52,142 nucleotides of DNA from Rhizobiaceae bacterium (GTDB taxonomy: Bacteria > Pseudomonadota > Alphaproteobacteria > Rhizobiales > Rhizobiaceae), in assembly GCA_019635715.1 (NCBI GenBank), contig JAHBYY010000027.1, positions 1 to 52,142 on the forward strand. The letters are read 5' to 3'. Both the position numbers and the translations under genes were made by a program. Below the pieces are notes generated by a model. That model saw only the letters and a program-made list of their open reading frames with translations, was not told the origin of the DNA and searched no databases. The stretch's first letter is position 1. Every line of letters begins with the position of its first letter. Below, piece after piece: positions 1 through 52,142 of this stretch.

Positions 1-345
1 TCGGGTACCGCGATCACGCTCTGCGCCCCCGACGAGAACGCAAAGCTCCGGCAGGTCGAGAAGATCATCCGCATGAAGCTGCCGGTCATCGCCGACCATC
101 TGGACCAGCCGGATCCGGTCGCGCAGCCGCGCCAGGACCAGAGGGCCGAGGATGCCGCGCCGCGCGAGCATCACCGTGCCGGCCGGCCGGGCGGCGAGGG
201 AAGGCCGCGCCACGGTGCCGCCAAGAAGCCCTTCGCCGGCAAGCCGGAAGGCGACCGTCCCTCCGCCAACAAGCCCAAGGGCGACAAGCCGTTCGGCTCG
301 CGCGGCCGCTCGTTCAAGCCGCGCCGTCCGGCGCGCGCTGCCTGA
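1..345 (+). CDS. DEAD/DEAH-box RNA helicase, C-terminal fragment (5' end outside window)
   Basis: The frame is open from base 1 and begins inside the protein (SGTAITLCAPDENAKLRQ), the end of a helicase C-terminal RecA domain as in RhlE-type DEAD-box ATP-dependent RNA helicases, which unwind RNA in ribosome assembly and RNA decay. It then passes into a tail of about 75 residues rich in Lys, Arg, Pro and Gly with repeated KPxGDKP-like units, the disordered RNA-binding extension usual in alphaproteobacterial members. About 114 codons are visible and the stop is at 343-345. The catalytic motifs lie upstream of the window, so the exact subfamily cannot be fixed. Confidence 0.82.
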   Translation, partial: SGTAITLCAPDENAKLRQVEKIIRMKLPVIADHLDQPDPVAQPRQDQRAEDAAPREHHRAGRPGGEGRPRHGAAKKPFAGKPEGDRPSANKPKGDKPFGSRGRSFKPRRPARAA

Positions 346-399
346 ACGCCGGGCAGAAGCGATACGGCGCTGGTCCATTGTGATCGCGCCTTCAATTGA

Positions 400-435
400 C
401 TAAGGCGGCCGGAGCAGGTGCTTCGGTCGCCTTAG
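400..435 (+). terminator. 17-bp hairpin between helicase and MFS genes
   Basis: Left arm 400-416 pairs with right arm 419-435 over 17 positions, two of them as G-U pairs in RNA. The central bases (417-418 and neighbours) form the loop. It lies 54 bases after the helicase stop and only 5 bases before the GGAGG of the MFS gene. The following CTTTG is a poor U tract, so it may be a helicase terminator or a leader hairpin that affects translation of the MFS gene. Confidence 0.5.
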
Positions 436-450
436 CTTTGGGAGGACCTC

Positions 451-1641
451 TTGGCAGGCATCGCGTCGCTGACGATCGCCTATCTGCTGTCGCAGTTCTT
501 CCGGACTTTTCTCGCGGTGCTGACGCCGGTCCTGTCGTCCGAGATCGGCGCGACCAAGGCCGATCTGTCCGTCGCCTCGGGGGCGTTCTTCCTGGCCTTC
601 GCCTTGTCGCAGTTTCCGATCGGCATCGCGCTGGACCGGATCGGGCCGCGTCTCACCGCCTCGATCCTGCTCGCGGCAGGCGCAGGGTTCGGGACCCTGG
701 TCTTCGCGCTCGCCTCGCAACCCTGGATGATCGTCGCCGCCATGGCGCTGATCGGCATCGGCTGCGCGCCGGTGCTGATGGCTTCGCTCTACATTTTCGC
801 ACGCGTCCATTCCCCGGCGCGTTTCGCCATGCTTGCGTCGTGGACCGTTGCCCTGGGAACGGCCGGCAATGTGATCGGCGCGGCGCCGCTGGCGCTGGCG
901 GCGGCCGAGTTCGGCTGGCGGCCGGTGATGGGAGGGCTCGGGGTGCTCAGCGTGGCGATCGCCGGCGTGGTCGCAGCGCTGGTCAGCGATCCGCCCAAAC
1001 CCGCGGCGGACGCCATGCAGCCGGGCGGCTATGGCGAGCTGTTGTCGATGCGCGTGCTGTGGCCGCTGATCCCTCTGACGACGGTCGCCTATGCGGCATC
1101 GGTCAGTATCCGCGGCCTGTGGGTCGGCCCCTTCCTGACGGACGTTCATGGTGCCGGGTCGCTGGAGATCGGCAACGTCACCTTCGTCATGGCGCTGTCG
1201 ATGGCAGCCGGCGCCTTCGTCTATGGGCCGCTCGACCAGATCTTCGGCACACGCAAATGGGTGGCGGCCGTCGGCACCGCGATCTGTATCGCCTGTCTCG
1301 TCTTCCTTGGGATGTTCCCGCGGTCCAGCGTCGCCATGGTGACGGTCGCGCTGGCGGTCCTCGGCCTGTCGGGCGGCACCTACGGCCTGCTGATGGCGCA
1401 TGCCCGCGCATTTTTCCCACCGCATCTGATCGGGCGCGGCGTCACGCTGATGAATTTCTTCGCGATCGGCGGTGCCGGGCTGATGCAGTTCGTCACCGGC
1501 GCGGTCATCACCGCCTCGGTGGTGCCCGGAGATCCGGTGGCCGCCTACGGTACGCTGTTCCTGTTCATGGCGGCGGTGCTGGCGGCCGGCTGGCTGATCT
1601 ACCTGCTGTCGCGCGACGCGCCGCCGGCTGCCGCCGGCTGA
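451..1641 (+). CDS. MFS transporter
   Basis: A 396-residue inner-membrane protein of the major facilitator superfamily with about 12 hydrophobic segments, usual family length. The conserved loop 2-3 motif is visible as ALDRIGPRL near residues 60-70. The start is a TTG chosen because GGAGG at 441-445 lies 5 bases upstream and the protein begins directly with the first membrane segment. It resembles the CynX/NimT or sugar-phosphate-type MFS permeases, but the substrate cannot be read from sequence. A long hairpin (400-435) sits just before its ribosome site. Not obviously in an operon with cysK, which starts 174 bases downstream. Confidence 0.85.
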   Translation: MAGIASLTIAYLLSQFFRTFLAVLTPVLSSEIGATKADLSVASGAFFLAFALSQFPIGIALDRIGPRLTASILLAAGAGFGTLVFALASQPWMIVAAMALIGIGCAPVLMASLYIFARVHSPARFAMLASWTVALGTAGNVIGAAPLALAAAEFGWRPVMGGLGVLSVAIAGVVAALVSDPPKPAADAMQPGGYGELLSMRVLWPLIPLTTVAYAASVSIRGLWVGPFLTDVHGAGSLEIGNVTFVMALSMAAGAFVYGPLDQIFGTRKWVAAVGTAICIACLVFLGMFPRSSVAMVTVALAVLGLSGGTYGLLMAHARAFFPPHLIGRGVTLMNFFAIGGAGLMQFVTGAVITASVVPGDPVAAYGTLFLFMAAVLAAGWLIYLLSRDAPPAAAG

Positions 1642-1815
1642 GGGGCGGCGCCTGCGCTTCGGTGCATGAACCTCCCGGCGATCCCCGCCTGGCCTGTTGA
1701 ATCGGACAGGACAGTCTGGCAGGAAGACGCCAGCCGCCGGTCGCGTGCTTGCGTGCCGCTCCGGTCTTCCTTGCAACGTGCCGGCGCTTGCCGCGCCCGG
1801 AAACGGGACTGCCTT

Positions 1816-2841
1816 ATGCATCGCTCAGTCATCGACGTGATCGGAAACACGCCCCTGGTGCGCCTGCGCCGGGCCTCCGAGGAGACGGGGTGCGAGATCC
1901 TCGGCAAGGCCGAGTTCATGAATCCCGGCCAGTCGGTGAAGGACCGCGCCGGCCTGTTCATCATCCGCGACGCCGAGAAGCGCGGCCTGCTGAGGCCCGG
2001 CGGGGTGATCGTCGAGGGAACGGCCGGCAACACCGGCATCGGGCTCACCGTCGTCGCCAAGGCGCTCGGCTACCGCACGGTGATCGTCATTCCCGATACG
2101 CAGAGCCAGGAGAAGAAGGATGCGCTGCGGCTTCTCGGCGCCGAACTCATCGAAGTGCCGGCGGTGCCCTACAAGAACCCGAACAACTATGTGAAGCTTT
2201 CGGGCCGGCTTGCCGAACAACTGGCGAAGAGCGAGCCCAACGGGGCGATCTGGGCGAACCAGTTCGACAATGTCGCCAACCGCGACGGCCATGTCGCCAC
2301 CACCGCGCAGGAGATCTGGTCGCAGACCGGCGGCAAGGTCGACGGTTTCGTCTCCGCCGTCGGTACCGGCGGCACTCTGGCCGGCGTCGCCTTGGGCCTG
2401 AAGGAAAAGTCCTCCGGCGTGAAGATCGCGCTCGCCGATCCGCTCGGCGCTGCGCTCCACAGTTTCTACACGAGCGGGGAGCTCAAGGCCGAGGGAAGCT
2501 CCATCACCGAGGGCATCGGGCAGGGGCGGATCACCGCCAATCTCGACGGCTTCGCGCCGGATTTTTCCTTCCAGGTTCCGGACGAGGAAGCCCTGCCGAT
2601 CGTCTTCGACCTGGTGCAGGAAGAGGGGCTGTGCCTGGGCGGTTCGTCGGGCATCAACATCGCCGGCGCCATCCGGCTGGCGCGCGAGCTCGGCCCCGGC
2701 CACACGATCGTGACGATCCTCTGCGACTACGGCACGCGCTACCAGTCGAAGCTGTTCAACCCGGCCTTCCTGCGCGAGAGAGGCCTGCCGATCCCGGGCT
2801 GGATGGATTTAACCTCATCAATCGATGTGCCTTACAATTGA
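1816..2841 (+). CDS. cysK: Cysteine synthase A (O-acetylserine sulfhydrylase)
   Basis: A 341-residue PLP enzyme that makes L-cysteine from O-acetylserine and sulfide in the cytosol. The PLP-binding lysine is K42 in NPGQSVKDR, the substrate loop TAGNTG is at 70-75, and the Gly-rich phosphate site appears as GTGGTLAGV in the middle of the protein. I chose the ATG at 1816 because similarity begins there (MHRSVIDVIGNTPLV). The frame stays open another 50 codons upstream to 1666, but that stretch looks non-coding. It stands with sseA (3-mercaptopyruvate sulfurtransferase) two genes on, so the group handles cysteine and sulfur. An AT-rich orphan gene separates it from alaX. CysK is certain at family level; an A versus other isoform call is less so. 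Confidence 0.92.
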   Translation: MHRSVIDVIGNTPLVRLRRASEETGCEILGKAEFMNPGQSVKDRAGLFIIRDAEKRGLLRPGGVIVEGTAGNTGIGLTVVAKALGYRTVIVIPDTQSQEKKDALRLLGAELIEVPAVPYKNPNNYVKLSGRLAEQLAKSEPNGAIWANQFDNVANRDGHVATTAQEIWSQTGGKVDGFVSAVGTGGTLAGVALGLKEKSSGVKIALADPLGAALHSFYTSGELKAEGSSITEGIGQGRITANLDGFAPDFSFQVPDEEALPIVFDLVQEEGLCLGGSSGINIAGAIRLARELGPGHTIVTILCDYGTRYQSKLFNPAFLRERGLPIPGWMDLTSSIDVPYN

Positions 2842-2889
2842 CTGTGCGACCCGCTATCCTTTTTGCAAGGCGCCGTGGGAAGGAACGTC

Positions 2890-3555
2890 ATGGATCTTTC
2901 GCTAAATTTCGGAAGATTTATCGCTGGCGCTCTTATCAGCGCTCTTCTGGCGGTCGGTGGCGTTTGGTTTGTGGTCGACCTCTCTCTACGGGGAGTCGAA
3001 TCTTCGATAGAAGTGACGAACAAGCGAATTGACGACCTGCGTGTTGAATTGGTTCGCCATATAGATCAGCGCATGGAATTGCTTGAGTTTAAGTTGACAG
3101 AAGAATTTCAATCCACCCGAGAGGCCATTAAGAAGGCCGAGCTCCTGCCGAAAAAAACGAATGAAGGCGGAGAGACACCGAATATGGATCCTATTCGGAC
3201 GGCTTCAGCAGATATCAAGGTAGATATCGCAAGTGTTTCTCCGGAAGAAATTGTAGGTTCAATATTTTATTGGAATGGAAATGACAAGCAAGGCAAAATA
3301 GACGAATTGTTGGAAAAAGGTGACGGAACTTTTGATGCGTTTGTAGTAACTCTGAAGAGCGATGATGATCAAAAACGAGTTGCAATTTCTCCAAGATATG
3401 CGACTCTTTTCAAGTCCTCTGAGGATGGAAGTTATTATGTATTGAGCTCTGTCAGCGACAAGCAGATATCCTCTGTAGTTGAATTTGATAAGGCTAGTTT
3501 CAATCGGCGCCGGAATGAGATGCTTATTTCCGCGGATACTGGCTCCCAGAATTAG
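2890..3555 (+). CDS. AT-rich orphan: membrane-anchored coiled-coil protein of unknown function
   Basis: A 221-residue protein I do not recognise. Residues about 8-30 form one membrane helix (AGALISALLAVGGVWFVVDL), followed by a heptad-rich, probably coiled-coil segment at about 32-80, a short linker and a C-terminal globular domain with many aromatic and acidic residues. The start at 2890 has GGAAGG at 2879-2884; a TTG at 2863 in the same frame is less likely. Base use is clearly more A/T-rich than on either side, with AAA, GAA, TTT and ATA codons that neighbours avoid. This suggests transfer. It ends 11 bases before alaX, which has no good ribosome site of its own. The topology would suit a sensor of envelope state or a scaffold, but no function can be claimed. 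Confidence 0.72.
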   Translation: MDLSLNFGRFIAGALISALLAVGGVWFVVDLSLRGVESSIEVTNKRIDDLRVELVRHIDQRMELLEFKLTEEFQSTREAIKKAELLPKKTNEGGETPNMDPIRTASADIKVDIASVSPEEIVGSIFYWNGNDKQGKIDELLEKGDGTFDAFVVTLKSDDDQKRVAISPRYATLFKSSEDGSYYVLSSVSDKQISSVVEFDKASFNRRRNEMLISADTGSQN

Positions 3556-3566
3556 AGCCTCAACGC

Positions 3567-4298
3567 ATGTCAATATTGCTGTTCCGGGACGACGCCTATC
3601 TCCGCGAGGCCGAGGCGACCGTGCTCGCCGTCACCGAGCGCGGCGGCATCGTGCTCGACCGCACCAATTTCTACGCGACATCCGGCGGGCAGCCCGGCGA
3701 CACGGGCGCGATGGTTCTTGCAGACGGCAGCCGCGTCGTCATCTCCGCCACCGTCACCGGCGCGACCAAGGAAGAGATCATCCACGTACCGGCCGACGGG
3801 CAGGCGGCTCCCGCCGTGGGCGACAGGGTGCGGCTCGCCATCGACTGGCCGCGCCGCCACCTGCTGATGCGCATGCACACGGCCTGTCATCTGCTCAGCG
3901 TCGTCTGTCCGTTCCCGATCACCGGCGCGGCGGTCAGCGAGGACGACAGCCGCGTCGATTTCGACATTCCCGACTCGAGCTACACCAGGGAGTTCGTCAC
4001 CGCGAAGCTCATGGAACTCGTCGCGGCCGACCATCCGGTCTTCACCCGCTGGATCACCGAGGCGGAACTTGCCGCCAATCCCGGCCTGGTCAAGTCGAAG
4101 AACGTGCGTCCGCCCGCCGGAACCGGCCGCATCCGCCTCGTCTGCATCGGCGAGGCGGCGTCCATCGACAGCCAGCCCTGCGGTGGCACACATGTGGCCT
4201 CGTCCGGCGAGGTCGGCGCGATCCATATCGGCAAGATCGAGAAGAAGGGTCGCGAGAACCGGCGTTTCCGTATCCGCTTCGGGCCGCCGTCGGCGTGA
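3567..4298 (+). CDS. Alanyl-tRNA editing protein (AlaX type)
   Basis: A 243-residue free-standing editing domain homologous to the C-terminal editing part of alanyl-tRNA synthetase. It hydrolyses Ser-tRNA-Ala (or Gly-tRNA-Ala) to prevent mistranslation. The zinc-binding pattern is complete: HTACH at 104-108 and CGGTH at 205-209. The length fits the AlaX-M/L class without a synthetase core. The start at 3567 is supported by the conserved N-terminus (LFRDDAYLREAEATV), but no clear Shine-Dalgarno is seen upstream, consistent with insertion of the AT-rich gene that ends 11 bases before. Placement in a cysK-alaX-sseA run suggests coordinated amino-acid quality control. Confidence 0.9.
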   Translation: MSILLFRDDAYLREAEATVLAVTERGGIVLDRTNFYATSGGQPGDTGAMVLADGSRVVISATVTGATKEEIIHVPADGQAAPAVGDRVRLAIDWPRRHLLMRMHTACHLLSVVCPFPITGAAVSEDDSRVDFDIPDSSYTREFVTAKLMELVAADHPVFTRWITEAELAANPGLVKSKNVRPPAGTGRIRLVCIGEAASIDSQPCGGTHVASSGEVGAIHIGKIEKKGRENRRFRIRFGPPSA

Positions 4299-4420
4299 GA
4301 CGGGGGATTGCGCGCCGGGATGATCAGATTGGCGTTCTGGCCGCTTGATCCCGGCCGGGGCAGGTCTTCTGAAATTTGCGATCCTATGCAAAGTAGCCAG
4401 CCAACGGGAGCGTGATCGCC

Positions 4421-5272
4421 ATGCCTAACACCAGCCCCTTCGTCGTCGATGCCGAATGGCTCAAGGGACAACTCGGCCGGCCGGGTCTCTCGGTGGTCGA
4501 CGCTTCCTGGTACCTTCCGGCCCAGGGGCGCAAGGCCCGCGCCGAGTACGATGCCGCGCATATTCCCGGCGCCGTCTTCTTCGACCAGGACCTTGTCGTC
4601 GATCCGGCCGCCGAACTGCCGCACACCTTTCCGCCGGCGGGCGAATTCGCCAGGCATGTCGGGTCGATGGGGATTTCGGCCGACGACACGATCGTGGTGT
4701 ATGACGGCCCCGGCATGTTCTCGGCGCCGCGCGCCTGGTGGATGTTCCGCACCATGGGCGCCCCCGAAGTCTTCATCCTCGACGGCGGCTTCGACGGCTG
4801 GAAGGCGGCGGGCATGCCGGTCACCGCCGAGGCGACCAAGATCGCGTCGTGTGTCTTCCATACCGATTTCGATCCGAAACGCGTGGTGCTGATCGACGAA
4901 ATGCGCGATATCGTCGACAGCGGCAGCGCACAGGTGGCCGATGCGCGCCCGGCCGGCCGATTCGCCGGCACCGATCCGGAACCGCGCGCCGGCGTGCGGT
5001 CGGGACACATGCCGGGCGCGAAAAGCGTGCCGGCGACCTCGCTGTCGGAGAACGGCCGTCTGCTGCCGGTCGAGGCGCTGAAGGAGAGGCTGGAAGGCGC
5101 CGGCCTCGATCTGTCGAAGCCGGTCGTCACCTCCTGCGGCTCGGGCGTGACGGCCGCCGTCATCATGCTGGCGCTGCAGAGCATAGGGCATGGCGCGAAC
5201 CGGCTCTACGACGGTTCATGGACGGAATGGGGCGGTCGCAAGGACACGCCCGTCGCAACCGGCAAGGATTGA
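4421..5272 (+). CDS. sseA: 3-mercaptopyruvate sulfurtransferase
   Basis: A 283-residue tandem rhodanese. It transfers sulfur from 3-mercaptopyruvate to thiol acceptors or cyanide. The active loop CGSGVTA at 239-245 (C239 nucleophile) has the CG[ST]GVT form that separates mercaptopyruvate enzymes from thiosulfate rhodaneses, and the N-terminal domain is an inactive rhodanese fold. The ATG at 4421 is chosen because GGGAG at 4406-4410 has correct spacing for it and not for the in-frame GTG at 4412. The stop precedes the next gene by one base, so it is probably co-transcribed with the GNAT gene. Confidence 0.92.
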   Translation: MPNTSPFVVDAEWLKGQLGRPGLSVVDASWYLPAQGRKARAEYDAAHIPGAVFFDQDLVVDPAAELPHTFPPAGEFARHVGSMGISADDTIVVYDGPGMFSAPRAWWMFRTMGAPEVFILDGGFDGWKAAGMPVTAEATKIASCVFHTDFDPKRVVLIDEMRDIVDSGSAQVADARPAGRFAGTDPEPRAGVRSGHMPGAKSVPATSLSENGRLLPVEALKERLEGAGLDLSKPVVTSCGSGVTAAVIMLALQSIGHGANRLYDGSWTEWGGRKDTPVATGKD

Positions 5273-5273
5273 C

Positions 5274-5837
5274 ATGAGCGATCAGGACGTCCCGGGCAGC
5301 ATCGAGGTCACCGTCACCTTCCTGGAGATGGCCAGGGCGCCGGCGCGGGTGCCCCTGCCGCACAACAGGCAGGTGGCGCTGCTTCGGACATCCAACCCGC
5401 CGCTCCACTACTATCGCTACCTGATCGACCGGGTGGGCCGGAAATGGCACTGGGTCAATGCCTTGCGCATGTCGGATGAGGAAATGGCGGAAGGCCTGGC
5501 GCAGCCCGACCGCGACGTCCGCGTGCTCTATCTCGACGGAGCTCCGGCCGGCTTCTTCGACCTGAAGATACATCTGCCCGACGAGGTCGAACTCGCCTAT
5601 TTCGGCATGATGCCGCATGCCACCGGCGTCGGTCTCGGCCGCTGGTTTCTCGGCGCGGCGCTGGAAGCGGCATGGGCCTACGAGCCTGCCAAGGTGACGG
5701 TGCAGACCTGCACGCTGGACCACCCGGCGGCGCTGCCGCTCTACCAGAAGCTCGGCTTCTCGCCGGTCGCACAGAAGCAGGAGACGGTTCACCCGCTGAC
5801 GCTGGCCGAACGCAGCGCCATCGTGATGCGCGCCTGA
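5274..5837 (+). CDS. GNAT family N-acetyltransferase
   Basis: A 187-residue acetyltransferase-like protein. The central part (VELAYFGMMPHATGVGLGRWFL) carries the acetyl-CoA pyrophosphate-binding pattern (Q/R)xxGxG/A as ATGVGLG, followed by the usual helix and the LPLYQKLGF segment near the C-terminus. The start at 5274 lies one base past the sseA stop (GACATGAG), so the two are translationally close. Rhizobial genomes commonly pair this gene with sseA. The substrate, small molecule or protein N-terminus, is unknown. Confidence 0.85.
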   Translation: MSDQDVPGSIEVTVTFLEMARAPARVPLPHNRQVALLRTSNPPLHYYRYLIDRVGRKWHWVNALRMSDEEMAEGLAQPDRDVRVLYLDGAPAGFFDLKIHLPDEVELAYFGMMPHATGVGLGRWFLGAALEAAWAYEPAKVTVQTCTLDHPAALPLYQKLGFSPVAQKQETVHPLTLAERSAIVMRA

Positions 5838-5909
5838 AATGTCCGTTCAGCGCCGGTTCACCGCCCATGCGCGAAAGTCTGGTCGACAGCAAATCGTCGG
5901 AGACAGACC

Positions 5910-6464
5910 ATGAAGCACCGTTCCCTCGCCATCGTCCTTGCCGCGCTGATCGCGCTTCCCGGCGTCGCCGTCGCCCAGGACGCCATGCCGTCCGCCGCGC
6001 AGATCGAACGGAGGCTGGAAGCGCCGGCGGCGCGGAAGATGCGACCCGACCAGCGCGTCACCGTGCGCGAGTTCAAGCGGCGCTCCGACCTGCGGCGGGC
6101 GGCGCCGTCGATCGACATCCAGTCGATCAACTTCGACTTCGGCTCGGCGGAGGTTCCGTACTCGCAGTTCCGCAAAGTGGAACGGATCGCGGATGCGCTC
6201 GAGCGTATCCTGCGCCGCCGGGCAGGAACGGTCGTGCTGATCGAAGGCCACACGGACGCGGTCGGCTCGCAAGCGTCGAATCAGATCCTGTCGGAGCGCC
6301 GCGCCGCATCGCTGAAGCGCGTGCTGGTGCGCGAGTTCGGCATTCCGTCGCGTGCCCTCGAGACGGTCGGCTACGGCGAATCCTTCCTGCTGGTGCCGAC
6401 CCAGTTTGAGAACTGGCAGAACCGCCGGGTGACGCTGCGCCGCATCGACGATTTCCTGCGCTGA
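5910..6464 (+). CDS. OmpA-family periplasmic/outer-membrane protein
   Basis: A 184-residue exported protein with a signal peptide (MKHRSLAIVLAALIALPGVAVAQ, cleavage likely after AVA). The C-terminal half is an OmpA-like peptidoglycan-binding domain: the pattern NxxLSxxRAxxV is visible as NQILSERRAASLKRV, and EGHTDAVGS is the conserved strand-loop. There is no beta-barrel, so it probably tethers to peptidoglycan or acts as an accessory envelope protein. Spacing of 72 bases from the GNAT gene. A hairpin at 6580-6604 closes the unit before convergent ald. Confidence 0.85.
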   Translation: MKHRSLAIVLAALIALPGVAVAQDAMPSAAQIERRLEAPAARKMRPDQRVTVREFKRRSDLRRAAPSIDIQSINFDFGSAEVPYSQFRKVERIADALERILRRRAGTVVLIEGHTDAVGSQASNQILSERRAASLKRVLVREFGIPSRALETVGYGESFLLVPTQFENWQNRRVTLRRIDDFLR

Positions 6465-6489
6465 CGGCCGGGGACCCGAAGCCGCCGCG

Positions 6490-6505
6490 TTAACCTTTCG
6501 TTAAC
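6490..6505. promoter_or_regulatory. CtrA-type box TTAA-N7-TTAAC
   Basis: TTAA at 6490-6493 and TTAAC at 6501-6505 are separated by exactly seven bases (CCTTTCG), the full consensus of the alphaproteobacterial cell-cycle regulator CtrA. It lies between two convergent genes, downstream of both, which is an unexpected place. See the findings for the possible small RNA. Confidence 0.5.
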
Positions 6506-6579
6506 CATGTCGGGCCTACCGTAGCATCTTCGGTCAAAAGGCTGACCACGGATGGACTGGCAGCCGATTCGATCGCAGG

Positions 6580-6604
6580 AAAGCGGGCCTCGACCCGCTT
6601 TTCT
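6580..6604. terminator. Hairpin terminator between ompA-like gene and ald
   Basis: AAAGCGGG at 6580-6587 and CCCGCTTT at 6594-6601 form an 8-bp perfect stem with loop CCTCGA, then T and C. On the minus strand the stem is followed by a mixed tract. It could serve both convergent genes, or end a short plus-strand RNA starting near the CtrA box. Confidence 0.6.
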
Positions 6605-6629
6605 GTTGGGCAGGATCGGAAGCCGCGAT

Positions 6630-7748
6630 TCAGGCCGCGGCCAGCGCGGCCTTCGGCTCCGCCAGTTCGTAGCCCAGCGCGTCCGCCACCGCCCGGTTGG
6701 TGATACGGCCCTTGTGGACATTGAGACCGTTGCGCAGGTGCGGGTCGTCGACGAGCGCTTTCAGCCCGCGGTCGGCAAGCTGCAGCCCATAGTGCAGGGT
6801 GGCGTTGTTCAGCGCATGCGCCGAAGTCACCGGCACGGCGCCGGGCATGTTGGCGACGCAATAGTGGATGACGCCGTCGATCTCATAGGTCGGGTCGGCA
6901 TGCGTCGTCGCATGCGAGGTCTCGAAGCAGCCGCCCTGGTCGATCGCCACGTCGACCAGCACGGCGCCCTTCTTCATGCCCGACAGCATTTCGCGCGACA
7001 CCAGCTTCGGTGCGGCGGCGCCCGGGATGAGGACCGCCCCGACGACGATGTCGGCCGAAAAGCACTCCTCCTCGACCGCCTCGACGGTCGAGTAGCGGGT
7101 GTGGACGCGTCCGCCGAAGATGTCGTCCAACTGGCGCAGGCGTGGGATCGAACGGTCGATGATGGTGACGTCTGCACCCAGACCGGCTGCCATCTTCGCC
7201 GCATGCAGGCCGACCACCCCGCCGCCGAGCACGGTGACCTTGCCGGGAAGCACGCCGGGCACGCCGCCGAGCAGCACGCCGCGGCCGCCATTGGCCTTCT
7301 GCAGCGCGGTGGCGCCGGCCTGGATCGACAGACGGCCGGCGACCTCTGACATCGGCGCCAGCAGCGGCAGGCCGCCGCGATCGTCGGTGACGGTTTCGTA
7401 GGCGATGGCGGTGACGCCGGACGCCAGCAGGCCCCTGGTCTGGTCGGGATCCGGCGCGAGGTGGAGATAGGTGTAGAGGATCTGGTCGTCGCGCAGTTGC
7501 AGCCACTCGCCGGGCTGCGGTTCCTTGACCTTGACGATCATGTCCGACTTGGCGAAGACCTCCTCCGCGGTCCTGGCGATGCGGGCTCCCGCCGCCCGGT
7601 AGGCGTTGTCGTCGGCGCCGATGCCGGCTCCCGCGCCGGTCTCGACGAGCACCTCATGGCCGTGGGCGACATATTCGCGGACCGAGCCGGGGGTCAGCCC
7701 GACGCGATACTCGTGGTTCTTGATTTCCTTCGGGCATCCGACGCGCAT
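6630..7748 (-). CDS. ald: Alanine dehydrogenase
   Basis: A 372-residue NAD-dependent enzyme converting L-alanine to pyruvate and ammonia. The N-terminus [20 protein letters not shown] is typical. The catalytic residues are visible as Lys in MIVKVKEP (about 74) and His in TYLHLAPD (about 95), and the NAD fold motif is [13 protein letters not shown]. Of two in-frame starts I chose 7748, which has GGAGGA about 9 bases upstream and matches the family N-terminus; the longer form adds only 8 residues. It is divergent from an Lrp-type gene at 7905, the usual alanine-responsive arrangement in alphaproteobacteria. Confidence 0.95.
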
Positions 7749-7859
7749 CCGTTCGACTCCTCCTTCGGCCATTCCGGCACTGCTTCCTGTGACGCAAGGT
7801 TACGCCCGATGGGCTCGCACGGGCTTGCGTAGTCGATTGCGATTTCCGGGCGGGCTCGA

Positions 7860-7896
7860 TATTCCTTGCGCCAAATGGCAATCCTTCGAAAGGAAT
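7860..7896. promoter_or_regulatory. Dyad in the ald/Lrp divergent promoter
   Basis: The region 7749-7904 separates ald and its divergent regulator. Within it TCCTT-CGA-AAGGA is a perfect dyad around 7883-7895, and ATTCCTT at about 7860-7866 repeats the same half-site. This arrangement of half-sites fits an Lrp/AsnC operator. The right part also acts as the ribosome site (AAAGGA) of the regulator gene, so binding there could also block translation initiation or early transcription. Confidence 0.45.
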
Positions 7897-7904
7897 CCGC
7901 GCCC

Positions 7905-8378
7905 ATGCCGCTCGACAGGATCGATGTCGCCATTCTGGACACGCTGCAGAAGGACGGCCGCATCCCCAATGCCGCCCTCTCGGAAAAGGTCGGGCTGTCG
8001 CAGTCCGCCTGTTCGCGCAGGCTCGACAATCTCGAGAAGACCGGTGTCATCCGCGGCTACCACGCGCGGCTGTCGAATGCGGCGCTCGGCCATCAGATGA
8101 CGGCGATCGTCCACATCTCGCTGTCGGGCCAGTTCGAGAAAACGCTGTCGGACTTCGAGGCGGCGATCAAGCGCTGCCCCAACGTCCTGTCGTGCCACCT
8201 GATGTCGGGAGAATACGACTACATCCTGCGCATCGCGGCCAAGGACCTCGTCGACTACGAGCGCATCCACAAGGAATGGCTGTCGGCGATGCCGCATGTG
8301 ACGCGCATCAATTCCTCCTTCGCGCTGCGCGAGATTGTCGATCGCACCTCGATCGGATTGAAGCCGGAGCTTGCCTGA
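7905..8378 (+). CDS. Lrp/AsnC family regulator (probable activator of ald)
   Basis: A 157-residue feast/famine regulator: N-terminal helix-turn-helix (RIDVAILDTLQKDGRIPNAALSEKVGLSQSACSRRL, about 4-40) and a C-terminal RAM domain (TAIVHISL onward) that binds amino acids and oligomerises. MPLDRIDVAILD is the normal family beginning, so the ATG at 7905 is preferred over upstream in-frame starts at 7866 and 7875. It is divergent from ald and very likely its alanine-responsive regulator, as for AldR/AlaR-type proteins. The stop codon TGA is immediately followed by the stop of the convergent cyclo-ligase gene. Confidence 0.9.
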   Translation: MPLDRIDVAILDTLQKDGRIPNAALSEKVGLSQSACSRRLDNLEKTGVIRGYHARLSNAALGHQMTAIVHISLSGQFEKTLSDFEAAIKRCPNVLSCHLMSGEYDYILRIAAKDLVDYERIHKEWLSAMPHVTRINSSFALREIVDRTSIGLKPELA

Positions 8379-8978
8379 TCACGCGTCGCCGGCGATCACC
8401 ACCGCATCCATCGGAATGTCGTGCGGCTGCGGGTGGATGGTCTCGATCTGCTGCCGCCCGTAGCCGACGCCGATGACCAGCGGCTTGCGGGGCAGGGCGG
8501 CGAGGGTACGGTCGAAAAATCCACCGCCATAGCCCAGCCGGTAATTGCCTCTGTCGATGCCGACCACCGGCGCGATGACGACGTCGGGGACGACCGCCTC
8601 GCCGGCCGCCGGAACGGGTATGTTCCATACGCCCTTCTCCAGCCTGTCGCCCGGCGCATAGCGCCTGAACACCAGCGGCGCCGCCTTCTCGACGACGACG
8701 GGAAGGGCGGTCGCACCGCCTCGCAGGTTCACCTCGGCCATCCAGCCGCGCAGGTCCGGCTCGCCGCGGAACGGCCAGTAGAGGCTGACGATGCGTCCGC
8801 CCAGGGGACCGATCGCCTCGTCGAGGCCTGCTGCGATCTTCGCCGAGAGGGCTGCCCGCACGTCGGCGGGAATGGCCAGCCGCGCCTCGATGAGCCGGGT
8901 GCGCTCGGCCCGCCGCCATTGCGCGACATCCGCCCATTGCTGCGATCGGGGTCGTGTCGCGCTGCCATGCTCGGTCAT
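8379..8978 (-). CDS. 5-formyltetrahydrofolate cyclo-ligase
   Basis: A 199-residue ATP-dependent enzyme that turns 5-formyl-THF into 5,10-methenyl-THF (ygfA/MTHFS family). The diagnostic C-terminal motif is present as NYRLGYGGGFFDRTL, followed by GVGYGRQQIETIHPQPHDIP. The start at 8978 (MTEHGSATRPRSQQ) gives usual length; longer in-frame starts reach into upstream non-coding sequence. It ends directly against the convergent Lrp gene: the shared bases TGATCA hold both stop codons. Upstream, a 176-base gap separates it from phrB and contains a rod-like hairpin. Confidence 0.92.
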   Translation of the reverse strand: MTEHGSATRPRSQQWADVAQWRRAERTRLIEARLAIPADVRAALSAKIAAGLDEAIGPLGGRIVSLYWPFRGEPDLRGWMAEVNLRGGATALPVVVEKAAPLVFRRYAPGDRLEKGVWNIPVPAAGEAVVPDVVIAPVVGIDRGNYRLGYGGGFFDRTLAALPRKPLVIGVGYGRQQIETIHPQPHDIPMDAVVIAGDA

Positions 8979-9061
8979 CGTGCCAGATTGATCCGACCTC
9001 GACGCCGCGGCGGTCCCGGAAGCGACATGCCGATGACGCATTGGCGGCATGCGGAGACGAG

Positions 9062-9119
9062 GTGCCAGGCCGGGAGTCGCATCCCGTCCGGACGGTGTGC
9101 GATCGGCGCTGCCAGGCAC
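9062..9119 (-). ncRNA. Candidate structured RNA or hairpin upstream of the cyclo-ligase gene
   Basis: Nested inverted repeats: GTGCC at 9062-9066 with GGCAC at 9115-9119, an inner TCGCA/TGCGA pair, and a central perfect 12-base palindrome CCGTCCGGACGG. The asymmetric unpaired stretches between outer and inner stems make a bubble. 6S RNA genes often lie just upstream of this cyclo-ligase gene in proteobacteria, and the rod with an internal bubble recalls 6S. The long outer closing stem of 6S was not found, so this is only a candidate. Nothing else is seen in 8979-9154. Confidence 0.25.
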
Positions 9120-9154
9120 TGGACGCGCCCGGAAGGCGGCGCAGGGGCGACCTC

Positions 9155-10615
9155 TCAGCCGCCGTTCCTGACCGCGTCGAAGGCTGCCAGGGCGCGGGCG
9201 CGGGCGCGGTCGTGATCGACGAGCGGGTGTGGGTAGGTTTCGCCCAGAACCACGCCGGCGCGCTCCAGTTCGCCCTGCGGCGCAAGCCAGGGCTTGTGCA
9301 GCCATCGGTTCGGCAGTTTTGCGAGTTCCGGTACGAAGCGGCGCACATAGCCGCCGTCGCCGTCGAACTTTTCACCCTGCAGGATCGGGTTGAAGATGCG
9401 GAAATAGGGCGCGGCGTCGGCGCCGGACCCCGCCACCCACTGCCAGTTTGCCGGGTTGCTGGCGGGATCCGCGTCGACCAGCGTATCCCAGAACCAGGAC
9501 TCGCCGTCGCGCCAGTCGATCAGCAGGTGCTTCGACAGGAAGGACGCCGCGATCATGCGGACGCGGTTGTGCATCCAGCCGGTCTGCCAGAGCTGGCGCA
9601 TGCCGGCGTCGACGATCGGGTATCCGGTGCGGCCGTGCTGCCATGCCTTGAGGGACGGGCCGTCGCTTCGCCAGGCAAGGCGGTCGAAGCGATCGTTGAA
9701 GTTGGCCTCATGCAGGTCCGGCTTATGGAAGAGCAGGTGGTTGCAGAACTCGCGCCAGGCGATCTCCTTGCGGAACTTGTCGGCGCCCGATCGCGGGTTC
9801 GCGCCGCGGTGCCGGTTGAGGGCGGCGAGGATCTGGTAGGGCGTGATCTCGCCGAAGGCCAGATGCGGCGACAGCCGCGACGTCGACTCGCCGTCCGGCA
9901 TGTCGCGCCCCGCCTCATAGAAATCGATGCGGTGGTCGAGGAAGCCGGCGAGGCGTTGCCATGCGCCGGTTTCGCCGGGCACCCAGGTGTCGCGAAGCCC
10001 GCCGGCCCAGTCCGGGCGGCGCGGCAGAAGATCGAGGGATTGCAGGGAAAGGCTTTCGATCCGGCCGCGATACTCCTTGAGACGGCCGGGGGCATCGACC
10101 GGATCGCGGGGTTCGCCGGCCGCGGCGACCGCCCGCTGAAACGGCGTGTAGACGCGATACGAGGTGCCGGTCGAGGTCTTGAGCAAGGACGGCTCGTGCA
10201 GCAAGGCGCCGTCGAAGCTGGTCGCCTCCAAACCCGCCCCACGCAGCGTGTCCTTCAGGACCGTGTCCGCCCGTGTGGCCGGCGGATCGTAGCGCCGGTT
10301 CCAGTAGACCGCCCGCGCTCCGGTCGCCGCGACCAGATCCATCGCTTGCGCCGCCATCGCGCCGCGGCGAAGGACCAGCGGCGCGCCGAGATCGGCAAGC
10401 GCTGCCGACAGCGCCGCGAGCGAGTGGTGCAGCCACCAGTCCGAAGCGCGGCCCGGCTTCCGGCCCTCGTTTTCCGTCCTGTCGTCGACAAACACCGCAA
10501 CGACCGGCCTGCCGGTATCGGCCGCGGCGGCCAGCGCCCGGTTGTCGGCAAGGCGCAGGTCGCGCCGGAACAGCACGATGACCGGCGCCTCGTCTCTATC
10601 GATTTTTGCAATCAT
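9155..10615 (-). CDS. phrB: Deoxyribodipyrimidine photolyase (CPD photolyase class I)
   Basis: A 486-residue flavoprotein that repairs UV pyrimidine dimers with blue light. The N-terminal antenna-binding domain starts IVLFRRDLRLADNRAL. The C-terminal FAD domain shows GYPIVDAGMRQLWQTGWMHN, RMIAASFLSKHLLIDWRDGE and DADPASNPANWQW, the conserved FAD and DNA-binding blocks including the Trp-rich electron-transfer region. Length and motif order are normal. ATG at 10613-10615. The stop is 176 bases before the cyclo-ligase start, so the two may be co-transcribed through the hairpin at 9062-9119. Confidence 0.95.
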   Translation of the reverse strand: MIAKIDRDEAPVIVLFRRDLRLADNRALAAAADTGRPVVAVFVDDRTENEGRKPGRASDWWLHHSLAALSAALADLGAPLVLRRGAMAAQAMDLVAATGARAVYWNRRYDPPATRADTVLKDTLRGAGLEATSFDGALLHEPSLLKTSTGTSYRVYTPFQRAVAAAGEPRDPVDAPGRLKEYRGRIESLSLQSLDLLPRRPDWAGGLRDTWVPGETGAWQRLAGFLDHRIDFYEAGRDMPDGESTSRLSPHLAFGEITPYQILAALNRHRGANPRSGADKFRKEIAWREFCNHLLFHKPDLHEANFNDRFDRLAWRSDGPSLKAWQHGRTGYPIVDAGMRQLWQTGWMHNRVRMIAASFLSKHLLIDWRDGESWFWDTLVDADPASNPANWQWVAGSGADAAPYFRIFNPILQGEKFDGDGGYVRRFVPELAKLPNRWLHKPWLAPQGELERAGVVLGETYPHPLVDHDRARARALAAFDAVRNGG

Positions 10616-10672
10616 CGCGGGTGTGCGGGGGCTGCCGAATTAAACATGATCGAAACTGTTTTGGTGCAATGC

Positions 10673-10701
10673 TTGTCCACTCCGTCTGCCGGGCGCACAA
10701 T
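10673..10701 (+). promoter_or_regulatory. Sigma70-like promoter of the 44-codon gene
   Basis: TTGTCC at 10673-10678 and CACAAT at 10696-10701 are spaced by 17 bases and lie about 78 bases before the small gene at 10779. The call rests on spacing and similarity to -35/-10 boxes only. Confidence 0.35.
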
Positions 10702-10778
10702 TTGGCCCTGGCAGATGTATCGGCCCCCGCCGCTTCAAGCGCATTCGGTTTGCGGGAGCCCCAAACAATGGATCGCAC

Positions 10779-10913
10779 ATGCGCTACGTCATCGGTGTCT
10801 GCATCCTGACCGGCCTCATCGTATGGGACGGAGTCTATTACGACGGCCGGTACCTCGACGGATCAATCAAGATGGTGAAACACATGCTGGATTCCGTCGT
10901 CCGGATGGTCTGA
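10779..10913 (+). CDS. Small membrane-type protein, 44 residues
   Basis: A short frame coding for MRYVIGVCILTGLIVWDGVY, then YDGRYLDGSIKMVKHMLDSVV and a short end. A hydrophobic N-terminal helix of about 15 residues (2-16) is followed by an aromatic patch (WDGVYYDGRY) and an amphipathic helix. This resembles, from memory, short conserved rhizobial hypothetical proteins with a VWDxxYNxxxY-type pattern. Codon use is GC-biased like the neighbours. The start has only a weak GGA upstream, so translation is inferred. Function unknown; probably inner-membrane associated. Confidence 0.55.
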   Translation: MRYVIGVCILTGLIVWDGVYYDGRYLDGSIKMVKHMLDSVVRMV

Positions 10914-11026
10914 GCGGCTCGCCATGCGACATTTTGGCGGCGTCGCGCCGGCGCCGCCCGCCGGGATTGAAGCCTGAGGAACTGCTGCCTAGAAGGTTTC
11001 CGCGCGTTCGGCAGCGGAGTTTGGAA

Positions 11027-11317
11027 TTGATCCGGCACATCGTCTTCTTCACGGCCCGCGATTCCCATGACGTGGAAGCGATCCGGAATGGCCTTGCCCG
11101 GCTGGCGGACATTCCGCACTCGACCGTCTTCGAGGTCACCGGCAACGCCAAGGTCGACCTGTTCGCCAACCAGATCGACGTCGTCGTCTATGCCGAGTTC
11201 GCCAGCGAGGCCGAACTCGCGGCCTACAAGGCCCATCCCATCTATGCCGACGTCACGCGCAAGGTGCGCCCGCTGCGCGACCTGCGCTTTTCCGCCGACA
11301 TCGTCGCCGCGGGTTAA
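11027..11317 (+). CDS. Dabb (stress-responsive alpha/beta barrel) domain protein
   Basis: A 96-residue dimeric ferredoxin-like domain: starts IRHIVFFTARD, contains FEVTGNAKVDLFANQIDVVVYAEFASEAELAAYKAHPIYADV, the normal Dabb sequence with the H-P pair before the last helix. I chose the TTG at 11027, which has GGAG at 11016-11019 and puts Met directly before the first strand. Family members are small cytosolic proteins of diverse or unknown activity. The stop TAA lies inside a TTAA-N6-TTAA sequence. Confidence 0.8.
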   Translation: MIRHIVFFTARDSHDVEAIRNGLARLADIPHSTVFEVTGNAKVDLFANQIDVVVYAEFASEAELAAYKAHPIYADVTRKVRPLRDLRFSADIVAAG

Positions 11318-11565
11318 GTTTCGTTAAGGTCGTACATGCACGGATTGTTGATGAGCCGGGCGTAGCGTTTGGGAACCGAGGGGGAAATCCGGCGTTTGGC
11401 GGACGGAGCTTTCCCTCAGGGAAAGTCCGGTGTCACAAAAGCGTTATGCTATCCGTGGCAGAGAATGGGTGCAGGCTAGGAGATCGAGTCAGACAAGAGA
11501 CAGGTTGCCGTGCCTGAATGGAGTTCTTTCCCGCATTGGTTTCGGGTAGGGCTGAAGAGGCTGAA

Positions 11566-11856
11566 ATGGTAGGCTTGGAAGTCGTAACGATCGAGTTGAA
11601 GGCGCTTGTCGGCGCCGGTGTTCATTTTTCCCCCGCCGAGGCGCAGGACTGGGCCGGGCGGGCATCCGGCTTCATCGCCGAAGAAGACATCCGCGATTTC
11701 ATGCATGACGAGTTGATGGTCGCACTGGCAAGCAATGCCTATGTGTCGCTGGCCGACCATGACGGCGAGCTGATGGTCGCCCAGTTGAATGCCCTCAAGG
11801 TGCTCGGCCGCATCGAGGGGATCGTCCGGGGCCGCTACGTCTGGAAGGCGCGATAG
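11566..11856 (+). CDS. Conserved-looking hypothetical protein
   Basis: A 96-residue protein I cannot assign. It seems mostly helical with an acidic middle (SGFIAEEDIRDFMHDELMVAL) and a basic C-terminus (GIVRGRYVWKAR). The ATG at 11566 has GAAGAGG at 11554-11560, 5 bases upstream. An in-frame ATG at 11518 would add 16 residues but has no ribosome site. It is monocistronic: a 248-base upstream gap and a strong terminator at 11898-11920 enclose it. Confidence 0.65.
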   Translation: MVGLEVVTIELKALVGAGVHFSPAEAQDWAGRASGFIAEEDIRDFMHDELMVALASNAYVSLADHDGELMVAQLNALKVLGRIEGIVRGRYVWKAR

Positions 11857-11897
11857 CGCCCTCCGGGAGGGAACCAGACTTTCGAACGATCGACCGA

Positions 11898-11920
11898 CCT
11901 GGCTGACGCCGGGTTTTTTT
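11898..11920 (+). terminator. Rho-independent terminator
   Basis: CCTGGC at 11898-11903, loop TGAC, GCCGGG at 11908-11913 form a 6-bp stem (one G-U), followed by seven T at 11914-11920. It ends the plus-strand hypothetical gene just before the convergent Lrp regulator. Confidence 0.85.
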
Positions 11921-11930
11921 GTCCCCGAAT

Positions 11931-12407
11931 TCAGCGTCCGGCGATCGGGAGCACGTTGGAATGCTTCACCTGGCCGAGTGAAAAGCTCGATTCGATCGAC
12001 GCCACACCTTCCAGCCGGGTGAGTTTCTGCTTCAGGAATGCCTCATAGGCCGGCAGATCCTTGACGACGATGCGCAGCAGATAGTCCCGCTGGCCGGTCA
12101 TCAGGTAGCACTCGACGATCTCGGGCCAGCGGGCGACGGCGGCCTGGAAGCGGTCGAGCTCCTCTTCGCGCTGGCGCTCAAGCTTGATCGAGGCAAACAC
12201 CGAGATCGGCAGCCCGATCTTCTCCTGGTCGAGAACGGCGACGTAGCCGCGGATCACCCCGGCCTGTTCGAGCAGGCGCACGCGCCGTGCCGCCGGAGAG
12301 GGGGAGAGCCCGGCCTTCTCGCCGAGCTGTTCGACGGTCAGCCGCGAGTCGCGCTGCAGCGCGTCGAGAATGCGGACATCGATCTCGTCGAATTCATGCC
12401 GTGGCAC
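11931..12407 (-). CDS. Lrp/AsnC family regulator of the E1-like gene
   Basis: A 158-residue feast/famine regulator with HTH at about 7-45 (IDVRILDALQRDSRLTVEQLGEKAGLSPSPAARRVRLLEQAGVI) and a RAM effector domain (PISVFASIKLERQ onward). The start is the GTG at 12407; no better in-frame start exists before the HTH. It is divergent from the 800-residue E1-like gene with a perfect dyad (12432-12448) between them, so it is likely a local, self-regulating switch. The Pseudomonas putida mdeR-mdeB pair (Lrp type with an E1-like dehydrogenase next to methionine gamma-lyase) is a known parallel, but no lyase is present here. Confidence 0.9.
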   Translation of the reverse strand: MPRHEFDEIDVRILDALQRDSRLTVEQLGEKAGLSPSPAARRVRLLEQAGVIRGYVAVLDQEKIGLPISVFASIKLERQREEELDRFQAAVARWPEIVECYLMTGQRDYLLRIVVKDLPAYEAFLKQKLTRLEGVASIESSFSLGQVKHSNVLPIAGR

Positions 12408-12431
12408 GATTCACCTGTGCTGCCTGTCGAA

Positions 12432-12448
12432 TTGGCTCATCGAGCCAA
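12432..12448. promoter_or_regulatory. Lrp-type operator in the divergent promoter
   Basis: TTGGCTC at 12432-12438 and GAGCCAA at 12442-12448 form a perfect 7-bp dyad around ATC. It lies 24 bases from the regulator start and 80 bases from the E1-like start, a position suited to control of both. Confidence 0.6.
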
Positions 12449-12528
12449 ATTGCTCGTATCGTCCAATCGCAAATAGCCACATTCCCCAAATCTGGCAATC
12501 TAAACTCGCCCCATCCAGGGAGTAAGCC

Positions 12529-14931
12529 ATGCCTGCCAGCGATCCGCGTCTGTCGTATCTCGCCGACCTCGAGCGCAAGGCGCTCTGGCTCTCGACCTGG
12601 ACGATCCACAACGCCAACCATCTTCGCGACAACGAGGACGGGCTGAAGATCGGCGGGCACCAGGCATCCTCGGCGTCGCTCGCTACCTTGATGACGGCGC
12701 TCTACTTCGCCGTGCTGCGGCCGGAGGATCGCGTCGCGGTCAAGCCGCATGCCAGCCCGATCTTCCATGCGATCCAATATCTGTTCGGCAACCAGACGCG
12801 CGACAAGCTCGAGGCGTTCCGGGCCTACAAGGGCGCGCAGTCCTATCCGTCGCGCACCAAGGACGTCGACGATGTCGACTTCTCGACCGGGTCGGTCGGG
12901 CTCGGCGTGGCGCAGACGCTCTTCTCCTCCCTGGTGCAGGACTACATCCACGCCAAGGGCTGGTCCGGCGGTCGCCCGGAGGGCCGCATGGTGGCGCTGG
13001 TCGGCGATGCGGAGATGGACGAGGGCAACATCTTCGAGGCGCTGCTGGAGGGCTGGAAGCACGGTCTGCGCAACACCTGGTGGGTGGTCGACTACAACCG
13101 CCAGAGCCTGGATGCCGTGGTGCGCGAAGGGCTGTGGGAGCGCTTCGAGAGCGTGTTCCGCAATTTCGGCTGGGACGTCGTGGTGCTGAAATATGGCCGG
13201 CTGCTGGAGGAGGCGTTCGCCGAGCCGGGTGGCGAGAGGCTGCGCGAATGGATCGACGCCTGCCCGAACCAGCTCTATTCGGCGCTGACCTTCCAGGGCG
13301 GTGCGGCCTGGCGCAAACGGCTGCTCGACGATGCGGGCGACCAGGGAGACTTCTCCAAGCTGGTCGAAAGCCGATCGGACGAGGAGCTGGCGCGGCTGAT
13401 GACCAATCTCGGCGGCCACGACATGCCGTCGATCCTCGAAGCGTTCGAAGCGGCGCGCCTGCACGACCGGCCGACCTGCTTCATCGCCTATACGATCAAG
13501 GGATTCGGCCTGCCGCTCGCCGGCCACAAGGACAATCATGCCGGCCTGATGACCGCTACCCAGGTGGAAGGCCTGCGCGGCGCCATGAAGGTGCGGCCGG
13601 GGCGCGAGTGGGAGCTGTTCGAGGGCATGCAGACCCCGGCGGCGGAGATGCAGGCTTTCCTGGCGAAGGCGCCGTTCATGGCGAAGGGCAGGCGCCGCTA
13701 CGCTGCCGCGCCGGTCCCGGTGCCGGAGGCGCTGCCGGTGCCGGCACAGCCGGTGATGTCGACCCAGCAGGGTTTCGGTCTGCTGATGCACGAGATCGGC
13801 AAGAGCGATCTGCCTCTGGCGGACCGCATCGTCACCACCTCGCCGGACGTTACCGTCTCGACCAATCTCGGCGCCTGGGTCAATCGCCGCGGCCTCTTCG
13901 CCAAGCAGGCGATGGCCGACCTGTTCCGCAAGGAGCGGATCCCGTCGACCTTCAACTGGGAATTCTCGCAGGCCGGCCAGCACATGGAACTCGGCATCGC
14001 CGAGATGAACCTGTTCCTCATGCTGTCCGCCCTCGGTCTGACGCACTCCATCCACGGCGAGCGGCTGATTCCGGTCGGCACGCTCTACGACCCGTTCATC
14101 GAGCGCGGGCTCGATGCGCTGAACTACGCCTGCTACCAGGATGCCCGCTTCATCCTCGTCGCCACCCCGTCGGGCGTGACCCTGGCGCCGGAAGGCGGCG
14201 CGCACCAGTCGATCGCCACGCCGCTGATCGGCATGGCGCAGGACGGTCTGGCCAGCTTCGAGCCCGCCTATGTCGACGAACTGGCGACGATCCTGCGCTT
14301 CGCCTTCGACTACGTGCAGCGCTCCGGCGATGCCGAGCGCGATCCGGCGAGCTGGCTGCGCGACGCCTCCGGCGGCTCGATCTACCTGCGGCTGTCGACA
14401 AGGCCGCTCGACCAGCCGACGCGCAAGATCGATGCCGCGATGGCCGAGGACGTGGTCAACGGCGCCTACTGGATGCGCGAGCCGGGGCCGAACGCGGAAA
14501 TCGTCATCGCCTATACGGGCGCGCTGGCTCCGGAGGCGATCAACGCGGTCGGGCTGCTCGCCGAGGACCGCCGCGACATCGGGCTGCTCGCCGTGACCTC
14601 CGCGGATCGCCTCAACGCCGGCTGGACGGCGGCGCAGGCAGCCCGCGAGCAGGGCAAGGGACATGCGCTGAGCCATGTCGAGCGGCTGCTGAGGAGCGTG
14701 CCGCGCAACTGCGCCCTGGTGACAGTCGTCGACGGGCATCCGGCGACCCTCGGCTGGCTCGGTTCGGTCTGGGGCCACCGCACGCGGTCGCTGGGCGTCG
14801 AGCATTTCGGCCAGACCGGCACGATCGCCGACCTCTACCGCCACTACGGCATCGACACGCGCGGCATCGTGATGGCCGCCCAGGCGATGGCGCCCGGCCG
14901 GCCGGTCCGGCATCTTCACCTGGTGTCGTGA
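12529..14931 (+). CDS. Pyruvate-dehydrogenase-E1-like / transketolase-family enzyme (MdeB-like)
   Basis: An 800-residue thiamine-diphosphate enzyme of the fused, AceE-like E1 type. The ThDP/Mg motif is GDAEMDEGN at 159-167 ending at N190 (VVDYN). A transketolase pyrimidine domain follows (NWEFSQAGQHMELGIAEMN), then a C-terminal domain (ITYTGA-like IAYTGALAPEAI). AceE from E. coli is about 890 residues, so this is shorter and matches a side family, including MdeB of Pseudomonas, that oxidises or decarboxylates 2-oxo acids such as 2-oxobutyrate. No E2/E3 genes lie nearby. The start at 12529 has AGGGAG 7 bases upstream. Its divergent Lrp neighbour suggests control by an amino acid. Plain transketolase is unlikely. 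Confidence 0.8.
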   Translation: MPASDPRLSYLADLERKALWLSTWTIHNANHLRDNEDGLKIGGHQASSASLATLMTALYFAVLRPEDRVAVKPHASPIFHAIQYLFGNQTRDKLEAFRAYKGAQSYPSRTKDVDDVDFSTGSVGLGVAQTLFSSLVQDYIHAKGWSGGRPEGRMVALVGDAEMDEGNIFEALLEGWKHGLRNTWWVVDYNRQSLDAVVREGLWERFESVFRNFGWDVVVLKYGRLLEEAFAEPGGERLREWIDACPNQLYSALTFQGGAAWRKRLLDDAGDQGDFSKLVESRSDEELARLMTNLGGHDMPSILEAFEAARLHDRPTCFIAYTIKGFGLPLAGHKDNHAGLMTATQVEGLRGAMKVRPGREWELFEGMQTPAAEMQAFLAKAPFMAKGRRRYAAAPVPVPEALPVPAQPVMSTQQGFGLLMHEIGKSDLPLADRIVTTSPDVTVSTNLGAWVNRRGLFAKQAMADLFRKERIPSTFNWEFSQAGQHMELGIAEMNLFLMLSALGLTHSIHGERLIPVGTLYDPFIERGLDALNYACYQDARFILVATPSGVTLAPEGGAHQSIATPLIGMAQDGLASFEPAYVDELATILRFAFDYVQRSGDAERDPASWLRDASGGSIYLRLSTRPLDQPTRKIDAAMAEDVVNGAYWMREPGPNAEIVIAYTGALAPEAINAVGLLAEDRRDIGLLAVTSADRLNAGWTAAQAAREQGKGHALSHVERLLRSVPRNCALVTVVDGHPATLGWLGSVWGHRTRSLGVEHFGQTGTIADLYRHYGIDTRGIVMAAQAMAPGRPVRHLHLVS

Positions 14932-14940
14932 TCGGCGGAC

Positions 14941-15987
14941 TCAGGCGGCGGCGTCGAAGGCGATCTGCGCCTTCATGGCGCGGGTGCGATCGCCGGCGAT
15001 CTCGAAGGCCTCCAGCGCCCTTGCCAGCGGCAGCGTGTGGGTGATCAGCGGCTTCACGTCGATCAGTCCCGCCTGCATCATCGACACGGCGACCGGGAAC
15101 TCCTCGTGGAAGCGGAAGGAGCCGCGCAGCTCGATCTCCTTGGCGGTGACCATCTGCATCGGCAGCGACATGTCGCCGGCGCCGTTCAGGCCGAGCTGCA
15201 CGACGATGCCGCGGGGTTTCAGCGCAGCCAGGCCGGCCGCCAGCGCCTGGGGCGCGCCCGAACATTCGAAAAGCACGTCGAAATGGCCCTTGTCGGGCCG
15301 GAACCGGGCCAGTCCGTCGGGATCGCCCGCCATGTCGATCGCCTCGTCGGCGCCGACCTTCCTGGCGAGGCCGAGAGGGAAGCCTGCGATGTCGGTGGCG
15401 ACGATCTCGGCCGCTCCGGCGCGCCGCGCCACGAGGATCGCCAGCGCCCCGATCGGGCCGCATCCGGTGACCAGGACGCGGCGCCCGAGCAGTTCCCCTC
15501 CACGCCGCGCCGCATGCAGCACGACCGACAGCGGCTCCGCCATCGCGGCCTCACCGGCCGAGAGGCCGTCCGCCGGGACGCACTGCGCCGCGTCCGCCAC
15601 CAGCATTTCGCGAAAGGCGCCCTGGATGTGCGGAAACGGCATCGCCGACCCGTAAAAACGCATGTTGAGGCATTCGTTCGGCAGGCCTTCGAGGCAGTAG
15701 CGGCAGGCCTTGCAGGGCCGCGACGGCGAAACGGCGACCAACTGGCCGATCGCCAGGCCGGACACGCCGTCGCCGAGCCGGGCGACCCTGCCCGAAACCT
15801 CATGGCCGAGGACCATCGGCTCCTTGAGGCGCACCGGGCCGAAGCCGCCATGGCGATAATAGTGCAGATCGGAACCGCAGACGCCGCCGGCCGCCAGCCG
15901 GATCTCGACCTCGCCGGGGCCGGGCGCGGGGGCGTCGCGCTCCTCGATGCGCAGGTCGAGCGCCTGGTGGATGACGATGGCCTTCAT
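14941..15987 (-). CDS. idnD: Zinc-dependent dehydrogenase, probable L-idonate 5-dehydrogenase
   Basis: A 348-residue medium-chain dehydrogenase. Catalytic zinc ligands are visible as C37 (GGVCGSD) and H62-E63 (LGHEV); structural zinc cysteines are C92, C95, C98 and C106. The NAD(P) fold is VTGCGPIGALAI. The HYYRHGGFG segment after the catalytic cysteine is typical of L-idonate 5-dehydrogenase. It oxidises L-idonate to 5-ketogluconate. It is divergent from a gluconate 5-dehydrogenase-like gene, completing the idonate-to-gluconate route. The start at 15987 fits the conserved beginning MKAIVIHQALDLRIEE. Xylitol or sorbitol dehydrogenase activity is the main alternative. Confidence 0.85.
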   Translation of the reverse strand: MKAIVIHQALDLRIEERDAPAPGPGEVEIRLAAGGVCGSDLHYYRHGGFGPVRLKEPMVLGHEVSGRVARLGDGVSGLAIGQLVAVSPSRPCKACRYCLEGLPNECLNMRFYGSAMPFPHIQGAFREMLVADAAQCVPADGLSAGEAAMAEPLSVVLHAARRGGELLGRRVLVTGCGPIGALAILVARRAGAAEIVATDIAGFPLGLARKVGADEAIDMAGDPDGLARFRPDKGHFDVLFECSGAPQALAAGLAALKPRGIVVQLGLNGAGDMSLPMQMVTAKEIELRGSFRFHEEFPVAVSMMQAGLIDVKPLITHTLPLARALEAFEIAGDRTRAMKAQIAFDAAA

Positions 15988-16166
15988 GGGGTGTCTGCTC
16001 CCGGTGCGGCGCCCGGCCTCGATCCTGCCGCGCGACGTTTGGATGATGGACGGCCGGCGGATGCTTGTCGAGGAAGACCTGCCGAGCGCCGTGGTGCTTG
16101 CCAAGCCGCGCGATTCTCACGATGGTCGCGCGGCCGGCGAACGCGGCGATGCGGGGAGGCATCCGG

Positions 16167-16943
16167 ATGGCACAGACGATCGGTTCGCTCTTCGACCTCT
16201 CGGGCAGGACCGCTCTGGTCACCGGGTCGTCGCAGGGGATCGGACTGGCGCTTGCCCGCGGGCTTGCGCAGGCGGGCGCGGCGATCATTGTCAACGGCCG
16301 CGACGGCAACCGACTGGACGCCGCCGCGCGGGACCTGCGGGCCGAAGGCGTTGCGGTGCACTGCCTGGCCTTCGACGCCACCGACCACGCGGCGGCGCGC
16401 ACCGCCGTGGATGGTTTCGAGACGCAAACCGGCCCGATCGACATCCTCGTCAACAATGCCGGCATGCAGTTCCGCACGCCGCTGGAAGATTTTCCGGCCG
16501 ACGCCTTCGAGCGGCTGCTGCGCACCAACGTGTCCAGCGTCTTCAATGTGGGGCAGGCGGTGGCGCGCCACATGATCGGGCGCGGCGCCGGCAAGATCAT
16601 CAACATCGCCTCGGTGCAGACGGCGCTGGCGCGCCCGTCGATCGCGCCCTACACGGCGACCAAGGGTGCCGTCGGCAACCTGACCAAGGGCATGGCGACC
16701 GACTGGGCCAAATATGGCCTGCAGGTCAACGCGATCGCGCCGGGCTATTTCGACACGCCGCTGAACGCCGCGCTGGTCGCCGATCCGTCGTTCACGGCCT
16801 GGCTTGAGAAGCGCACGCCGGCCGGCCGCTGGGGCAGGGTGGAGGAACTGGTCGGCGCCTGCGTCTTCCTGGCGTCGGCGGCCTCCAGCTTCGTCAACGG
16901 CCATGTGCTCTATGTCGACGGCGGCATCACGGCGTCGCTCTGA
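16167..16943 (+). CDS. idnO: SDR oxidoreductase, probable gluconate 5-dehydrogenase
   Basis: A 258-residue classical short-chain dehydrogenase: TGSSQGIG at 19-26, NNAG at 96-99, catalytic S149, Y162 and K166. Similarity to gluconate 5-dehydrogenases is clear in FDLSGRTALVTGSSQGIG, in NAGMQFRTPLEDF and in APGYFDTPLNAAL. It would reduce 5-ketogluconate to D-gluconate. The start at 16167 is supported by GGGGAGG at 16153-16159. Divergent from idnD with 179 bases between; no regulator of the pair is visible in the window. The next 127 bases lead into the duplicated tRNA end of the downstream element. Confidence 0.87.
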   Translation: MAQTIGSLFDLSGRTALVTGSSQGIGLALARGLAQAGAAIIVNGRDGNRLDAAARDLRAEGVAVHCLAFDATDHAAARTAVDGFETQTGPIDILVNNAGMQFRTPLEDFPADAFERLLRTNVSSVFNVGQAVARHMIGRGAGKIINIASVQTALARPSIAPYTATKGAVGNLTKGMATDWAKYGLQVNAIAPGYFDTPLNAALVADPSFTAWLEKRTPAGRWGRVEELVGACVFLASAASSFVNGHVLYVDGGITASL

Positions 16944-17069
16944 TCAGGCCCGTCGGCAGGCAGGCCACGCACAGTTCCGCATCGGTCGCCGAACCGGTCG
17001 GCGCTGCGGGATCGTCGCCTGCGACAGGCGCAACCCGACGCGCGGCAAGGATGGCAAGTTTCGGAAAAA

Positions 17070-17081
17070 TGGCTCCCCGGG
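17070..17081. repeat. attachment-site-like direct repeat, distal copy
   Basis: TGGCTCCCCGGG, identical to the 3' end of tRNA-Asn at 19149-19160 (the tRNA is on the minus strand, so this includes CCA plus acceptor stem). GGAAAA precedes both copies. The two copies enclose 2.1 kb with phage-defence/toxin-like and transposase remnants, as expected of an integrated element using a tRNA end. Confidence 0.6.
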
Positions 17082-17201
17082 ACCGACGAAACCCAGAACT
17101 ACGAACTGCCGATTGCCGTCGAACGTTCGCCAGAGCTTCCAAAGCGACGGAAACGCGACCGCGATCGTGAAGAACGCATTCGACTGGCCGGTGGCCCGAA
17201 G

Positions 17202-17375
17202 CCCTCACTACGGGAAAAAGCATACGCTTTCGCCTCCAAACGCGCCACCGTGAGGACATGCGATTTTGCCGCCATCGGTATCCCAAGGCACTATCTGGCT
17301 TGGATGTGCGAGGAGGGTCTGCTGGTGAAGGTCGGCTATGGCGTCTATCGGGCTGTGGATTGTGAAGCTGCTTAG
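17202..17375 (+). pseudogene. Fragment of an AbiEi-like antitoxin HTH domain
   Basis: In the frame ending at TAG 17373-17375 the sequence reads LREKAYAFASKRATVRTCDF, then AAIGIPRHYLAWMCEEGLLV and KVGYGVYRAVD. This is the winged-helix start of AbiEi-type transcriptional regulators or antitoxins (GIPRxYLxxLxxEGLLxRVGxGxYR). No normal start codon or ribosome site lies before it and the rest of the antitoxin and the AbiEii toxin are missing. A GTG at 17250 could start a 41-residue piece, but decay is more likely. Confidence 0.5.
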
Positions 17376-17442
17376 CCCGGTATCAAGGGGCATTGAGAGG
17401 TCTGCAGCACCACCTGCGGCAGCATGGTGCGGAGTTTGACGG

Positions 17443-17475
17443 GTGTATTCACCGCGCACTGTGCGGTGAATACAC
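17443..17475. promoter_or_regulatory. Upstream Fic operator, perfect 13-bp dyad
   Basis: GTGTATTCACCGC (17443-17455) and GCGGTGAATACAC (17463-17475) are perfect inverted copies around a 7-base centre. The half-site TATTCACCGC recurs in the second dyad 55 bases downstream. It is long and exact enough to be a protein binding site; the hairpin has no T tract. Confidence 0.7.
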
Positions 17476-17496
17476 TTGCGCATGCGGAGAATGATC

Positions 17497-17531
17497 GGCA
17501 TATTCACCGCAAGAGATGCGGAGAATATGCC
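17497..17531. promoter_or_regulatory. Downstream Fic operator overlapping the start codon
   Basis: GGCATATTCACCGC (17497-17510) and GCGGAGAATATGCC (17518-17531) are 14-base arms with one mismatch and the same 7-base centre spacing as the upstream dyad. The Fic ATG (17527-17529) and its GGAG lie inside the right arm, so occupancy would shut off the gene. Confidence 0.68.
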
Positions 17532-18675
17532 GACTTACATCCACGAACTTCAAGGCTGGCCCGCCTTTGAATGGAACAGCCAAGACCTGGCCGGCCAGTT
17601 GGCTGCTGTGCGTCATCGGCAGGGCCGGCTGCTGGGCAGGATGGAAGCGCTTGGGTTTGAGTTGCGGGCCGAAGCTGTCCTGCAGACCCTCACCGAAGAT
17701 GTGCTCAAATCCAGCGAGATCGAAGGCGAGATCCTCGACAAGGAACAGGTGCGCTCGTCCATCGCCCGTCGCCTGGGCATGGACATCGGTGCGTTGGCGC
17801 CGGTCGACCGCGATGTCGAAGGCGTGGTCGAGATGATGCTCGACGCCACCCAGAACTATGAGGCGCCGCTCACGGACGGGCGGTTGTTCGACTGGCACGC
17901 TGCGCTGTTTCCTACCGGGCGCAGCGGCATGGCGAAGATCATCGTCGGCGCCTGGCGCGATGAGGCATCGGGACCGATGCAGGTCGTCTCTGGTCCCATA
18001 GGCCGCGAGAAGGTGCACTATGAAGCGCCGGCGGCACCGCGGCTCGACGGCGAGATGGCCAACTTTATCGAGTGGTTCAACGACGACGCGTCGCTCGATC
18101 CCGTCCTGAAAGCAGCGATTGCCCACCTGTGGTTCGTCACCATCCATCCCTTCGAGGACGGCAATGGCCGGATCGCGCGAGCCATCGCCGATATGATGCT
18201 GGCGCGATCCGAAGGCAGCCCGCAACGCTTCTACAGCATGTCTGCGCAGATTCGCCTGGAGCGGAAGGACTACTACGCGATCCTCGAGCGGACCCAGAAG
18301 GGCGGTCTCGACATCACGGCTTGGCTGAAGTGGTTCCTGGGCTGCTTGGATCGGGCGTTCGACGGCGCCGAGGAGATTCTCGGCAATGTGCTCCAAAAGG
18401 CGCGGTTCTGGGACGCGATGGCCGGGCAACCACTCAACGAACGTCAGCGCAAGGTCATCAATCGGCTGCTGGATGGGTTCGAGGGCAAGCTCACCTCCTC
18501 CAAATGGGCGGTGCTGTCCAAGACCTCGCCCGACACGGCTCTGCGTGACATCAATGACCTCGTGGCGCGCGGTGTGCTCGTTAGGGATGAAGCGGGCGGG
18601 CGCAGCACGAGTTATTCGTTGGCAAAGCTGGGTGGTGAAGCGCCGTCGGGAATCGAGAATGAGCAACACGACTGA
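17527..18675 (+). CDS. Fic family AMP-transferase with DUF4172 N-terminal and wHTH C-terminal domains
   Basis: A 382-residue Fic protein. It transfers AMP (or another nucleotide part) to target proteins. Domains in order: DUF4172-type N-terminal part (MPTYIHELQGWPAFEW), inhibitory helix motif SSEIEG at 62-67 in the [ST]xxxE[GN] form of class II self-inhibited Fic proteins, complete catalytic motif HPFEDGNGR at 207-215, and a C-terminal winged helix of about 70 residues (LNERQRKVINRLLDGFEGKL onward). The start at 17527 matches family beginnings; the ATG at 17476 would add 17 residues coded by the operator itself. The winged helix and the two dyads at the promoter suggest self-repression. It lies inside the tRNA-Asn element and overlaps the next frame by 17 bases. 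Confidence 0.9.
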   Translation: MPTYIHELQGWPAFEWNSQDLAGQLAAVRHRQGRLLGRMEALGFELRAEAVLQTLTEDVLKSSEIEGEILDKEQVRSSIARRLGMDIGALAPVDRDVEGVVEMMLDATQNYEAPLTDGRLFDWHAALFPTGRSGMAKIIVGAWRDEASGPMQVVSGPIGREKVHYEAPAAPRLDGEMANFIEWFNDDASLDPVLKAAIAHLWFVTIHPFEDGNGRIARAIADMMLARSEGSPQRFYSMSAQIRLERKDYYAILERTQKGGLDITAWLKWFLGCLDRAFDGAEEILGNVLQKARFWDAMAGQPLNERQRKVINRLLDGFEGKLTSSKWAVLSKTSPDTALRDINDLVARGVLVRDEAGGRSTSYSLAKLGGEAPSGIENEQHD

Positions 18676-18910
18676 CAAGGGTTATCGCAGCGAGATTGCG
18701 GGCGCTATTTACGAGATGATGAGCGACGCTCATGATGCGGGCACAGTTTCCCATGCGACCTTGAGATGGACCCGTCTGGTGAGACAGTTTGGCGGCTTGG
18801 CTAAGGTCAAACTGTGGGGACGAAGAAAGGTCGATGCCGCCTTCACCTTCACCGTCATCGCCTACAACCTGATCCGGCTGCCAAAGCTCATCGCCGGGCA
18901 GCCCGCCTGA
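18659..18910 (+). pseudogene. Chimera: XRE-type antitoxin start joined to a transposase tail
   Basis: An 83-codon frame whose first about 30 residues (MSNTTDKGYRSEIAGAIYEM plus MSDAHDAGT) look like the start of HigA/NadS-type XRE antitoxins (YxSDxxxAIHExMSDLHxAG). The remainder (GGLAKVKLWGRRKVDAAFTF, then TVIAYNLIRLPKLIAG) is the C-terminal end of an IS5/IS1182-type DDE transposase (FxFxxxAYNLxRxPKLL). It overlaps the Fic gene end by 17 bases. I read it as the scar of an insertion sequence that cut an antitoxin gene and then lost most of itself. Whether the short protein is made is unknown. Confidence 0.6.
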
Positions 18911-19148
18911 CCCGCCAAACGCCGCAAATCAGCCGCACTCCCGCACTCGAACCCGGCGCGACACGGCCAAAATGACGCCAGGCAAAACCAAATGCACCAT
19001 CCAACGGGAAAATCCGCTCGCAGCCCTACTTCTTCAGCAGCCTGCTAGCCGCTGCAGATCGCAGCCTACCGAATCCCAATTGTGTAGACATGCTGTAGAT
19101 CAAGCCATTTCAAGCGGTCTACAAAAACTAAGAGATCGTTGGAAAAGG

Positions 19149-19223
19149 TGGCTCCCCGGGCCGGATTCGAACCAGCGACCAACCGGTTAACAGCCGGTTG
19201 CTCTACCACTGAGCTACCGGGGA
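19149..19223 (-). tRNA. tRNA-Asn (anticodon GTT)
   Basis: On the minus strand the 75 bases fold as a normal cloverleaf: acceptor TCCCCGG with CCGGGGA, D-arm GTAGCTCAGTGGTAGAGC, anticodon loop CTGTTAA (anticodon GTT), T-arm GGTTCGAATCC, and an encoded CCA at 19149-19151. The 3' end is repeated at 17070-17081, marking it as an integration site. Confidence 0.96.
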
Positions 19224-19248
19224 ACGGGCGCTTCGAGCGTGGCGGTGC

Positions 19249-19276
19249 CTATAGCAAACACCTTTCGGCTTTGCAA
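19249..19276 (-). promoter_or_regulatory. Promoter of tRNA-Asn
   Basis: On the minus strand TTGCAA (19276-19271) and CTATAG (19254-19249) are separated by 16 bases and lie about 26 bases before the tRNA 5' end. This form (TTGnnn, CTATAG) is common before rhizobial tRNA genes. Confidence 0.55.
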
Positions 19277-19371
19277 AGCGCGATTGAGATTTTTTTCCAC
19301 GGCCCTGGCCGGTGGCAAAGGCCGTCGCCGCGCCATATGTGACGCGATGCCGACGGCACCGGAGCCATTGC

Positions 19372-19635
19372 ATGACGCCGACCCCCGACGATCAGGACCC
19401 CGGTCCGCGCAAACTCAGCATCTTCGGACGCGAAGTGCCGATGCCGAGGTCGCGTGGGCTGCGGATCGCGCTCGGCGTGCTGCTCATCCTGTGCGGCTGC
19501 CTGGGCTTCCTGCCGGTCCTCGGATTCTGGATGATCCCGCTCGGCGTGCTCGTCCTGTCCTACGAGTTCGCATCGGTGCGGCGCTGGCGCCGCCGCGTGG
19601 TCGTCCGGTGGGAGCGGCGCAGGCGGCGGCGCTGA
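19372..19635 (+). CDS. Small membrane protein of unknown function
   Basis: An 87-residue protein with a Pro-rich cytosolic start, two closely spaced hydrophobic segments (about 30-48 and 50-64; GVLLILCGCLGFLPVLGFWM then IPLGVLVLSYEF) and a strongly basic tail (RRWRRRVVVRWERRRRRR). The GFLPVLGFWMxPLG pattern is seen in short rhizobial hypothetical membrane proteins. ATG at 19372 with GGAG at 19361-19364; two upstream in-frame starts lack ribosome sites. It is probably an inner-membrane hairpin with both ends in the cytosol. Function unknown. Confidence 0.7.
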   Translation: MTPTPDDQDPGPRKLSIFGREVPMPRSRGLRIALGVLLILCGCLGFLPVLGFWMIPLGVLVLSYEFASVRRWRRRVVVRWERRRRRR

Positions 19636-19876
19636 GCGGTGCCGGGTGCCCGCGCCAGGCGCGCGCCCAGGGGCGCGGCAGGCGCCGCAGCGACGTTCAT
19701 CGGTCTGATTTCATTCGCTTTGTGTCCGGAGCGCGGCGGCGGAGCGTGGCTGCAGGCGGCGCGTCGCCCTGGTCGCGGCGGGCAAAAATGAGACACCCTC
19801 CGGAAAACGCCCCGGCCTGCTTGTGGCTCCCAAAACCCTCTGTTAACAGAGCGCCTATAGAACGGCGGGGCAGTGA

Positions 19877-19950
19877 GGCCTCGTGGCGGAGTGGTTACGC
19901 AGAGGACTGCAAATCCTTGCACCCCGGTTCGATTCCGGGCGAGGCCTCCA
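19877..19950 (+). tRNA. tRNA-Cys (anticodon GCA)
   Basis: Seventy-four bases with acceptor GGCCTCG/CGAGGCC, anticodon loop containing GCA (ACTGCAAAT), T-arm GGTTCGATTCC, U discriminator typical of tRNA-Cys, and encoded CCA at 19948-19950. A 14-base perfect palindrome CTCTGTTAACAGAG (19838-19851) and CTATAG (19855-19860) precede it and may form its promoter. Confidence 0.96.
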
Positions 19951-20028
19951 ACTTCCGGATTTCTCAGGTCCGGCTCGTCGTTCTCGAACGGAGCGCGTCC
20001 TCGCGGGCGCCTGGAACGGGCCGGTACG

Positions 20029-20703
20029 ATGGAAGTTGACTACGCACAGCATCGGCTCCGCATGGTCGACGGCCAGTTGCGGACGACAGACGTGACCGAC
20101 GCGGCGATCCTCGAAGCGATGCTCTCCGTGCCGCGCGAGGAGTTCGTCGATCCGGCGCGCCGTGCTCTCGCCTATATCGACGAGGACGTGCCTGTCGCCT
20201 CGGCGGGCGCCGGAGGCCGCCAGCGCTACGTGATGGAGCCTTCGCCCTTCGCCAAGCTGGTCCAGCTCGCCGACATCCGTGCGTCCGATTTCGTCCTCGA
20301 TGTCGGATGCGCCACCGGATACTCCTCGGCGGTGCTGTCGCGCCTCGCCAGTTCGGTGGCGGCGCTGGAATCCGATGCCGTCCTGTCGCAGAGGGCGTCG
20401 GCGACGCTGAGCCGCCTCGGCTTCGACAATGTGGCGGTGGTGGAGGGCAGCCTGGCCGCCGGATATCCGTCCGAAGCCCCGTTCGACGTGATCTTCATCG
20501 GCGGTTCGGTCGAGCAGGTGCCCGAAGCCCTGTTCGCCCAGATGAAGGAGGGCGGCCGCCTGGTGGTCGTCGAAGGTGCCGGCAATTCCGGCAAGGCAAG
20601 GGTCTACGTCAAGTTCGACGAAATAATAGCGGGGAGAAGTGTGTTCAACGCGGCGGTAAAGCCATTGCCGGGTTTCGAGAGGGTGCGTACATTCGAGTTC
20701 TGA
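20029..20703 (+). CDS. pcm: Protein-L-isoaspartate O-methyltransferase family protein
   Basis: A 224-residue SAM-dependent methyltransferase of the isoaspartate-repair family. The SAM motif I is VLDVGCATGYSSAVLSRL (about 88-105), the pre-motif region holds the usual VPREEFV and P-F-A-K segment, and motif III follows as FDVIFIGGSVEQVPEALF. The location before tolC is typical of rhizobia. In this branch the enzyme lacks the longer N-terminus of E. coli Pcm, so repair activity is inferred. The ATG at 20029 lies 79 bases after tRNA-Cys. Confidence 0.85.
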   Translation: MEVDYAQHRLRMVDGQLRTTDVTDAAILEAMLSVPREEFVDPARRALAYIDEDVPVASAGAGGRQRYVMEPSPFAKLVQLADIRASDFVLDVGCATGYSSAVLSRLASSVAALESDAVLSQRASATLSRLGFDNVAVVEGSLAAGYPSEAPFDVIFIGGSVEQVPEALFAQMKEGGRLVVVEGAGNSGKARVYVKFDEIIAGRSVFNAAVKPLPGFERVRTFEF

Positions 20704-20865
20704 GGGGTGCTGGCGGCGGGAAGGCCGGCGTTCCACGCGGTTTGAAATGCTGTGAGATCGCTCCGCCGCGGCTGCGGTGGAGCGCTGGGTTACGTGGCGG
20801 TCGGGGTCGAGACCACGTTGTTTGGTCCGTGCGGAGAGATCCGCCGCTGCGAAGAGGGTATTGTC

Positions 20866-22239
20866 GTGAGGCCTGTGCGTAATTCTTTCCTGATCGCCGC
20901 TCTCGTATCGGCGTCGATGCTCGCCATCTCGACGGCCTCCGCCGAGACCATACTCGGGGCGATGAGCAAGGCCTACCAGTACAATTCGAGCGTCAATTCG
21001 GCGCGTGCCGGGGCGCGCGTGGTCGACGAGTCCGTGGCGATTGCCAAATCCGGGTATCGGCCGACGATCGGCGCCAGCGGCAGCGTCGACTATGTTTCGC
21101 GGTCGGGCCGCTCGCCGGCGCGCATCACCACCGGGTCTTTCGGCATCGAGATCCAGCAGATGCTGTTCGACGGCTTCCAGACCAAGAACAACGTGTCGGC
21201 TGCCGAGGCGCGCGTGCGCGCCTCGTTCGAGAGCCTGCGCAATACCGAGCAGAATACGCTGTTCGACGCGGCGAGCGCCTATATGGACGTCATCCGCGAC
21301 CGGCGCATCGCCGTGCTGACCGAGCAGAATCTGGAGTTCCTCAACGAGCAGGTCCGCGCCGCGCGGTCGCGCCTCGAGGTCGGCGAGGGCACCCGCACCG
21401 ACGTGGCCCAGGCCGATGCGAGCCGGTCGTCCGCCGTGGCGCAGGTCAGCGCGGCGCGTGCCCAGTCGCTGGCGAGCGCCGCCACCTACAGGCAGGTGAT
21501 CGGCGATGAGCCGGGAACCCTGAAGCCGGCCTCGCCGCTGGCCAAGCTGCTGCCGAAAAGCGTGGAGCAGGCCTTCGTCATCGCGGACAAGAACCATCCG
21601 GCGATCATCGCTTCGGAACATCTGGTCGATGCGGCGGGCTTCGCGGTGAAGGCGACCGAAGGTGCGCTGCTGCCGCAGATCACCGGCAGCGCCGGCGTTT
21701 CGCGCAGCGCCACCCAAACCTCGCCGGACGCCTTCTCGGACGGAACCAACACCTCGGCCAGCATCGGTGCCTCGATCACGGTGCCGATCTATCAGGGCGG
21801 CCGCGTCTCCGCCCAGGTGCGCCAGTCGAAGGAAAGCCTCGGGCAGGCCCGCATCGATGTCGACGTCCGCCGCGACCAGGTGCGGCAGGCCGTCAGCTCC
21901 GCATGGTCGCAATACATCGCCTCCAAGGAGGGTGTGGTCGCCAACCGCGAGGTCGTGGCGGCGGCGCAACTGGCGCTGAACGGCGTCATCGAGGAACGTA
22001 ATGTCGGGCAGCGGACGACGCTGGACGTGCTCAACGCGCAGAGCGACGTGATCTCCGCGCAGATCAATCTCGCCAACAGCGAGCACGACCTCGTCGTCGG
22101 CAGCTATGCCATCCTCTCGGCCATCGGTGCCTTGCAGGCGCCGCGCCTCGGCCTGCAGGTCGCCGAATACAAGCCGCAGGAACACTACGAAGCCGTCAAG
22201 GACAAGTGGTTCGGCCTGCGCACTCCGGACGGCCGCTGA
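20866..22239 (+). CDS. tolC: TolC family outer-membrane efflux/secretion channel
   Basis: A 457-residue trimeric outer-membrane channel subunit that joins inner-membrane exporters (RND pumps, type I secretion). The signal peptide is MRPVRNSFLIAALVSASMLA followed by ISTASA, with cleavage before ETILGAM. Two OEP repeats follow with long coiled helices (ARSRLEVGEGTRTDVAQADA in repeat 1, NVGQRTTLDVLNAQSDVISA in repeat 2, the classic paired motifs). I chose the GTG at 20866 with AGAGGG about 8 bases upstream; upstream in-frame starts would spoil the signal peptide. A strong terminator follows at 22269. Confidence 0.94.
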   Translation: MRPVRNSFLIAALVSASMLAISTASAETILGAMSKAYQYNSSVNSARAGARVVDESVAIAKSGYRPTIGASGSVDYVSRSGRSPARITTGSFGIEIQQMLFDGFQTKNNVSAAEARVRASFESLRNTEQNTLFDAASAYMDVIRDRRIAVLTEQNLEFLNEQVRAARSRLEVGEGTRTDVAQADASRSSAVAQVSAARAQSLASAATYRQVIGDEPGTLKPASPLAKLLPKSVEQAFVIADKNHPAIIASEHLVDAAGFAVKATEGALLPQITGSAGVSRSATQTSPDAFSDGTNTSASIGASITVPIYQGGRVSAQVRQSKESLGQARIDVDVRRDQVRQAVSSAWSQYIASKEGVVANREVVAAAQLALNGVIEERNVGQRTTLDVLNAQSDVISAQINLANSEHDLVVGSYAILSAIGALQAPRLGLQVAEYKPQEHYEAVKDKWFGLRTPDGR

Positions 22240-22268
22240 GCGCCTTCGAAACTTTCGGAAAACGTCGG

Positions 22269-22296
22269 ATGCCGGGCCGCAAGCCCGGCATTTTCG
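22269..22296 (+). terminator. Rho-independent terminator after tolC
   Basis: ATGCCGGGC (22269-22277), loop CGCAA, GCCCGGCAT (22283-22291) is a perfect 9-bp stem followed by TTTTCG. It lies 30 bases after the tolC stop. Confidence 0.85.
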
Positions 22297-22431
22297 CATC
22301 CGGCGCACGGATGGCGGCGGCGCGCATCGCATAGCTGTTGAAAGCCGCGGCGGGGCGCCTTTGGGGATTCTCGCCGCAGCCCGGCTCGGATAGGCTGAAA
22401 GCCTGATTCGCCGTCGCTCGCGGGGTAGCCG

Positions 22432-23196
22432 ATGGCGGCGGCGGCAAAGGGAAGCGGCGGACCCAAGATGGCACAGGCAGGCGGCGCACAGCGCGAACCC
22501 TCGATGGAAGAGATCCTGGCGTCGATCCGGCGCATCATCGAAGACAGCGACGGGGCGCGCCGTCCCGACGAATTGCCCGCCCATGCGCAGCCGGCCAACG
22601 ACGCCGCCGGGCCGGAGGCGGTCGCTCCGGACATCGTCGCGGCGCTGGAGAGCCAGCCGGGATCGGTGATCGAGGTGGAATCGTTCCGTGCCGATCTGCG
22701 GTCGAGGGCGACCGTGGCTGAGCCGAAGGCGGGCGCCTTTCCGGCCACAAGCCGTTTCGATCCTGTCGTCGAGGCGCCGATCGCCGCCGGGAAGCCGGGC
22801 GCTGCGGCGCGCCACGACGAATGGCGCCTGGGAGTTCCGGTCGAGGAGATGGCGCAGGACTCCCACGGGGCGGACGCGTTCGCCGACGAGATTGCCAGCG
22901 CCGTCCTCGACGAGCTGGATGATGAGCCTGCCGTCGGCGCGGCGCCGACCGGACTGTCGGTCGCCGCTGCCGAGCCGCCGCGTTCGCCGCTGCTGTCCGA
23001 ACAGGCCGGCAAGCAGGTCGCGGCCGCGTTCGGCGAGCTTTCGGAGGCATTTGCGGCGCGCAGCCGCAAGAACCTGGACGAGATGGCCGAAGCGATGCTG
23101 CGTCCCCTGCTGCAGGACTGGCTGGACAACAATCTGCCGCTGCTGGTCGAGAAGCTGGTGCGCGAGGAGATCGAGCGCGTGGCGCGCGGCGCCTGA
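22432..23196 (+). CDS. popZ: Polar organising protein PopZ (DUF2497)
   Basis: A 254-residue protein with the three-part PopZ layout: N-terminal helix REPSMEEILASIRRIIEDSD (about 21-40) that binds client proteins, a long Ala/Pro/acid-rich disordered middle, and a helical C-terminus (EMAEAMLRPLLQDWLDNNLP, then LLVEKLVREEIERVARG) that drives self-assembly. PopZ forms a polar hub that holds the chromosome origin through ParB, and marks the growth pole in rhizobia. An in-frame ATG at 22468 (MAQAGGAQREPSMEE) is an equally good start. It precedes valS, the normal alphaproteobacterial arrangement. Confidence 0.92.
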   Translation: MAAAAKGSGGPKMAQAGGAQREPSMEEILASIRRIIEDSDGARRPDELPAHAQPANDAAGPEAVAPDIVAALESQPGSVIEVESFRADLRSRATVAEPKAGAFPATSRFDPVVEAPIAAGKPGAAARHDEWRLGVPVEEMAQDSHGADAFADEIASAVLDELDDEPAVGAAPTGLSVAAAEPPRSPLLSEQAGKQVAAAFGELSEAFAARSRKNLDEMAEAMLRPLLQDWLDNNLPLLVEKLVREEIERVARGA

Positions 23197-23294
23197 GGCG
23201 CGTTTCCGGCCGTTGCCGTTGAACTGAACCTCGCCGCCGCCGGCCGCGGTCGGGCCTTTCGCCGGTGGTGCCGCGCCGCGTCGACGCGCCGGTG

Positions 23295-23323
23295 TTGACT
23301 TGTCGGCGGGCATTGGGTCTTTA
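23295..23323 (+). promoter_or_regulatory. Promoter upstream of valS
   Basis: TTGACT (23295-23300) and TCTTTA (23318-23323) with a 17-base spacer, 36 bases before the valS start. Judged by similarity to sigma70-type boxes only. Confidence 0.4.
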
Positions 23324-23358
23324 CCGGCCTGCAAATTCCAGCGACCGGACGATCGATC

Positions 23359-26259
23359 ATGCTCGAGAAGACTTATGACGCCAAGGCCATTGAGCCGCGT
23401 ATCGCGGACCAATGGGCAGCGGCGGACGCCTTCCGCGCCGGCGCCGGGGCGGAAGAAGGTGCCGCGCCGTTCACCATCGTCATCCCGCCGCCGAACGTCA
23501 CCGGCTCGCTGCACATGGGCCACGCGCTCAACAACACGCTGCAGGACGTGCTGGTCCGATTCAACCGGATGCGCGGGCGCAACGTGCTCTGGCAGCCGGG
23601 CATGGACCATGCCGGCATCGCGACGCAGATGGTCGTCGAGCGCCAGCTCGCCGCCAAGGGCATCGCACGGCGCGACATGGATCGCGGCGAGTTCGTCCGG
23701 CGCGTCTGGGACTGGAAGGAGGAGTCGGGCGGCTCGATCATCAACCAGCTCAAGCGGCTCGGCGCGTCCTGCGACTGGTCGCGCGAGCGCTTCACCATGG
23801 ATGAAGGCCTGTCGGAGGCCGTGCTGGAAGTGTTCGTCACCCTCTACAAGGAGGGCCTGATCTACCGCGGCAAGCGGCTGGTCAACTGGGATCCGAAATT
23901 CGAGACGGCGATCTCCGACCTCGAAGTCGAGAGCAAGGACGTCGACGGCCATATGTGGCACTTCAAATATCCGCTGGCCGGCGGCGAGACCTACACCTAT
24001 GTCGAGAAGGACGCTGAAGGGAATGTCGTGCTCAGCGAAGAGCGCGACTACATCTCGATCGCGACGACGCGGCCCGAGACGATGCTGGGTGACGGCGCGG
24101 TCGCGGTGCATCCGGATGACGAGCGCTACCGCCCGATCGTCGGCAAGCTCTGCGAAATCCCGGTCGGGCCGAAGGAGCATCGCCGCCTGATCCCGATCAT
24201 CACCGACGAATATCCCGATCCGACTTTCGGCTCCGGTGCGGTCAAGATCACCGGCGCGCATGATTTCAACGACTATCAGGTCGCCAAGCGCAACGGCATT
24301 CCCCTGTATCGCCTGATGGACCGTCAGGCGCGGATGCGGGCCGACGGCGAGGACTATGCCACGGAATCCGCCAAGGCGATGCAGATCGCGAAGACAGGCG
24401 ACCTGCCGAGCGAGGCTGCCGTCGACGACATCAATCTGGTGCCGGAAGACTATCGCGGCCTCGACCGCTACGAGGCGCGCAAGCGCATTGTCGCCGCCAT
24501 CGACGCGGATGGCCTCGCGGTCACGCGGCTGGACGCGGAAGGCAATGCAGTGCCGTTCGTCGAGTCCAAGAAGATCACCCAGCCGTTCGGCGACCGCTCC
24601 GGCGTCGTCATCGAGCCGATGCTGACGGACCAGTGGTTCGCCGATGCCGAAACGCTGGCCAGGCCCGCGATGGCGTCTGTGCGCGAGGGCCGCACATCGT
24701 TCGTGCCGAAGGTCTGGGAGAAGACCTATTTCGACTGGATGGAGAACATCCAGCCCTGGTGCATCTCGCGCCAATTGTGGTGGGGGCACCAGATTCCCGC
24801 CTGGTACGGGCCGGACGGGCAGGTCTTCGTCGAGAAGGACGAGGAAACCGCGCTGAACGCAGCGATCCAGCACTATATCGCGCATGAAGGCCCGTGGAAG
24901 GCCTGGGTCGAGGAACAGCTCGAGAATTTCGAGCCCGGCAAGATCCTGACCCGCGACGAGGACGTGCTCGACACCTGGTTCTCGTCGGCGCTGTGGCCGT
25001 TCTCGACGCTCGGCTGGCCCGAAAGGACCGAGGAACTCAAGACCCACTACCAGACCGACGTTCTGGTCACCGGCTTCGACATCATCTTCTTCTGGGTCGC
25101 CCGCATGATGATGATGGGTCTGCACTTCATGGAAGAGGAGCCGTTCCACACGGTCTACGTCCATGCCCTGGTGCGCGACAAGAGCGGCGCCAAGATGTCG
25201 AAGTCGAAGGGCAACGTCATCGATCCGCTCGACCTGATCGACGAGTACGGCGCCGATGCGCTGCGCTTCACTCTGGCGATCATGGCGGCGCAGGGCCGCG
25301 ACGTGAAGCTCGATCCGGCGCGCATCGCCGGCTACCGGAATTTCGGCACCAAGCTGTGGAACGCCACACGCTTCGCCGAGATGAACGGGGTGAGGCGCAA
25401 CGACGATTTCTGGCTGAGCGACGCCAGCCTGACCGTCAACCGCTGGATCCTGACCGAGCTGACGCATGCGGCGAAGGCCGTCACCGAGGGCATCGAGACC
25501 TACCGCTTCAACGAGGCTGCGGGTGCTGCCTACCGTTTCGTCTGGAACACGTTCTGCGACTGGTACCTCGAATTGCTGAAACCCGTCTTCGCCGGGACGG
25601 ACGACGACGCGAAGGCCGAGAGCCAGGCCGTGGCGGCGTTCGTGCTGGACGAGATCTACAAGCTGCTTCATCCGATCATGCCGTTCATCACCGAGGAACT
25701 GTGGGCGCACACCGCCGGCGAGGGGCGGCAGCGCGACACGCTGATCTGCCATGCGCGCTGGCCGCAGCCGGACTTCGAGGACGAGGATGCCGCGAGCGAG
25801 ATCAACTGGCTGGTCGATCTCGTCTCGGGCATCCGCTCGGTCCGCTCGGAGATGAACGTGCCGGCCGGCGCGGTCGCGCCGCTGGTCGTCACCGGCGCTT
25901 CGCAGATCACCAGGGATCGGCTCGTCCGCCACGAGGCGGCGATCAAGCGGCTGGCACGCGTCGACGCGATCAGCCATGCCGAAGCGCCGCCGCCCGCCTC
26001 CGCGCAGCTCGTGGTCGCAGAGGCGACGATGTGCGTTCCGCTCGGCTCGCTGATCGATCTCTCGGTCGAGGCGGCGCGCCTGCAGAAGGAACTCGGCAAG
26101 GCGACCGAAGAGGTGGCGCGCATCCTCAAGAAGCTCTCCAACGAACGCTTCGTCGCCAATGCCGCGCCGGAGGTGGTGGAGGCCGAGCGCGAAAAGCTTG
26201 CCGAATACCAGGCTTCGCAGGAGCGGCTGAACGTGGCGCTGTCGCGGGTCCGGGTCTGA
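23359..26259 (+). CDS. valS: Valyl-tRNA synthetase
   Basis: A 966-residue class I synthetase that charges tRNA-Val. HIGH motif is HMGH at 52-55 in PPPNVTGSLHMGH, KMSKS is at 612-616 (GAKMSKSKGNVIDP), the CP1 editing domain with TTRPETMLGD is between them, and the C-terminal valine-specific coiled-coil arm (VEAARLQKELGKATEEVARI) closes the protein. Length is normal. The ATG at 23359 directly begins the conserved MLEKTYDAKAIEPRI. A GC-rich hairpin after the gene (GCGCGGGC 26321-26328 with GCCCGCGC 26338-26345) may end transcription. Confidence 0.97.
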   Translation: MLEKTYDAKAIEPRIADQWAAADAFRAGAGAEEGAAPFTIVIPPPNVTGSLHMGHALNNTLQDVLVRFNRMRGRNVLWQPGMDHAGIATQMVVERQLAAKGIARRDMDRGEFVRRVWDWKEESGGSIINQLKRLGASCDWSRERFTMDEGLSEAVLEVFVTLYKEGLIYRGKRLVNWDPKFETAISDLEVESKDVDGHMWHFKYPLAGGETYTYVEKDAEGNVVLSEERDYISIATTRPETMLGDGAVAVHPDDERYRPIVGKLCEIPVGPKEHRRLIPIITDEYPDPTFGSGAVKITGAHDFNDYQVAKRNGIPLYRLMDRQARMRADGEDYATESAKAMQIAKTGDLPSEAAVDDINLVPEDYRGLDRYEARKRIVAAIDADGLAVTRLDAEGNAVPFVESKKITQPFGDRSGVVIEPMLTDQWFADAETLARPAMASVREGRTSFVPKVWEKTYFDWMENIQPWCISRQLWWGHQIPAWYGPDGQVFVEKDEETALNAAIQHYIAHEGPWKAWVEEQLENFEPGKILTRDEDVLDTWFSSALWPFSTLGWPERTEELKTHYQTDVLVTGFDIIFFWVARMMMMGLHFMEEEPFHTVYVHALVRDKSGAKMSKSKGNVIDPLDLIDEYGADALRFTLAIMAAQGRDVKLDPARIAGYRNFGTKLWNATRFAEMNGVRRNDDFWLSDASLTVNRWILTELTHAAKAVTEGIETYRFNEAAGAAYRFVWNTFCDWYLELLKPVFAGTDDDAKAESQAVAAFVLDEIYKLLHPIMPFITEELWAHTAGEGRQRDTLICHARWPQPDFEDEDAASEINWLVDLVSGIRSVRSEMNVPAGAVAPLVVTGASQITRDRLVRHEAAIKRLARVDAISHAEAPPPASAQLVVAEATMCVPLGSLIDLSVEAARLQKELGKATEEVARILKKLSNERFVANAAPEVVEAEREKLAEYQASQERLNVALSRVRV

Positions 26260-26602
26260 TTGATTCGGGCTTCGCCGGGGCTCCCGCCCGGCCTTCCGCA
26301 GGGGCTCCCTTAAGGTAAGCGCGCGGGCACGGACAAGGCCCGCGCACGTTTCCGCCACGATGTTGCCGCAATGCTACAATGTCCCGAAAAACCAGCGATT
26401 TCGGCGGTTTCCGGCGTCGTGCATCGACCATTTGTGACAATTCCTTATCGAATTCGGCGAAATCTGGTCGCCATGCGGGGGTGTGGGCCCGTGCGCGCCG
26501 GTGACGCGTCGAACGTGGGTGCGGCGCGGCCCGGCGGAGGGAGTTGCGGCCCGGGGTGAAAACGCTCAACACTTTCCGACGGCACGTGTGGGAGGTCGTT
26601 TG
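26260..26602. other. 343-base gap between valS and the FadL-type gene
   Basis: Contains an 8-bp GC-rich hairpin (26321-26345, followed by ACGTTT), an AT-richer patch around 26385-26465 including the short palindrome TTGTGACAA, which may hold the promoter of the porin gene, and a strong ribosome site GGGAGG at 26590-26595. I see no gene. Confidence 0.5.
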
Positions 26603-27856
26603 ATGAGAATACTGAGTGCGGTGGCGGGCGTTTCCGTTCTTCTGGCGTCCGGATCGGCCTTTGCCGGCGGTCTCGAACGCGGCGGCTACAATATCGATCT
26701 GCTGTTCGATCCGGCGCGGGTGACGGGCGAGGCCTCGGCGACCTATGTCTCGCCGCAGCGCAAGATCGACAATGCGCGCGACACCGATCCGACCGACGGC
26801 ATCGGCACCACCGGCGCGGGCGGCGGACAGACCGACGGCATCCGCGCCACCAGCGACTATTGGGTGCCGCGCGTCGGCATGAAGGTCGGCATCGTCGAGG
26901 GCGTCGATTGCATGATCGACTACTCGCAGCCGTGGGGCGCCGATTTCGATCCGGGCTCGAACTGGGCCGGCGTCAACCACAACATCGTCACCGTGGTGAA
27001 CAGCGACAATTACGCCGGCACCTGCTCCTACAAGTTCCAGGCCGGCAAGGGGCAACTGCGCTTCATCGGCGGCGCCTTCTACCAGGAGATCGACGGCTAC
27101 AAGGACCGGCAGGTGCATCCCGGCCGGCCCGGCCTGTTTACCGGCATCGGCCATCTCGAACTCGAGACGGACGGCTGGGGCTGGCGGGCCGGCGTCGCCT
27201 ATGAGATCCCGGAGATCGCCTTCCGCGCCAGCCTCGTCTACAACGCCGAGGTCAAGCTCGACTCGATCACCGGCATCGTCGACCTGACGCAGGCACCGGG
27301 AGTGCCGGGCAGCGGCGGCTCGGTGCTCAACGTCTTCGGGTCCGCCGAGATGCCGCAGTCGGTGGAGCTGAAGGTCCAGAGCGGCATCGCGCCCGGCTGG
27401 CTGGCCTTCGGCTCGGTCAAGTGGGTCGACTGGAGCGTGCTGCAGACGGTGGCCTTCTGCTCGACGGCGATCAAGGCCGCGGGGCTCGGCTGCAGCTATG
27501 GCGGCCCCGGCTTCGTGACCTCGCTCGACCTGCTCTACCGGGATGGCTGGACGGTCAGCGGCGGCATCGGCCACAAGTTCACCGACCAGATCAGCGGTTC
27601 GGCCTCGATCACCTGGGACCGCGGCACCTCGACCGGCCTCGGCACGCAGACCGACACCTGGCTGTTCTCGGCCGGCGCCTCCTACACGCCCACCGAGAAT
27701 GTCGAGTTCAGGCTCGGCGGCGCGGCCGGCATCCTGACCAGCGGCTCGTCGGGCGTCGTCGTCAAGGACGGCGTGGCCTTCGGCACCGACGTCGCCTACG
27801 ATTTCGGCAACGACTTCATCGGCGCGCTGTCGGGCAGCATCAAGGTCAAGTTCTGA
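26603..27856 (+). CDS. OmpP1/FadL family outer-membrane transporter
   Basis: A 417-residue outer-membrane protein. It has a signal peptide (MRILSAVAGVSVLLASGSAF, cleavage after AFA), then the hydrophobic N-terminal plug-like start (GGLERGGYNIDLLFDPARVT) and alternating beta strands through to the terminal aromatic-type strand ending IKVKF. FadL proteins let long-chain fatty acids and other hydrophobic compounds pass the outer membrane. ATG at 26603, 7 bases after GGGAGG. It is a single-gene unit with a strong terminator. Confidence 0.87.
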   Translation: MRILSAVAGVSVLLASGSAFAGGLERGGYNIDLLFDPARVTGEASATYVSPQRKIDNARDTDPTDGIGTTGAGGGQTDGIRATSDYWVPRVGMKVGIVEGVDCMIDYSQPWGADFDPGSNWAGVNHNIVTVVNSDNYAGTCSYKFQAGKGQLRFIGGAFYQEIDGYKDRQVHPGRPGLFTGIGHLELETDGWGWRAGVAYEIPEIAFRASLVYNAEVKLDSITGIVDLTQAPGVPGSGGSVLNVFGSAEMPQSVELKVQSGIAPGWLAFGSVKWVDWSVLQTVAFCSTAIKAAGLGCSYGGPGFVTSLDLLYRDGWTVSGGIGHKFTDQISGSASITWDRGTSTGLGTQTDTWLFSAGASYTPTENVEFRLGGAAGILTSGSSGVVVKDGVAFGTDVAYDFGNDFIGALSGSIKVKF

Positions 27857-27884
27857 CGGCGCGGCATTTGCACCCGACGCGGCG

Positions 27885-27915
27885 AGGGGGAGGATTTTCT
27901 CCCCCTTTTTCTTTG
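27885..27915 (+). terminator. Rho-independent terminator after the FadL-type gene
   Basis: AGGGGGAG (27885-27892), loop GATTTT, CTCCCCCT (27899-27906), then TTTTCTTTG. Strong stem and U tract. Confidence 0.88.
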
Positions 27916-27938
27916 CCGGAACGGTAAGCGGCGCGGCC

Positions 27939-28418
27939 TCAGCCGCGGCGGGCCGCGTCGATCTTCGCCACATCGATCTTGCGCATGCTCATCATGGCGT
28001 CGAAGGCGCGCTTGGCCTCGGCGCCGCCGGCCGTCATCGCCTCGGTCAGGGTGCGCGGCGTGATCTGCCAGTTGACGCCCCAGCGATCCTTGCACCAGCC
28101 GCATTCGCTCTCCGCGCCGCCGTTGCCGACGATGGCATTCCAGTAGCGGTCGGTCTCCGCCTGGTCGTCGGTGGCGATCTGGAAGGAGAAGGCTTCCGAC
28201 TGCTTGAACATCGGTCCGCCGTTGAGCCCGATGCAGGGAATGCCGCAGACGGTGAACTCGACCACCAGCACGTCGCCCGCGCTGCTGCCCGGATTGTCGC
28301 TGGGCGAGCGCCAGACATTGCCGACCTTCGAATCCGGGAACACCGAGGCGTAGAAATTGGCGGCCGCCTCGGCCTCCCTGTCGTACCAGATGCAGATCTT
28401 GTTCTTCGGGATGGGCAT
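27939..28418 (-). CDS. PhnB-like VOC-fold protein (3-demethylubiquinone-9 3-methyltransferase domain)
   Basis: A 159-residue protein of the 3-dmu-9_3-mt/PhnB-like branch of the VOC superfamily. It begins NKICIWYDREAEAAANFYAS and contains GIPCIGLNGGPMFKQSEAFS, FQIATDDQAETDRYW and CGWCKDRWGVNWQI, the normal family blocks. The ATG at 28418 has GGAGG 8 bases upstream; the frame stays open further upstream without coding features. Despite the domain name no methyltransferase activity is expected; the family is linked to glyoxalase-type folds of unknown substrate. Confidence 0.88.
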   Translation of the reverse strand: MPIPKNKICIWYDREAEAAANFYASVFPDSKVGNVWRSPSDNPGSSAGDVLVVEFTVCGIPCIGLNGGPMFKQSEAFSFQIATDDQAETDRYWNAIVGNGGAESECGWCKDRWGVNWQITPRTLTEAMTAGGAEAKRAFDAMMSMRKIDVAKIDAARRG

Positions 28419-28655
28419 GGGTGTGTTCCTCCGGGTTGAAGTCGGCTCGCAGAATGAACGGCGGCTGCTGCAAGGACGTTCCGGCCCGGTTGCGGCCGAC
28501 ACGCCTTGGATCACAATCGGCAGAGAAGGCAGAGGCCCGGCTGCGTCCCGCGAGGCGAGATAGGGGCGCGGCCGCCGGGCACATGACAACAGCTCGCCCA
28601 GCGCAGCCTTTCGGCGCGACATCGAATCCTTCGATTGAGGCCCGGCTTGCGCGGC

Positions 28656-29363
28656 TCATGACGTGTCGGCGCGGCTGAGCGCGAAGCGCGCCAACTCGTC
28701 CGCATGGGCGAGAATGCCGTGAACCTCGTGCCGGCAGGTGCCGCGCGAGCGCGGCGACCGAGGCCGGCGCAGCGGCGGACGAGCAACGGCCTTCCACGCC
28801 GGGCCGGAAAGCCTCGGCGTCTTCGCCGCATCCACGACGCGACCATCGCGCCCTTGCCGCGCCTGCCAGCGCGCGAAGCGTTGCGCCTGCTTCGGCAGGT
28901 CGTCCAATGCGGCGGCCAGCGCCTGCAACCGAAGGCGCAGCCGGGCCGCGTCGAGCTCGTCGTCGGGCGAGGGTTTTGGCGGGAGCGCCACCGGATCGCT
29001 GATGCCGGGGACCGAGATACGGGGACCGCGATGGGCCGGCACATAGGACCGCCGTGGCGCGAAGGGACGACAGGGCGGATCGAGCAGCGGCAGGGTGCAA
29101 GGGCGCGGACGGCTTTTCATGCGTAGCGGGGTCTTCGACGTGCGCCCACGCCGGGGCGGCAATGTGACGAAGAGACCGTGCGCCAGGGCGATCGCAAGGC
29201 GGCGCGCCGCTGCTTCCGCCGGCCGCAACAGGCGCAGCACCGCGTTGCGCAGGCGGCGCGGCAGGGTGGCGCGACTGGTGTCGATGCCCGCCATGGCGAT
29301 GAGCGCGACGACGATGCGCACCAGCGCCCGCCGGTTGCTGTCGATCCCGAGATATCCGTCCAT
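28656..29363 (-). CDS. Hypothetical protein, Arg/Pro-rich
   Basis: A 235-residue protein of unknown function. It starts MDGYLGIDSNRRALVRIVVA with a hydrophobic stretch near 14-27 (LVRIVVALIAMAGI), followed by an alpha-helical Arg/Leu-rich part (RRLRNAVLRLLRPAEAAARR) and a long Pro/Arg-rich middle before a helical C-terminal region (RLRLRLQALAAALDDLPKQA). The ATG at 29363 is supported by AAAGGAG 9 bases upstream. Similar Arg/Pro-rich proteins with one N-terminal hydrophobic helix occur in Mesorhizobium, from memory. High GC makes a chance frame possible, but the ribosome site favours a real gene. Confidence 0.55.
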   Translation of the reverse strand: MDGYLGIDSNRRALVRIVVALIAMAGIDTSRATLPRRLRNAVLRLLRPAEAAARRLAIALAHGLFVTLPPRRGRTSKTPLRMKSRPRPCTLPLLDPPCRPFAPRRSYVPAHRGPRISVPGISDPVALPPKPSPDDELDAARLRLRLQALAAALDDLPKQAQRFARWQARQGRDGRVVDAAKTPRLSGPAWKAVARPPLRRPRSPRSRGTCRHEVHGILAHADELARFALSRADTS

Positions 29364-29520
29364 CGCCGCCGCTCCTTTCTCTGCGGTGAAGGAGTGTGGG
29401 GCAGGGCGGGAAAGGGGGGATAAAGCTGTGGGATCGTCGTCCTCGCACAAGCGTAGCGCGACCCGAGGATTCGTGCTCGGGCGAAAGCGGCAGTGTGGGG
29501 CGGCGGGCGAAGGGCGCCCT

Positions 29521-29556
29521 ATCTCCCCCCTTGCGGGGCAGGGCAATCGCATATGA
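29521..29556. repeat. Rhizobial intergenic repeat, inverted copy
   Basis: GGGGCAGGGCAATCGCATATG at 29535-29555 is the reverse complement of the unit at 29719-29740 and 29772-29793, with ATCTCCCCCC before it. A related copy lies at 36739-36757. Confidence 0.7.
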
Positions 29557-29718
29557 CTTTGCCGGTAGAATCCCATTCCTTTTTGGGACCCAGGGGGCCA
29601 AGGGCGGTCCTGCGTCCGGTGAATCGGAACAAGAACCAAGCAGAATCGAAAGCGGAACGGCGGCTTCGCTCGCGATCCACGCTTCGGCCGTTGGAGAATG
29701 TAGTTCTCCGCCAAAAGC

Positions 29719-29793
29719 CATATGCGATTGCCCTGCCCCTTGTGGGGAGGGGTTAGGGGCGGGGGTAGCCTCATATGCGATTGCCCTGCCCCT
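29719..29793. repeat. Two direct copies of a 22-base intergenic repeat
   Basis: CATATGCGATTGCCCTGCCCCT-type unit at 29719-29740 and again at 29772-29793, identical over 22 bases, separated by 31 G-rich bases. The second copy runs into CAAGGGGGAGATTGG. Part of the same family as 29521-29556. Confidence 0.75.
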
Positions 29794-29870
29794 CAAGGGG
29801 GAGATTGGCAGCTTCAGCACCGCTGCCCATGCTCTATTGCCGCTACGTAGCGACACGGAGACAATTGGCT

Positions 29871-29917
29871 GATCTCCCCCCATGAGGGGGAGATGTCCGG
29901 CAGGACAGAGGGGGGTG
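29871..29917. repeat. Hairpin repeat of the CTCCCCC/GGGGGAG type
   Basis: ATCTCCCCC (29872-29880) pairs perfectly with GGGGGAGAT (29886-29894) around CATGA; GTCC-GGCA-GGAC follows. This double-hairpin form is common between genes in Mesorhizobium and Rhizobium. Confidence 0.7.
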
Positions 29918-30012
29918 CATAGCGACCCAGACATAAGTTCAGCCTGGCTAAAGACTGCCCGTGGGGCTTGGAGCATGCCATGGGCGCGCCGTCGCGATGT
30001 CGGGCTTTCCAT

Positions 30013-31359
30013 TCAGCCCGTGACCGGCAGGCCGCGCTCGGCGGCGACGATCTCCAGCACCTCGCCGAGAATGCCGGCGATCTCGCCGATCTGCTCCTCG
30101 GTCACGATCAGCGGCGGGGCGACCATGATGCTGTCGCCCTGCACACCGCCCTTCACCCTGCGCGAATAGACGATGAGCCCGCGCTCGTAGGCGAGTTCCA
30201 GCACCCGCTGGTGAACCTTCCAGGCCGGCGGCAGCACCTGCATGGTGGCCTTGTCGGCGACCATCTCGAAGGCGGTCATCAGGCCCTTGCCGCGCACGTC
30301 GCCGATGAACGGAAAGCGCTCCGCCAGACCGCGCAGCGCATCCAGCAGCACATCGCCCATCGTCGCGGCATTGGCGATCAGCTCGAGCCGGTCCATCTCG
30401 CGCATCACCGCGAGCCCCGCGGCGCAGGCGAGCGGATTGCCGGCATAGGTGTGGCCGTGCTGGAAGCCGCCCATGGCGAGGATGGGCTTGACGATCCGGT
30501 CGGGCGCCGCAAGCGCGCCGAGCGGCATGTAGCCGGAGCCGATGCCCTTCGACAGCGCGACGATGTCGGGACGGCAGTTCCAATGGTCGCCGCCGAGGAA
30601 TTTTCCGGTGCGGCCGATGCCGCTCATCACCTCGTCGTGGATCAGCAGGATGCCGTGGCGGTCGCAGATCTCGCGGATGCGCGCATAATAGCTGTCCGGC
30701 GCGACGAGCGCGGCGGTGGCGGCGCCGCCGATCGGCTCCATGATGAAGCCGAGCACGCTCTCCGGCCCCTCGGCCAGGATTTTGTCCTCGAGCATGTCGG
30801 CATAGCGCAGGCCGCGCTCCTCCAGCGAGAGGTTGTCGCGGTCGCGATAGGCGGTCGGTGCCGGCACCGTCGGCATCATGGCGATCTGGTCGGCGAAGCT
30901 GTCGGTGAGCAGGCCGTCGCCGGTGACGGCGAGCGAGCCGTAGGTGCCGCCGTGATAGGAGGGCATGCGGCCGATGATCTTTCGCCGACCCGGCTGGCCT
31001 GTGGCGACCGCCCATTGGCGGGCCAGTTTCAGACAGGATTCCACCGCTTCCGAGCCGCCGGAGACGAAGAAGATGCGGTCGAGGCCGGCCGGCAGCCGCT
31101 CGGCCAGCATGCGGGCGAGATCTTCCGCCGGCTGGTTCTCGAAATGCAGGCGATAGGCGAAGGTGGTCTTCTCCATCTGCGCCTTCATGGCGTCGAGCAC
31201 GGCGCGGTTGCCGTAGCCGAGATTGACCGCCACCGGCCCGCTCGCCGCATCGATGAAGCGGCGGCCGTCCTGCGTCCACAGATGGATGCCCTCGGCCCGT
31301 TCGACCAGCGGGCGGCGCAGGTCGGCGAGATAGAAGAGGTGCGACGGGCGCTGGTCCAT
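30013..31359 (-). CDS. Class III aminotransferase (omega-aminotransferase family)
   Basis: A 448-residue PLP enzyme. The PLP lysine is K271 (VALSKGIGSGYMPLGA), the ring-nitrogen aspartate is D242 in HDEVMSGIGRTGKF, and phosphate-binding SGGSEAVE is at 100-107. The family moves amino groups from omega-amino acids or amines to pyruvate or 2-oxoglutarate. Substrate cannot be fixed; beta-alanine/taurine/putrescine-type transaminases are closest in form. The start at 31359 has CAGGAG 6 bases upstream. The gene is alone between two repeat-rich gaps. Confidence 0.9.
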   Translation of the reverse strand: MDQRPSHLFYLADLRRPLVERAEGIHLWTQDGRRFIDAASGPVAVNLGYGNRAVLDAMKAQMEKTTFAYRLHFENQPAEDLARMLAERLPAGLDRIFFVSGGSEAVESCLKLARQWAVATGQPGRRKIIGRMPSYHGGTYGSLAVTGDGLLTDSFADQIAMMPTVPAPTAYRDRDNLSLEERGLRYADMLEDKILAEGPESVLGFIMEPIGGAATAALVAPDSYYARIREICDRHGILLIHDEVMSGIGRTGKFLGGDHWNCRPDIVALSKGIGSGYMPLGALAAPDRIVKPILAMGGFQHGHTYAGNPLACAAGLAVMREMDRLELIANAATMGDVLLDALRGLAERFPFIGDVRGKGLMTAFEMVADKATMQVLPPAWKVHQRVLELAYERGLIVYSRRVKGGVQGDSIMVAPPLIVTEEQIGEIAGILGEVLEIVAAERGLPVTG

Positions 31360-31459
31360 GCAAACTCCTGCGCGCAAAGGCGGCTGGGTGCCTGTCCTAG
31401 CCGAGTTTTCGGCGCCGGTCACCAAGGCCGGTGGCTCCACGTTTCGACCGGAGGCGCCG

Positions 31460-31510
31460 CCCCTCACTGCCCTGCCGGGCATCTCTCCCCGCCAGCGGGG
31501 AGAGATGCGC
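31460..31510. repeat. Intergenic hairpin repeat
   Basis: CATCTCTCCCCGC (31480-31492) and GCGGGGAGAGATG (31495-31507) are perfect 13-base arms, preceded by CCCTGCCGGG. Same family as 36598-36653. Confidence 0.72.
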
Positions 31511-31578
31511 TTTCGTTGATGATTTCGACAATCGCCGACCTTGCGGAAGGAGAACCGCCGGTCGCTGGGCGTGGCTCC

Positions 31579-31657
31579 CATCCTCTCCCTCCGGAGGGCA
31601 AGGCAAACGCATTTCAGGCTACCCCCACCCCTGACCCCTCCCCGCAAGGGGGAGGGG
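31579..31657. repeat. Intergenic repeat with 9-bp hairpin
   Basis: CCCCTCCCC (31635-31643) pairs with GGGGAGGGG (31649-31657); upstream part CTCCGGAGGGCAAGGCAAAC resembles a worn copy of the 29719 unit. Confidence 0.6.
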
Positions 31658-31813
31658 AACCGGTCCGAAGGGCGGGCGGTACGGACCCGGCACCGCATCT
31701 CCACGATGCGCTTTTCGAGCGTTTGCCCGCACTCCGTGGCGAAGGCGGAAAGCAAGGGGCGCAGCAAGGCCTGACCGCCGCAGCCCCGTCCGGCGGTCGT
31801 CGAGGCGAAGACC

Positions 31814-32845
31814 CTACCAGGTCGTCGGCTTCGGGTTGCGCTCGTCGAAATCCATCTGATGCCAGTAGGGATAGGCGGGGCTCTTGTTGCTGGCCTTGTC
31901 GAGCCGCGCGATCTGGTCGGCGCTGAGCGACCAGCCGACCGCGCCGAGGTTCTGGCGCAACTGTTCCTCGTTGCGTGCGCCGACGACCAGATTGCAGACC
32001 GTCGGGCGGCTGAGCAGCCAGTTCAGCGCCACCTGCGGCACCGTCTTGCCCGTCTCCTCCGCGACGATGTCGAGCGCGTCGACGACGTCGTAGACATAGT
32101 CGTCGGAGACCGGCGGGCCGCCGACCGCGCCGCCCGTGGCGATGCGTCCGCTGGTCGCCTGCTGGCCGCGGCGCAGCTTGCCGGTCAGGCGGCCCCAGCC
32201 GAGCGGGCTCCAGACCATCAGCCCGACGCCCTGGTCGAGCCCGAGCGGCATCAGTTCCCACTCATAGTCGCGTCCGATCAGCGAATAGTAGCCCTGGTAG
32301 GCGACATGGCGTGCCAGGCCGTGCTTCTCGGAGGTGGCCAGCGCCTTCATCAGATGCCAGCCGGAGAAATTGGAGGCGCCGAAATAACCGATCTTGCCGG
32401 CGGTGATCAGGTCGTCGAGCGCCCGCAAGGTCTCTTCCAGCGGCGTCGACGCATCGAAGCCGTGCATGAAATAGACGTCGATGTAATCTGTGCCGAGCCG
32501 CTTCAGGCTGGCCTCGCAGGCGCGCACCAGATGGTGGCGCGACGAGCCGACGTCGTTCGGACCCTCGCCGTTGCGGAAGGTCGCCTTGGTCGAGATCAGC
32601 GCCTTGTCGCGGCGGCCCTTCAGCGCCTGCCCGAGAATCTCTTCCGAGACGCCGTTCGAGTAGACGTCGGCGGTGTCGAAGAAGTTCATGCCCGCTTCGA
32701 GGCAGACGTCGACCAGCCGCGACGCTTCCGCCACGTCGGTCTGGCCCCAGCGCTTGAAGAATTCGTTGGCGCCGCCGAAGGTGCCGGTGCCGAGCGAAAG
32801 GACCGGCACCCTGAAGCCGGACCGTCCGAGATGCCGCGTTTCCAT
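31814..32845 (-). CDS. Aldo/keto reductase
   Basis: A 343-residue NAD(P)H-dependent TIM-barrel reductase. The catalytic tetrad is visible: D57 (NFFDTAD), Y62 (DVYSNG), K87 (STKATF) and H128 (YFMHGFD). The C-terminal cofactor site is VVGARNEEQL. It belongs to the YajO/YhdN-like group that reduces small carbonyl compounds and sugars; no specific substrate. The ATG at 32845 has AAGGAGA 7 bases upstream; the longer start adds 13 residues. It lies downstream, same strand, of the DHFR/SDR/dimethylformamidase-like genes with a 150-base gap, so it may or may not be in the same unit. Confidence 0.92.
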   Translation of the reverse strand: METRHLGRSGFRVPVLSLGTGTFGGANEFFKRWGQTDVAEASRLVDVCLEAGMNFFDTADVYSNGVSEEILGQALKGRRDKALISTKATFRNGEGPNDVGSSRHHLVRACEASLKRLGTDYIDVYFMHGFDASTPLEETLRALDDLITAGKIGYFGASNFSGWHLMKALATSEKHGLARHVAYQGYYSLIGRDYEWELMPLGLDQGVGLMVWSPLGWGRLTGKLRRGQQATSGRIATGGAVGGPPVSDDYVYDVVDALDIVAEETGKTVPQVALNWLLSRPTVCNLVVGARNEEQLRQNLGAVGWSLSADQIARLDKASNKSPAYPYWHQMDFDERNPKPTTW

Positions 32846-32995
32846 GTCGTTCTCCTTGTCGTGGCCAGCCCGGGCGTTCGCCACATGGGAGCCGATGATC
32901 CTGCGAGGGGTGGTGACCGAGGGAAAAGTCGCGCGAAGCTAATCCCGCCGGCACATAAAGCAAGGGCCGAAATATTCGAAATGGCAGCAGCGCCG

Positions 32996-33526
32996 TCAGG
33001 CGGGAACGTAGGTCAGCCGGATCACATCCTCGTCGATCCGATCATGGCCGAGGAGGCGCAGCCTCGGTCGGGGACCGGCGAAGTACGGCCTGCCGCGTCC
33101 CAGCACGACGGGATGCAGGTAGATCCTGTACTCGTCGATCAATCCGAGTTCGGTCAGGCTGTGCGCAAGGCTTGGGCCCGCCACTTCGATCTCGCCGTCA
33201 CGTTCCGATTTCAGGCGCCGCACCGAATCCGCAAGATCGCCGCCGATGAGCCGGGCATTGGGGCCGAGCGATGGCGACGACCGCGACACGACCCATTTCG
33301 TCTGCCTGCGCCATGCCGCCGCGAAGGCCCGCCTGTCCTCGTTCCACGCGGGATCATCGTCGTCCCAGTAGCGCATCAGCTCATAGACCCGCCGGCCATA
33401 GAGGCTGCCGGTCTGCGCGCGGGCCTCGTCGACGAAGTGGCGGAACAGCGTTTGGCTGGGCCCGAACTCGGTGTGGTCGACATAGCCGTCGAGCGACTGG
33501 TTCATTCCGAAGACGAGCCTTGCCAT
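32996..33526 (-). CDS. Dihydrofolate-reductase-fold (RibD C-terminal type) protein
   Basis: A 176-residue protein of the RibD_C/DHFR-like family that includes many small NADPH-dependent reductases of unknown substrate. Typical blocks are MARLVFGMNQSLDGYVDH at the start, SLYGRRVYELMRYW, and a C-terminal EVAGPSLAHSLTELGLIDEY with YLHPVVLGRGRPYF. The ATG at 33526 has GAGG a few bases upstream. It ends a run with the SDR gene upstream by 31 bases. It is not the housekeeping folate enzyme. Confidence 0.87.
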   Translation of the reverse strand: MARLVFGMNQSLDGYVDHTEFGPSQTLFRHFVDEARAQTGSLYGRRVYELMRYWDDDDPAWNEDRRAFAAAWRRQTKWVVSRSSPSLGPNARLIGGDLADSVRRLKSERDGEIEVAGPSLAHSLTELGLIDEYRIYLHPVVLGRGRPYFAGPRPRLRLLGHDRIDEDVIRLTYVPA

Positions 33527-33557
33527 TTCCTCGCTCCCACCGCCCGCGAACGCCGCC

Positions 33558-34343
33558 CTATCCCTGCGCGGCGGCGAGCGCCGCGATCGCCCGCGCCTTC
33601 TCGCGCGAATGCCGGTCGTCCGTCGGCAGCAGCACGATCTCCGTCATGCAGGCGCGGGCGGGAAGCCCGATGGCGAACAACACCGCTTCGGCGATATCCT
33701 CGGGCTGCAGCATCAACAACCGCTCTGCCGCCGTCGGCGGCTGCGGCCTGGTGTTGAGGATCGGCGTCTCGACCTCGCCCGGCGAGATGCAGATGCTGCG
33801 GATGCCGTTGATGCCCTCCTCGGCGTTGAGGCTGGCGCTCATGGCGACCACGCCATGCTTGGACGCCGAATAGCTCGGGCCGCTGACCGTCTGCAGCGAC
33901 ACGCCGGCCTGCGAGGCGACGTGGACGATGGAGCCCCCGCCGGCGGCGCGCATGGCCGGCAGCACGGCCAGCGTGCAGTAGAACATCGCCTTGAGGTCGA
34001 GATCGATCACGTCCGACGCTCCCTGCATGGCAAGATTGGCCCAGTGGCGGCGCGTGACGTTGCCGCCGGCGCTGTTGACCAGCACCAGCGGGTCGCCGAG
34101 CCCCGCCACCACGGCCGCATGGGCGGCGGCCACCGCATCCGCATCCGTCACGTCGGCCGAAACGATCAGCGGCGGCGAACCGCCGGCATCGGCGATGGCC
34201 GCCGCCGTCTCATCGAGCAGCGCCCGACGCCGCCCGGTCAACGCGACGCGCGCGCCGGCGTCGGCCAGCGCCACGGCGCAGGCGCGGCCGATGCCGCTGC
34301 CTGCCCCGGTGACCCAGGCGACGGTTCCAGCCTTCAGGCCCAT
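33558..34343 (-). CDS. SDR family oxidoreductase
   Basis: A 261-residue short-chain dehydrogenase: TGAGSGIG at 12-19, NSAG at 90-93, S144, Y158 and K162 catalytic residues (ASKHG after YSAS). It resembles 3-oxoacyl-ACP-reductase-like catabolic SDRs with unknown substrate. Its start is 19 bases downstream of the dimethylformamidase-like gene stop, so they are almost certainly one operon. The C-terminal tail (MTEIVLLPTDDRHSREKARA) is not the usual GG-ending, which sets it in the YdfG-like branch. Confidence 0.9.
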   Translation of the reverse strand: MGLKAGTVAWVTGAGSGIGRACAVALADAGARVALTGRRRALLDETAAAIADAGGSPPLIVSADVTDADAVAAAHAAVVAGLGDPLVLVNSAGGNVTRRHWANLAMQGASDVIDLDLKAMFYCTLAVLPAMRAAGGGSIVHVASQAGVSLQTVSGPSYSASKHGVVAMSASLNAEEGINGIRSICISPGEVETPILNTRPQPPTAAERLLMLQPEDIAEAVLFAIGLPARACMTEIVLLPTDDRHSREKARAIAALAAAQG

Positions 34344-34362
34344 TGCAAACTCCTCCCCAACC

Positions 34363-35994
34363 CTACCCGCCGAGAAACCGCTCCAGCACGTTGAGCGTCA
34401 CCTTCTCGACCATCGCGTCGCGGCGCAGCAGGCCGGCCACCCATTCGCAGGAGCCGGCATGGAAGACCTCGCCGGCGCCCTTCCGGAAGCTGACGATCAT
34501 GCCGTTGCCGCGCTTGACCTTGTCGATGGTCTCGGGCGTCGCCTCGCCATACAGCGTCTGCGCGGTGAAGACCGCGTCCTCGTCGTTGAGCCAACCGGGC
34601 GGCAGGTCGGCGCTTTCTTCCACCAGCGACGCCATGCCGAGCGCCAGGATCTCGACGCCGTCGGGCGGCGAGCCGATGCCGGTCGGCTCGGGCAGGCCGC
34701 CGCGCACGATGCAGTCGAGCCCGTCGACCTCGTAGCCGTAGATGTGGCTCTCGGCGCCGAGCACGTCGCCGTAATAGAGCCCGGTGCCGGCGAAGGCCCA
34801 GTGTCCGGGGCGGTAGATCGGGAAGCCGCGCACGCCGCGCGGCATGCAGCCGCCCCAGCCGGTGTAGACGCCGGCGGTGGCGTTGAGCCCGAAGGTCAGC
34901 GCGCCGGGGCGCCCGACCTCCGGCGCTTCCCAGGCATTGGTGGTGCGGCTGGTGTCGGCGCCGCGGTAGACCGGGTCCTCGGCGCGGGCGCGATACTTGT
35001 AGCAGACCTGGGTGCGGCCGTCGTTCTCCAGCCGGGTCTGCCAGAGGAAATTGCCGGCGAAGCGGGCGGCGCGCCCTCCCCTCTCGACGAAGGCGTCGAC
35101 GGCGTCGCGCATCTCCCAGGTCCAGTACTCGTCGTGGCCGACGAACACGGCGCAGTCATAGTCCAGCAACATCTCCGGCGCGAAATGAAGTTCGTGCTGG
35201 CTGGCGAGATCGACGGCAAGGCCCTGCGCCTCGGCCCATTTGAAGAAGATGCCGTCATAGCTCGCCCAGCCGGCGGAGGCGTATTTCTTGGAGTGGCCAG
35301 TGGCATAGGCCCATTCCATATGCGGATAGCGCGGCTCGGTCATCGGCGGCAGGTCGACTTCGACCGGCACGCGCGGCGCTTCCGGCGGCAGGAGGACGAA
35401 GCCGCGGCACCAGGGACGCTGGGTGCTGGCATGGGTGGCGAACTGGTTCCTGTCCGGCCCGGTGATGCCCTGATAGTGGTTGGAGCCGCCCCAGGTGTTG
35501 TAGGCCGTCCACGAGCCGGTGGCGGCGACCTGCAGGATCCGGCCCGGCTTGCGGCCCGGCGCAGGGCAGACGATGACGAGGTGGTGGCAGCGGATCGGCC
35601 GCCGGTCGTGTCCTTCCGCCGTCAGGGTCAGGCGATAGGCGCCCGAGGCCCAGTCGTCGGGGATGTCGAAGGCAAAGGTCTCCCGCCAGCCGCAGCCCTC
35701 GACCGAGCACTGGTCCGGCGTCTCCTGCCAGCCGCAGGCGATGCCGCGCCGCTCCAGCACCTCGACGAAGTCCGCTCCGTCACGCGCGATCTCGAGATCG
35801 AAGGCCGAAGAGGTCGACGAAACGTAGAGGACGACGCGTTCGCCCGGCCGATAGGAGAAGCGGTCGGAATAGCACCAGATCTCGCCGCGCTCGCCATCCA
35901 TGCCCGGATGTTCGTAGTAATGGCCATAGACCGCCTCGCGGCGCTCCTCCGCGGTCAGGCCGAAATCGGGGTAGGTCTTTGGCAAGGCGGGCAT
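34363..35994 (-). CDS. N,N-dimethylformamidase large-subunit-like protein
   Basis: A 543-residue protein matching the C-terminal domain of the DMFase beta (large) subunit. It contains the CG-like jelly-roll start (RFSYRPGERVVLYVSSTSSA), then YNTWGGSNHYQGITG, GHDEYWTWEMRDAV and RFAGNFLWQTRLENDG, the typical family blocks of this iron-dependent amidohydrolase-like domain. In Paracoccus the iron is held by two tyrosines and a glutamate; YNTWGGSNHY and HDEYW offer candidates. The true large subunit is about 760 residues and needs a small subunit; here it stands alone and shorter, so formamide hydrolysis is not certain. It heads a minus-strand operon with an SDR and a DHFR-like gene. Confidence 0.82.
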   Translation of the reverse strand: MPALPKTYPDFGLTAEERREAVYGHYYEHPGMDGERGEIWCYSDRFSYRPGERVVLYVSSTSSAFDLEIARDGADFVEVLERRGIACGWQETPDQCSVEGCGWRETFAFDIPDDWASGAYRLTLTAEGHDRRPIRCHHLVIVCPAPGRKPGRILQVAATGSWTAYNTWGGSNHYQGITGPDRNQFATHASTQRPWCRGFVLLPPEAPRVPVEVDLPPMTEPRYPHMEWAYATGHSKKYASAGWASYDGIFFKWAEAQGLAVDLASQHELHFAPEMLLDYDCAVFVGHDEYWTWEMRDAVDAFVERGGRAARFAGNFLWQTRLENDGRTQVCYKYRARAEDPVYRGADTSRTTNAWEAPEVGRPGALTFGLNATAGVYTGWGGCMPRGVRGFPIYRPGHWAFAGTGLYYGDVLGAESHIYGYEVDGLDCIVRGGLPEPTGIGSPPDGVEILALGMASLVEESADLPPGWLNDEDAVFTAQTLYGEATPETIDKVKRGNGMIVSFRKGAGEVFHAGSCEWVAGLLRRDAMVEKVTLNVLERFLGG

Positions 35995-36073
35995 GTCTGG
36001 CGTCTTTCCGGCCGGAGGGGCGACGTCGTCTCGACGAACGCCATCCGAGAAAAGACCGTCCGGTCCCGGACGG

Positions 36074-36472
36074 TCAAGGCACCTTGCTCATGTCCATATA
36101 GGCATATTCCCAGACATGGCCGTCGAGATCCTGGAAGCTGCAGCCATACATGAAGCCGAGATCCATGACCGGTTTCCAGGGCTTGCCGCCGGCGGCGAGC
36201 GCCTTCGCCAGGATCTCGTCGACCTCGGCGCGACTGTCGGCCGACAGGGCGGTCAGCACCTCGGTCGCCTTGTGGGCGTCGCTGATCGCGCCGGTCACGA
36301 AATCCTTGAAGCGCTCCTCGACCAGCAGCATCACGAAGATGTTCTGGTCGATGACGACGCAGGCGGTCCGCTCGTCGGAGAACTGCTCGTTGAAACCATA
36401 ACCCAGCGCCGCGAAGAAGCGGCGCGAGGCCTGGATATCCTTCACCGGCAGATTGACGAAGATCATGCGCAT
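36074..36472 (-). CDS. VOC family protein (glyoxalase/bleomycin-resistance fold)
   Basis: A 132-residue single VOC unit of the lactoylglutathione-lyase-like group: begins MRMIFVNLPVKDIQASRRFF, with VIDQNIFVMLLVEERF in the middle and the conserved ending DLDGHVWEYAYMDMS. ATG at 36472 with AGGAGG about 8 bases upstream; the first hydrophobic strand starts immediately. Substrate unknown. Upstream of the DMFase-like gene on the same strand with a 79-base gap. Confidence 0.87.
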   Translation of the reverse strand: MRMIFVNLPVKDIQASRRFFAALGYGFNEQFSDERTACVVIDQNIFVMLLVEERFKDFVTGAISDAHKATEVLTALSADSRAEVDEILAKALAAGGKPWKPVMDLGFMYGCSFQDLDGHVWEYAYMDMSKVP

Positions 36473-36597
36473 CGGTTTTCCTCCTGTCGTGCGGCGATCG
36501 TGACATTCGCCCCAAGGACGCGCCAGTGTCGTGCGATCCGACAGGCGAGCCGGAAAAAGGATGTCCGGCCCCGCGGCAGATCGCAGGTCCGTACCGT

Positions 36598-36653
36598 CGG
36601 CGCCACCCCTCATCGCCCTGCCGGGCACTTCTCCCCGTCATGACGGGGAGAAG
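36598..36653. repeat. Intergenic hairpin repeat with a 26-base perfect palindrome
   Basis: Arm CTTCTCCCCGTCA (36628-36640) is followed at once by TGACGGGGAGAAG (36641-36653). CCCTGCCGGGCA precedes it as at 31470-31481, so these are copies of one element. Confidence 0.75.
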
Positions 36654-36720
36654 GCCGCCGGCCGCTAGGAAGGCGTCAGGAATGCGAAGTCGACGATTGG
36701 CGAAACCGTCACGACAGCGC

Positions 36721-36780
36721 CGCTCTCCCCGTTTTTACGGCAGGGCTATCGCATATGAGGCTAACCCCCACCCCTGCCCG
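36721..36780. repeat. Intergenic repeat copy ending in a C-rich tract
   Basis: GGCAGGGCTATCGCATATG (36739-36757) matches the 29535-29555 unit with one change, followed by AGGCTAACCCCCACCCCTGC as next to other copies in the window. Confidence 0.68.
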
Positions 36781-36792
36781 AAGCCAGCGATC

Positions 36793-37638
36793 TCACACGT
36801 CGGCGACGAAGGTCTGCTTCTGGGTGCCGAGCCCCTCGATGCCGAGCTCGACCACATCGCCGGCCTTGAGGTAGCGCGGCGGCTTCATGCCCATGCCGAC
36901 GCCCGGAGGCGTGCCGGTCGAGATGATGTCGCCCGGATGCAGGCTCATGAACTGGCTGAGGTAGGAAACGAGGAAGGCGACGCCGTAGACCATCGTCCTG
37001 GTCGAACCGTTCTGCATCGTCTCGCCGTTGACCCTGAGCCACATGGAGAGGTTCTGCGGATCGGCGACCTCGTCCCTGGTGACCAGCCACGGCCCGATCG
37101 GTCCGAACGTGTCGCAGCTCTTGCCCTTGGTCCACTGGCCGGCGCGCTCGGTCTGGAAAGCGCGCTCGGACACGTCGTGCGAGACGCAGTAGCCGGCGAC
37201 GTAGTCAAGAGCGTCCGCCTCGGAGACGTATTTCGCGGTCTTGCCGATAACCACGCCGAGTTCGACTTCCCAGTCGGTCTTCTGCGAGCCGCGCGGGATG
37301 AGCACGTCGTCGTCCGGTCCGGCGATGGCCGAAGACGCCTTCATGAAGATCACCGGCTCCGGCGGGACGGCAAGGCCGGATTCGGCGGCGTGATCGGCAT
37401 AGTTCAGGCCGATGCAGATGAACTTGCCGGTGCCGGAGACGCAAGGCCCGATGCGCGGGTTGCCCGATACGGCGGGCAGGCTCTCGATGTCGAGGCCGGC
37501 CAGCGAGGCCAGCGAAGCCGGATCGAGCTCGGCGCCCGACAAATCCATGACATGGGCGGACAGGTCGCGGATGACGCCGGAGGCGTCGACGAGACCCGGC
37601 TTCTCCCGGCCCGGTTCTCCGTAGCGGATCAGTTTCAT
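36793..37638 (-). CDS. Fumarylacetoacetate hydrolase family protein, probable 2,4-diketo-3-deoxy sugar-acid hydrolase
   Basis: A 281-residue FAH-superfamily enzyme. The metal ligands appear as E124 and E126 (DWEVELGVV) and D155 (SHDVSERAFQ), with the HPGDIISTGTPPGVGMG C-terminal block. Family members hydrolyse C-C bonds of diketo acids. The gene follows an SDR by 18 bases and lies by an IclR regulator and a lactonase, the set used in the non-phosphorylating L-fucose route where the FAH protein cleaves 2,4-diketo-3-deoxy-L-fuconate to pyruvate and lactate. Annotation as ureidoglycolate lyase is a frequent mistake for this group. Confidence 0.87.
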   Translation of the reverse strand: MKLIRYGEPGREKPGLVDASGVIRDLSAHVMDLSGAELDPASLASLAGLDIESLPAVSGNPRIGPCVSGTGKFICIGLNYADHAAESGLAVPPEPVIFMKASSAIAGPDDDVLIPRGSQKTDWEVELGVVIGKTAKYVSEADALDYVAGYCVSHDVSERAFQTERAGQWTKGKSCDTFGPIGPWLVTRDEVADPQNLSMWLRVNGETMQNGSTRTMVYGVAFLVSYLSQFMSLHPGDIISTGTPPGVGMGMKPPRYLKAGDVVELGIEGLGTQKQTFVADV

Positions 37639-37656
37639 GACAATCTCCCTAGATGC

Positions 37657-38391
37657 TTACATCGTCCAGCCGCCGTCGATGACATAGGCCTGGCCGGATG
37701 TGTAGGTGGCTCCGGCCAGATAGACGGCCAGATCGGCGATTTCTTCCGGCGTGCCGAGGCGGCCCATCGGCTGGCGGGCCGTGAAGGCGGCGCGGGCCGC
37801 GTCGTAGTCGCCGGTGGCGCGCAGGCGGTCCTGCAGCGAAGGGCTCTCGACGGTGCCGGGACAGATGCAGTTGCAGCGGATGCCTTTGGATACATAATCT
37901 GCCGCGACCGCCTTGGTGAGGCCGATCACGGCCGCCTTGGTGACCCCGTAGGCGAAGCGGTTCGGCACCGCCTTGATGCTGCCGGCAACCGACGCCATGT
38001 TGACGATGGCGCCGCCGCCGCGCTCCAACATGCCGGGCAACACGGCGCGGATGGTGCGGATCATCGCCTTGACGTTCAGATCGAAGGCGAATTCCAGATC
38101 GGAATCCTTCATCTCCAGGATGGAGCCGGCATGCACGAAGCCGGCGCAGTTGAACAGGACGTCGACCGGCCCGATCTCGGCGACGGCCTGGCCGACGGCC
38201 GTGTCGCTCAGCACGTCGAGGCGGCGCGTCACGATGCCGGCCGTGCCCTCGAGCCCGGCCAATGCGGTCGCGTTGATGTCGGTCGCGTGCACCGTGGCCC
38301 CCGCCGCGGCGAAGGCCAGCGCGCTGGCGCGGCCGATGCCCTGTGCCGCCGCGGTGATCAGGACGGACTTGCCCTCTAGTCTCACGGACAT
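37657..38391 (-). CDS. SDR oxidoreductase, probable 2-keto-3-deoxy-L-fuconate (or rhamnonate) dehydrogenase
   Basis: A 244-residue SDR with TAAAQGIG at 13-20, NAD-specific D38 after the second strand (HATDIN), S134, Y148 and K152. The pattern VLFNCAGFVHAGSILEM, VKAMIRTIRAVLPGML and CICPGTVESPSLQDRL is that of 2-keto-3-deoxy-L-fuconate 4-dehydrogenases and the related human BDH2. It would make the diketo acid cut by the downstream FAH enzyme. Start at 38391; ribosome site weak (GGAAAG). It is divergent from the IclR regulator, sharing the control region with a dyad at 38606-38620. Confidence 0.87.
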   Translation of the reverse strand: MSVRLEGKSVLITAAAQGIGRASALAFAAAGATVHATDINATALAGLEGTAGIVTRRLDVLSDTAVGQAVAEIGPVDVLFNCAGFVHAGSILEMKDSDLEFAFDLNVKAMIRTIRAVLPGMLERGGGAIVNMASVAGSIKAVPNRFAYGVTKAAVIGLTKAVAADYVSKGIRCNCICPGTVESPSLQDRLRATGDYDAARAAFTARQPMGRLGTPEEIADLAVYLAGATYTSGQAYVIDGGWTM

Positions 38392-38605
38392 CGCTTTCCC
38401 CTTCCCCAGACCTGGTCAGGCGCCGCTGCTCCCGGCGGTCGGCGACAAAGCGCGTCCCGGCGGCGCCATTGCCGGCCGATGCAGTCCCGGCTGCCTGCCG
38501 ACCTCGATTTCCTCGCGCCGCCGCCTCATGCCAATGCCGGCATTCCCGCAGGGCGGCTTCGCATTGCCCCTTTACAGGCGAACCGATCATTTACAAAGAC
38601 GAGTT

Positions 38606-38620
38606 TTGACCGCTGGTCAA
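38606..38620. promoter_or_regulatory. Dyad operator next to the IclR gene
   Basis: TTGACC (38606-38611) GCT GGTCAA (38615-38620) is a perfect 6-bp dyad in the divergent region 38392-38683, and TTTACA appears twice just upstream (about 38571 and 38591). It is probably bound by the IclR regulator. TTGACC may also be the -35 box of its promoter. Confidence 0.55.
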
Positions 38621-38683
38621 CATGACATTGCCGTCGCAAACTGCCAGATGGGTGCAGCCGGGCAGCAAGATCGGGAGCAGGCC

Positions 38684-39487
38684 TTGGAGGAGGATGAATC
38701 GGATCGCTACCGGGCGCCGGCGCTCGACAAGGGGCTCGACATCCTCGAACTTCTGGCCGGCGTCGACGCCGGCCTGACCCAGGCGGAAATCGCCAAGAAG
38801 CTCGGCCGCAGTCCCAACGAGTTCTACCGCATGCTCGACCGGCTGGTGAAGCGCGGCTACGTCACCAAACCGGAGGGCGACCGCTATTCGCTGACGCTCA
38901 AGCTGTTCGGCCTCGCCCAGTTGCATGCACCGGTGCGGCGGCTCGTCTCCTACGCCACGCCGCTGATGCGCGAACTGGCCGAGACCAGCCGGCAGGCGAA
39001 CCAGCTCGCCGTCTTCGACCGCGGCGCGGTGGTGGTCATCGCACAGCAGGAGGCCCCCGGCTACTGGGGCATCTCGATCCGCGTCGGCTCGAACATCAGC
39101 CTGTTCGACACGGGCTCCGGCCATGTCCTGCTCGCCTTCCGCCCGCAGGAGGAGCGTCGGATGATGATCGCCGAGGCCGCCCGCAGCGCCGAGCAGACCG
39201 AGCCGCCGGCCGAGTTCTTCCACCGGCTCGACCAGATCCGCGACCGGGGCTACGAGATCATGGCAAGCCTGCAGACGGCCGGCGTCCACAATCTCTCCGC
39301 GCCGGTGCTCGGACCCGACGGGCGGGCGATCGCAGCGCTGACGGTTCCCTATATCGGGCTGGTGAACCAGACATCGGCGCCCGACAAGCAGCAGACGATC
39401 GACCTGCTGCTGTCGGCCACCGAAACCCTTTCGCGGCTGGCGGGCTCCGACGTGCGTCCCGTGCCGCGCGGCGGCAAACCCGCCTGA
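38684..39487 (+). CDS. IclR family transcriptional regulator
   Basis: A 267-residue regulator with N-terminal winged HTH (ALDKGLDILELLAGVDAGLT through EFYRMLDRLVKRGYV, about 10-65) and a C-terminal GAF-like effector domain ending LTVPYIGLVNQ with ATETLSRLAG. I prefer the TTG at 38684, which has GGGAG 6 bases upstream and codes MEEDESDRYRAP; an ATG at 38648 in the same frame has no ribosome site. It controls, by position, the SDR-FAH genes on one side and the lactonase gene on the other, likely released by a sugar acid. Confidence 0.9.
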   Translation: MEEDESDRYRAPALDKGLDILELLAGVDAGLTQAEIAKKLGRSPNEFYRMLDRLVKRGYVTKPEGDRYSLTLKLFGLAQLHAPVRRLVSYATPLMRELAETSRQANQLAVFDRGAVVVIAQQEAPGYWGISIRVGSNISLFDTGSGHVLLAFRPQEERRMMIAEAARSAEQTEPPAEFFHRLDQIRDRGYEIMASLQTAGVHNLSAPVLGPDGRAIAALTVPYIGLVNQTSAPDKQQTIDLLLSATETLSRLAGSDVRPVPRGGKPA

Positions 39488-39524
39488 CCGATCCCTTCCA
39501 CCCATCCCGAGCGAGGAAAAGACA

Positions 39525-40364
39525 ATGATCATCGACACGCATCTGCACGTCGTGGACCAGGCCGCGCTGCGCTATCCCTGGCTTGCGGGCGCGCCGGCGC
39601 TCAACCGCGACTTCTCCTACGACGATTATGCGCTCGAAGCGCGCCGCTGCGGCATCACCGACGTTCTGTTCATGGAGGTCGATGTCCATCCCGACGATAT
39701 CGAGACCGAGATTTCCTATGTGAAGGGCAAGGCGGCCGAACCCGGCAATCTGATCCGTGGCATGTTCGCCGCCTGCCGGCCGGAGGAGGACGGCTTCGCG
39801 GCGCTGCTGGAGCGCTATCGATCCGACGGCTTCGTCAAGGGTTTCCGGCGCATCCTTCACACGATCCCGGGCGATCCGTCGGCGACGACGACCTTCAGGG
39901 AGAACGTCAAGCGCCTGTCCGGCACCGGCCTGACCTTCGATCTGTGCGTCTTTCCGCACCAGCACGAGCGGGCGATCGAACTGATCGACTATGCCCCTGA
40001 CGTCCAGTTCGTGCTCGACCATTGCGGGCTGCCGGACATCAAGGCCGGCAATCAGCATCCCTGGAAGGATACGATGGCGGCGATCGCGCGCCGCCCGAAC
40101 GTGATCGGCAAGGTGTCGGGGATCCTGCCCTACACAGATGTCGATAGCTGGACCGCCGAGACGCTGCGTCCGTGGATCGAGCACACGATCGGCGTGTTCG
40201 GCTGGGACCGCGTGGTGTGGGCGAGCGACTGGCCGGTCTGCACGCTGGGCGGCAGCCTGTCGACCTGGGTCGCGGCGACGCAGGCGCTGGTCGCCGGGGC
40301 TTCGGCCGCGGAGAAGACCGCGCTGTTTTCCGGGAATGCGCGGCGCATCTGGAAGCTCGGCTGA
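39525..40364 (+). CDS. Amidohydrolase (COG3618 type), probable L-fuconolactonase or L-rhamnonolactonase
   Basis: A 279-residue metal-dependent TIM-barrel hydrolase of the amidohydrolase-2 group. The N-terminal metal motif is H6-L-H8 (IIDTHLHVVD), a second histidine lies in FVLDHCGLPDI, and the terminal aspartate is in WASDWPVCTLGGS. Members linked with FAH and SDR genes hydrolyse L-fucono- or L-rhamnono-lactones. It starts 37 bases after the IclR stop, so probably co-transcribed. L-fuconate dehydratase and the sugar dehydrogenase expected in this route are not in the window. Confidence 0.87.
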   Translation: MIIDTHLHVVDQAALRYPWLAGAPALNRDFSYDDYALEARRCGITDVLFMEVDVHPDDIETEISYVKGKAAEPGNLIRGMFAACRPEEDGFAALLERYRSDGFVKGFRRILHTIPGDPSATTTFRENVKRLSGTGLTFDLCVFPHQHERAIELIDYAPDVQFVLDHCGLPDIKAGNQHPWKDTMAAIARRPNVIGKVSGILPYTDVDSWTAETLRPWIEHTIGVFGWDRVVWASDWPVCTLGGSLSTWVAATQALVAGASAAEKTALFSGNARRIWKLG

Positions 40365-40527
40365 TCCTTCCTCGGCTGCCCGTGCTTCACGTCATCGCGA
40401 TGCGATTTTCTTCGAATGGACATTGTGCGGTGCGAAAACGCTGGCATATCCTCAATCGTGCGTCGGCTTAGCTTTTCCTGCCCGGATCGCGGGCGATCCG
40501 GCGCGGATGCGTGGATGGGCCCAGATT

Positions 40528-41796
40528 ATGTTTGATGCACCGTTTGCCGCACCGGTCTGGTCTCATCCCGGACATTCATCCTGGAACGCGCCGGTCAAAG
40601 GGCCCGAATCCGTCGAGCTGGCGATCATCGGCGGCGGCGTGCAGGGTCTTTCGACGGCGCTGCATGCGGCGCGCGCCGGCATGTCGGTCCGCGTGTTCGA
40701 GGCCGGCCGCGTCGGCGAGGGTGCTTCGGGGCTCAATGGCGGGCAGGTGATCCCCGGCCTGAAGCACAACCCGAAATGGGTGGCGCGGCATTTCGGCGAT
40801 GAACTCGTGGCGTTTTCCGCATCGACCGCCGACAAGGTGTTCGACCTGATCCGTCTCGAAAACCTCGACGTTCCCCACCGGCGCAACGGCTGGATCCAGG
40901 CGTTCAGCACCAAGGCGGCGATCAAGGGCGCCAAGGCGCGCAACAAGCAGTGGAAGGCGCTGGGCGCCGACGTGATGATGCTCAGCACCGACCATGTCGA
41001 GGCGCTGACCGGATCGAGCATCTATATCGGCGGCTGGCTCGACCGGCGCGCCGGGACGATCGATCCGCTCGCCTTCACCCTGGAGCTGGCGCGCATCGCC
41101 AGCGAGGCTGGCGCGAAAGTCGTGCAGAATTCGCGCGTCGTCGGCCTGCGCAAGCAGGACGGCACCTGGCGGCTGGCGCTGCAATCCGGCATCGAGATCA
41201 CCGCAAGAAGCGTCCTCGTCGCGACGAACGCCTATTCCGACGGGCTGGTGCCCGGTCTGGCGCAGACGATCGTGCCGCTGAACTCCTTCCAGATCGCCAC
41301 CCCGCCCCTGCCCGACCGCTTCGACAGCATCATGCCGGAAGAGCGAGCCGTGTCGGATTCGCGGCGCATCCTGGTCTACTACCGAAGGACGCGCGACGGC
41401 CGGCTGATCCTGGGCGGGCGCGGCCAGATCGGTCACCCGAAAAGCGCCGGCGGCTGGGCGCATCTGGAGCGCGCCATGGCCAAGATCTTCCCCGAACTTG
41501 CCGGGATCGGCATCGAGAAGCGCTGGTTCGGGCAGGTCGCCATGACGCCGGACCACATGCCGCGCATCCACGAGCCGGAGAAGGGCCTGATCGCTGCGAT
41601 CGGTTGCAACGGCCGCGGCGTCGGCCTGATGACGGCGCTCGGCGAAAGGCTCGCGCTCTATGCGCGCGACGGCGATCCGGCGGCGCTGCCGCTGGCGATC
41701 ACGCCGATCCGACCGCTGCCGCTGCACGGCCTGCGGCGTATCGGCGCGGCCGCGGCGATCGCGGCGATGACGACCCTCGACGCCCTGGAACGCTGA
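40528..41796 (+). CDS. FAD-dependent oxidoreductase (DAO/PuuB-like)
   Basis: A 422-residue flavoprotein with N-terminal FAD fold IIGGGVQGLSTALHAARAG (GGGVQG at 35-40), ASGLNGGQVIPGL typical of gamma-glutamylputrescine oxidase-like DAO proteins, and the C-terminal flavin motif NGRGVGLMTALG. It oxidises an amine or amino acid with oxygen. ATG 40528 was chosen; ATG 40507 in frame adds 7 residues. The 163-base gap before it holds TTGTGCGGTGCGAAAACGCT, a weak promoter candidate. No partner gene identifies the substrate. Confidence 0.85.
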   Translation: MFDAPFAAPVWSHPGHSSWNAPVKGPESVELAIIGGGVQGLSTALHAARAGMSVRVFEAGRVGEGASGLNGGQVIPGLKHNPKWVARHFGDELVAFSASTADKVFDLIRLENLDVPHRRNGWIQAFSTKAAIKGAKARNKQWKALGADVMMLSTDHVEALTGSSIYIGGWLDRRAGTIDPLAFTLELARIASEAGAKVVQNSRVVGLRKQDGTWRLALQSGIEITARSVLVATNAYSDGLVPGLAQTIVPLNSFQIATPPLPDRFDSIMPEERAVSDSRRILVYYRRTRDGRLILGGRGQIGHPKSAGGWAHLERAMAKIFPELAGIGIEKRWFGQVAMTPDHMPRIHEPEKGLIAAIGCNGRGVGLMTALGERLALYARDGDPAALPLAITPIRPLPLHGLRRIGAAAAIAAMTTLDALER

Positions 41797-41897
41797 GCCG
41801 GCCGGCGCGGCATGGCGCGCCTCGCCCTCCAAATCCCGTTCCCTCCGACGCCAAGTCGCTCTACATAGCGGTGGCAGGCCAGCCGAGAGGTTAAGAG

Positions 41898-42854
41898 ATG
41901 GGCGCGACCGCCGAGGAACTGATCGATCGCCGCAGGCTGCGGCGCAAGCTGACCTTCTGGCGGATCGCCGCGTTGGCGGTGGCGGCGCTGGCGGTGATCG
42001 GGTTCGCCTCGATGCTCTACGACGACACCTTCGCCGGGAAGGCGGTCGACCACATCGCCAAGGTCAAGATCGAAGGCACGATCCTCGAGGACGAGGATCT
42101 GATCGGCCGTCTCGACGAGATGCGCAAGTCGAAGGCGGTGAAGGGCGTCATCCTGGAGATCGATTCGCCCGGCGGCACCACCGCGGGCGGCGAGGCGATC
42201 TACGAGGCGGTGCGGACCCTGGCGGCGGAGAAGCCGGTCGTCGCGCGGGTCGGGACCCTGGCCGCCTCGGCCGGCTACATGATCGCCAGCGCCAGCGACC
42301 ACATCGTGGCGCGCCAGTCGTCGATCGTCGGCTCGATCGGCGTTCTGGTGCAGTTCCCCGACGTGACCGGGCTGATGGACAAGCTCGGCGTCAAGCTCGA
42401 ATCGATCAAGTCGTCGCCGCTCAAGGCGGAGCCCTCGCCCTTCAACCCGACGACCGACGAAGAACGCGCCATGATGCGCGCCATGATCCTCGACAGCTAC
42501 GACTGGTTCGTCGGGCTGGTGCAGGAACGGCGGCCGCTGAGCCGCGAGGAGGCCCTGGCGCTGGCCGACGGCTCCGTCTTCACCGGACGGCAGGCCCTGG
42601 CGCGCAAGCTGGTCGACGCGCTCGGCGGCGAGACCGAGGCGATCGGCTGGCTCGCCACGAAGGGGGTTCCGGAGACACTTTCGGTCATCGAATGGAAGCC
42701 CCGCGACAGCGGCAGCGGCCTGCTGTTCGGCCGTGCCCTCGGCCAGGCCGCGGCGCGGGCGATCGGCCTGCCGGAAGCCGGCGACGATCTCCTGAAGGCG
42801 AGCGGGGCGGACCGCTTGTTCCTTGACGGTCTCGTGTCGCTCTGGCACCCTTGA
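41898..42854 (+). CDS. sppA: Signal peptide peptidase SppA, short form
   Basis: A 318-residue inner-membrane serine protease of family S49 that clears cleaved signal peptides. One membrane helix at about 22-41 (WRIAALAVAALAVIGFASML). The serine nucleophile is S124 (LAASAGYMIAS) and the general-base lysine K176 (IKSSPLKAEPSP), the Ser/Lys dyad in usual spacing. GxGV-like SIGSIGVL is also seen as IVGSIGVL. It begins with ATG at 41898 after AGAGGTTAAGAG. Next to ihfB as in many alphaproteobacteria. Confidence 0.93.
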   Translation: MGATAEELIDRRRLRRKLTFWRIAALAVAALAVIGFASMLYDDTFAGKAVDHIAKVKIEGTILEDEDLIGRLDEMRKSKAVKGVILEIDSPGGTTAGGEAIYEAVRTLAAEKPVVARVGTLAASAGYMIASASDHIVARQSSIVGSIGVLVQFPDVTGLMDKLGVKLESIKSSPLKAEPSPFNPTTDEERAMMRAMILDSYDWFVGLVQERRPLSREEALALADGSVFTGRQALARKLVDALGGETEAIGWLATKGVPETLSVIEWKPRDSGSGLLFGRALGQAAARAIGLPEAGDDLLKASGADRLFLDGLVSLWHP

Positions 42855-42934
42855 GCAACGATCCGCATTTGCAAACGCGAATAATTTCAGTCTGATACCG
42901 ACAATAAACGATAAATTATCCGGGGACGACGCTC

Positions 42935-43219
42935 ATGATAAAATCCGAACTGGTGCAGATCATCGCCGCGCGGAATCCGCACCTTTTCCTGCGCGACGTG
43001 GAAAACATCATCGGTGCGATCTTCGACGAGATCAGCGACGCGCTCGCCGAGGGAAACAGGGTCGAGCTGCGCGGCTTCGGAGCCTTCTCGGTCAAGCACC
43101 GTCCGTCGCGCACCGGCCGCAACCCGCGCACCGGCGACGCCGTCGAGGTCGAGGAAAAATGGGTGCCCTTCTTCAAGACGGGCAAGGAACTGCGCGAGCG
43201 GCTGAACGCCGACAAATAA
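42935..43219 (+). CDS. ihfB: Integration host factor subunit beta
   Basis: A 94-residue DNA-bending protein of the HU/IHF family. The signature [20 protein letters not shown] (about 48-67) contains the beta-arm with the Pro that inserts in DNA. The N-terminus [20 protein letters not shown] is specific for IHF-beta. With IHF-alpha (not in the window) it bends DNA in transcription, replication and recombination. ATG at 42935 after GGGGACG. 80 bases after sppA. Confidence 0.95.
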
Positions 43220-43256
43220 GCCGCGAGCCCGAGCACAACCACATAGCGAACATGCC

Positions 43257-43598
43257 ATGATCAACCGCCTCGTCATTGTCCTGATCTTCGTGCCCGTCGC
43301 GATCGTGCTGATCGCGCTCGCCGTGGCGAACCGCGGCGCCGTCGCGTTCACGCTCGACCCGTTCAATCCGGGCAATCCGGCGCTGACCCTGGCGCTGCCG
43401 CTGTTCGTCCTGCTGTTCGCGGCGTTCGGGGCGGGCATGATCGTCGGCAGCATCGCGACATGGCTCAAGCAGGGTCGCTATCGCAAGCTGGCCCGCCAGC
43501 GCAGCCTGGAGGCGCAGGCGGCGCGCGAGCGGGCGGCGCGCGAGCAGAGAATGGCGAAAACGGCCATGCCGGCGCTGGCCAGGCCCGGCCTGGGCTGA
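43257..43598 (+). CDS. LapA domain (DUF1049) membrane protein
   Basis: A 113-residue inner-membrane protein with two membrane segments (about 5-24 and 43-70) and a charged coiled-coil tail (RYRKLARQRSLEAQAARERA). This is the LapA layout; E. coli LapA works with LapB to control LpxC and lipopolysaccharide amount. It follows ihfB by 37 bases, an order widespread in proteobacteria. Here no lapB lies next to it. Confidence 0.88.
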   Translation: MINRLVIVLIFVPVAIVLIALAVANRGAVAFTLDPFNPGNPALTLALPLFVLLFAAFGAGMIVGSIATWLKQGRYRKLARQRSLEAQAARERAAREQRMAKTAMPALARPGLG

Positions 43599-43633
43599 GC
43601 GGCGGCGCTCCGCCTCAGACCCGAGGGATCAGG

Positions 43634-44608
43634 ATGAAGATCATCTCCGCGGCCGAAATCGACCGGGCTCTGACCTTTCCGGGGCTGGTCGACCGGCTCG
43701 AAGCGGCCTTTCGCGAGGGCGCCGTCCAGCCGGTGCGGCATCATCACACGGTGGAGCGGCCGGACGGCGCGGCCTCGACGCTTCTCCTGATGCCGGCGTG
43801 GACCGACTTTCCGGCGGCGGGCACGTCGGACGGCGGCTATGTCGGCGTGAAGATCGTCACGGTCTCGCCCGACAACAACGCCATCGGCAAGCCGGCGGTG
43901 ATGGGCGTCTACCTGCTGCTCGACGGCAGGACCGGCGAGCCGCTGGCGCTGATCGACGGGCAAAGGCTGACGCAATGGCGCACCGCCTGCGCCTCGGCAC
44001 TCGCCGCGCGCTATCTGGCGCGGCCGGATGCCTCGCGGCTGCTGGTCATCGGCGCCGGGGCGCTGTGCCCGTTCCTGGCACGGGCGCATTGCGCCGTCCG
44101 GCCGATCCGGGAGATCCGGATCTGGAACCGGACGCCGGCCAACGCCGAAACGGCGGCGGCGGCGCTGCGCGACAGCGGCCTGGACGTGTCGGTCGCGGAC
44201 GACCTGCACGACGCCATCGGCTGGGCCGACATCGTCTCGTCGGCGACGATCTCGACCAGCCCGCTGGTGGCCGGCTCCGCCCTGAAGCCCGGCGTCCATG
44301 TCGACCTCGTCGGCGGCTTCACCCCGGCGATGCGGGAGGCCGACGACGCGGCGATCGCGGCCGCCCGCGTCTACGTCGACACCCGCGCCGGGGCGACGAA
44401 GGAGGCCGGCGACATCGTCCAGCCGCTGACATCCGGCGTGCTGGCGGCCGACGCCATCGTCGCCGACCTGTACGAACTGGCGCGCGCCCGAAAGTCGGGA
44501 CGTGGGTCGGCGGACGAGATCACGCTGTTCAAGTCCGTCGGCGCCGCGCTGGAGGATCTGGCCGCGGGCATCGCGGTCTACGAGGCGCGGGCTGGCGGCG
44601 CGGCCTGA
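43634..44608 (+). CDS. Ornithine cyclodeaminase/mu-crystallin family protein
   Basis: A 324-residue NAD(P)-dependent enzyme of the OCD_Mu_crystallin family. Blocks: MKIISAAEIDRALTFPGLVD, then GYVGVKIVTVSPDN, RTACASALAARYL and the Rossmann part LLVIGAGALCPFLARAHCAV. Members deaminate ornithine to proline or reduce delta-1-pyrroline-2-carboxylate and related ketimines; ornithine specificity is not shown here. ATG at 43634 with GAGG about 10 bases upstream. Its last 31 bases overlap the convergent REase/HEPN gene. Confidence 0.9.
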   Translation: MKIISAAEIDRALTFPGLVDRLEAAFREGAVQPVRHHHTVERPDGAASTLLLMPAWTDFPAAGTSDGGYVGVKIVTVSPDNNAIGKPAVMGVYLLLDGRTGEPLALIDGQRLTQWRTACASALAARYLARPDASRLLVIGAGALCPFLARAHCAVRPIREIRIWNRTPANAETAAAALRDSGLDVSVADDLHDAIGWADIVSSATISTSPLVAGSALKPGVHVDLVGGFTPAMREADDAAIAAARVYVDTRAGATKEAGDIVQPLTSGVLAADAIVADLYELARARKSGRGSADEITLFKSVGAALEDLAAGIAVYEARAGGAA

Positions 44609-45237
44609 TCTCTTAGAGATTCCAAGATGGCCAAGAAGGCCCTAACATCATCCTTGTCAGCGACAGTCATCAGTTCGCCGTGGATAATGGAATTTCGGAC
44701 CTTTGCCAGCCTACGCAGAAGCGCCTCATCTTCGATCGTGACGAAACCTTGAGAAACCAAGATTTGAATCAGGCGGCCGGGCGACTGTGGTCGCTGAAAT
44801 TCACTTGGGACAATTCGTCGCGCGAGTGCCTCGAACGCACCCCATGCAAGCAACAATGCCGGGGCCGCCTCCGCTGAAGACAGTACATTTCGAATACTCT
44901 TTAGCGCTGAATCGATATATTCGAGCGGGACATACTCGATAACTCTCGATCTCACTCCCCGGTCGAACAAGACCAACAGTTCCCAGTCCGGGAGCTTCTT
45001 GACTTCCTGGTGAAGCCTTTTCAATCGTTCGGCGCTATCGGCTCCTTCGGTCACCACCTCGATGAGATACTTCGGCTCGCGCCCAATCGCCACCGCATCG
45101 GGTTGAAACTCCCGAAGCGTCTTTGGAAGAAACGTGTTCCCCTGCCGATAGATAGTATAACCGCGTTCGATCAGGCGACGCGTCTCGGCGGCGAGAACCT
45201 CCTGTTCCACCGATGAAACCGAGTGCTCCGTCCTCAT
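44578..45237 (-). CDS. Two-domain protein: degenerate REase-like fold plus HEPN RxxxxH domain
   Basis: A 219-residue protein without a clear named family. Residues about 10-100 look like a PD-(D/E)xK/archaeal-Holliday-junction-resolvase-like domain: QPDAVAIGREPKYLIEVVTE gives the PD aspartate D47 and E60, but the catalytic Lys expected two residues after E60 is Val, so cleavage is doubtful. Residues about 125-210 are helical and carry RNSIIH (R181 to H186), the RxxxxH signature of HEPN RNases and toxins. The start codon overlaps the RusA stop as ATGA. Base use is lower in GC than flanking genes. The last about 10 residues (QAAPPARAS) come from sequence antisense to the ocd gene. A defence or toxin role is inferred. 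Confidence 0.65.
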   Translation of the reverse strand: MRTEHSVSSVEQEVLAAETRRLIERGYTIYRQGNTFLPKTLREFQPDAVAIGREPKYLIEVVTEGADSAERLKRLHQEVKKLPDWELLVLFDRGVRSRVIEYVPLEYIDSALKSIRNVLSSAEAAPALLLAWGAFEALARRIVPSEFQRPQSPGRLIQILVSQGFVTIEDEALLRRLAKVRNSIIHGELMTVADKDDVRAFLAILESLRDQAAPPARAS

Positions 45238-45644
45238 TGCAAGTCCTCGAATGGATCGGTCGAGATACGGATGTAGAGCTTCGGCTTCTCTGCCGCAATC
45301 ACGTCCGCCAGGGTTTCGCTGGCAGATCCGAAGACAAAGATACGATTCGGCTCAAATTTCTGTACGACTACCCTCTCGACCTGATGATCATCGGAATAAA
45401 TCCAGTTGTTGAATGCATCCAAGATCGGCTTCACGATATTGTCGATGTCGCCTTCCATGGGCTCGGCGGGAAAATAGAAGACCGTAACGGAGATCGGGGC
45501 CACTGTAGCCCAATGGCCTTCCGCAAGCAGCGGCCTGGAAGCCGTCTTCAGGAACTCCTTCCAGACTGCGCGGGAGCGTGCGGAGGCCCCGAGCGAGACC
45601 GGGGTACCTGAAACGACAATCTCCAGCGGAAATTCGGGCTCCAT
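45234..45644 (-). CDS. RusA family Holliday-junction resolvase
   Basis: A 136-residue member of the RusA endonuclease family that cuts four-way DNA junctions in phages and mobile elements. The active-site pattern is GDIDNIVKPILDAFNNWIYS with D66, D68 and K72, the same spacing as D70, D72 and K76 of E. coli RusA, followed by SDDHQV (D85/D86). The ATG at 45644 has a G7 tract and TTGACA-like sequence upstream (minus strand); another ATG 7 residues earlier is possible. The gene overlaps the following REase/HEPN gene by ATGA. RusA is normally a phage gene, but here no other phage genes are seen. Confidence 0.87.
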   Translation of the reverse strand: MEPEFPLEIVVSGTPVSLGASARSRAVWKEFLKTASRPLLAEGHWATVAPISVTVFYFPAEPMEGDIDNIVKPILDAFNNWIYSDDHQVERVVVQKFEPNRIFVFGSASETLADVIAAEKPKLYIRISTDPFEDLQ

Positions 45645-45772
45645 TACCCCCCCAAAGTGTGTCAATTTAGAAGCAATCCTCCCGCTTCATCAAGGCGCAT
45701 CCAGCAGGTGCCCTACATTGCCGGGCGCGTTGCGCTGTGGCAGAAGCGCAGCATGCTGGACGGAGTTTTCGC

Positions 45773-46807
45773 TTGAAATCCTCGCGCGAGAGGCGCCGTG
45801 GTCAACCTGGTTCAAGAGATGCGGGGGCGCTTGCCGGATCCTGTACGGACCGGGCCGAGCCGGGGGCTGCGGAAGCTTTCCCCTCGCATTTGTCGCGCCG
45901 CGCCGGCGCACTGCCCGCCGAGCGCCTGCCGGTCATCCTCGAAGTCCTGCCGAACGACGACTACGCATTGATCGACAGCGGCGACGGCGAGAAGCTGGAG
46001 CGCTACGGGCCGCTGCGCATCGTCCGCCCCGAGGGCCAGGCGATCTGGCGGCGCGCTCTGCCCGAGAGCGAATGGCGCAAGGCGGACGCCGTGTTCACCG
46101 GCGATACCGACGAGGAGGGCATGGGGCGCTGGCGCTTTCCGCGCGCGCCGCTCGGCGAGACCTGGCCGATGCGCCATGACGGCATCGACTATCTCGGCCG
46201 CTTCACCTCCTTCCGGCATGTCGGCGTGTTCCCCGAACAGGCGACCCACTGGGACCACATGGCCATGCTGATCCGGGATGCCAAGCGGCCGGTCAAGGTG
46301 CTCAACCTGTTCGGCTATACCGGCCTCGCCTCGCTGGTCGCGGCGCGCGCCGGGGCGGAAGTCACCCATGTCGACGCCTCCAGGAAGGCGATCGGCTGGG
46401 CCCGCGAGAACCAGGAAATGGCGCGGCTCGCCGACCGGCCCATCCGCTGGATCTGCGAGGATGCCATGAAGTTTGCCGAGCGCGAGGAACGGCGCGGCAG
46501 CCGCTACGACATCGTGCTGTTCGACCCGCCGGCCTATGGACGCGGGCCGAAGGGCGAAGTGTGGCAGTTGTTCGAGGATCTGCCGCGTCTGGCCGAACTC
46601 TGCCGCGCCATCCTGACACCCAGGCCGCTCGCGGTGGTGCTCACCGCCTATTCGATCCGCGCCTCCTTCTTCGCCATCCACGCCCTGATGCGCGACACCT
46701 TCGCCGGCATGGGCGGGCGCGTCGAATCCGGCGAACTGGTCATCCGCGAGGAGGCGGCGGGCCGGGCGCTCTCCACCTCGCTGTTCTCGCGGTGGCTGGC
46801 AGCATGA
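45773..46807 (+). CDS. Class I SAM-dependent rRNA methyltransferase (RlmI-like)
   Basis: A 344-residue methyltransferase of the RlmI/YccW-like group that modifies cytosine in rRNA. The SAM site is VLNLFGYTGLASLVAARAGA with VTHVDASRKAI following, and the catalytic loop is FDPPAYGRG. Chosen start is TTG 45773, with GGAG at 45762-45765; the family-conserved part begins at ERLPVILEVLPNDDYALIDS, so a later start is possible. There is no N-terminal PUA domain as in E. coli RlmI. Stop and next start share ATGA. Confidence 0.84.
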   Translation: MKSSRERRRGQPGSRDAGALAGSCTDRAEPGAAEAFPSHLSRRAGALPAERLPVILEVLPNDDYALIDSGDGEKLERYGPLRIVRPEGQAIWRRALPESEWRKADAVFTGDTDEEGMGRWRFPRAPLGETWPMRHDGIDYLGRFTSFRHVGVFPEQATHWDHMAMLIRDAKRPVKVLNLFGYTGLASLVAARAGAEVTHVDASRKAIGWARENQEMARLADRPIRWICEDAMKFAEREERRGSRYDIVLFDPPAYGRGPKGEVWQLFEDLPRLAELCRAILTPRPLAVVLTAYSIRASFFAIHALMRDTFAGMGGRVESGELVIREEAAGRALSTSLFSRWLAA

Positions 46808-47658
46808 CGGCGGAGCGCAGCGGCGCGCCGGGGCGCGTCAGGGAGGTCAGCAGCCTCGCCAACCCGCTGGTGAAGGACATCAAGGCGCTGGCGCTGAAGA
46901 AATTCCGCGACGCGCAGAACGCCTTCATGGCCGAAGGGCTGAAGCTCATCATCGACGCGCTGGACCTCGGATGGACGATCCGCACTCTGGTCTTCGCCAA
47001 GTCGAGCCTCGGCAATCCGCTGGTCGAAAAGGCGGCGGCCCGGACGGTCGCAGCCGGCGGCACCGTCCTGGAAGTCCCCGAGAAGGTGCTGGCGGCCATC
47101 ACCCGCCGCGACAATCCGCAGATGGTCGTCGGAGTGTTCGAACAGCGCTGGCAGCCGCTGAAATCGATCGCGCCGGCCACCGGGGACGTCTGGGTGGCGC
47201 TCGACCGGGTGCGCGACCCCGGCAATCTCGGCACGATCATCCGCACGGTCGACGCCGTCGGCGCCCGTGGCGTCATCCTCGTCGGCGAAACCACCGATCC
47301 GTTCGCGGTGGAGACGGTGCGGGCGACGATGGGCTCGATCTTCGCCGTTCCGGTGGCGCGCGCCAGCCAGGAGGCCTTTCTCACCTGGCGCAAAGGCTTT
47401 TCCGGCATTGTCGCCGGAACGCATCTCAAGGGCGCGGTCGACTATCGCGGTCCGGACTATGGCAGGCGCCCGGTCGTGCTGCTGATGGGCAACGAGCAGC
47501 AGGGATTGCCGGAGGTGCTGGCCGGCGCCTGCGATCTGCTGCTGCGCATCCCGCAGGTCGGCCGCGCCGATTCGCTCAACCTCGCGGTCGCCACCGGCAT
47601 CATGCTGTTCGAGATCCGCCGCGCCGCGCTGAAGCTCGACGGAACCGATACGCGATGA
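46804..47658 (+). CDS. TrmH family (SPOUT) RNA 2'-O-methyltransferase
   Basis: A 284-residue SPOUT methyltransferase. The N-terminal substrate-binding part (SSLANPLVKDIKALALKKFR) is followed by the knot domain with DRVRDPGNLGTIIRTVDA, LLMGNEQQGLPE and RIPQVGRADSLNLAVATGI, motifs 1-3 of TrmH/RlmB enzymes that methylate ribose in rRNA or tRNA. ATG at 46804 overlaps the previous stop (ATGA), and its own stop overlaps the lspA start. Target base unknown. Confidence 0.92.
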   Translation: MTAERSGAPGRVREVSSLANPLVKDIKALALKKFRDAQNAFMAEGLKLIIDALDLGWTIRTLVFAKSSLGNPLVEKAAARTVAAGGTVLEVPEKVLAAITRRDNPQMVVGVFEQRWQPLKSIAPATGDVWVALDRVRDPGNLGTIIRTVDAVGARGVILVGETTDPFAVETVRATMGSIFAVPVARASQEAFLTWRKGFSGIVAGTHLKGAVDYRGPDYGRRPVVLLMGNEQQGLPEVLAGACDLLLRIPQVGRADSLNLAVATGIMLFEIRRAALKLDGTDTR

Positions 47659-48146
47659 CGGCGGCCCGCCTGTTCTATCCCGGCATCGCCCTCATCGGCA
47701 TCGCGCTCGACCAGTGGATCAAGTGGCTGGTCGAGACCAGGCTGGTCATGCACGAGGCGGTGGAGCTCCTGCCATTTCTCGCGCTCTACCGGACCTACAA
47801 CACCGGCGTGGCCTTCTCGATGTTCTCCTGGGTCGGGGACAAGGGGCTGATCGCCGTCTCGCTCGGCGTCATCGCCTTCGTGCTCTATCTCGCCATTCGC
47901 TCGGAAGCCGGCCAGACCCTGGCGCGCCTCGGCTTCGCGCTGATCATCGGCGGGGCGATCGGCAATCTGATCGACCGGGCCGCCTACGGCCATGTCGTCG
48001 ACTATATCTACTTCCACACGCCGGTCTGGTCGTTCGCCGTCTTCAACCTTGCCGACGTCTTCATCTCGGTCGGGGCGTTCGCGGTGGCGGCCCAGGAACT
48101 GCTCAACTGGCGCAGCGCGCCGCGGGACGACGCCGCGCCGGATTGA
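47655..48146 (+). CDS. lspA: Lipoprotein signal peptidase (signal peptidase II)
   Basis: A 163-residue inner-membrane aspartyl protease that removes signal peptides from lipoproteins after diacylglycerol is attached. Four membrane segments; the catalytic aspartates are D116 (AYGHVVDYI after GNLIDR) and D134 (FNLADVFIS). ATG at 47655 is coupled to the TrmH gene by ATGA, forming the third link of the chain 45773-48146. Confidence 0.96.
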   Translation: MTAARLFYPGIALIGIALDQWIKWLVETRLVMHEAVELLPFLALYRTYNTGVAFSMFSWVGDKGLIAVSLGVIAFVLYLAIRSEAGQTLARLGFALIIGGAIGNLIDRAAYGHVVDYIYFHTPVWSFAVFNLADVFISVGAFAVAAQELLNWRSAPRDDAAPD

Positions 48147-48226
48147 GTGCCGGAATCGTCCAGTCCGCTAAAATTCGACCGATCGCAAAAACCGGCCCGA
48201 AGGAGCTGCCGTCGTAAGAGAGCGGC

Positions 48227-50503
48227 ATGGCATCGTCGAATTTCGACATCGCCCCGCCACTTCTCACCGGAGCGGCGGGCATGGATTCGGAGCGCCGCGA
48301 CACGGGCGCCGAGGACCTCCGCGGACCCGAGGGGCGCGGCAGGCGCAATGCCATTCGCATCGCCGGCCGATGCGGACTGGCTGCGACGGCGCTGGGGCCG
48401 GCGGTGCTGTCCGCCGCGCTCGGCGCACCCGGGCTGGCCACGGCGAGCCTCGCCATGCTCGGCTTTGCCGGACTGCTCGCCGCCAGGCTGCGGAGGCACA
48501 GCGCCCATCCGGCCCTCGCCGCGGCGGCGGAAGCCAGCGGCACCGCGCGGCTGGAGACCTATGCCGACCGCATGTGGGAGCTGCAGGAGAACGAGGAACA
48601 TTTCCTCGGCCTGATCGACGCCCTCGGCGACGTGGTCATCCACCGCAACCGCGATGGCCGCATCGTCTACGCCAACAAGGTGTTCGCCGACATGATGGGC
48701 CAGCCGCAGGGCGACCTGATCGGCCAGCGGCTCAACGATCTCGGCGTCCAGGTCGGCATCGTCCCCGACGCGGCCTTTGCCGACGGCGAATGCCTCAGTT
48801 CGACCGACGTGGCTATCCATGCGCCCGGCGGGACGCGCTGGTTCTCCTGGATCGAGCTGTCAGTGCGCGACGTGGCCGGCGGCGCCTCGCATCGCGCCAT
48901 CGCCCGCGACATCACGGCGCGCAAGCGTGCCGAGACCGCGCTGATCAGCGCCCGCGAACGCGCCGAATATGCGAGCGTCGCCAAGTCGCGCTTCCTGGCG
49001 ACCGTCAGCCACGAGATCCGCACGCCGATGAACGGCATCATGGGCATGGCCAAGCTGCTCGCCGACACCAATCTGTCGGCCGAGCAGAAGACCTACGTCA
49101 ATGCGGTCTCGACCTCGGCCGGCGCGCTGCTGGCGCTGATCGAGGACCTGCTCGACTTCTCCAAGATCGAGGCCGGACGGTTCGAGCCGGAGCCGCAGAC
49201 CATGTCGCCGCGCGAACTGGTCGAAAGCGTCGTCGAGCTTCTGTCGTCGCGTGCCTTCGCCAAGGGCATCGGGCTCGGCTGCCACATCGCTCCGAACGTT
49301 CCGCTGACCATCACCGCCGATCCGGGCCGGGTCAGGCAGGTCCTGCTCAACCTGATCGGCAACGCCATCAAGTTCACGGAGACGGGCGGCGTGCTGCTGA
49401 CCGTGGCGCTGCAGCCGGACGAACGTGGCGCGATGATCCGCTTCGCCGTCGCCGACACGGGCGCCGGCCTGCGCAAGGAGGATCTGGCGCGCATCTTCGA
49501 CGAATTCGAACAGGTGGATTCCGGCCCGACCCGGGCGCATGGCGGCGCCGGGCTCGGCCTGGCGATCTCGCGGCGCATCGTCGAGGCGCTGGGCGGTTCG
49601 ATCGGGGTGACGAGCGATTTCGGGCTCGGCTCGGAATTCGCCTTCTCGATCCCGGCGGTCGATGCGGGACCGTCAAACGAGCGTCGAGGCCTCGTGCTCG
49701 ACGGCTATCGCTGCGTGATCGTGTCGCGCAACGAGGTCGAATGCGACGCGATCGCCCGGACGATCCGGGCCTATGGCGGAACGGCCGACGTCGCCTTCTC
49801 CGTGGACCAGGCGATCGAACTGGCGAAGCGCTGCGACGCGCTGCTCGTCGACGCCGCCATGGAAAGCCCGGACGGACGGCTGCTCAAACGGCTGCGCCAG
49901 GCCGGGTTCGTCGGCAGCCAGGCGATCACCATGATCGCGCCGACCGATCGCGGCATGCTGGGCGACTTCCGCGCCAATGGCTATGCGTCGTTCCTCGCCC
50001 GCCCGGTGCGCGGCGAGACGCTGCTCAGGATGCTGCTGTCCAGCGCGGCGTCGGCAACGATGGCTCCGGGCCAGGCACGCGTCGGATCGGCGGCACCTCG
50101 CCGCAGTGCCGCCCGCGTCGCCGGCCTTTCGATCCTGCTGGCCGAGGACAACGAGATCAACGCGCTGCTGGCACGCACGGCATTGCAGAAGGCCGGGCAC
50201 CGCGTGGAGACGGTGTCCAACGGCAAGGCGGCGGTGGAGCGCGTGACCGGATCGCGCGGCAACCGCTACGACATCGTGCTGATGGACCTGCACATGCCGG
50301 TGATGGACGGGCTGGAGGCGATCGCGCTGATCCGGCGCCACGAGGAGGACAACGAGATGGCCGCCGTTCCGATCATGGCACTGTCGGCCGACAGCCAGGA
50401 GCGGACCCGCCACGAGGTGCTCGCCCACGGCGCCAGCGGTTTCCTGACCAAGCCGCTCGATCCCGACGCGCTGATCCACGCGGTCGAGGAAAGTGCCGCC
50501 TGA
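48227..50503 (+). CDS. Hybrid sensor histidine kinase with PAS domain and two receiver-like domains
   Basis: A 758-residue kinase. Order: N-terminal cytosolic part, a hydrophobic region near 45-88 that may span the membrane twice, PAS domain (about 125-235, with [20 protein letters not shown]), HisKA dimerisation with H262 ([15 protein letters not shown]), HATPase_c ([14 protein letters not shown] and [15 protein letters not shown]), a degenerate receiver-like domain (about 489-606), then a complete receiver with D687 ([13 protein letters not shown]). It belongs to the BarA/ArcB-like hybrid group; phosphate would pass to a separate HPt protein that is not nearby. ATG at 48227, weak ribosome site. 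Signal unknown. Confidence 0.92.
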
Positions 50504-50602
50504 CGACCTTGTCATCGGCCGACGCGTTCCAGTCGCCGTCATCCTCATGTAGAGTTCATACCGTTGTCGCACGGTGCCGCTATGCCGTCGACAGCCCTTG
50601 GC

Positions 50603-51490
50603 ATGAACTCAAGGCGAGAGGACACGGCACAAGTGCAACCCCTCATCGGCACGACCCGCGAGAGCATCGAGCGCGAACCGGCGGCGATCGGCCGCGTCGA
50701 CGGGCGCGAGCCGATCGGAGCGCGCACGCTGGCGCGCATCGGTCCGCTGGAGGTGCGCCTGGCACGCGACGAGAGCGAGGTCGCGGCCGCCCAGGAGGTC
50801 CGCTACAGGGTCTTCTTCGAGGAACAGGGCGCCGGCGCCGACCGGCTGCAGGCGCTCGACCGGCGCGACAGCGACCGGTTCGATCCGATCTGCGACCACA
50901 TCCTGGTGCTGGACCAGTCGCTTGCGGGCAGTGAGCGCCAACGCATCGTCGGCACCTACCGCCTGCTGCGCTCGGAAGGCGCGGCCGTGGCCGGCGGATA
51001 TTATTCGCAAGACGAGTTCGACATCGCCCTCCTCGCCGCGCTCGGCGACCGCTTCCTGGAACTCGGGCGCTCCTGCGTGTTGCCGGCCTATCGTTCCAAA
51101 CGCACGATCGAGGTGCTCTGGCAGGGTATCTGGGCCTATGTGCAGCATCACGGCATATCGGTGATGGGCGGCTGTGCCTCGTTCCGCGGGACAGTGCCGG
51201 CCGAGCATGCACAGGCGCTGTCCTTCCTGGCGCACAACTGCCGCGCGGACATGGCGCTGTCGGTGCGGGCGCTGCCGCATCGCCACCGTGCGATGGACCT
51301 GATGCCGTCCGAAGCCGTCGACCTGCGCTCGGCCTTTCAGCGCATGCCGCCGCTGATCAAGGGCTATCTGCGGCTCGGCGCCGGCATCGGCGACGGCTGC
51401 GTCGTCGATGACGATTTCGGAACGGTCGACGTCTTCGTCGTGCTGCCGGTCAGCGCGATCGGCAAGCGCTACATCGCCTATTATTCCTGA
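50603..51490 (+). CDS. olsB: Ornithine-acyl-ACP N-acyltransferase (ornithine-lipid synthesis)
   Basis: A 295-residue acyltransferase of the OlsB family, which makes lyso-ornithine lipid from 3-hydroxyacyl-ACP and ornithine in the membrane phosphate-starvation response of rhizobia. The sequence shows VRLARDESEVAAAQEVRYRV, DHILVLDQ, RIVGTYRLLR, YYSQDEFDI, LELGRSCVLPAYR and the terminal DVFVVLPVSAIGKRYIAYYS, all characteristic blocks. The exact start is uncertain (ATG 50582 or 50603, or GTG 50633). OlsA is not in the window. Its last 10 bases overlap the convergent TRIC gene. Confidence 0.9.
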   Translation: MNSRREDTAQVQPLIGTTRESIEREPAAIGRVDGREPIGARTLARIGPLEVRLARDESEVAAAQEVRYRVFFEEQGAGADRLQALDRRDSDRFDPICDHILVLDQSLAGSERQRIVGTYRLLRSEGAAVAGGYYSQDEFDIALLAALGDRFLELGRSCVLPAYRSKRTIEVLWQGIWAYVQHHGISVMGGCASFRGTVPAEHAQALSFLAHNCRADMALSVRALPHRHRAMDLMPSEAVDLRSAFQRMPPLIKGYLRLGAGIGDGCVVDDDFGTVDVFVVLPVSAIGKRYIAYYS

Positions 51491-52134
51491 GCGGCACCGC
51501 GCCTGGGAATGTCCTCCGGGCGGCGACCGGGGCGGCTTCGATAGGTCGGGATGCGCCAGCCGAAGAGCAGCGCTCCGCCGCGCACGGCAAATGCGCCGGC
51601 GAAAGCCAGGGGAGCAGATGCGACGAGCGGCAGTCCGGCGAGATCGGCGCCGGTGAACAGCGCCGCGCCGGCGATCGCCGCCGTGACGTAGATCTCCGGC
51701 CGCAGCAGCACCGAAGGCTCGCCCGCCAGCAGGTCACGCAGGATGCCGCCGAAAGTGGCGGTCAGCATGCCCATGACGATCGCCACCGTCGCCGAATCCG
51801 TGACGGCCATGCCCTTGGCGGCGCCCAGCACCGCATAGGCCGCCAGCCCGACCGCATCGAGCCAGAGCAGCATCACATAGCGCGATTCCAGCCGGTGGGC
51901 GCCGAAATAGACCAGGATGGCGACGCAGGCGCAGACCAGCACATAGGCCGGGTTGAGCACCCAGAAGACCGGCACGCCGAGGATAAGGTCCCGGAACGTC
52001 CCTCCGCCGATGCCGGTGACCGCGCCGAGGAACAGGAAGCCGACGACGTCCATCTGCTTGCGCGAGGCAGACAGCGCCCCGGTGGCGGCGAAGACGGCGA
52101 CGCCCGCATAGTCGAGGAGCAGAAGCGGGTTCAC
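51481..52134 (-). CDS. Trimeric intracellular cation (TRIC) channel family protein (UPF0126/YicG)
   Basis: A 217-residue inner-membrane protein with seven hydrophobic segments in two repeats, each with the kinked GGxxRD-type motif: GAVTGIGGGTFRDLILGVPV and MLTATFGGILRDLLAGEPSV. This is the bacterial TRIC channel/YicG family, probably a cation channel. The start is a GTG at 52134, only 8 bases from the window edge, and cannot be checked for upstream context. Convergent with olsB with 10 bases of overlap. Confidence 0.9.
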   Translation of the reverse strand: MNPLLLLDYAGVAVFAATGALSASRKQMDVVGFLFLGAVTGIGGGTFRDLILGVPVFWVLNPAYVLVCACVAILVYFGAHRLESRYVMLLWLDAVGLAAYAVLGAAKGMAVTDSATVAIVMGMLTATFGGILRDLLAGEPSVLLRPEIYVTAAIAGAALFTGADLAGLPLVASAPLAFAGAFAVRGGALLFGWRIPTYRSRPGRRPEDIPRRGAAQE

Positions 52135-52142
52135 GGTGCACC

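Follow-up and report, generated by a model that had tools for sequence, protein, structure and literature searches.

This locus raises the question of what holds a RusA-family Holliday-junction resolvase gene together with the gene that overlaps its end, and what the two products might do in concert. The window, meaning the whole stretch of 52,142 nucleotides analysed here, carries both genes on the minus strand (Table 1). A first-pass annotation had described them as a low-GC, ATGA-coupled unit standing alone between housekeeping genes, and this description held. The GC content of the unit is 0.55 compared with 0.69 on either side (about 13 points lower), the RusA stop lies over the start of the second gene, and the flanking genes look by eye like housekeeping genes, one being ornithine-cyclodeaminase-like and the other encoding a SAM-dependent methyltransferase. 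The lower-GC unit ends roughly at the tail-to-tail overlap with the former. The RusA start is best read as the ATG at 45644 because relatives begin in that region, and the upstream TTG at 45665 appears less likely. A promoter and terminator scan at the pair gave a single promoter-like match, on the other strand, and no terminator.

Table 1. Positions of the two genes and of their domains and motifs, in window coordinates
Feature	Position	Strand	Details
RusA-family Holliday-junction resolvase gene	45234..45644	-	136 aa from ATG 45644; D66, D68, K72, D85/D86; Pfam PF05866 E 3.5e-9
RusA active-site stretch D66-I-D68-N-I-V-K72	45429..45449	-	D66, D68, N69, K72 in 39/39 intact copies
AHJR-REase/HEPN fusion gene (second gene)	44578..45237	-	219 aa; Pfam AHJR-like E 3.7e-8; AlphaFold model pLDDT 90.4
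Hjc-like PD-(D/E)XK domain, residues 1-96 of fusion protein	44950..45237	-	E11, P46-D47, E60; V62 instead of K
HEPN domain, residues 100-217 of fusion protein	44587..44940	-	
HEPN motif R181-N-S-I-I-H186	44680..44697	-	R and H in 43/43, N in 42/43
ATGA, RusA stop over fusion-gene start	45234..45237	-	Overlap -4 or -1 in 33/38 intact pairs as called
31 bp tail-to-tail overlap of fusion gene with + strand ornithine-cyclodeaminase-like gene	44578..44608	.	From ORF list

RusA is a Holliday-junction resolvase, a recombination enzyme. The first protein of the pair matches Pfam PF05866 with 37.8 bits (curated cut-off 22.8), and the family profile built for this partner matches E. coli RusA 1q8r (E 0.0022) with the active-site residues aligned, so that it shares both family and active-site residues with the RusA proteins of E. 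coli and phages. D76 is present in all 39 intact copies like the residues listed in Table 1, and D85 and D86 in 38 of 39 each; these counts exclude one broken copy (L066), which has R at K72. The active site that the first-pass annotation had recognized in this copy (D66, D68, K72) is therefore kept throughout the intact copies. The RusA of the window differs from its E. coli and phage counterparts in being linked to a single partner gene wherever RusA-seeded searches found it, and in having no tblastn match in phage records.

The second protein matches the Pfam AHJR-like family (PF18743) with 33.4 bits against a curated cut-off of 26.1, and it has a sub-cut-off match to HepT-like (0.0033). 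Across the fusion family (E <= 0.01), AHJR-like was found in 43/43 proteins and HepT-like in 35/43. Structure prediction, which had been proposed as a check, gave a confident AlphaFold model (mean pLDDT 90.4) with an Hjc-like and a HEPN domain, and its fold matches included Hjc and HepT/Csm6. The C-terminal half is thus predicted to have the HEPN fold, and it carries the R-x4-6-H motif: R181, H186 and G187 are present in all 43 proteins and N182 in 42, and this copy has R181, N182 and H186, as expected from the intact RNSIIH motif noted in the first pass. The N-terminal half is less uniform, with P46 in 43 proteins, D47 in 42, E60 in 36 and K at position 62 in only 18. This copy lacks a complete PD...E-x-K motif, since P46-D47 and E60 are kept but V62 stands in place of K. 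The earlier claim of a nuclease-like fold with a lost catalytic lysine was thus borne out for the fold and for this copy, but the lysine loss applies to only part of the family, because the motif is complete in 18/43 relatives and the lysine is missing in the other 25, this copy included. The RusA and HEPN residues are near-invariant whereas the REase lysine is variable, so that the REase site decays although the domain is retained. The fusion protein shares the PD-(D/E)XK fold of the archaeal Holliday-junction resolvase Hjc in this half, and differs from Hjc by the fused HEPN domain as well as by this frequent lysine loss.

The pair has relatives among described systems. A table in the survey of HEPN proteins by Anantharaman et al. 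(2013, PMC3710099) records occasional fusions of HEPN-M with an archaeal Holliday-junction-resolvase-like REase that had gone undetected before. This is the same type of fusion, and PF18743 matches the window family; however, the word RusA does not occur in the main text of that survey, so the RusA partner is a difference. The type VII toxin-antitoxin system HEPN-MNT (HepT-MntA) shares the HEPN fold, the R-x4-H motif and the two-gene arrangement. However, the window unit has no MNT partner and no tyrosine two places after the HEPN histidine, adds an Hjc-like domain, and has a partner that, judged from its residues, would be an active nuclease. The HepT motif, which we take to be R-x4-H-x-Y (the title of 6m6w names Y104), has its tyrosine in 0/43 of the fusion proteins, where the position is occupied by D in 28, Q in 5, A in 3, G in 3, E, R and V in one each, and a gap in one. 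Membership in HEPN-MNT was rejected, since the upstream partner is RusA and never MNT in all 38 intact pairs and HxY is absent from all 43 proteins. RloC and PrrC are HEPN-type RNase effectors, and RloC is coupled to DNA-end sensing. The window unit resembles these proteins and the AbiV-type HEPN effectors, to which there is a fold match, in having a HEPN-fold RNase tied to a second component; it differs from them in having no ABC-ATPase, and DNA would be sensed here by a resolvase fold. Against PADLOC, RusA had no match and the fusion protein only a best match of E 0.042 to PD-T4-6, and neither protein had a real match in NCBIfam. A published RusA plus AHJR-HEPN pair was absent from the literature searched (among the matches listed, with most subscription papers and preprints outside the scope). 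One candidate, PMC12737573, was rejected as a RusA plus HEPN paper, since in its available text the matching word is the author name Rusanova. The first-pass statement that no named system is known to have this pair therefore agrees with both the PADLOC models and the literature searched.

Co-occurrence of the two genes in other genomes had been set beforehand as a test of the pair. Among 101 genomes of relatives, the fusion protein was found in 5 and the RusA-partner profile (E <= 1e-8) in the same 5. Among 385 genomes of the class, the fusion-protein profile matched 9 and the RusA profile (E <= 1e-12) 7, all within the nine, the window's own genome being counted in both sets; two of the nine, L020 and L021, are remote, low-scoring HEPN matches that lack RusA, and in one of the seven (G282) both genes are frameshifted. 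In 72,556 plasmid records the fusion protein was found in 7 and RusA in 6, the six being common to both, and the seventh record, from Salmonella (L012), differs at the N-terminus and lacks an adjacent RusA. An annotated RusA lies immediately upstream in L007, L008 and L010. In a sample of 349 genomes of the phylum the fusion-protein profile matched 12. In five of these RusA lies upstream, with a frameshift in one, and the other seven matches are short, cover HEPN only and lack RusA; PF18743 had 4 matches in the same genomes, all among the five. In the class of G529 the only match among 48 genomes was G529 itself. None of the RusA-seeded searches found an orphan RusA of this group without an adjacent HEPN gene (5/5, 7/7 including one locus with both genes frameshifted, and 6/6).

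When GTDB genome contigs were scanned with HEPN as the seed, 43 loci were obtained, from several orders of Alphaproteobacteria and one Bacteroidota (Aquiflexum, L065), and a RusA match lies directly upstream in 40 of them. Since RusA is frameshifted in L066 and an assembly gap (156 N) interrupts L069, there are 38 intact pairs, not 40. The three loci without a RusA match are L042, which starts at a contig edge inside RusA, and L029 and L059, which are deletions. Of the intact pairs, 20 have a stop-to-start distance of -4 and 13 one of -1, and the last five are called 0, +1, +5, +8 and +20; three of these five (L035, L052 and L063) have an overlapping ATG at the stop itself, so the called starts are doubtful. 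One intact pair is in Caulobacter vibrioides DSM 9893 (L036), and the AHJR-like family had a match in one of 14 control genomes, also C. vibrioides. A very divergent pair in another class of the phylum (L081) also overlaps. Left out of the counts were L012, which has the HEPN part only, L020 and L021, L019, in which both genes are frameshifted, and L069. The co-occurrence test thus came out positive. The pair is a real recurring unit beyond chance, because the same order and overlap recur in Alphaproteobacteria, in the Bacteroidota copy and in the divergent pair L081.

Some copies have lost RusA by natural mutation. In L059 (Bradyrhizobium vignae) RusA is shorter by about 339 bp net, in frame, compared with L058, and both the ATGA overlap and the HEPN gene are intact. 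In L066 RusA is frameshifted and the HEPN motif is intact, and in L029 just the end of RusA is left and the HEPN motif has RS for RN. Judged from the open reading frames rather than from expression, HEPN without RusA is tolerated in these three loci. These cases come from the HEPN-seeded scan, in which the reverse case could be missed.

Whether the pair is present at this position varies within the genus. Three congeneric genomes (G001-G003) keep the neighbouring genes in synteny, but their aligned flanks lie 755, 286 and 488 bp apart (L089, L090 and L091), where the window has about 1.31-1.32 kb, and neither gene was found in these genomes; the pair has been gained or lost here. The GC content of the pair is under that of its flanks in 40/43 loci (median difference 7.4 points). 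By a simple count, with several comparisons near saturation, dN/dS was 0.04-0.29 for the fusion gene, where 15 of 18 comparisons gave a finite value, and 0.02-0.20 for RusA, where 13 of 14 did; both genes are under purifying selection. Over 43 pairs the tree of RusA is congruent with that of HEPN (r 0.80, a value reached by 0 of 2000 permutations), a correlation that still includes relatedness and leaves out L067 and L011. A joint tree of 38 pairs has 8 changes of order label, compared with a shuffled mean of 8.8, and 44 of 200 shuffles are equally low. A joint tree that does not follow the bacterial orders suits horizontal transfer, though more than one label change is no proof of it. Control by the SOS response was rejected, as a LexA-box-like motif was found upstream in 0/45 copies.

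The surroundings of the pair were compared with the expectation that it might lie near defence islands. PADLOC at 1e-12 on 144 neighbour proteins of 44 loci matched 56 families, 25 of which are listed; the scans left out 18/162 proteins (all of L006, L055 and L061 and six more) and ORFs of <110 or >700 aa, and individual scans of 20 hand-picked neighbours left 7 unmatched. Defence-type neighbours are AbiEii in L008, GajA and PD-T7-1 in L027, PD-Lambda-2 B and C in L009, a dCTPase-model protein in L028, and LmuA (6.1e-40) and LmuC (3.9e-6) in L065. Known defence genes are thus nearby in 5/44 loci, a raw and uncontrolled count that is suggestive only. Many other copies sit amid housekeeping-looking genes (by eye among the matches listed, and in the Pfam tally). 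In 50,697 phage records there was no match to RusA (tblastn, 1e-3) or to the fusion protein, and three pattern-seeded IMG/VR scans with the fusion protein as query gave no relative. The first-pass annotation had named a pair that does not recur, a predicted fold without HEPN or REase, and a prophage setting as findings that would speak against it; instead the pair recurs, both folds are predicted and phage records hold no relatives.

The reading that we prefer, to which we would give about an even chance, is that the pair is a horizontally moving two-gene conflict module, most likely directed against phages or plasmids, that combines junction-triggered DNA cutting with an abortive RNase. Counted towards it are the two-sided co-occurrence, the absence in G001-G003, the conserved catalytic residues, the low dN/dS, the tree agreement, the low GC, the defence neighbours in 5/44 loci and the Hjc and HEPN folds, together with the inhibition of M. 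smegmatis growth by overexpressed phage RusA that is described in the available text of PMC11373665 and PMC10700055. Both proteins may bind branched DNA, because RusA resolves Holliday junctions and its partner has an N-terminal half with the predicted fold of Hjc. The Hjc-like half would probably recognize junctions, for example replication or recombination intermediates of an invader; RusA would then cut the branched DNA and the HEPN RNase would be switched on, and its cleavage of host or phage RNA would stop growth. In such a scheme the pair would have a role in defence.

Several alternatives must be set against the conflict module. An accessory role in DNA repair or recombination, in which RusA resolves host junctions with a HEPN protein that clears RNA or controls RusA, and neither takes part in defence, is rather unlikely. 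The patchy spread (5/101, 9/385), the low GC, the tree unlike the bacterial orders and the lack of LexA-box-like motifs argue against it, and it is not obvious what a conserved RNase motif would do in the resolution of junctions; on the other side stand the nature of RusA as a recombination enzyme, the low dN/dS, several Bradyrhizobium copies beside fliP and an Agrobacterium copy near ImuA, DNA polymerase and LigD genes. Prophage remnants or phage cargo would be a natural suspicion, as RusA proteins are common among phages and this one matches a PHROGs entry. However, neither protein was matched in phage records, the fusion protein was absent from all three IMG/VR scans, and the flanks look housekeeping; prophage origin was rejected, and this explanation is considered extremely improbable. 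The same lack of a phage match for RusA weighs on the idea of a guard or decoy, in which a RusA of the cell would mimic the resolvases of phages, and interference by a phage resolvase or by its inhibitor would set off the HEPN effector. AbiD1, a HEPN protein, interferes with the RuvC-like resolvase of phage bIL66 according to the available text of PMC3710099, which is in favour of such a scheme, but a decoy would not need conserved catalytic residues, and we regard it as very unlikely.

Two further alternatives treat the pair as a toxin and its antidote. HEPN toxins with a partner gene are common, as the available text of PMC3710099 describes, and in the classical arrangement HEPN would be the toxin and RusA the antitoxin. 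Yet the RusA active site is kept in 39/39 intact copies, there is no MNT gene, and all 43 fusion proteins lack the HepT-motif tyrosine. HEPN also survives without RusA in L059, where the in-frame loss keeps the start overlap, and in L066; an intact HEPN ORF despite a broken RusA disfavours RusA as a needed antitoxin, and this arrangement is improbable. The reversed arrangement, with RusA as a harmful nuclease that the AHJR-HEPN protein restrains or aims, is unlikely but would account for the three loci with a broken RusA and an intact HEPN ORF and for the lack of a HEPN-less RusA in the RusA-seeded searches. The toxicity of phage RusA in mycobacteria makes a guarded RusA plausible too (PMC11373665, PMC10700055, from their available text). 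However, this arrangement would not require invariant catalytic residues in HEPN, which are nevertheless kept in 43/43, and the asymmetry of the losses is biased, as the scan that found them was seeded on HEPN.

Within the conflict-module reading there is a bolder version, which we consider less likely than not. The unit could be a branch-sensing immune module in which RusA is the cutter and the Hjc-like domain, often catalytically degenerate, is a sensor on the same junction that directly switches the HEPN RNase, so that intermediates of an invader would lead to DNA cleavage and growth arrest. If true, this would be a new class of immune module with two unrelated Holliday-junction-resolvase folds. 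The pair itself is an apparently unnamed two-nuclease module and a variant of known HEPN or conflict operons, and the junction-sensing reading of it is bold and unproven. RusA resolvases are usually filed as phage or recombination enzymes, whereas here RusA is tied to a single RNase-type partner across many genera, which suggests a conflict system that is triggered by DNA structure and not by sequence or modification. If this is true, it would link the recognition of branched DNA to an abortive RNase and provide a clear model that is testable in laboratory bacteria.

Several minor observations were made along the way. Four Bradyrhizobium copies (L057, L058, L059 and L062) adjoin fliP (Pfam FliP in 4 neighbours), and their high synonymous divergence suggests long retention at one site. 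In L008, L010, L011 and L027 a GHKL-type ATPase gene (about 640-670 aa) lies beside or near the pair, downstream; Pfam HATPase_c_3 was found in 4 neighbours, and the three that were scanned matched PADLOC REase_II at about 1e-10. In L008 and L011 this gene is followed by a restriction-endonuclease-type gene, and the two could possibly be a separate defence unit. A distant AHJR-HEPN-like protein in L020 (G347) has an RDALAHG motif and no RusA match nearby. The Bacteroidota copy (L065:8001-8936) has an extra C-terminal part of about 105 residues, which among the matches listed (20 of 30) is about 34% identical to hypothetical proteins on 3-7 kb plasmids of Escherichia, Klebsiella, Citrobacter and Enterobacter and shows 40% identity on a Vibrio plasmid. 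Finally, the window holds a further low-GC island at 2863-3555 on the plus strand (GC 0.42 at 3001-3500), with an ORF of up to 230 aa that by eye has one likely membrane segment and lies between cysteine-synthase-like and alanyl-tRNA-editing-like genes.
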